Positions 1-32,429 of a DNA stretch of 32,429 nt are shown one piece after another. This DNA is from Candidatus Adlerbacteria bacterium RIFCSPHIGHO2_12_FULL_53_18 (GTDB lineage Bacteria > Patescibacteriota > Minisyncoccia > Phycocordibacterales > SBAW01). The position numbers and the translations under genes were made by a program. The notes beneath the pieces are model-generated. The model was not told the origin of the DNA. It ran no database searches and worked only from the letters and a program-made list of their open reading frames with translations. The stretch lies in assembly GCA_001775475.1 (NCBI GenBank), contig MEWW01000005.1, positions 3,850 to 36,278 of the forward strand, read 5' to 3'. Position 1 is the first letter of the stretch; the number at the start of each line of letters is the position of its first letter.

Positions 1-2
1 CC

Positions 3-554
3 ACTCTTGCCGTGCTGGGCCCCCTCGATGCCTTTTTTGCCCAAGCAACCGTTGCGGCATTTATGGCATGTCTCCTTTTAATCCCCATGTTGTTTATAGA
101 GTTGTGGCGCTTTGCAGCGCCAGCGCTTACAGCCCGCGAGCGCCCCGCGCTCGCGGGCGGGCTCCTCGGCTCCCTGTTTCTCTCCGCCTTTGGCGCCTAC
201 TTTGCCTACGTCGTCTTAGTGCCGGTTATGTTTAATGAGCTCTTTGTCTTTGTGCCTGCAGGCGTTGAGGCAATTTTTAACCTCCAAAAAGTTGTGTCGC
301 TCGTCGCAGGCTTTATCCTTGGCTGTGCGCTTATCTTCCTCCTGCCCTTGTTTATGATTCTCCTTACCTATATCGGCCTTATCCCGGCGCGTTTATGGGC
401 CGCATACGCCCGCCCCGCCGTGTTGCTGGTCCTTATCGTATCTGCGATAATTACTCCAGACGGCAGCGGGGTGGGGATGATCTTACTTTCAATCCCTATT
501 GCCGCACTGTATGCAGCAGGGTACGCAGGAGCAGAATTAACAACTAATAAATAA
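3..554 (+). CDS. tatC: Sec-independent protein translocase TatC, 5' truncated by the window edge
   Basis: Multi-TM protein with TatC-like 'PLDAFFAQATVAAFMACLLLIPMLFIELWRFAAPALTARER'; reading frame is open to the window start; followed directly by tatA. Confidence 0.9.
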   Translation, partial: TLAVLGPLDAFFAQATVAAFMACLLLIPMLFIELWRFAAPALTARERPALAGGLLGSLFLSAFGAYFAYVVLVPVMFNELFVFVPAGVEAIFNLQKVVSLVAGFILGCALIFLLPLFMILLTYIGLIPARLWAAYARPAVLLVLIVSAIITPDGSGVGMILLSIPIAALYAAGYAGAELTTNK

Positions 555-557
555 CAT

Positions 558-740
558 ATGTTTGGCTTAGGTATACCAGAAATCATATTGATAGCGCTCG
601 CGGTCGGGATACTCTTCTTCGGCAGCAAAAAAATCCTCGAGCTCTCGCGTGCCGCAGGCCGCGTCTCGGGTGAGTTTAAGAAGGGCAGGGCGGATATAGA
701 AAAAGAACTCAAGATGGGCGAGGAAGAAACAAAAAGCTAG
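558..740 (+). CDS. tatA: Twin-arginine translocase subunit TatA/TatE
   Basis: 'MFGLGIPEIILIALAVGILFFGSKKILELSRAAGRVSGEFKKG' is a canonical TatA TM-hinge-amphipathic helix. Confidence 0.93.
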   Translation: MFGLGIPEIILIALAVGILFFGSKKILELSRAAGRVSGEFKKGRADIEKELKMGEEETKS

Positions 741-1001
741 ATGAATTGGCGAAGGTTATTTAGACGCACTGGGAGTGCTATAAACGAGCGACGGCGCACG
801 CTTATAAAACTTGCCGCTTTTGGCGGAGCGACATTTATCTTGGGTAAAGTGTTGGGGCCCTCCCTAAACCTTTTTGGCGGCAATATTGCAGAAGGCGAGA
901 TAACGGAGTTTAAAAACTTTCGTGTGGTCGACAACGACGAAGAGCTTGGCTTTTACGACAAGGTCGGCAACGAGATTTTGATTATTGAAAAAGAAAGTTG
1001 A
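741..1001 (+). CDS. Small protein with N-terminal twin-arginine-like signal, hypothetical
   Basis: ATG directly abuts the tatA stop; N-terminus 'ERRRTLIKLAAFGGATFILGKVLG' resembles RRxFLK plus a hydrophobic stretch. Confidence 0.7.
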   Translation: MNWRRLFRRTGSAINERRRTLIKLAAFGGATFILGKVLGPSLNLFGGNIAEGEITEFKNFRVVDNDEELGFYDKVGNEILIIEKES

Positions 1002-1004
1002 TAT

Positions 1005-1568
1005 ATGCGCATCTCACGAAGTCGCATCGACATGGAGGGCGCGCGCCTCGATATCGGGGGCAAGCATACAATCTGGATACCGGCTGGTGCTATGACGGCG
1101 CGCGCTACGAGCCCCGCAGGGACAAGCATCTATGACTCCGGCACCAGCGACGTTACCATTACAACACTTGCGTTTGACACCACCACCCAGGAGTACGCGC
1201 ACTTTCACGTAGGGATGCCAAAGGGCTGGAACGAAAGCACGGTCACCTTTATTCCTTACTGGACAAACACGGCCGGCGCTTCAACCCAGACGGTCGTGTG
1301 GTCTCTTGCGGGCCGCGCTTTGGGAGACAGCGATGCGATAAACGGCGCCTTCGGCACCGTGCAGACCTCAACTGACACCTGGCTGGCGCAGAATGACCTC
1401 CACATCGGGCCAGAGTCTGCGGCTATCACGATCGGCAACACTCCGGCTGAGAATGACCTGGTGGTGTTTGAGGTGAGCCGCGTCGTCGGCTCCGACACCA
1501 TGGCGGGTGACGCGCTGCTCATTGGCATCAAGCTCTTCTACACCATAACCACGTTCGCCGATAATTAA
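1005..1568 (+). CDS. Phage virion-like hypothetical protein
   Basis: 'GGKHTIWIPAGAM...FDTTTQEYAHFHVGMPKGWNESTVTFIPYWT...TPAENDLVVFEVSRVVGSDTMAGDALLIGIKLFYT' resembles recurring phage structural-gene-neighbourhood proteins (from memory, not searched). Confidence 0.7.
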   Translation: MRISRSRIDMEGARLDIGGKHTIWIPAGAMTARATSPAGTSIYDSGTSDVTITTLAFDTTTQEYAHFHVGMPKGWNESTVTFIPYWTNTAGASTQTVVWSLAGRALGDSDAINGAFGTVQTSTDTWLAQNDLHIGPESAAITIGNTPAENDLVVFEVSRVVGSDTMAGDALLIGIKLFYTITTFADN

Positions 1569-1584
1569 ACAACCGCCATCATTT

Positions 1585-2220
1585 ATGTTCAGAGTGAATC
1601 AGCTCAACGGGTTTGGGGTGGGGGCGGCGAAATCCATCTCGACTGCCAATACGGCGTCATGGAATGGAGCAAGCTCAACTATTACCATTCCGTCAGAAAA
1701 GTGGGCGGGAGACCTGTGCATTATTTTCAATTACGCCCAAGGCGGCACTCCCGCGACCGTCGTTCCCTCGGGCTTCACGAGCCTTGCCAATACATCCGGC
1801 TCCAACATCAAAATTATAGCGTCCGGTAAAGTGCTGAGCGGTTCTGAGACGACAGTGACCGGGATGACTGGTGACAATGATCAGGGTTGGGCGTGTCAAT
1901 TATTCCGACCAACCGGCTTTGCGTTCTCGACATTCCCCGTGAATAGCTTGGTCTCAAGCAGTACGTCGGGCGATCCGCCAGCATTGACGGTAAGTGCGTC
2001 CGGTGCGGCGGTGCCGATTATCGTGCTTGCCCAAGCGCGGAGCAATACAGGAGGGTATACTATAGTTGATAGTCCCGTAATGACCCAAATTGGCGGCGAT
2101 ACTGCCCCGCAGGCTTTTTATACGATCTACGATTCAGGCGACACGCCACAAGATCACTCGCTCGATATGCCAGATGCTGGCAACCACAATCTCATACATG
2201 CCTTTTATCTAACATTCTAG
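1585..2220 (+). CDS. Phage virion-like hypothetical protein
   Basis: Ser/Thr/Gly-rich beta-type sequence with 'WAGDLCIIFNYAQGGTPATVVPSGFTSL', resembling phage minor structural hypotheticals; co-directional with the previous ORF. Confidence 0.65.
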   Translation: MFRVNQLNGFGVGAAKSISTANTASWNGASSTITIPSEKWAGDLCIIFNYAQGGTPATVVPSGFTSLANTSGSNIKIIASGKVLSGSETTVTGMTGDNDQGWACQLFRPTGFAFSTFPVNSLVSSSTSGDPPALTVSASGAAVPIIVLAQARSNTGGYTIVDSPVMTQIGGDTAPQAFYTIYDSGDTPQDHSLDMPDAGNHNLIHAFYLTF

Positions 2221-2251
2221 TAATGAACGACTTCGTAAGTCGCACATTACT
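2219..2251. repeat. RAYT-associated palindromic repeat, left copy
   Basis: AGTAATG-aa-CGACTT-cgt-AAGTCG-ca-CATTACT; core GACTTCGTAAGTC. Confidence 0.85.
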
Positions 2252-2888
2252 CCAGGAGGAACGATTGTACACCTTCCAACTCGACATCTTTTAGATACGA
2301 GGCAAGTGCTTGTTCGTAGTTGCCGAAGACGTCTTTGAATAGGGTAGTGGTAATGACCGAAGGAAAATTCTTTTTGCCGCAGTAGTCGAGGTAGCTCGAC
2401 CAGCGATATTGTCTTAGGTGTGTAAGCGCGCGAGCGGCGCTTGCAATGCGCCGCTCGCGCCACGCCGCTGTTTCTTTAAGCATGTGGAGCGGGTTAAGGT
2501 GCAGGTAGTGCAAAATATGTAAAAAGTGCGCGTCTGAAGAAATGAGTACCCTTTTTGTTCTTCCTTGAAAGAGTGTGCCGCTTCGATGGTATTTCTCGTT
2601 GAAGTATTTTGCATACCCGATGTTTAACTTTCTGATGAATTTCGTAATGCCTCCATCTACTCGTTCGGAGAGCAAAAGGTGGTAATGGTTTTTCATCAGG
2701 CACCATCCGTGTATGTCTACTAATAATGAACGACTTCGTAAGTTGCTCATATTTGAACGTGATGTGTTTTGCGCCGCCTTTTCGTCATTAAATTCGAATA
2801 GGTCGTGTACAAAGCGCGCCCTATCCTGAGAGTCTTCAAAGATGGTGCGCTTGTCCACCCCGCGATTTAGCGCATGCCAGAGCTCCAT
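2247..2888 (-). CDS. REP-associated tyrosine transposase (Y1_Tnp/RAYT family)
   Basis: 'WHALNRGVDKRTIF', 'WCLMKNHYHLLLSE' (HxH motif), 'KYFNEKYHRSGTLFQGR', 'YLHLNPL', 'YRWSSYLDY' are characteristic of RAYT/transposase_17. Confidence 0.93.
   Translation of the reverse strand: MELWHALNRGVDKRTIFEDSQDRARFVHDLFEFNDEKAAQNTSRSNMSNLRSRSLLVDIHGWCLMKNHYHLLLSERVDGGITKFIRKLNIGYAKYFNEKYHRSGTLFQGRTKRVLISSDAHFLHILHYLHLNPLHMLKETAAWRERRIASAARALTHLRQYRWSSYLDYCGKKNFPSVITTTLFKDVFGNYEQALASYLKDVELEGVQSFLLE
2726..2750. repeat. RAYT-associated palindromic repeat, copy inside the RAYT coding sequence
   Basis: ATGAACGACTT-cgt-AAGTTGCTCAT; one mismatch and one G-T pair. Confidence 0.8.
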
Positions 2889-2899
2889 GCCTCTATTTT

Positions 2900-2930
2900 A
2901 GCATGAACGACTTCGTAAGTCGTTCATGCT
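2900..2930. repeat. RAYT-associated palindromic repeat, right copy (14-bp perfect stem)
   Basis: AGCATGAACGACTT-cgt-AAGTCGTTCATGCT. Confidence 0.9.
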
Positions 2931-2960
2931 GTGCACATGGAGCGTGACGAGGAGACAGGG

Positions 2961-2966
2961 TAAAAT
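2961..2966 (+). promoter_or_regulatory. Candidate -10 box (TAAAAT) 6 nt upstream of the start codon
   Basis: TAAAAT-aagatc-ATG. Confidence 0.45.
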
Positions 2967-2972
2967 AAGATC

Positions 2973-3920
2973 ATGCAGAAGCTCTGGCATTTTCTACAAT
3001 ACAACAACGCTATACCCATAGCGCTCTTTATCCTGTTTGGCGGCACAGGCGCGGTGTTTGCCGCAAGCCCGGAAGCGCGCGAGGCAATCATATCGTCCGA
3101 AGAAACAGTACAGAGCGTAGACAACACCTATATCGTGGGTGCCAACTTGAACAACTACAACTTCGGCCTCCGGATAGCTGACGTGCGAGAGGACGAGGAG
3201 ATGTACTACATCACCTACAGCTACAGCACTATCTCTATAGTCGACTATGTGTGGCGGGAAGTCGCGGCGACCAAGACTCTCGAGTTTTCTAAAAAGGAAC
3301 TAACGGGGCGGGACCTCGGCCTCTTTGTCGCAAAACAGTTGGGTGAGGAAATGACGGCGCAGCTTGCATACCTCACCGAAGTGCAAAAGAGTGAGCGGGA
3401 AAAGGGTGCAGCGCTCAAAGTGATTGCAACTGAGTACTCGGGCTTAATCGGTCGTATGCTGAACCCGACAGAGAAAGTGTTTGAGGGTTACGAGCCGGTG
3501 GTTGAGGAATTACCAGTTGAGAGTGGAGCTGCCGCGACAGCGCTTGCACTTCCGAACGCGACTTCTACGCCATCGCAGGTAACTGAAGAAGATATCGCGC
3601 GCATGGTGGCCGCCGCAGTGGCGCAAGCGCTCGAGGAGCAAGGTCAACTAACATCATCTACAGAAGAGTCACTGGCTCCTCCGACGGGCGAGGAGTCCGA
3701 TCCAGTTTCAGACCCAAATGCAACTACTACGCCTGTAACGACCGAGCCCGACTCGGCGTCCGCCACGACAACACCGCCTACTCCTGACCCAGACCCAGCG
3801 ACTTCAACTCCTCCAATTCCTGATCCGGAACCCGAACCAGAGCCAACTCCAGAACCAGAGCCAGAGCCGGAACCAACGCCAGAGCCCACACCAGAACCTA
3901 ACCCTGCGCCGGCAGAGTAG
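2973..3920 (+). CDS. Membrane-anchored/exported hypothetical with Pro/Glu/Thr-rich C-terminal tail
   Basis: N-terminal hydrophobic segment 'AIPIALFILFGGTGAVFAAS'; C-terminal 'PEPEPEPTPEPEPEPEPTPEPTPEPNPAPAE'. Confidence 0.85.
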   Translation: MQKLWHFLQYNNAIPIALFILFGGTGAVFAASPEAREAIISSEETVQSVDNTYIVGANLNNYNFGLRIADVREDEEMYYITYSYSTISIVDYVWREVAATKTLEFSKKELTGRDLGLFVAKQLGEEMTAQLAYLTEVQKSEREKGAALKVIATEYSGLIGRMLNPTEKVFEGYEPVVEELPVESGAAATALALPNATSTPSQVTEEDIARMVAAAVAQALEEQGQLTSSTEESLAPPTGEESDPVSDPNATTTPVTTEPDSASATTTPPTPDPDPATSTPPIPDPEPEPEPTPEPEPEPEPTPEPTPEPNPAPAE

Positions 3921-3984
3921 CTTTGTTGATAAAGCCCTCCACACTATCTAACTTTGGCGCGATCCACAAGGTATACTAATGTCT

Positions 3985-5016
3985 ATGGTACGCGTTGGGA
4001 TAAACGGATTTGGCCGAATTGGCAGAGCTTTTTTTCGTGCCGTTTACTCCGAGCAAAGTCGAGGAGCGGGGGAGATTGAAATCGTTGGGATTAATGACTT
4101 GGGTGATGCCCAAAATCTCGCCTATCTTCTGCAGTATGACAGTGTGTATCGCGCTTTCCCACACAAGGTGCGTGCGGAAAACGGCGGGCTCACGGTAGGC
4201 GACAAGCGTGTGCACTTTAGCAGCGAAAAGGATCCTGCCAAACTCCCGTGGCGCGAACTTAATGTTGATGTGGTTATCGAGAGTACCGGCGTGTTTGAAA
4301 GTTATGAAAAAGCGAGTGTGCATATTATTGCGGGCGCAAAGCGGGTCGTTATTACCGCACCGGTAAAGGACGAAATGGAAGGCGCGGCAACGGTGTTGAT
4401 GGGCGTAAATGAAGAAAAACTTCAAACCTGTACCATAACCTCCAACGCCTCATGCACAACTAACGCAAGTTCGCCCCTTATCGCGATTCTTGATGAAAAG
4501 ATCGGCATAGAAAAAGCACTTTTAAACACCACCCACGCCTACACCGCAACGCAGGAGCTTGTCGACGGGCCGGTTAAGGGAACGGACCTGCGCCGCGGCC
4601 GTGCCGCGGCGCAAAACATCACGCCGTCCTCGACCGGTGCCGCGGTTGCGGTCACCAAAGCGTACGAAGCGCTTGATAAAAAGTTTGACGGCATTTCTTT
4701 GCGCGTACCGGTGGTGGCAGGCTCTATTGCCGACATCACGTTTGTGGCAAAGCGCGAGACAACGCGGGAGGAAGTAAACCAGATTCTTAAAGCCGCAGCA
4801 CTTGAGGAGCGCTGGAAAGGGATTTTTGATGCAAGCGAGGAGCAGCTGGTCTCCTCCGACATCATCGGCAACCCGCATGCATCAATAGCCGACCTCTCGA
4901 TGACGCGCGTTATCGGCAACCTGGTTAAGGTTTTGGGTTGGTACGACAACGAGATGGGGTACGCACACACACTCGTACGGCACGTAAAAGCAGCCGGTTC
5001 TTATATCAAGGTTTAA
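3985..5016 (+). CDS. gap: Type I glyceraldehyde-3-phosphate dehydrogenase
   Basis: 'VRVGINGFGRIGRAFFRA', 'SNASCTTNASSPL', 'WYDNEMGYA'. ORF track starts at 3979; the second ATG (3985) is favoured. Confidence 0.96.
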   Translation: MVRVGINGFGRIGRAFFRAVYSEQSRGAGEIEIVGINDLGDAQNLAYLLQYDSVYRAFPHKVRAENGGLTVGDKRVHFSSEKDPAKLPWRELNVDVVIESTGVFESYEKASVHIIAGAKRVVITAPVKDEMEGAATVLMGVNEEKLQTCTITSNASCTTNASSPLIAILDEKIGIEKALLNTTHAYTATQELVDGPVKGTDLRRGRAAAQNITPSSTGAAVAVTKAYEALDKKFDGISLRVPVVAGSIADITFVAKRETTREEVNQILKAAALEERWKGIFDASEEQLVSSDIIGNPHASIADLSMTRVIGNLVKVLGWYDNEMGYAHTLVRHVKAAGSYIKV

Positions 5017-5028
5017 CCTTGCTACGTT

Positions 5029-5469
5029 ATGAAAATATACCTTGCCTCTGACCACGCCGGATACGAACTCAAAGAAGCTCTAACGCCGTTTTTGCGCGAG
5101 CGCGGGTTTGAGGTTGAGGATGTAGGGCCAACCGTGTTTGATCCGGAAGACGATTACCCCGATTACATCCTCCCTATGGCCGCAAAAGTGGCTGAAGACA
5201 AGGGTTCTTTCGGGATTGGGATCGGGGCATCGGGACAAGGAGAGGCCATGGTTGCAAATCGAATCAAAGGGGTGCGTGCTGCCGTGTACTACGGATCCCA
5301 AGATAACATCTTGACATTATCGCGCGAGCATAACGATGCCAATATTTTATGTTTAGGCGCGCGCTTTATGTCTATAGAGGAAGCGAAAGGCGCGGTGCTG
5401 CTATGGCTTCAAACTCCATTTAGTGGCGAGGAGCGGCACGCGCGCCGCATCAAGAAAATCGACGGCTGA
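5029..5469 (+). CDS. rpiB: Ribose-5-phosphate isomerase B
   Basis: 'MKIYLASDHAGYELKEAL', 'GIGASGQGEAMVANRIKGVRAA', 'REHNDANILCLGAR'. Confidence 0.95.
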   Translation: MKIYLASDHAGYELKEALTPFLRERGFEVEDVGPTVFDPEDDYPDYILPMAAKVAEDKGSFGIGIGASGQGEAMVANRIKGVRAAVYYGSQDNILTLSREHNDANILCLGARFMSIEEAKGAVLLWLQTPFSGEERHARRIKKIDG

Positions 5470-5471
5470 GT

Positions 5472-6188
5472 ATGGTAGAGATTATTCCGGCGTCAATGCC
5501 AAAAAGTTTTGCCGAGCTCGAAGTGCTGGTCGGGCGCGTGCACGGCTTTGCAAAAAAAGTCCAGGTAGACGTGGTTGACGGCCGCTTTGCAAAGCACAGC
5601 TGGTTCTCTCCGAAGACTTGGCCGTACAAAGACCGTTCAAGTTTTGACAAAATTGTCGAAGAAGAAAAAGGGCTGCCATTTTGGGAGGAGATTACCTACG
5701 AGTTTGACCTTATGATTGAACATCCGCTTGAGGAAGTGATGAACTTTGTTCGTGCTGGTGGCACGCAGATTGTAATCCACGCAGGTGCACCCGGTGCCGC
5801 CCTGGGTCTACAAAAACTCGTAGATGTGCGCCAGAGCGATGACGGCGCATTTACAATAACGACCGGGCTTGCACTTCTCCCCGATATGCAACCGGATGTG
5901 CTCGAGCAGTTTGATGCGCTTTACGATTATGTGCAGGTGATGGGCATCAACAGAGTGGGCCGCCAGGGCGAGCCGTTTGCGCCGCAGTCATTGGCGCTCA
6001 TCGAACGCCTGCGCAAACGCTACCCGGACATCACGATACAAGTAGATGGCGGCGTCACTATGGAGACCGCACGCCGGTTGGTGCAGGCGGGTGCTAACCG
6101 GCTCGTAGTGGGGCATGTGATTTTAGCTGCGGATAATCCCGAAGAGGCCTATAACGCGTTGTATACTGAAGCAAATGTCGGTCAGTGA
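5472..6188 (+). CDS. rpe: Ribulose-phosphate 3-epimerase family protein
   Basis: 'VEIIPASMPKSFAEL', 'VQVDVVDGRFA', 'DITIQVDGGVTMETARRLVQAGANRLVVGHVI'. Confidence 0.87.
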   Translation: MVEIIPASMPKSFAELEVLVGRVHGFAKKVQVDVVDGRFAKHSWFSPKTWPYKDRSSFDKIVEEEKGLPFWEEITYEFDLMIEHPLEEVMNFVRAGGTQIVIHAGAPGAALGLQKLVDVRQSDDGAFTITTGLALLPDMQPDVLEQFDALYDYVQVMGINRVGRQGEPFAPQSLALIERLRKRYPDITIQVDGGVTMETARRLVQAGANRLVVGHVILAADNPEEAYNALYTEANVGQ

Positions 6189-7059
6189 CAAAGAAGTAGA
6201 AGTAATAGCAGAAAAGGCGCTGCAGATAAGGGAGACTATTATCGAGATGCTTGTGGCGGCCGGCTCCGGCCACACTGCAGGGCCCCTGGGCATGGCGGAT
6301 ATCTTTGCCGCCTTCTATTTTCATATTCTCAAGCACGACCCCAAGAACCCCGCATGGGAAGAGCGCGACCGCATGTTTCTTAGTAACGGCCACATCACAC
6401 CGGTGAGATACGCCGCTATGGCGCATGCCGGCTACTTTCCGGTTGAAGAATGTTTAACCCTGCGCAAGTTCGGCACTCGCCTGCAGGGCCACCCCGAGCG
6501 CGAGCGGTTGCCCGGCGTTGAAACAACCTCGGGGCCACTTGGGTCGGGCTTGGGGCAGGCTGCCGGTTATGCGTACGGTGCGCGGATGGACGGCAAAAAA
6601 TTTCGAGTGTATGGGCTCATGAGCGATGGCGAGCAAGATGCCGGAGCCACGTGGGAGGCGGCGATGTTTGCAGGCGCCAACAAACTCTCAAACCTCACAG
6701 CCGTTATGGACCGAAACAATATACAGATAAACGGCATGACGGAAAATGTCATGCCGCTTGAAAATATCGCGAAGAAGTACGAGGCCTTTAACTGGCATGT
6801 TATCGAGGTAGACGGCCACAACATCGAGGCGTTTTGCGACGCGGTAGACGAGGCGAAGGCAATATATGAGAAGCCGACCATCATTATTGCGCACACAATC
6901 CCCGGCAAAGGCATTAAAGAAATTGAGTTCGACTACCGCTGGCATGGCGCGCCTCCCGGCAAAGGCCCGACCGACAAGATCCCGGCAGAAAAACAAGGAG
7001 AGTACTTCTTAAAAGAACTGCGCACGCTGAGGGGCAAAATAAAAAGCGAGCACGAATAA
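6175..7059 (+). CDS. Transketolase, N-terminal (TPP-binding) subunit
   Basis: 'AAGSGHTAGPLGMADIFAAFYF', 'GPLGSGLGQAAGYA', 'MSDGEQDAGATWEA'. Confidence 0.95.
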   Translation: MSVSDKEVEVIAEKALQIRETIIEMLVAAGSGHTAGPLGMADIFAAFYFHILKHDPKNPAWEERDRMFLSNGHITPVRYAAMAHAGYFPVEECLTLRKFGTRLQGHPERERLPGVETTSGPLGSGLGQAAGYAYGARMDGKKFRVYGLMSDGEQDAGATWEAAMFAGANKLSNLTAVMDRNNIQINGMTENVMPLENIAKKYEAFNWHVIEVDGHNIEAFCDAVDEAKAIYEKPTIIIAHTIPGKGIKEIEFDYRWHGAPPGKGPTDKIPAEKQGEYFLKELRTLRGKIKSEHE

Positions 7060-7061
7060 CT

Positions 7062-8060
7062 ATGCTGAATCCCGCTGTAAAACTTGCATCAAATATCTTT
7101 GATAAGCCGGAGCAAAAGCCGACTAGAGACGGTTTTGGCGAAGGGCTCATAGAAGCAGGAGAGAAAGACAAGCGTGTAGTGGCGCTCTGTGCCGACTTGG
7201 CAGAAAGCACACGCATGCTGCCGTTTAAAGAAAAGTGGCCGAAGCGCTATGTCGAGCTCGGTGTTGCCGAGCAAAACCTGGCGACGGTCGCAAGCGGGCT
7301 TGCCAACTACGGAAAGATCCCGTTCATCGCCTCGTATGCCACCTTTAGCCCCGGCCGCAACAATGAGCAAATACGCACGAATATATGCATCAACAACGTG
7401 CCGGTCAAAATCGTGGGGAGCCACGCCGGAGTCTCTGTCGGCCCAGACGGGGCGACACATCAGGCGCTTGAAGACATGGCGCTCATGCGCGTGTTGCCGC
7501 GGATGACCGTGATCTCGCCCTGCGACTCTGAAGAGGCGCGCAAAGCAACACTCGCCGCCGCCGCTCACAACGGGCCCGTGTATCTGCGTCTGGCTCGTGA
7601 AAAAACTCCGGTTATGACCACGGCGGCAACACCGTTTGAGTTAGGCAAGGCACAAGTGATGTGGCAGCCACAGGACAAGCGTAAGAACCCGGATGTCGCT
7701 GTGTTTGCCACGGGGCCCTTGGTGCACAATGCACTCGTTGCGGCGAAAACACTTGAGGAAAAATTTGCAATCGTTGTGATAAACATCCATACCGTTAAAC
7801 CTCTCGATACAAAGACTGTTACGCAGTGGAGCAAAAAAGCCGGAGCGGTCGTTACTGTTGAAGAGCACCAGATTGCAGGAGGCCTGGGGAGTGCCATTGC
7901 CGAGGTGTTGGCTGCGCAGGCGCCCGTGCCGCAGGAGTTTATCGGCGTCAAAGACCAGTTTGGACAGTCGGGCGAGCCAGGGGAGCTTATCGCGCACTAC
8001 GGCATGGATGTCCCGCACATAACTGCAGCGATTACCAAAGTGGTGAAGCGCAAAAAGTAA
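7062..8060 (+). CDS. Transketolase, C-terminal subunit
   Basis: 'ALCADLAESTRMLPFKEKWPKRYVELGVAEQNLATVASGLA', 'GPDGATHQALEDMALMRVLPRM'. Confidence 0.95.
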   Translation: MLNPAVKLASNIFDKPEQKPTRDGFGEGLIEAGEKDKRVVALCADLAESTRMLPFKEKWPKRYVELGVAEQNLATVASGLANYGKIPFIASYATFSPGRNNEQIRTNICINNVPVKIVGSHAGVSVGPDGATHQALEDMALMRVLPRMTVISPCDSEEARKATLAAAAHNGPVYLRLAREKTPVMTTAATPFELGKAQVMWQPQDKRKNPDVAVFATGPLVHNALVAAKTLEEKFAIVVINIHTVKPLDTKTVTQWSKKAGAVVTVEEHQIAGGLGSAIAEVLAAQAPVPQEFIGVKDQFGQSGEPGELIAHYGMDVPHITAAITKVVKRKK

Positions 8061-8066
8061 CTTGGC

Positions 8067-8252
8067 ATGATGTTTTTAACCTACCAGAAGAAGACCTTGC
8101 GCGCGCGGATCAATACGTGGCTTGGCACGGTGCTCTTGGCAAGCGTGGCGCTGTGGGCCGGACTTGTAATATGGAATGCTGCCACGGGAGAAAATGCGAT
8201 AGTGAAGGCGTTTACGAAAGTGGTAGAACAGCGAACGGTCCTGGAGGACTAG
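8067..8252 (+). CDS. Small single-pass membrane protein, hypothetical
   Basis: 61 aa with one TM 'INTWLGTVLLASVALWAGLVIW'; 3' end overlaps the convergent pfkB-family gene. Confidence 0.5.
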   Translation: MMFLTYQKKTLRARINTWLGTVLLASVALWAGLVIWNAATGENAIVKAFTKVVEQRTVLED

Positions 8253-9213
8253 CCAAGTTTTTTTCAAGTTGCTCGCGCGTTAAGAGGCCCTTCTGCGCGC
8301 CGATTTCTTGCAGCACGGCCGAGGCGTTGATGGCGCCCCACTGCAGCGCCTCGCCTAAGCTCTTGCCAAGTGCCAATGCAACCGTAGTTGTCGAGGCAAA
8401 GGCGTCTCCCGCGCCGGTAATTTCAAAGGGCGCTCTAGGGTCCGGGTAGCGCGGTGTATGAAGCATGACACCGGCCTCGTCTATAGCGTACGCGCCTCTG
8501 GCATCGTCGGTTAAGACCACGATCTTGGGCCCGAGGTTTTTAAGCTGCCGCAGCATCTCGCGCAGGTCGGTGCCGGTGGGGAGAGAGAGGATCCGCTCGG
8601 CCTCCTGTTTGTTGCAGAAAAAGATCTCTGAGCGCTCATACATATCTTTGAGCGCTTGTGCACCCAGCTTCATCTGAAAAGTCCCCGGCTGAAAGGCAAG
8701 TTTAGTCTCTGGCACAGTTTTGAACCACTCCATAAGCGACTGATGGTAAGGCAAGGAGTTTTGGGCGAGGGAAGAGAGATAGACCCACTTCGGGGGCTCC
8801 ATGATCTTCGGTACTGTGTAGCTATATTCTTCGTGCTTTACCAAAATAGTGCGTTGGTCTTCGTACCACAGCACGTAGTGGTAGTTAGTAATCTTGCCGG
8901 CCTCGGTCACTATGTAATCGGTGATCACTTTTTCCTGCTTTAAGACCTCAAGACACTCTGTGCCGTAGCGGTCATCACCGACATAGGCGCGCAGGGCCGA
9001 AGTAAGCCCTAGCCGTGCTGCGGCAACCGCGGCATTGCTGGCGTTGCCTACTGCCGCCACAAGGGTCGCAGACTCGTAGGGGATTTTGTCGCCCCAGCGC
9101 ATGCAGATTTCGCAGTCCTCGTCGTTGATATTGCAGTGGACGCGGGCGTCCTTGAGGCGGATAAACGGCTCGGTGACAATGTCACCCACCGCAAAAAAAT
9201 CTAGTTGTGCCAT
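8212..9213 (-). CDS. PfkB/ribokinase-family carbohydrate kinase
   Basis: 'VGNASNAAVAAARLG', 'VLTDDARGAYAI', 'FEITGAGDAFASTTTVALALG' (GAGDxF motif). Start set at MAQLDFFAVGD rather than the longest ORF. Confidence 0.93.
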   Translation of the reverse strand: MAQLDFFAVGDIVTEPFIRLKDARVHCNINDEDCEICMRWGDKIPYESATLVAAVGNASNAAVAAARLGLTSALRAYVGDDRYGTECLEVLKQEKVITDYIVTEAGKITNYHYVLWYEDQRTILVKHEEYSYTVPKIMEPPKWVYLSSLAQNSLPYHQSLMEWFKTVPETKLAFQPGTFQMKLGAQALKDMYERSEIFFCNKQEAERILSLPTGTDLREMLRQLKNLGPKIVVLTDDARGAYAIDEAGVMLHTPRYPDPRAPFEITGAGDAFASTTTVALALGKSLGEALQWGAINASAVLQEIGAQKGLLTREQLEKNLASPPGPFAVLPLS

Positions 9214-9219
9214 GCATCT

Positions 9220-9225
9220 ATTGTA
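9220..9225 (-). promoter_or_regulatory. Candidate -10 box (TACAAT) 6 nt upstream of the PfkB-family ATG
   Basis: Minus strand TATTACAAT-agatgc-ATG. Confidence 0.5.
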
Positions 9226-9232
9226 ATACAAG

Positions 9233-9269
9233 AAAAATGCCCGCCCCCAAAAAACGCAGGGAGCGGGCA
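9233..9269 (-). terminator. Rho-independent terminator of the minus-strand K/G/H-rich gene
   Basis: Minus strand TGCCCGC...GCGGGCA hairpin followed by TTTTTC. Confidence 0.75.
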
Positions 9270-9301
9270 CTTTGGCGCCGTGAAGTACAACAGAAGATAG
9301 T

Positions 9302-9865
9302 TCAGCCCGGGAGCTCAATGCCAGCGGGCCAGCTGCCCTTGACGTTGGTGAGCCGCTTGCAGTGGTAGTACTGGCCGGTCTCGGGGAGATACAGGCACTT
9401 GGTCGGGCAGCCGTCGATCATCACCTCGACCCAGTAGCTCTGCGGGGCCTCGGTGCAATTGGTGCAGCCGACCTTTTTCTCCGGCCGATCGTTGTCACTT
9501 TCGCGACGCGGCGGATTCGACTTCTTGGGCGGCTTCTTATGGTGCTTCTTGCCACTCCATTTCTTGCCGTGGCCCCACTTTTTTTCGCCATGCTTCTTGC
9601 CCCAGCCTTTGCCGCCCCAGTCGCCACCATGCTTCTTGCCACCCCACTTCTTTTCGCCATGCTTCTTGCCGCCGCGCTTGCTCTTGTCGCGGTCGCGCTT
9701 GCCGCCTGCCCAGGCGTCGATATCAAACAGGTCTCCCAAGCTCTGCCAGGTGGCGCTCGCGTTTGCGGCAAACACGCGCACCTGCTCAGTATTGGACGTG
9801 AACGTCATGGCGCCGATCGCCACAACAAGGCCTGCCAATACAGGCAGGAATGATCGAAGTCGCAT
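9302..9865 (-). CDS. Exported Lys/Gly/His/Trp-rich repetitive protein with Cys-containing C-terminal domain
   Basis: Signal-like N-terminus; 'GGKKHGEKKWGGKKHGGDWGGKGWGKKHGEKKWGHGKKW'; C-terminal 'CTNCTEAPQSYWVEVMIDGCPTKCLYLPETGQYYHCKR'; GAGGAGG Shine-Dalgarno upstream; own terminator. Confidence 0.85.
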   Translation of the reverse strand: MRLRSFLPVLAGLVVAIGAMTFTSNTEQVRVFAANASATWQSLGDLFDIDAWAGGKRDRDKSKRGGKKHGEKKWGGKKHGGDWGGKGWGKKHGEKKWGHGKKWSGKKHHKKPPKKSNPPRRESDNDRPEKKVGCTNCTEAPQSYWVEVMIDGCPTKCLYLPETGQYYHCKRLTNVKGSWPAGIELPG

Positions 9866-10015
9866 TTTCGACCTCCTCTTCGTTGGTCGTTGGTTGATGG
9901 ATTACTGCACGAAGGTGAACTGGTTTAAAGAACTTATAAGCCCTTGTTTCCCAGTCCAAGTACTTAATCCCGAGTCTAGCATGAGTCTCCGGCCTGTAAA
10001 GCATGGCCAAAGTGG

Positions 10016-10021
10016 TACAAT
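10016..10021 (+). promoter_or_regulatory. Extended -10 box (TGG-TACAAT) 6 nt upstream of the fba ATG
   Basis: TGGTACAAT-atcctc-ATG. Confidence 0.55.
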
Positions 10022-10027
10022 ATCCTC

Positions 10028-10879
10028 ATGCAAACACTGCGCGAGGCTATTGATGAGTATAAAAAGGCAGGGAAGGCAATTGGGCACTTTAACTTCTCCG
10101 ACTCCAATCAGCTTAAAGCTATTGCCGAGGCAGGGAAGGAGACAGGACTCCCCGTTATTGCAGGCTTGTCAGAAGGCGAGCGGGATTTCTTTCCCCTCGT
10201 GCACGCTCGTGCAATCATCGACCAGTACCAAAGCCAGGGCATACAGATATATTTGAATGCTGACCATACTTACAGCACAGAAAAGGTCCAGCGGGCGATT
10301 ATTGCAGGTGTCGACTCTGTGGTGGTCGACGGCGCCAAGCTCGACTTTGACGGCAATGTCTCCTTTGCCAGTGCTTCGGTTAAATACGCCCGCACAAGCG
10401 GCCGTGACGTGGTGGTGGAGGGCGAGCTTGGATACATCGGCACATCGTCTAAACAGCTCGACGAACTGCCGGAGGGTGTAACCGAGGCAAATATTACAAC
10501 GGTTGAAGATGCAAAGAAGTTGGTTGAGGCAACGGGGATAGATTGCCTGGCACCGGCAGTGGGCAATGTCCACGGGATGCTTAAAAGCGCTGCCGAGCCT
10601 CGCCTCCACCCAGACCGAGTTAAAGAAATTGCCGACGCAACCGGCCTGCCGCTTGTGTTGCACGGCGCGTCGGGTAATACGGAAGAAGATATTAAAGCGT
10701 GCATCGCAACTGGAGTTGCGGTGGTGCATATAAACACCGAGCTCCGGGTTGCCTACCGCGACGCCCTACGTGCCTCGCTCGCAAGCGATGAAACTACGCC
10801 CTACAAATTCCTCGACCCGGCAGTGGTTAAAATGAAAGAATATATAGCTCAAAAACTGTTGCTTTTCGCCGGAAAGTAG
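10028..10879 (+). CDS. fba: Class II fructose-bisphosphate aldolase
   Basis: 'GHFNFSDSNQLKAIAEAG', 'IYLNADHTYSTEKVQRAIIAGVDSVVVDGAKL', 'LVLHGASG'. Confidence 0.94.
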   Translation: MQTLREAIDEYKKAGKAIGHFNFSDSNQLKAIAEAGKETGLPVIAGLSEGERDFFPLVHARAIIDQYQSQGIQIYLNADHTYSTEKVQRAIIAGVDSVVVDGAKLDFDGNVSFASASVKYARTSGRDVVVEGELGYIGTSSKQLDELPEGVTEANITTVEDAKKLVEATGIDCLAPAVGNVHGMLKSAAEPRLHPDRVKEIADATGLPLVLHGASGNTEEDIKACIATGVAVVHINTELRVAYRDALRASLASDETTPYKFLDPAVVKMKEYIAQKLLLFAGK

Positions 10880-10903
10880 GTTAAAGTGCTCGGGCAACAA
10901 TAT

Positions 10904-11584
10904 ATGGAACTCACGGTAGAAAAGCGCGATATTAAGGCTTCTCCTAACACCCTCCGCCACAAGGGGGTGCTTCCCGCGGTTATTTACGGCCGCAAAGAGG
11001 AGTCGACCCCAATCTCAGTAGACCGCAAGACTTTTGAAAAAGTCTTCCACAAGGCGGGCGAGTCGACCGTGATTACGCTCAAAGGTCTTGGCTCGGACAA
11101 AGACGCGCTCATCCACGAGGTTTCGGTGCACCCGGTAACCGGCGAGACGCTTCATGCCGACTTTTATGCAATCGCCGCAGGGCAGACCGTTACCGTGTCG
11201 GTACCTTTTGAATTCGTGGGCGAGTCGCCGGCTGTTAAAGACCTTGGCGGCATTTTGACCAAGGTTATGCACGAGCTCGAGATCGAGTGTGTGCCGAAGG
11301 ACCTTCCGCACTCAATTGTGGTAGATGTGACCAATCTCGCCACGCTTGAAGACCAGATAAAAATTAAAGATCTCGCAATCCCGGCTTCGGCAAAGGTAAC
11401 TATTGATATGGACGAGGTGGTGGCGATGATCTCTGTTGCCAAAGAAGAGCCTGTTGAGGAAGTGGCGGCAGACATCACCGCGATCGAGATTTCCGAAGAG
11501 CGCGGCAAGAAAGAAGAGGAGGGCGAAGCAGGCGCCGCTCCAGCCGCCGAGGCTCCCAAGGCAGCCAAAGAAAAGAAAGAGTAA
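10904..11584 (+). CDS. rplY: Large ribosomal subunit protein bL25 (CTC form)
   Basis: 'MELTVEKRDIKASPNTLRHKGVLPAVIYGRKEESTPISVD', 'HEVSVHPVTGETLHADFYAI'; start at the internal ATG. Confidence 0.94.
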   Translation: MELTVEKRDIKASPNTLRHKGVLPAVIYGRKEESTPISVDRKTFEKVFHKAGESTVITLKGLGSDKDALIHEVSVHPVTGETLHADFYAIAAGQTVTVSVPFEFVGESPAVKDLGGILTKVMHELEIECVPKDLPHSIVVDVTNLATLEDQIKIKDLAIPASAKVTIDMDEVVAMISVAKEEPVEEVAADITAIEISEERGKKEEEGEAGAAPAAEAPKAAKEKKE

Positions 11585-11586
11585 TC

Positions 11587-11611
11587 AAAACCCGGGGATT
11601 CCCGGGTTTTT
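11587..11611 (+). terminator. Rho-independent terminator after rplY
   Basis: AAAACCCGGG-gatt-CCCGGGTTTT-T. Confidence 0.93.
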
Positions 11612-11619
11612 CAGTTCCA

Positions 11620-12354
11620 ATGGAGAAAAATTTGAAAATAAAGACTCCTGATAAGCACACTATCTACGGGACTTTACGGCTGCCGGATAAAGGGAAGGCA
11701 AAGACGCTCGTGGTACACGTGCACGGGCTTACGGGGAGCCCGAACGAGCACTTTCATTACAACGGTGCGCGCTATTTTACCAAGCGCGGGCTCGCTTCAT
11801 TTCGCTTCGGTCTCTATTTTGACGCGCCTGGTGCGAGACAGCTCCAGGAGTGCGGCATCTCTACTCATGCCAAAGACCTAAACACGGTTTTGAAGTTTTT
11901 TAGGAAGAAGTATAAAAAGATTTTTGTGATAGGGCACAGCCTAGGCGCGGCTACGGTGCTCTCATCCGATCTCTCATTCCTAGACGGCATTATCTTGTGG
12001 GACGGTACTAAGAGCATCAGAGGGCCAAAGAGAAAAGATTTTGTCTACAGCAAAAAGCTCGATGCTTATATCCTCGACTGGAGAATGCAGACCATTATGA
12101 GCAAAAAGATGTATAAGGAGTGGGCAGAGTTTCCTCTGCCCAAAGATGCGACCAAAAACCTCACCAAGCCCCTTAAAGTTATTGTCGCCGGGGTGGGTAG
12201 GTTGATTGACGCAGGGAAGGACTATTACAGAAGTGCTAAGGGTCCAAAAGAATTTGCCACTATTAAAGGCGCAGGTCACACCTTTAACGAAGACGGTACC
12301 GAAGAAAAACTCTTTGCCGAGACCTACTCGTTTGTAAAAAAATATTCGAAGTAA
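11620..12354 (+). CDS. Alpha/beta hydrolase
   Basis: 'TLVVHVHGLTGSPNEHFHYNGARYFTKRGLASFRF', 'IFVIGHSLGAATVL' (GxSxG nucleophile elbow). Confidence 0.87.
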   Translation: MEKNLKIKTPDKHTIYGTLRLPDKGKAKTLVVHVHGLTGSPNEHFHYNGARYFTKRGLASFRFGLYFDAPGARQLQECGISTHAKDLNTVLKFFRKKYKKIFVIGHSLGAATVLSSDLSFLDGIILWDGTKSIRGPKRKDFVYSKKLDAYILDWRMQTIMSKKMYKEWAEFPLPKDATKNLTKPLKVIVAGVGRLIDAGKDYYRSAKGPKEFATIKGAGHTFNEDGTEEKLFAETYSFVKKYSK

Positions 12355-12359
12355 TAATT

Positions 12360-12725
12360 ATGAAATTTGGACACATCGGTTTTGCGGTTAAGGACTTCCA
12401 AAAAAGTAAGGAGTTTTATGTTAAGGCCCTTGCACCTGTCGGCTTAACACAGCATAGAGAAAAAGAAAATTCCGCTCACTTTGGCGCAGGCGACGGTAGG
12501 ACTATGTTTTATATACATACGCGCTCTGCACCACCAGGACCTATACACCTAGCTTTTGAGGCCGACACGCGCGAACAAGTAGATGAGTTTTATAAAGTTG
12601 CATTAGCAGCGGGCGGCAAGGATAATGGTGCGCCGGGTGTGCGTGAACATTACAGTCCTACTTATTATGCAGTGTTTGTTATAGACCCAAACGGACATAA
12701 CATTGAAGCAGTGTGTCGAACGTAA
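12360..12725 (+). CDS. VOC/glyoxalase family protein
   Basis: 'MKFGHIGFAVKDFQKSKEFYVKAL', 'YYAVFVIDPNGHNIEAVCR'. Confidence 0.9.
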   Translation: MKFGHIGFAVKDFQKSKEFYVKALAPVGLTQHREKENSAHFGAGDGRTMFYIHTRSAPPGPIHLAFEADTREQVDEFYKVALAAGGKDNGAPGVREHYSPTYYAVFVIDPNGHNIEAVCRT

Positions 12726-12727
12726 TC

Positions 12728-13066
12728 ATGGATTACTCCAGCTCTGATTTTTACTGTGACGTGGCGCTTAAAGGAACGGTACCGCTTCAGAAAGAATACG
12801 AAAGCGAGCAGGTCTTAGCCTTTCATCACACTAAACCGCACTGGCCGGTGCATATTGGGGTAGTGCCCAAGAAGCACATTGATTCATTTACTACGATCGG
12901 CTCGGAGGATATGCTGATAGTGAAGGAGCTCTTGGATGTTTTGAAAACGCTGGGCGCAAAGGTGGAAAAGGAGTATGGGGCCGCGCGCATCCTAACTAAT
13001 TTAGGTAAGTACCAAGACTCCAAACACCTCCACTTCCACATCACGAGCGGGGAGTCACTTAGGTAA
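12728..13066 (+). CDS. HIT-family protein
   Basis: 'DFYCDVALKGTVPLQKEYESEQVLAFHHTKPHWPVHIGVVPKKHI', 'HLHFHITSG' histidine triad; start at the internal ATG. Confidence 0.9.
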   Translation: MDYSSSDFYCDVALKGTVPLQKEYESEQVLAFHHTKPHWPVHIGVVPKKHIDSFTTIGSEDMLIVKELLDVLKTLGAKVEKEYGAARILTNLGKYQDSKHLHFHITSGESLR

Positions 13067-13092
13067 TTTTTAACTAGTTATATTTAAACAAC

Positions 13093-13395
13093 ATGACCAA
13101 GAGTCCATATCTAAACGCCCTTTTGGCAGGGCTCTATATTATCGGCATCGTGTTTCTTATCAGTGCACTTGCCAAGCCCAACACACCGGACAACGAGACG
13201 CTACTCGTGCCTATGATGATGCTCTCGCTCTTTGTGCTCTCGGCGGCTGTGATGGGATTCTTGTTTGTTGGAGAGCCACTCATGCTCTACCTCGACGGCA
13301 AACGAGAGGAGGCGGTGAAATTTTTCTTAACCACCGTGGCCACCTTTGCAGTGATTACTGTTTGTATTTTTGCAGCAGTTTTTTACGTTGTATAA
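13093..13395 (+). CDS. Three-TM hypothetical membrane protein
   Basis: Hydrophobic segments 'LLAGLYIIGIVFLISALA', 'MMMLSLFVLSAAVMGFLFV', 'FAVITVCIFAAVFYVV'. Confidence 0.8.
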   Translation: MTKSPYLNALLAGLYIIGIVFLISALAKPNTPDNETLLVPMMMLSLFVLSAAVMGFLFVGEPLMLYLDGKREEAVKFFLTTVATFAVITVCIFAAVFYVV

Positions 13396-13402
13396 AAAGA
13401 TA

Positions 13403-13423
13403 CCGGCGCCTAAAAGGCGCCGG
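13403..13423. terminator. Terminator hairpin between convergent genes
   Basis: CCGGCGCC-taaaa-GGCGCCGG; U-rich tract on the minus strand. Confidence 0.75.
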
Positions 13424-13449
13424 GTAAAACTTTGCAGAACTGGGGTCAG

Positions 13450-13689
13450 CTACTGGCAATTGCCGATAATCGCCACCTCCGCGTGTTTCGGGATACAGGT
13501 CAAAAGCTCTGCGGCCGCCGCTACGTCTGCATGTGTAATCGGCCCCTTCTCTTTTCGAATCTCAATAGCGATGATCCCTTGGTAGAGATTCTTCTCGAAC
13601 CATTGGAACGTCACCACGCAACTGACAAAATTTTGTCCCCCAGCTATTTCTCCGAGGGTCACGACTTCATTTACCGCTAACTTAGCCAT
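13450..13689 (-). CDS. Small hypothetical protein
   Basis: 'MAKLAVNEVVTLGEIAGGQNFVSCVVTFQWFEKNLYQGIIAIEIRKEKGPITHADVAAAAELLTCIPKHAEVAIIGNCQ'; purine-rich SD (GAGGAGAGGG) upstream and terminator downstream. Confidence 0.72.
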   Translation of the reverse strand: MAKLAVNEVVTLGEIAGGQNFVSCVVTFQWFEKNLYQGIIAIEIRKEKGPITHADVAAAAELLTCIPKHAEVAIIGNCQ

Positions 13690-13722
13690 CGGCCCTCTCC
13701 TCTCGTGTGCTTTGTAGGACTA

Positions 13723-13746
13723 TACAGGGTAACGTACAGGGTAACG
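13723..13746. repeat. Perfect 12-bp tandem direct repeat (TACAGGGTAACG x2)
   Basis: tacagggtaacgtacagggtaacg in the divergent intergenic region. Confidence 0.9.
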
Positions 13747-13818
13747 GGTTAAAAGCCAAAAATAGTCACCAAGGCGTTTTTGTGGTATGGTTGAAGTACG
13801 CCCGAGGGGCATTTTTTT

Positions 13819-15603
13819 ATGGATATTCGCAACATCGCCATTATTGCGCACGTAGACCACGGCAAGACCACCTTGACCGATGCTTTGCTGCGCCAAACAG
13901 GTGTGGGGGTGGAAGGGGTCTCCATGGACTCCAACGACCTCGAGCTTGAGCGCGGCATCACTATTTATGCAAAAAACGCGGCCGTTTTTTACAAGGATAC
14001 GAAAATCAACATCGTAGACACTCCCGGCCATGCCGACTTCGGCAGTGAAGTCGAGCGCGTGCTACGTTCTATCGACTCGGTGCTGCTCGTTGTGGATGCG
14101 CAGGAGGGACCGATGCCCCAAACCCGCTTTGTATTAAAGAAGTCGCTCGAGCTCGGCCTCAAACCTATCGTTGTAATAAACAAGATAGACAAGCCTGCCG
14201 CCGACCCGGCAAAGTGCGAAGAAGCAGTACTTGAGCTTTTTTTGGAGCTTGGTGCCTCCGACGAGCAGTCGAACTTCCCGGTTGTCTACTCTATAGGCCG
14301 GCAGGGGATTGCCAAAAAGAAACTCGAAGACGATTCAAAAGATCTTACGCCGCTGCTTGAGACTATCCTCGAGCATGTTAAGCCTGCTTCCACTGCAGAG
14401 CAGGAAGCAAAGCCCTTGCGCGCTCAGCCGTTTAACCTCGGGTACGACAACTTCCTCGGCCGCTTGGCGGTGGCGCGTATTTATGAAGGCTCTGTTAGCG
14501 TCGGAGCCCAGGTGTTTGTAAAGAACCCCGGCAAAGAACCCCGTGCGGCAAAAGTGACTAAACTTTTTTCGTTCAAGGGGCTCGAGCGGGTTGAGACGCA
14601 AGAGGCGCATGCCGGCGACATTGTGATGGTTGCGGGTCTTGGGGCAATTGATATCGGCGAAACTATCTGTGCTGTGGCCGACGCGGAGCTTCTGCCGGTG
14701 ATTGCGGTTGATGAGCCGACCATCGCCCTTAACTTTTTGGTCAACAGCTCGCCGTTTGCCGGGCGCGAGGGCAAGTTTGTCACCTCGCGCCAGATCCGCG
14801 AACGTTTGGAGAGGGAACTCGAGGTCAACGTGGGGTTAAAGATTGATTTTGCGAGCCCCGACGCATTTAAGGTGTATGGTCGGGGTGAACTCCACATCTC
14901 GATTTTGCTCGAGCACATGCGCCGCGAGGGTTACGAGGTGCAGGTCTCTCAGCCGCAGGTTATTTTGCATACGGCCGCTAGTGGTGAGGTACTCGAACCA
15001 TTTGAAGAAGTAGTTATCGATACCCCGCAAAGCTACCAGGGCGCTATTATCGAGCGTCTCGGCATGCGCAAACTTGTGCTCAAAGATGTTAAACAGCACA
15101 GCGACTCTGTGCGCTTGATTTTTGAAGGCCCAACACGAGGGCTCCTCGGCTATCGCAGCCAGTTTGTACTCGACACCAAGGGCGAGGGGATTATCTCCAG
15201 CCGCTTTATCGAGTTTCGCCCGTACGTTGGCGAGATACAGAAGCGCGTTGTGGGCTCGATGGTCTCGATGATTGCCGGCAAGGCGCTTGGCTTTGCCTTG
15301 TGGAACCTCCAGGACCGCGGTGTTTTGTATATTGCGCCTGCCACCGAGGTGTACGAGGGCATGGTTCTCGGCAACACTTCCAAAGGCGAGGAGATGTACG
15401 TCAACCCGACCAAGGGCAAACAGCTGACCAACATGCGCGCAAGCGGCTCTGACGAAGCTATTAACCTAGTGCCCCCGTTTGTGCTCTCGATCGAGCGCGG
15501 GCTTGAGGTCATGAGCGAAGACGAATATCTCGAAGTGACGCCAAAATCAGTCCGCCTCCGCAAGCAAGTCCTTACCAAAAACATGCGCGACCGCAACGCC
15601 TAG
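13819..15603 (+). CDS. typA: Translational GTPase TypA/BipA
   Basis: '[24 protein letters not shown]', '[13 protein letters not shown]', '[17 protein letters not shown]', C-terminal '[16 protein letters not shown]'. Confidence 0.97.
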
Positions 15604-15632
15604 TTGACAGAATATTGAGATTAGTATATAGT
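15604..15632 (+). promoter_or_regulatory. Consensus sigma70-type promoter for the DEAD-box helicase
   Basis: TTGACA - 17 nt - TATAGT, immediately after the typA stop. Confidence 0.8.
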
Positions 15633-15663
15633 TATCACGTTACTCACTATCTCCTGGTTTTAA

Positions 15664-15706
15664 GGCTTTTTTAGCTCTCCGAAACTTCGAGACTAAAGCT
15701 AAAAGC
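15664..15706 (+). promoter_or_regulatory. 5' UTR hairpin ending at the helicase start codon
   Basis: TTTTAGCT (15669-15676) pairs with AGCTAAAA (15697-15704), 2 nt before ATG 15707. Confidence 0.5.
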
Positions 15707-16924
15707 ATGCCTCAAAAGCGTTTTTCTAATAGCCGGCCTCATGGCGGGTCCCGCCCCTTTAACAAGCACTCGCGTGGTGGTTTTTCCCGTCGCCCTTCTG
15801 GCGGCAACCGGCCCCAGGGCTCGCAGTTCATCCACCCCTCTAAGTTTGTAAACAAAGCGGTCATTACCGAAGAGGTGGAGCACTTTGTGCCTGAACATCA
15901 GTTTACAGACTTTGCGATAGGCGATGCGTTGAAGCGCAGCGTCGTTGCCAAAGGCTACACCGCGCCGACGCCGATTCAGGACCGTACTATCCCGCATGTG
16001 CTCAAAGGACAGGACGTAGTTGGTATCGCCAACACCGGCACCGGCAAAACGGCGGCATTTCTTATCCCACTTATCGACAAGGTGGTTAAAAACCCCAAGG
16101 AGCAAGTGCTTGTTATCGTACCGACGCGCGAACTCGCGCTCCAGATCGACAGTGAGCTTAAGTCGCTCACCCGCGGCATGAAGATCTTTTCTGTCTGCGT
16201 AGTAGGCGGCGCATCCATCGTGCCGCAGCTGAGAGCGCTTCGCTACAAGAACAACTTTGTTATAGGCACTCCCGGGCGCCTCAAAGACCTTATTGAGCGC
16301 AAAAGTATCCGGCTCAATGATTTTGCAACTCTTGTGTTGGACGAAGCCGACCGCATGCTCGACATGGGCTTCATCAACGACATGCGCTACGTGATTAAAG
16401 GGATGCCTGTGGTGCGCCACACGCTCTTTTTCTCCGCAACGATTACACGCGAGGTAGAGGGCTTGATTTCAGAATTTCTTAAAGAGCCCGTACGCATCTC
16501 GGTTAAAACCGGCGACACAGCAAAGAACGTCGACCAGGATGTGGTAAAAATGGAGGGCAAACAGAAGCTCGATATCCTCCACGACCTCCTCAACCAAAAA
16601 GAGTTCAGCAAGGTGCTTGTCTTTGGCCGCACCAAGCACGGGGTAGAAAAGCTTTCAAAAATGCTCATTGACCGCGGCTTCAAAACCGAGTCTATTCACG
16701 GCAACAAGAGCCACGGCCAGCGCCAGCGCGCACTCAAGAGCTTTAAAGACAATCAGGTACAGGTACTTATTGCGACCGACGTAGCAGCACGTGGGCTTGA
16801 TATCGACGGCATCTCACACGTTATTAACTACGACCTGCCGACAACCTACGATGACTATGTACACCGCATCGGCCGCACCGGCCGCGGCACCAAGCGCGGA
16901 AAAGCGCTCACTTTCGTAGATTAG
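15707..16924 (+). CDS. DEAD-box RNA helicase with basic, Gly/Arg/Ser-rich N-terminal extension
   Basis: 'AFLIPLID', 'PTRELALQI', 'VLDEADRMLDMGF', 'FSATIT', 'HRIGRTGRG'. Confidence 0.97.
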   Translation: MPQKRFSNSRPHGGSRPFNKHSRGGFSRRPSGGNRPQGSQFIHPSKFVNKAVITEEVEHFVPEHQFTDFAIGDALKRSVVAKGYTAPTPIQDRTIPHVLKGQDVVGIANTGTGKTAAFLIPLIDKVVKNPKEQVLVIVPTRELALQIDSELKSLTRGMKIFSVCVVGGASIVPQLRALRYKNNFVIGTPGRLKDLIERKSIRLNDFATLVLDEADRMLDMGFINDMRYVIKGMPVVRHTLFFSATITREVEGLISEFLKEPVRISVKTGDTAKNVDQDVVKMEGKQKLDILHDLLNQKEFSKVLVFGRTKHGVEKLSKMLIDRGFKTESIHGNKSHGQRQRALKSFKDNQVQVLIATDVAARGLDIDGISHVINYDLPTTYDDYVHRIGRTGRGTKRGKALTFVD

Positions 16925-16944
16925 AGCCTGGCCGGTACGTAAGG

Positions 16945-16972
16945 TTGGCTACGCTCGGCCGTCTGGTAAAAT
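16945..16972 (+). promoter_or_regulatory. Promoter with -10 8 nt upstream of the ATG
   Basis: TTGGCT - 16 nt - TAAAAT - acaaggac - ATG. Confidence 0.6.
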
Positions 16973-16980
16973 ACAAGGAC

Positions 16981-18342
16981 ATGAGGGCTATGGGGCGATC
17001 ATTTCTGGTATTTGGTTTTACACTTGCCGCGATAGCGGCGAGTGCACTTTACGTGCCCGAAGCGCCTCAGGCGGAGGCCCAAGCGCTTACCGAAGAGGAT
17101 AAGGCGCGGCTGCGGGCCGAGTACGACCAGCTCCAACAAGAGATTGCGGAGTGGCAAAAGGTGTTGGACGAAACGAAGCAGAAGAAGAATACTCTCCAAG
17201 GCGATGTCACGGTACTCAACGCGCAGATCAAAAAAGCCGAGGCGGAAATCCGCCAGCGCACCGGCACCATCAACCGCCTCGCAGGCGAGATTAATGAAAA
17301 GGTTGAACATATCTCCGAGCTGGAGGAGCGGCTTGAAGCCGGCCGCACCTCGCTTGCACAGCTTCTCCGGGAGAAACACGAACAAGAGACAACGCCGCTT
17401 GCGGTGATGCTACTCTCTGCGTCCAACGTGTCGGACTTTTTTTCCACCGTTGACGCGATAGACGTCATCAACCGCGATCTGCAGGTGCACTTTAACGAGC
17501 TGCGCGGCGTAAAGCAGGAGACCGAAAAGGAGAAGGACGAGCTCGACCAGAAGAAAAATCAGGAGCTCGACGCCAAGTACGAAGTAGAGGTTAAAAAAGA
17601 TCAGGTTAAAAAAGACGAGGTCGAGAAGCAGAAACTCCTCGACGTCACTAAAAAAGACGAGGCCTCCTACGCGCAAATCTTGGCCGAGCGGCAGAAGCGC
17701 GCTGAGGCTATACGCACGGCTCTCTTCGAGCTTCGCGATGCGCAGGGCATTCCGTTTGCGACTGCGCTCGAGTATGCAAGCCAGGCTTCTGCGGCAACGG
17801 GCGTCAGGGCCGCGTTTATCCTCGGGATTTTGCGGCAGGAGTCTAACCTCGGCGTCAACGTTGGGCAGTGCTACTTGGTTAATGCCGACACCGGGGCCGG
17901 CAAAGGCAAAAACACGGGTACGCCCTTTAACAACGTGATGCATCCAACGCGCGACGTGCCGGTCTTTTTGGAGCTTGCAAAGCGGGTGGGTTTTAATGCG
18001 TACTCGACGCCGGTCTCGTGTCCGCAGTCTATCGGCTACGGCGGCGCTATGGGCCCCTCGCAATTTATCCCCTCAACCTGGGTGACCTATGAGGGGAGGA
18101 TTGCCTCGACAGTGGGAGCTGGAGCGGCCAACCCGTGGGACCCGAAACACGCCATCACCGCAACCGCGCTCTTTCTGAAAGATCTCGGCGCCGGAGCGGG
18201 GGGCTACAGTGCCGAGCGCGAGGCCGCCGGCCGCTACTACGCAGGGGGCAACTGGGCGACCCTGGGGCTCGGCTATGCAGGGAGCGTCCTTGCCTTTGCA
18301 CAGAAGTACCAGGAGGACATCGACTTTTTGAAGGACAACTGA
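16981..18342 (+). CDS. Exported coiled-coil protein with C-terminal lytic-transglycosylase domain
   Basis: Signal sequence; long E/K/Q coiled coil; 'RAAFILGILRQESNLGVNVGQCY', 'GGAMGPSQFIPSTW', 'NPWDPKHAITATALFLKDLGA'. Confidence 0.87.
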   Translation: MRAMGRSFLVFGFTLAAIAASALYVPEAPQAEAQALTEEDKARLRAEYDQLQQEIAEWQKVLDETKQKKNTLQGDVTVLNAQIKKAEAEIRQRTGTINRLAGEINEKVEHISELEERLEAGRTSLAQLLREKHEQETTPLAVMLLSASNVSDFFSTVDAIDVINRDLQVHFNELRGVKQETEKEKDELDQKKNQELDAKYEVEVKKDQVKKDEVEKQKLLDVTKKDEASYAQILAERQKRAEAIRTALFELRDAQGIPFATALEYASQASAATGVRAAFILGILRQESNLGVNVGQCYLVNADTGAGKGKNTGTPFNNVMHPTRDVPVFLELAKRVGFNAYSTPVSCPQSIGYGGAMGPSQFIPSTWVTYEGRIASTVGAGAANPWDPKHAITATALFLKDLGAGAGGYSAEREAAGRYYAGGNWATLGLGYAGSVLAFAQKYQEDIDFLKDN

Positions 18343-18346
18343 GAAG

Positions 18347-18414
18347 AGCTACGCAAAAGTCCTTCGTTCCGGGGAGATGAACGGCACCCCTTCGCGAAGG
18401 ACTTTTGCTTCGCT
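18347..18414. repeat. Structured repeat element copy A
   Basis: Stem GCAAAAGTCCTTCG (18353-18366)/CGAAGGACTTTTGC (18395-18408), inner GGGG-AGATGAACGGCA-CCCC. Confidence 0.9.
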
Positions 18415-18423
18415 AGAGTGGTA

Positions 18424-18452
18424 TTGCAAGTGCTAGATTTCTGGGTTATATT
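18424..18452 (+). promoter_or_regulatory. rpmE promoter, -10 7 nt upstream of the GTG start
   Basis: TTGCAA - 17 nt - TATATT - gaccagc - GTG. Confidence 0.65.
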
Positions 18453-18459
18453 GACCAGC

Positions 18460-18687
18460 GTGAAAACCGAAACCCACCCAACCTATTTTCCTAATGCAAA
18501 GGTCACCTGCGCCTGTGGCCAGACTTTTTCTGTGGGCTCAACTAAAGAGAACATCGAGGTGGAAATCTGCTCTAACTGCCACCCTTTCTACACGGGCAAC
18601 GATAAACTGATGGACACCGCCGGCCGGGTGGAGAAATTCAAGGCCCGCCGTGCTGCAGCCTCTACAAAAGCAAAGAAGTCGAAGTAA
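18460..18687 (+). CDS. rpmE: Large ribosomal subunit protein bL31 (Cys-containing form)
   Basis: '[46 protein letters not shown]'; GTG start. Confidence 0.93.
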
Positions 18688-18689
18688 GG

Positions 18690-18754
18690 GCTTCGCAAAA
18701 ACCTTCGCTCAGGGGAGATAAACGGCACCCCTTCGCGAAGGTTTTTGCTACGCT
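18690..18754. repeat. Structured repeat element copy B
   Basis: Stem GCAAAAACCTTCG (18695-18707)/CGAAGGTTTTTGC (18736-18748), inner GGGG-AGATAAACGGCA-CCCC. Confidence 0.9.
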
Positions 18755-18759
18755 ACAAT
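18754..18759 (+). promoter_or_regulatory. Candidate -10 box (TACAAT) 7 nt upstream of the prfA ATG
   Basis: TACAAT-tgagtat-ATG. Confidence 0.55.
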
Positions 18760-18766
18760 TGAGTAT

Positions 18767-19651
18767 ATGGATTTAAGTAAATACAAAAACAACCCTAAAA
18801 CCGCGTATCTCGCCGCGGCCCTTGAACATATCCAAAACGAGGCTGACAAGCTGGAGATGATTAAACAAATGGACGAGATTCTCGCTGGGGATGCGGTTGA
18901 AGAAGAGTTTCCAAATGAGGTGGTTATGGAGGTGCGCGCGGGTGTGGGCGGGGAGGAAGCGGCGCTTTTTGCCGAGGAGCTCGCGCACATGTACATGGCT
19001 TACGCCACCAGCCAGGGCTGGGGCTCGCGCATGCTTGCAGAGTCTAAGTCGGACCTTGGCGGCTACAAAGAGGCGAGCGTCGAGATAAAAGGCAAAGGCG
19101 TCTACAAGCGCTTGCGCTATGAGACCGGCGTGCATCGGGTGCAGCGCGTGCCGGCAACAGAGAAATCTGGCCGCATCCACACCTCAACCGCTTCGGTCGC
19201 GATACTGCCTATACGCAAAAAGCCGAAGGTGGAGATCAACCCCGGCGACATCGACATGGAGTTCTCACGTGCAGGCGGCGCGGGCGGTCAAAACGTCAAC
19301 AAGGTTGAGACCGCCGTGCGGCTTATACACCGCCCGACCGGCCTCGACGCGCGCTCGCAGAGCGAGCGCTCCCAGGCGCAAAACCGCGAACAGGCGATGG
19401 CCGTGCTTGTGGCTAAAGTGGAAGCGCTGGAGGAGGAGAAATCCAATGCCGCGCATGCAGCCGAGCGCAAAGACCAAATAGGCACCGCCGACCGCTCGGA
19501 GAAAATCCGCACCTACAACACGCTCCAAGACCGAGTGACCGACCACCGGGTTAAGGAGAGCTGGCACAACTTGCCCGCGATTTTCGCCGGCGGGATAGAC
19601 CCCATCCTCAATGCGCTTGCCCCGTTAGAAAGCAAACGATCCAATAATTGA
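18767..19651 (+). CDS. prfA: Peptide chain release factor 1 with reduced N-terminal domain
   Basis: GGQ motif '[20 protein letters not shown]'; '[24 protein letters not shown]' with the RF1-type PAT tripeptide. Confidence 0.92.
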
Positions 19652-19736
19652 CTTGGCGGTATTGCAGTTCCCAAACTTTCTAACGGGGCTTGCCGAGGGG
19701 CGGAAGTCGTGATACCTTAGAGCGCACTGCAGGGTT

Positions 19737-20456
19737 ATGCAGAAGGAACAGATGATAGAGAAACTTTTTGCCGTTGGAGCACACTTTGGATACGCACCGT
19801 CACGCCGGCATCCGTCGGCCGCGCCTTTTATATTTGGCACCAAAGGAGGTACCGAGCTTTTTGATTTGGAAAAGACCGCCGCGGTGCTTGAAGAGGCACT
19901 TTCTTTTGTAAAAACGCTGGCGGGAGGGCGCAAAACAGTGCTCTTTGTCGGCGGCAAGGCCGAGGCAAAAGAGACCATAAAAAGAGTTGCAGAGCGGCTC
20001 AACCAGCCGTACGTCGCATCGCGCTGGATAGGTGGTACGCTCACTAATTTTTCTGAAATCCGCAAGCGTTTGAACCGCCTCGCAGAGTTGACCCAAATGC
20101 GGGAGAAGGGCGAGTTGCAGAAGTTTACCAAGCGCGAGCGCCTGCTTATCGACCGTGAAATAGGGGTACTGGAAGAGATGTTCGGCGGCATCAAAGGTCT
20201 GCAAAAAGCTCCCGACGCACTTGTGGTTGTGGACCCTAAAAAAGAGTCGGGTTCAGTGGCCGAGGCGAAACAACTCAATATCCCCGTCATTGCACTTCTT
20301 AACTCCGACTGTGACCGCTCGCAGATTACACACGCGATCCCCGGCAACGACGCATCGATAGAGACGATCCAATTTATACTCGACGAGATAGGCAAAGCCT
20401 ACGAGCAGAATCTGGGTCCCGCACCTGCGGTAGAAAAGCAAAATGGCGGTAACTAG
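19737..20456 (+). CDS. rpsB: Small ribosomal subunit protein uS2
   Basis: 'LFAVGAHFGYAPSRRHPSAAPFIFGTKGG', 'RWIGGTLTNFSEIRKRLNRL', 'VVVDPKKES'. Confidence 0.95.
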   Translation: MQKEQMIEKLFAVGAHFGYAPSRRHPSAAPFIFGTKGGTELFDLEKTAAVLEEALSFVKTLAGGRKTVLFVGGKAEAKETIKRVAERLNQPYVASRWIGGTLTNFSEIRKRLNRLAELTQMREKGELQKFTKRERLLIDREIGVLEEMFGGIKGLQKAPDALVVVDPKKESGSVAEAKQLNIPVIALLNSDCDRSQITHAIPGNDASIETIQFILDEIGKAYEQNLGPAPAVEKQNGGN

Positions 20457-20898
20457 CGAGCAGGTAAAAGAACTGAGAGATAAAACAGGCGTCTCCGTCA
20501 TGGAGTGCAAGAAGGCGCTCACAGAGGCAGAGGGCAATATGGACAAAGCGTTACAGATTCTTTCTGCGCGCGCTGCCCTGGCCGCAGGAAAAAAGGCCGA
20601 CCGTGCGCTCGGAGCCGGCACCGTAACTTCTTACATACACAATACGGGGGCTGTTGGAGCGCTTGTCATGCTCTCTTCAGAAACTGACTTTGTTTCAAAA
20701 AATGAAGAGTTTGTGGCGCTTGCGCGCGACATTGCTATGCACGCCGCGGCAATGAAACCCGCCGATGTTGCCGAGCTCATGACACAGCCGTTTATCAAAG
20801 ACCAGAGTAAGACCGTGGCGGACCTTGTTTCGGGGGCGACTCAGAAGTTCGGCGAGCGTATAGAGGTCTCAAATCTCAGTGTTTTCTCGGTCAGGTAA
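20443..20898 (+). CDS. tsf: Elongation factor Ts, short form
   Basis: 'VKELRDKTGVSVMECKKALTEAEGNMDKALQIL', 'GALVMLSSETDFVSKNEEF'; 14-nt overlap with rpsB. Confidence 0.95.
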   Translation: MAVTSEQVKELRDKTGVSVMECKKALTEAEGNMDKALQILSARAALAAGKKADRALGAGTVTSYIHNTGAVGALVMLSSETDFVSKNEEFVALARDIAMHAAAMKPADVAELMTQPFIKDQSKTVADLVSGATQKFGERIEVSNLSVFSVR

Positions 20899-20904
20899 GT
20901 TTGT

Positions 20905-20910
20905 TACAAT
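20905..20910 (+). promoter_or_regulatory. Extended -10 (TGT-TACAAT) 8 nt upstream of the ATG
   Basis: TTGTTACAAT-actctatt-ATG. Confidence 0.5.
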
Positions 20911-20918
20911 ACTCTATT

Positions 20919-21335
20919 ATGGCCGCGTTCTTTAGCGTAACCCTTGCAATCTCCATAGTGGGCCTCGTGCTCCTCCTCGTGGTTAAGCGCTATGAGATGA
21001 CAACGGGCCATGTGGTCATGGCTGACCTGCGCCCGAGGCTTGATCGTTTTTTCCACCGCGTGCTTGTACTGCTCGAGCGTGGGGTACCGGCTGCCCTGTA
21101 TGCACTCGCGGGCCGCGTACTCGGAGCCATGCGCACGCGCACCAAGCATGCGCTTGCACGCGCGATACTCCTCTTTGAGTACTATCTTGAGCACACGCTG
21201 CATATTGTGCGGCAAAAGTCGCAGGCGCGCATGCATGGAGAGGGCCCGACCTCGCAGTTTTTGCAGGAGGTTGCCGCGCATAAGCAAAAGCTCCTGCGCC
21301 GTTCCCCAAAAAACCGCGCGATCTTCGAGGAGTAG
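20919..21335 (+). CDS. Single-TM hypothetical membrane protein
   Basis: 'MAAFFSVTLAISIVGLVLLLVVKRYEMTTGHVVMADLRPRLDRFF...'; start at the internal ATG. Confidence 0.75.
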   Translation: MAAFFSVTLAISIVGLVLLLVVKRYEMTTGHVVMADLRPRLDRFFHRVLVLLERGVPAALYALAGRVLGAMRTRTKHALARAILLFEYYLEHTLHIVRQKSQARMHGEGPTSQFLQEVAAHKQKLLRRSPKNRAIFEE

Positions 21336-21390
21336 TACACTATAAGCGCCCTTTCGACGCAATGTAATAAAGGGAAAGCAGAAATTCAAG

Positions 21391-21468
21391 CTATACACCA
21401 ACCGTAAGCTATAGCTTGTGATTGGTGTATACGTTTAGATTATGCTATAGCAATAGTTAAACGTATAG
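21391..21468. promoter_or_regulatory. Nested palindrome cluster upstream of tRNA-Thr
   Basis: TATACACCAA/TTGGTGTATA around AAGCTATAGCTT, then TATACGTTTA/TAAACGTATA around TGCTATAGCA; the two stems share TATA at 21428-21431. Confidence 0.85.
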
Positions 21469-21496
21469 ACTAAAACACCGTGTTTCTTAAGTTTTC

Positions 21497-21525
21497 TTGA
21501 GAAAATATCCTAGGATAGCTATAGT
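21497..21525 (+). promoter_or_regulatory. tRNA-Thr promoter
   Basis: TTGAGA - 17 nt - TATAGT, 8 nt upstream of the mature tRNA 5' end. Confidence 0.75.
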
Positions 21526-21533
21526 AAACCAAT

Positions 21534-21609
21534 GCCGGCATAGCTCAGTTGGTAGAGCGCCACTTTTGTAAAGTGGATGTCGGGGGTTCGAATCCTCCTG
21601 CCGGCTCCA
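21534..21609 (+). tRNA. tRNA-Thr (anticodon TGT), CCA encoded
   Basis: Acceptor GCCGGCA/TGCCGGC, D arm GCTC/GAGC, anticodon stem CCACT/AGTGG with loop TTTGTAA, T-loop GGTTCGAATCC, terminal CCA. Confidence 0.97.
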
Positions 21610-21610
21610 A

Positions 21611-22234
21611 ATGAATAAGAAATTTATCCTTTTTGATTTCGACGGAGTTATAGTCGATTCTTTTCAGCCTGCATACGAGGTGGCTCATATGAAATGCCCG
21701 CATCTGACTGAAGATGATTACCGTGAGAGGTTTGAGGGCAATATTAACGAGTGGCAAGCTTCGGTAAATACCCATACCGACGAATGCCGTTTGGATGTAG
21801 ATTTTTTTGAACACTATGTGCCCAAAATGGAAAAACAGGTTACGCTTGTGCCCTCTATGGGCGAGGTAGTAGCAACGCTGGCAGAAACATATACTCTAGT
21901 AATAATTTCTTCAACCATTACTCTCCCGATTGAGAGATTACTGGAAAAGTACAACTTAAGGAAATATTTTACTGAAGTGATGGGCAATGACGTACATAAA
22001 AGCAAGGTGGAGAAAATAAGAATGGTTTTTACTAAGTATAGTGTTGCCGCTCAATACTGCGTATTTATAACAGACACGCTTGGTGATATGCGCGAGGCAG
22101 AGAAGTCAGGAATAGGGGCTCTAGGAGTAACCTGGGGCTTTCACACGGTTGAGACCCTTCAGCGAGGCAACCCATTCCGGCTAGTTTCAGATCCCGCAGA
22201 TATTGTTTCTGCAGTAAAAGAATATTTTTCCTAA
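21611..22234 (+). CDS. HAD-superfamily hydrolase (phosphatase)
   Basis: 'FILFDFDGVIVDSF', 'LVIISSTITLPIERLLEKYNLRKYF', 'FITDTLGDMREAEKSG'. Confidence 0.92.
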   Translation: MNKKFILFDFDGVIVDSFQPAYEVAHMKCPHLTEDDYRERFEGNINEWQASVNTHTDECRLDVDFFEHYVPKMEKQVTLVPSMGEVVATLAETYTLVIISSTITLPIERLLEKYNLRKYFTEVMGNDVHKSKVEKIRMVFTKYSVAAQYCVFITDTLGDMREAEKSGIGALGVTWGFHTVETLQRGNPFRLVSDPADIVSAVKEYFS

Positions 22235-22238
22235 ACAA

Positions 22239-22922
22239 TTATTCCTCTTCCTCAACAGCAGAGGTAGAAGTCGCAAGCGTTGCAAGTTCGGGGATAAGCT
22301 CTTGCATCTCTTCTACGTTTTTAAAGCCGTAGATGGGCGCACGGTTGTTGATGATAAAGGCAGGCAAGCTACCCGTAACCTTGCGCAAAGCGATAAGGGT
22401 CTGAAGCGCGCCCAAGTCAAGGTGGTAGTCAAACGAGTATACCCGGAGGCCTGGATACTCCTGCCGCAGGTACGTTAAGACTTCGCCGGCGCGCGTGCAG
22501 TCGTCGCAGTCGCCTTCGTTTGAGTAAAAGTAGAGAACAAACACCGGCTTCTCTCCGCACTTGCGGGATATCTCCTGCATCAAAAGGTAGTCTTTGATTT
22601 GCAGAAGCGAGTACTGCTTTTTAAGTTGGGTAACCTGCTCGTTGTCGCTGCCAAGGTTGTTTTCTGTGTAGGAGAGTCGCTCGGCAAGGCTGGTGAGCTC
22701 TTCTGAGAGCACCGGATGTTCTCCCAAGAGCTCGCAGTCGAGGTTGCCGAGGAGCTCGAACTGTGTTTCGGTCGAGAGGAGGTCTATCGCTATGGCGTCT
22801 TGCATGGCGCGCACGTCGGCGACGCGGTTTTGGTCGATACGGGCAGCGATAAAAAATGCGATGCTGAAAATCGTCGCCGTAATGACAAACGCCAACAGGT
22901 ATCTCTGCCATCCAGATTGCAT
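22239..22922 (-). CDS. Membrane-anchored thioredoxin-fold protein
   Basis: N-terminal TM; 'FVLYFYSNEGDCDDCTRAGEVLTYLRQEYPGLRVYSFDYHLD' (CxxC); 'GSLPAFIINNRAPIYGFKN'; start at MQSGWQRY. Confidence 0.85.
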   Translation of the reverse strand: MQSGWQRYLLAFVITATIFSIAFFIAARIDQNRVADVRAMQDAIAIDLLSTETQFELLGNLDCELLGEHPVLSEELTSLAERLSYTENNLGSDNEQVTQLKKQYSLLQIKDYLLMQEISRKCGEKPVFVLYFYSNEGDCDDCTRAGEVLTYLRQEYPGLRVYSFDYHLDLGALQTLIALRKVTGSLPAFIINNRAPIYGFKNVEEMQELIPELATLATSTSAVEEEE

Positions 22923-22927
22923 AGGTG

Positions 22928-24190
22928 TTAGGTCAGCCAGCCCGTATCGCGTGCAAGCGCCGTGTCCCACACGGCGCGCATGAGCCACACGGGGCCAAGG
23001 AGGCTAAACATCATGAAGTAGGAGACAAGCGCTACGGTTCCGAGCTTCACGCCTCCGCCCATGCGCTTGCCGTAGTATATGACCACCAGCGTAATCGCGA
23101 TAACCGAGAGTGAGAGAAACGTCAGCGTATTGAGCGGGAGGAAAAACCAGTCGAGAGAGGGAAGAGAGAGCGAAAGGCCCACAGGTACCTGTGTCGTATA
23201 AAGGTCGAGCGCGGTGCGCACAAGCGACGAAAGAAGCGTATAGAGGAGGTAAAGCCCGCCGTAAATGCCGGCGATAAAAACAAAGAGCCCCGCCGGGAGC
23301 GCAAACAGCCCCAGGTTGCCGAAGCGTGGGTTAAAGAAAAGGTGCGAGTAGTCGAGCGAGTTGCCGAGGAACCCCTGCGACCAGCGCGTCCGTTGGCGAA
23401 TAAGGGCTCCTATGCTCCTTGGCACGGTTGTGTGTACAAGCGCCGTATGTGCGTTCACTATTTTTAACTTATGCTCGTGCATGCGAAAAGCCATCTCCAT
23501 ATCCTCGGTGTGATGAGCCCGGCGGAAGTCGCCAACGCGCACAAAGACCTCGCGGCGATATATCGAGAACGGCCCCGGTATTACCCAGATAGCACCGAGG
23601 TAGTCGAATGCTTTTTTAAAGAAGACGCCTATCGTGTACTCTACGGCCTGCATGAGCTCCAAGACGTTCCGCGGACGGTGCACGAGCATGGCGGGCGTTA
23701 CCGCCATGGTAGTGGGGTCGATCTCAAACGCCTTTACCATTTCAATAAGCGCGTCTTTCTCTACGAACGAGTCGGCGTCGAGGCAGCCCACCAGCTCGCT
23801 TTCCGTGTGCGCAAGGCCAAAGTTCAATGCCGAGTACTTACTACCTTCGTTTTTCTTTGAAAATATTTTTATCTGCGGGTAGTTCTTAAACTGTTGTGCT
23901 GTGGCAAGCGTGCCGTCGGTCGAACCGTCGTCGATGATTACTATTGAAAGCTTTTTCTTTGGGTAGGTGAGAGCCAGAAGCGAGCGCACCGTGGCGGCAA
24001 GCGTCTTCTCTTTATTCCAGCAGGGGACCAAAATAGTGACGGTGGGGTAGTAGCGCGGACGAAGAGCGGTCTTTTGAGGTGCCTTGTGCTCGAGGAACGA
24101 AATCAGCAAAAAAACCTCGAAATAGAGGCCCAAAAAGAGGCAGATGTATACGCCGAGTACTCCGATGTCCATTACCAATAAATGTAGCAT
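22928..24190 (-). CDS. Family 2 membrane glycosyltransferase
   Basis: 'VTILVPCWNKEKTLAATVRSLLALTYPKKKLSIVIIDDGSTDGT', 'CLDADSFVEKDAL', 'TEDMEMAFRMHEH', 'RQRTRWSQGFLGN' (QxxRW); start at MLHLLVMD. Confidence 0.95.
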   Translation of the reverse strand: MLHLLVMDIGVLGVYICLFLGLYFEVFLLISFLEHKAPQKTALRPRYYPTVTILVPCWNKEKTLAATVRSLLALTYPKKKLSIVIIDDGSTDGTLATAQQFKNYPQIKIFSKKNEGSKYSALNFGLAHTESELVGCLDADSFVEKDALIEMVKAFEIDPTTMAVTPAMLVHRPRNVLELMQAVEYTIGVFFKKAFDYLGAIWVIPGPFSIYRREVFVRVGDFRRAHHTEDMEMAFRMHEHKLKIVNAHTALVHTTVPRSIGALIRQRTRWSQGFLGNSLDYSHLFFNPRFGNLGLFALPAGLFVFIAGIYGGLYLLYTLLSSLVRTALDLYTTQVPVGLSLSLPSLDWFFLPLNTLTFLSLSVIAITLVVIYYGKRMGGGVKLGTVALVSYFMMFSLLGPVWLMRAVWDTALARDTGWLT

Positions 24191-24224
24191 TTTAAACGGT
24201 TTTAAGCCATACTTAAGCCACTCT

Positions 24225-24977
24225 ATGGCTAAAGAGGCTGCTCTAACCCCGCGTGGCCATCTCCACCCTATTACTTCGCTTGTTCGCGAGGCGAGAGGCA
24301 TTTTTAGTAAGCTTGGGTTTTCGCTTGCTGAAGGCCCTTTGCTTGAGAGCGAGTGGTATAACTTTGACGCGCTTAACGTGCCCAAAGACCACCCCGCGCG
24401 CGACATGCAAGACACGTTTTTTATACAAGACGCTCCCGGCTACGTCTTGCGCACTCACACCTCTCCAGTACAAATCAGATATATGGAAGAACAAATGAAG
24501 AAGGACATCCCGCCGCCCTACCGTATCATCGTTCCCGGCCGCGCTTTCCGAAACGAGGCGACCGATATGACGCACGAAGCAGAGTTCTTTCAGCTTGAAG
24601 GTCTTGCCGTGGGCGAAGACGTTACACTCGCGCACCTGAAGGGCACGCTTGAGCAGTTTTTTAAAGAGTTATTTAAGGGTGCAGAAGTCGAGGTGCGCTT
24701 TCGGCCGAGCTTTTTCCCGTTTGTCGAGCCGGGAGTCGAGGTAGACATGCGGCTTGTCGGGAGCGATGTGCCCGAAAAGCTTAAAAACAAGTGGATTGAG
24801 ATGATGGGTGCCGGTATGGTACACCCGCAGGTGCTTAAAAATGCGGGCGTCGACCCAGAAAAATATCAGGGCTTTGCCTTTGGTATGGGGCTCGACCGCT
24901 TGGCCATGCTTCGGTGGGGTATCGACGACGTGCGCCTGATGCACTCGGGCGACCTGCGATTTATAAATCAATTTTAG
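24225..24977 (+). CDS. pheS: Phenylalanyl-tRNA synthetase alpha subunit, lacking most of the N-terminal coiled coil
   Basis: 'HPITSLVREARGIFSKLGFSLAEGPLLESEWYNFDALNVPKDHPARDMQDTFFI', 'GFAFGMGLDRLAMLRWGIDDVR'. Confidence 0.95.
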   Translation: MAKEAALTPRGHLHPITSLVREARGIFSKLGFSLAEGPLLESEWYNFDALNVPKDHPARDMQDTFFIQDAPGYVLRTHTSPVQIRYMEEQMKKDIPPPYRIIVPGRAFRNEATDMTHEAEFFQLEGLAVGEDVTLAHLKGTLEQFFKELFKGAEVEVRFRPSFFPFVEPGVEVDMRLVGSDVPEKLKNKWIEMMGAGMVHPQVLKNAGVDPEKYQGFAFGMGLDRLAMLRWGIDDVRLMHSGDLRFINQF

Positions 24978-24979
24978 AC

Positions 24980-26782
24980 ATGCTCGTCTCGCGCCTCTGG
25001 CTCAACAAATTTTTTGACACTGAACTGCCCCCCGCAGACAAACTCGCGGAGGCACTTACTTTTCATGCGTTTGAAATCGACGGCATCGAAAAAGCAGGAG
25101 ACGATGACATCCTCGACGTTAAGGTGACTCCCAATCGTGGGCACGACTGTCTTTCGCACCGCGGGATTGCGAAGGAGCTTTCGGCAATACTTAAACTACC
25201 GCTCGCACACGACCCACTTGGCCAACGGCCCGACCTCTCTCAAGCGACGCACGATGTAAAAGTGCTTGTGGATGACGAGGCACTTTGTCCCCGCTATATC
25301 GCTGGGGTTATCAAGGGCATTAAAGTCGGCCCTTCACCGCAGTGGCTGAAGACCAGGCTTGAGGCCGTGGGTCAACGCTCCATTAACAACGTCGTCGACG
25401 CGACCAACTTTGTGATGCTGAACCTGGGCCAGCCGCTCCACGCTTTTGATGCTAAAGAACTTATGAGTCGCGACCAGGTGCATGTGATTTCAGTGCGTCG
25501 CGCTCGGCCGGGCGAGCGTCTTCAAGCTCTCGACCAAAAAGAGTATGTACTCACCGACTCGATGCTCGCGATAGTCGATGCCAACGCCGATGCGCCGATA
25601 GGTGTCGCTGGCGTTAAGGGCGGGCTCCCGGCGGGGGTTACTGAGGCGACGGTCGACATCATTATTGAGTCGGCAAATTTTAACGGCCCTTCAGTGCGCA
25701 AGACTGCGCAAGGGTTGAAACTGCGCACCGACGCCTCGGCACGCTTTGAACAGGGACTGCACCCCTCACTCGCTGGATACGGCATGCGCGCCGCCACAGA
25801 TATGATTCTTGAGCTTGCAGGAGGCGAACTCCGAGGTTTTGTTGATGTATATCCGGCTCCCCAACAAGAGACCAAAGTCTCTATCCCTGTTGATCAAATA
25901 AATACAGTGCTTGGTACTCAGCTCACAGAGGCCGAAGTGGCTAATGTGTTTAAGCGGCTTGGGCTCATGTTCGACTTCGTAAGTCGAACAGGGACTTACG
26001 AAGTCCAAATACCGTTTGAGCGGCTCGACCTAACGATTGCCGAAGATTTGGTTGAAGAGGTAGGCAGGATCGTGGGCTATGACCAGGTTCCTGCGGCAGC
26101 GCTGCCGCATGTCGACAAAGAGTCAGAGGTTGCGGCAAACTTTGCCGCTGCCGAAGCCGCGCGCGAGGAGCTTGCGGTTAAAGGGTATTCGGAAGTATAT
26201 ACCTCGGTTTTTGCAGGGACCGGACAGAGGCAAGTGTTAAACAAAGTAGGAGGCGGCAAATCCTATCTGCGTGCAAATCTTATCGACGGATTAACAGAAG
26301 CACTTGAACGCAACTTACCAAATAAAGATCTACTCGGGCTCAAAGAAGTAAAACTTTTCGAGATAGGAACAATTTGGAAAGACGATAAAGAAGAAATAGC
26401 TGTCGCCACGATTAGTGAAAAAGAGGGTTTTAAAGAGTGGACACTCGAACCAAAAGACAACGTACTACCCACAAACCTGCCGCTCTCCGGTGCTGTACGC
26501 TATAGAACCTTTTCGCGCTACCCCTACATCGTGCGAGACATTGCGATGTGGACACCAGCAGGCACGGACGAACAGGAAGTGTTAGAAACAATTAAAAAAG
26601 AAGCGGGGGAGTTGGTACACAAAATGTGGCTCTTTGACCGGTTTGAAAAAGAAGGAAAAGTGTCGCTCGCCTTCCGCCTTATCTTTCAGTCATTTGAGCG
26701 TACGCTAACGGAAGTCGAGGCTAACGAAGCAATGGAAAAAGTGACCTCAAAGTTTAAGTCACTGGGCTTCGAAATCCGTTGA
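24980..26782 (+). CDS. pheT: Phenylalanyl-tRNA synthetase beta subunit with repeat-derived in-frame segment
   Basis: 'DDILDVKVTPNRGHDCLSHRGIAKEL', 'INNVVDATNFVMLNLGQPLHAFDA', C-terminal FDX-ACB-like domain; start MLVSRLWLNKFF. Confidence 0.95.
   Translation: MLVSRLWLNKFFDTELPPADKLAEALTFHAFEIDGIEKAGDDDILDVKVTPNRGHDCLSHRGIAKELSAILKLPLAHDPLGQRPDLSQATHDVKVLVDDEALCPRYIAGVIKGIKVGPSPQWLKTRLEAVGQRSINNVVDATNFVMLNLGQPLHAFDAKELMSRDQVHVISVRRARPGERLQALDQKEYVLTDSMLAIVDANADAPIGVAGVKGGLPAGVTEATVDIIIESANFNGPSVRKTAQGLKLRTDASARFEQGLHPSLAGYGMRAATDMILELAGGELRGFVDVYPAPQQETKVSIPVDQINTVLGTQLTEAEVANVFKRLGLMFDFVSRTGTYEVQIPFERLDLTIAEDLVEEVGRIVGYDQVPAAALPHVDKESEVAANFAAAEAAREELAVKGYSEVYTSVFAGTGQRQVLNKVGGGKSYLRANLIDGLTEALERNLPNKDLLGLKEVKLFEIGTIWKDDKEEIAVATISEKEGFKEWTLEPKDNVLPTNLPLSGAVRYRTFSRYPYIVRDIAMWTPAGTDEQEVLETIKKEAGELVHKMWLFDRFEKEGKVSLAFRLIFQSFERTLTEVEANEAMEKVTSKFKSLGFEIR
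25968..26006. repeat. Two adjacent palindromes with the RAYT-associated core inside pheT
   Basis: TGTTCGACTT-cgt-AAGTCGAACA (25968-25990) and GGACTT-acg-AAGTCC (25992-26006). Confidence 0.87.
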
Positions 26783-26812
26783 AAATTAAGGGGTTTTTCC
26801 CCACATGTGAGC

Positions 26813-26841
26813 TTCCAAATAGCCCTAAAATTTGCTATACT
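26813..26841 (+). promoter_or_regulatory. gyrB promoter
   Basis: TTCCAA - 17 nt - TATACT preceded by TGC; AGGAGGGG lies further downstream, before the ATG. Confidence 0.55.
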
Positions 26842-26877
26842 ATATGCAAGGTTCAGGAGGGGCCTTTTCTAATTTAA

Positions 26878-28971
<2,094 letters not shown>

Positions 28972-28980
28972 AACGCGATC

Positions 28981-29128
28981 GAGCGACGGCGAGGAAGTGC
29001 CGAAATATAGCAATCTATTTCGGCCAAAATTAGCGAATTTGGATATATAGAGACTTCGCAAAACGAAGTCTTCAGGCGTCGCGTAATTTTCTTGCTGAAA
29101 ATTCGCTGCCTCTCGCGCCGACGCGCTC
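28981..29128. repeat. Large imperfect palindromic region downstream of gyrB
   Basis: GCCGAAATA/TATTTCGGC (28999-29024), AGACTTCG/CGAAGTCT (29051-29071), AGCGAATTT/AAATTCGCT (29032-29107), partly complementary outer arms. Confidence 0.65.
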
Positions 29129-29170
29129 CGAGACACGTCCTCAGACTTGTTTTGCTACGTTTGTGAAAAG

Positions 29171-29202
29171 AAAAATCCGCGCGGCTGGGAAGGGCCGCGC
29201 GG
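29171..29202 (-). terminator. Rho-independent terminator of the minus-strand hypothetical gene
   Basis: Minus strand CCGCGCGGC...GCCGCGCGG followed by ATTTTT. Confidence 0.82.
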
Positions 29203-29210
29203 TTCAGTGT

Positions 29211-29798
29211 CTAATGTACTTTTGTCGACTGCACCGCTCTGCGACGCAGATAACTCCCTTCGACGCTTGCGACTGGGATTTCTTCGTCGTCCCGGATCCC
29301 GAGGATTAAGACTTGGAAAATGCCGCGCTGAAGGAGAGGAATTTTGTCGTTGTGCGGAAGGAACTGCCACCGAACGCGAAATGAGTCAACTTCAACTGTT
29401 CCGAATTGTTGAGTGACAAGCGATCCACGTGGAAATGCTTCCCGATGGAATCCGACCGCCGCCCCCATTTCGATGTAGCGGTGGTGTTTTCCGTAGACTT
29501 CGCCGGTCACACCAGTGTAGGCCGCAACCGCAACCGCGTCGTCGATAAACGCGGCATGGGTAAGCGAGAAATGTGGCCGTCCTCGCGACAGGATTGTCGT
29601 CTGTACGAACGCTTGTGCAACTTCAGCTTCGCACACCACTCCTTCTTCCACTTGCCATCCAGTCGCCTGGACGCTTGAGAAAGGAAACGGCACATAGGGA
29701 TTTATATTGAGGAGCGTCCTGTCCGCAGACATGGGGGTCATGACTGCCGGGCGGGGAATCTCCAGATGCAGATTCGAAAGAATTCGTTCGATAGCCAT
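29211..29798 (-). CDS. Hypothetical protein (195 aa)
   Basis: SD-like AAAGGACC before the ATG, own terminator; 'MAIERILSNLHLEIPRPAVMTPMSADRTLLNINPYVPFPFSS...'. Confidence 0.72.
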   Translation of the reverse strand: MAIERILSNLHLEIPRPAVMTPMSADRTLLNINPYVPFPFSSVQATGWQVEEGVVCEAEVAQAFVQTTILSRGRPHFSLTHAAFIDDAVAVAAYTGVTGEVYGKHHRYIEMGAAVGFHREAFPRGSLVTQQFGTVEVDSFRVRWQFLPHNDKIPLLQRGIFQVLILGIRDDEEIPVASVEGSYLRRRAVQSTKVH

Positions 29799-29888
29799 GG
29801 CCGGTCCTTTCCGTATCGCTGATTTTGTCTCTGATCATCTAAACACAAAAGTATGTGTATGTCTAGTACTCATGAATTTTAATATACA

Positions 29889-29918
29889 AAAAACCCCGCG
29901 AGCAATCGCGGGGTTTTT
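29889..29918. terminator. Rho-independent terminator (both strands U-rich)
   Basis: AAAAACCCCGCG-agcaat-CGCGGGGTTTTT. Confidence 0.92.
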
Positions 29919-29932
29919 GTTAGTTCACTAGA

Positions 29933-30895
29933 TTAGTACACCCAAGGGTACTGCGGGTAGGTGGGATAGGTCGGGTACGTGGGGTAGTAGTTGTGTTGAA
30001 TAGTCTGCGATGCCGTGTTGTTGAAGCGGTTGAGCTCGTAGACGGCGCCAAACGGGTCGGCGGTTACGCTCACGACACGATTGCCTCCGTAGTAACTATA
30101 GTTATCGTAGTCGTAGTAGCCATCGCGGTCGTCGCAGAAGTCATCGTACCACTCCTCCCAGTCGCCTTCGTCCCAGTCGTCGCGGCTGCCGATAGAGCGA
30201 TCAAACACATCTTCATACCAATCCTCCCACTCATCCAAATCCCAGCGATCGTAGTTTTCATTGCAGTCGTCGTAGCGCTCGTCATCATTGTAGTCACGGT
30301 TGTAGTCGTAACCCTGGTACGGCATGTCGAAGCCCATGGTGTAAACAATCTTGTCGCCCGGGCGGAGCGCCTGCTGAGGTCCGGAGTTGTAGGTGTAGGT
30401 CGGGTTCATCGGCAGCTGCGCGGTAAACGCCCAGCCGTAGCCCGCGATGTTGGTGCCCATGTTGCTTATCTCAAACTGCATCGAGTAGCGATTGCCCCCC
30501 GACGCATAGGTCGGGGCAGGCTGCGGCACGACAGAGATGATGCGAACGGCGAGGTCAGGAAGCCCGTAGAGCTGAGCAGCTGGCTGCGGAGCCGGCGTGT
30601 ATGAGTAGGCTGAGGTTGTTTTGGGCGAGGCGGTTGTAGTTTTGCCGCTTGTAGTCGGTCCAGTAGGTGCACTCGGGGTAGTGGGGGTAGAGGTTGAAAC
30701 AACCGGCACTTCAACCGTCTCTTCGTCTCGGTCGCCCTCAAAAAGTCCGGCGATAGTGGTGCCTGCCGAGCTTAAAAAGTTAGGGATATTAAAGGCAAGA
30801 ACGATAATGCCCCAGGCGCCCAGGACCAAAATAAGAATAAGGCCGAGTAGAGCGATGCCGCGGAGAAAAGTGTCTTTAAAGCTCTTGTTTTCCAT
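29933..30895 (-). CDS. Membrane-anchored, possible CARDB-like domain protein with Asp/Tyr/Trp-rich insert
   Basis: N-terminal TM; Thr/Ser/Pro linker; 'LPDLAVRIISVVPQPAPTYASGGNRYSMQFEISNMGTNIAGYGWAFTAQLP'; insert 'YDYNRDYNDDERYDDCNENYDRWDLDEWEDWYEDVFDRS...'; C-terminal 'YYPTYPTYPTYPQYPWVY'; SD AGGAAG upstream. Confidence 0.87.
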   Translation of the reverse strand: MENKSFKDTFLRGIALLGLILILVLGAWGIIVLAFNIPNFLSSAGTTIAGLFEGDRDEETVEVPVVSTSTPTTPSAPTGPTTSGKTTTASPKTTSAYSYTPAPQPAAQLYGLPDLAVRIISVVPQPAPTYASGGNRYSMQFEISNMGTNIAGYGWAFTAQLPMNPTYTYNSGPQQALRPGDKIVYTMGFDMPYQGYDYNRDYNDDERYDDCNENYDRWDLDEWEDWYEDVFDRSIGSRDDWDEGDWEEWYDDFCDDRDGYYDYDNYSYYGGNRVVSVTADPFGAVYELNRFNNTASQTIQHNYYPTYPTYPTYPQYPWVY

Positions 30896-30976
30896 ACTTC
30901 CTGTAAGGGCCAACCGTTAAAAACGCTTATATGGCGCCACGGTATCAGCCTGTAGGCCTCGTGTCAAGGGGGCATC

Positions 30977-31005
30977 TTGACAAATGCGTTTCGATAGTGT
31001 AAGCT
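30977..31005 (+). promoter_or_regulatory. Promoter upstream of the sortase gene
   Basis: TTGACA - 17 nt - TAAGCT. Confidence 0.5.
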
Positions 31006-31056
31006 ATTGGCAGCCCTTTGAAATATCTTTTCGAGGGGCGTTTTCTGTAAAAACGT

Positions 31057-31692
31057 ATGCAGCGCAACAACAAAGGAGTAATAGGCGGTGTTATGGCGCA
31101 TCCGGCAAGCTTTGCGGGCGCTTTTGTCTTGCTTTTTACTCTCTCGTTTGTGATGCTTGCAGCCGCAGATGCGCTCCCTGAACCCATTCCAAATGAGATT
31201 TCAAATGGGTCGGAGCCCGAAGCAAACGCCATTGAGGTATCAAACCCTGAGACACCGGTGCGTGTTGTGGCAAGCGCTATAGGGCTTGACGCACCGATCT
31301 CGAATCCGAGCTCAACCAACGTGCACGTCTTAGACAACGCACTTCTTAAAGGCGCCGTACGCTATCCGACCACTGCACTTGCGGGGGAAGAGGGCACCAT
31401 GCTTATCTTCGGCCACTCTTCGTATCTTCCGGTTATCTACAACCAGGCGTACAAGGCCTTCAACAACATCCAAAAGTTGGAGAAGGGCGACATCGTGAGC
31501 GTGCTTTCAGAAACCGCGGAGCACCGTTACAAAGTGACCGGTATCAGGGTTGCCGATGCTACCGAAGATGTGGTAGAACTGCGGACGACTGGCAAGTACC
31601 TCGTACTTGTTACCTGCGACTCGTTTACCGCTAAAACCAGCCGCTTTGTTGTCACTGCGGAGTTTGTAGGGACATATTCTCTCGCCAATTAA
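31057..31692 (+). CDS. Sortase family transpeptidase
   Basis: N-terminal TM; 'LIFGHSSYLP' (catalytic His), 'YLVLVTCDSFTAKTSRFVVTAEFV' (catalytic Cys and downstream Arg). Confidence 0.92.
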   Translation: MQRNNKGVIGGVMAHPASFAGAFVLLFTLSFVMLAAADALPEPIPNEISNGSEPEANAIEVSNPETPVRVVASAIGLDAPISNPSSTNVHVLDNALLKGAVRYPTTALAGEEGTMLIFGHSSYLPVIYNQAYKAFNNIQKLEKGDIVSVLSETAEHRYKVTGIRVADATEDVVELRTTGKYLVLVTCDSFTAKTSRFVVTAEFVGTYSLAN

Positions 31693-31825
31693 GTTGGTGG
31701 GCGGATATGTCTCTGTAACAGGAGGCCTGGGTACCGCGAAAGTGGATGACTACCCAGAGTAAATTGAAATGGAGATCAACCGACGCGATCCGCAAAGCGG
31801 CAAGCGTCAAAATGGAGGAATGGAA

Positions 31826-32429
31826 ATGACAATGACACCTACTGCGACCCGCCCCTCGTGGCGAGAGCGGCTCGAGGCGAAGATCGGCCGCCTGACGACC
31901 GATGTCCTCATCGGCGCAGTCGTCCTCATCGCATTCGTTGTCGTCATCTTCGGCGTCGTGTGGTGGGCAAACACCGACAACACCGAGGTCGCCGACGTGT
32001 CGGCTCCGCCGGTTGTTCAGCCGACTGACAACGGAGGACAAACAACAGTGGACCGGTTTCCGCGTGAGATCGAGATTATTCTCGAGCTCTCACGCTCTGG
32101 AAAGCTGACTGCCGAGAGTCAGGCAGAGGTCGCGGAAATTCTCGCGATCGTTGCCGAGAACGGTGCCGAGCTGGACACCTACGTCGATGGTATGTGGACG
32201 CAGGTGAAGGAACTGGGGGAAAGCATGGCGGAGGTCAAAGCACGGCCCTACATGTCCCAGGAGGAGCATAAGGCCGCGATGCAAGCCGTCGCCGACTTCC
32301 GCAAAGCCGCAGAGGAAGCTGCGGCGGCGAAGGAGGAACTCCGGAAGCTCATGGACAAGTACTACGAGGACTTCGGCTCCGAAGGTACTGGTGGTGAGAC
32401 CTCAGAACTCGATCCGGAAGGTGCAACGG
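31826..32429 (+). CDS. Single-TM coiled-coil hypothetical protein, 3' end outside the window
   Basis: ATGACAATGACACCTACTGCG after GGAGGAA SD; 'TTDVLIGAVVLIAFVVVIFGVVWW' TM then an E/A/K-rich helical region; frame open to the window end. Confidence 0.75.
   Translation, partial: MTMTPTATRPSWRERLEAKIGRLTTDVLIGAVVLIAFVVVIFGVVWWANTDNTEVADVSAPPVVQPTDNGGQTTVDRFPREIEIILELSRSGKLTAESQAEVAEILAIVAENGAELDTYVDGMWTQVKELGESMAEVKARPYMSQEEHKAAMQAVADFRKAAEEAAAAKEELRKLMDKYYEDFGSEGTGGETSELDPEGAT

Follow-up and report, generated by a model that had tools for sequence, protein, structure and literature searches.

A dispersed palindromic element between and inside genes of a Candidatus Adlerbacteria-like genus

Two similar hairpins flank rpmE in the genome of Candidatus Adlerbacteria bacterium RIFCSPHIGHO2_12_FULL_53_18, and the question is whether they serve this gene or are copies of a mobile repeat. 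The original prediction, made on the window (the whole stretch of DNA analysed, 32,429 nucleotides), described two structured elements of about 65 nt around rpmE; both are present and share one architecture. It is likely that both represent a small palindromic element, non-autonomous and provisionally designated as APE-1, that belongs to a Ca. Adlerbacteria-like genus; it would be selfish, and its arms would be template-corrected.

The two hairpins around rpmE

The features of this region are as follows; the names of the genes around the hairpins were read from the sequence, and the start codon of rpmE was picked by eye.

18347..18414, + strand: copy A of the palindromic element, short-loop type, between the putative peptidoglycan hydrolase gene and rpmE (sequence, fold, covariance model)
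18460..18687, + strand: rpmE (ribosomal protein L31), host context only (ORF, by-eye alignment with the relatives L012 and L013)
18690..18754, + strand: copy B of the palindromic element, between rpmE and prfA (sequence, fold, covariance model)
18767..19651, + strand: prfA (peptide chain release factor 1), 3' of copy B, host context only (ORF, protein search for relatives)

The stop codon of the putative peptidoglycan hydrolase gene ends at 18342, ahead of copy A, and that of rpmE ends at 18687, followed by copy B and then by prfA from 18767. The closest named relatives by PrfA are a Patescibacteria MAG (77% protein identity) and Ca. Adlerbacteria GW2011_GWA1_54_10 (72%).

Copy A reads AGC-TAC-GCAAAAGTCCTTCGT-TCC-GGGG-AGATGAACGGCA-CCCC-TTC-GCGAAGGACTTTTGC-TTC-GCT, and copy B has the same layout minus one pair. 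In both, an internal loop (3/3) separates the outer stem of 14-15 bp from the apical stem GGGG/CCCC, which is closed by the loop AGATRAACGGCA of 12 nt; in copy B, the loop reads AGATAAACGGCA. At the stem positions where copy A has AAAAGTCC/GGACTTTT, AAAAACC/GGTTTTT is observed in copy B. When folded as single-stranded DNA, copies A and B show z = -4.7 and z = -6.0, respectively, against dinucleotide shuffles, with none of 200 shuffles equally stable. The covariance model R1, which was built from 33 long-loop copies, recovered copy A (18349-18412, 59.4 bits, E about 1e-12) and copy B (18690-18753, 53.3 bits, E about 1e-10). Because R1 contains no copies from this genome, their recovery is an independent test.

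A dispersed family with covarying arms

The original prediction had proposed a search for further copies in this genome and its relatives, and such copies were found in both. The genome (540 kb, 18 contigs) includes eight copies with A and B counted, six of which were recognized by pattern search before R1 brought the number to eight. A looser loop pattern revealed related copies across the genus, and 78 genus copies (about 80) are now known from the 35 genomes examined, which are mostly draft assemblies with many contigs, some of them incomplete. Most relatives in the genus have 1-13 copies each, and some members have none. R1 matches were obtained in 27 of the 35 genomes at E<=0.05, a level at which the matches weaker than E 1e-4 are partly generic hairpins, and in 23 at E<=1e-4.

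Copies of the element are dispersed and about 65-74 nt long, each with a conserved apical hairpin and arms of about 24 nt. The apical part GGRG-AGATRAAC...-CYCC is conserved among copies. When folded, the genus copies show variable arms, an internal loop or a paired spacer, a GGAG/CTCC stem and a loop starting with AGATRAAC, which continues as GGCA, RCGACCCCWA or GGGASCCCWA. Many intergenic copies are located directly 3' of a stop codon, and their orientation is mixed. No consistent target-site duplication was recognized by eye in the flanks, whose exact borders are provisional.

Outside the genus, three divergent copies were found in a genome from another family of the same order (G263), and a sample of 380 genomes of the phylum contained no copies except those of the genome studied here. 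The element is nearly genus-restricted, and weak relatives outside the genus may be missed because both large scans used stricter filters. The three copies of G263 (L198, L204, and L209) share the apical motif and the inner arm, and their long outer arms are locus-specific yet paired.

The arms were analyzed with the gapless alignment A4, which includes 33 copies and 19 arm pairs. Double changes are observed in all 19 arm pairs. Among the cells of the alignment, 83.5% are paired, compared with 64.8% for shuffled and at most 56% for slid partners, and the covariation score is 0.516 versus 0.179 for shuffles. Covariation, for which the original prediction had proposed a statistical test, is far above the shuffled and slid controls. 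Between copies of the genome studied here, the mean identity is 52% in the arms and 86% in the apical cores. Out to position 24, counted from the apical stem, the arms pair far better than shuffled partners do; at positions 25-30 the values are 2.96 versus 2.85 for shuffles. With this limit at about 24 nt, the ends of the element are defined, and palindromisation does not generally extend into the host flanks. The arms share the consensus GCWWCGCAAAAGTCCTT.../...GGACTTTTGCTTCGC, and the foot reads GCT/GCT with at most about 0.4 bit per position.

Copies inside protein genes

One third of the genus copies (26 of 78) lie within conserved genes, with the frame open on both sides. The hosts are tgt (7), an RlmI-like methyltransferase gene (4, all at the same site), mpg (3), mutY (3), and uvrC (2), and further mnmA, leuS, ileS, tsaD, pnp, dus, and the gene for an RseP-like M50 protease; the genome studied here has inserts in mpg, uvrC, and tgt. 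Pfam and NCBIfam confirmed the hosts, and the matches span the insert in Mpg, Tgt, MnmA, TsaD, Dus, Pnp, and RseP; for ileS and pnp, the in-gene status is based on family matches and frame reading. Several copies at the same site in different species may be one inherited insertion, and therefore the 26 in-gene copies do not represent 26 events. The inserts are 22-25 residues long. As read from the sequence, the frames of the loop are open in five of six cases, and a stop occurs in one sense frame only. As a control, prfA-region loci of other genomes, mostly of Patescibacteria, were examined (364 kb); they contain 33 strong inverted repeats, none of them in ORFs of at least 200 codons.

The in-gene copies are 22 in sense and 4 in antisense orientation (two-sided binomial about 5e-4; 9e-4 in a version with 21 of 25). 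Orientation was considered as a clue to the mechanism and dropped, since intergenic copies are mixed; for the same reason, the in-gene bias more likely reflects hydrophilic peptides encoded by the sense strand. A paired AAAAG/CTTTT replaces the internal loop in six loci (L088, L090, L093, L141, L160, and L184) and was seen only in in-gene copies.

Covariation is also strong inside coding sequence: 16 in-gene copies gave a score of 0.588 versus 0.202 shuffled, and in these copies the arms encode differing peptides in differing frames. Concerted change of the arms within coding sequence costs amino-acid changes at two places. The tgt copies of two species (G011 and G033), whose Tgt proteins are 76% identical, share an odd internal mismatch, CCCAC on the 5' side and GCAGG on the 3' side, which argues that they are one inherited insertion. 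The outer arms of the two copies are different on the 5' as well as the 3' side (GAGCAAAAAGAT/ACTTTTCTGCTC versus GAGGCGCAGGTT/ACCTGCGTGCTC), yet they pair in each copy.

APE-1 is dispersed, its arms are complementary inside coding sequence as well, and the corresponding sites of relatives lack it. The ortholog comparison revealed empty sites in tgt (G031, G002, G028, G009, and others), uvrC (G017, G009, G012, G002, and others), and mpg (G003, G012, and G027). The sites of A and B are empty in the nearest named relative (L012), because rpmE and prfA abut there and no hairpin precedes rpmE. In Ca. Adlerbacteria GWA1_54_10 (L013), the site of copy B is occupied by another palindrome, about 90 nt long and similar to that in uvrC of G023 (L126).

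Filled sites can also differ in orientation. At the tgt site, the inner arm sequence is common to G011, G033, and G001, and the loop of G001 is reverse-complemented. In mpg, the element of G024 has the opposite orientation to those of G011 and the genome studied here. These reversed loops may be due to loop flipping or to a separate insertion in the other orientation. In G025, G027, G010, G030, and G023, palindromes of other, unrelated families occupy the tgt and uvrC sites, and because of this occupation in further species the sites are regarded as permissive loops. These other palindromes are in frame (L089 and L124 in G025, L092 and L128 in G027, L126 in G023, L129 in G030, and L130 in G010), and in both G025 and G027 one such family is present in tgt as well as in uvrC.

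Possible origins and known palindromic repeats

The original prediction suggested a functional RNA or DNA structure. The possibility of a mobile repeat that it mentioned has held up. A protein-binding element that regulates rpmE finds no support, and a leader or attenuator specific to rpmE is rejected, since copies occur at a wide range of unrelated genes, both the A and the B site are empty in the nearest named relative, and the Rfam 15 covariance models gave no match at E<=1 in the window interval 17500-19500. In a more general form, a functional RNA or protein-binding element would have its structure selected at each site. This is quite improbable: the strong covariation, the near-invariant apical loop and the many intergenic copies just behind stop codons would fit it, but the gene contexts are unrelated, in-gene covariation is equally strong, some genus members live without any copy, and the missing Rfam match argues against a known RNA family. 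Template-directed correction from arm to arm is more plausible than selection for a hairpin RNA within a dozen unrelated genes. It is extremely improbable that A and B are ordinary intrinsic terminators of the hydrolase gene and rpmE. They are stable, GC-rich hairpins straight after stop codons, but a T-run is absent, the search for terminator-like matches on both hairpins found none, and related copies are situated well within coding sequences; the view that they are not plain terminators is thus upheld. An inverted target duplication, in which insertion is limited to the apical core and the host flank is copied to give the arms, could be read from the strong arm differences between copies, from the locus-specific outer arms of the three G263 copies, and from tgt, where in several species a host-like CCGGAG codon pair is mirrored in the 3' arm. 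This origin is very improbable, since the arms have a consensus, and as a general rule it is ruled out by the shuffled-level pairing past 24 nt.

Mobilisation by a transposase of the genus is another possibility, and the window contains two features that concern it.

2247..2888, - strand: RAYT-like Y1 transposase gene, candidate mobiliser only (ORF; PF01797 above cut-off, NF047646 below cut-off)
2900..2930, upstream of the RAYT-like gene: perfect 14-bp palindrome AGCATGAACGACTT-ACG-AAGTCGTTCATGCT (31 nt), which differs from the element

The palindrome at 2900-2930 has two copies in the genome, the second on another contig (C10). RAYTs act on single-stranded hairpins, and RAYT-type Y1 genes are present in 26 of the 35 genus genomes, including the one in the window. 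The hairpin might then be REP-like and moved by these transposases, and a weak association points in this direction, as the element is present in 20 of the 26 genomes with a Y1 gene versus three of nine without (p 0.038). This reading is unlikely, however: the association ignores phylogeny, and the element also occurs in three genomes in which no Y1 gene was detected (G017, G034, and G012). In the genus, 20 RAYT-region loci were examined, and no significant copy flanks the RAYT genes there (a single weak match has 17.5 bits and E 0.13); these loci carry other, shorter hairpins, and a GTAG or CGTC foot is not conserved among the element copies.

As a selfish palindromic element, APE-1 would spread by a transposition-like process and would survive in genes only where its peptide suits a permissive loop. 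Its arms would stay complementary through template-directed correction, either template switching during replication or conversion within the palindrome, rather than through site-by-site selection for RNA function. An inverted loop at one site in different species would fit the same strand switching. Selection acting on the hairpin itself could also make the arms change in concert, for example when mobility depends on the structure and copies are replaced quickly. A further proposal, offered tentatively and somewhat doubtful, is that these copies belong to a class of mobile coding hairpins new to the Candidate Phyla Radiation, in which the core spreads, the arms are rewritten by templated strand switching, and the loops flip. 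If true, such palindromes persist and diversify in essential genes across the species of one genus, and other palindrome families share the same permissive sites.

The Rickettsia palindromic elements (RPE; Ogata et al. 2000, 2002) are described, in PMC2229807, PMC10969869, and PMC6649704, as several families of short palindromic repeats of about 105-150 bp, fused in frame inside conserved proteins and spreading by an unknown mechanism. APE-1 is likewise a short dispersed palindrome, found in frame within conserved genes and between genes. It differs in the host phylum, in its length of about 65-74 nt, and in its covarying arms, as Rickettsia palindromes are reported to lose repeat identity over time (PMC6649704). 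When nine host proteins were compared with NCBIfam at E<=1, no RPE-domain model was among the matches (for one protein, among the best 25 of 43); this comparison was made at the protein level. The best explanation is that the element acts like RPE but is unrelated by sequence according to the NCBIfam comparison, is shorter, and has arms changing in concert.

To our knowledge, translated selfish DNA is known mainly from Rickettsia and Wolbachia, and an archaeal case from Methanocaldococcus is also cited. An independent case in the ultra-small genomes of Patescibacteria suggests recurrence in reduced genomes. No report of palindromic elements in Patescibacteria/CPR was found in the literature searched, subscription papers and outside preprints lying beyond its coverage. 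The approximately 80 copies, with replicated tgt, uvrC, mpg, and RlmI-like sites in empty, filled, and flipped states, constitute a natural experiment on the origin of coding palindromes and on arm complementarity, both open for the Rickettsia elements. For annotators, inserts of 22-25 residues in such proteins can be mobile DNA rather than functional loops.

A precedent for template-directed correction is found in nematomorph mitochondria, where, according to PMC6649704, protein genes contain perfect inverted repeats up to 284 bp, the arms evolve in concert, and template switching was proposed. APE-1 resembles them in having in-gene inverted repeats with arms changing in concert, but its conserved apical core is dispersed over the genome, and the passages of PMC6649704 considered here describe no such conserved-core family for nematomorphs. 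REP sequences associated with RAYT are palindromes tagged by GTAG and CGTC (PMC3733652). The likeness lies in short hairpins dispersed in bacterial genomes and in the RAYT-like genes of the genus; APE-1 is, however, longer, has no terminal tetranucleotide tag, is found in genes in one third of its copies, and is not located beside RAYT-like genes. Like MITEs, it is short, non-coding, and non-autonomous and has inverted repeats; a consistent target-site duplication was not seen by eye. Its terminal arms vary and its centre is conserved, the reverse of a terminal repeat recognised by a transposase.

Two minor observations concern the form of single copies. In L238, L241, and L244, the apical part is enlarged by extra sequence, clearly a second small hairpin in L238 and L241, and a nested insertion is possible. 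In L189 (G027, contig C24), two copies are located about 80 nt apart in opposite orientation, like a REP doublet.
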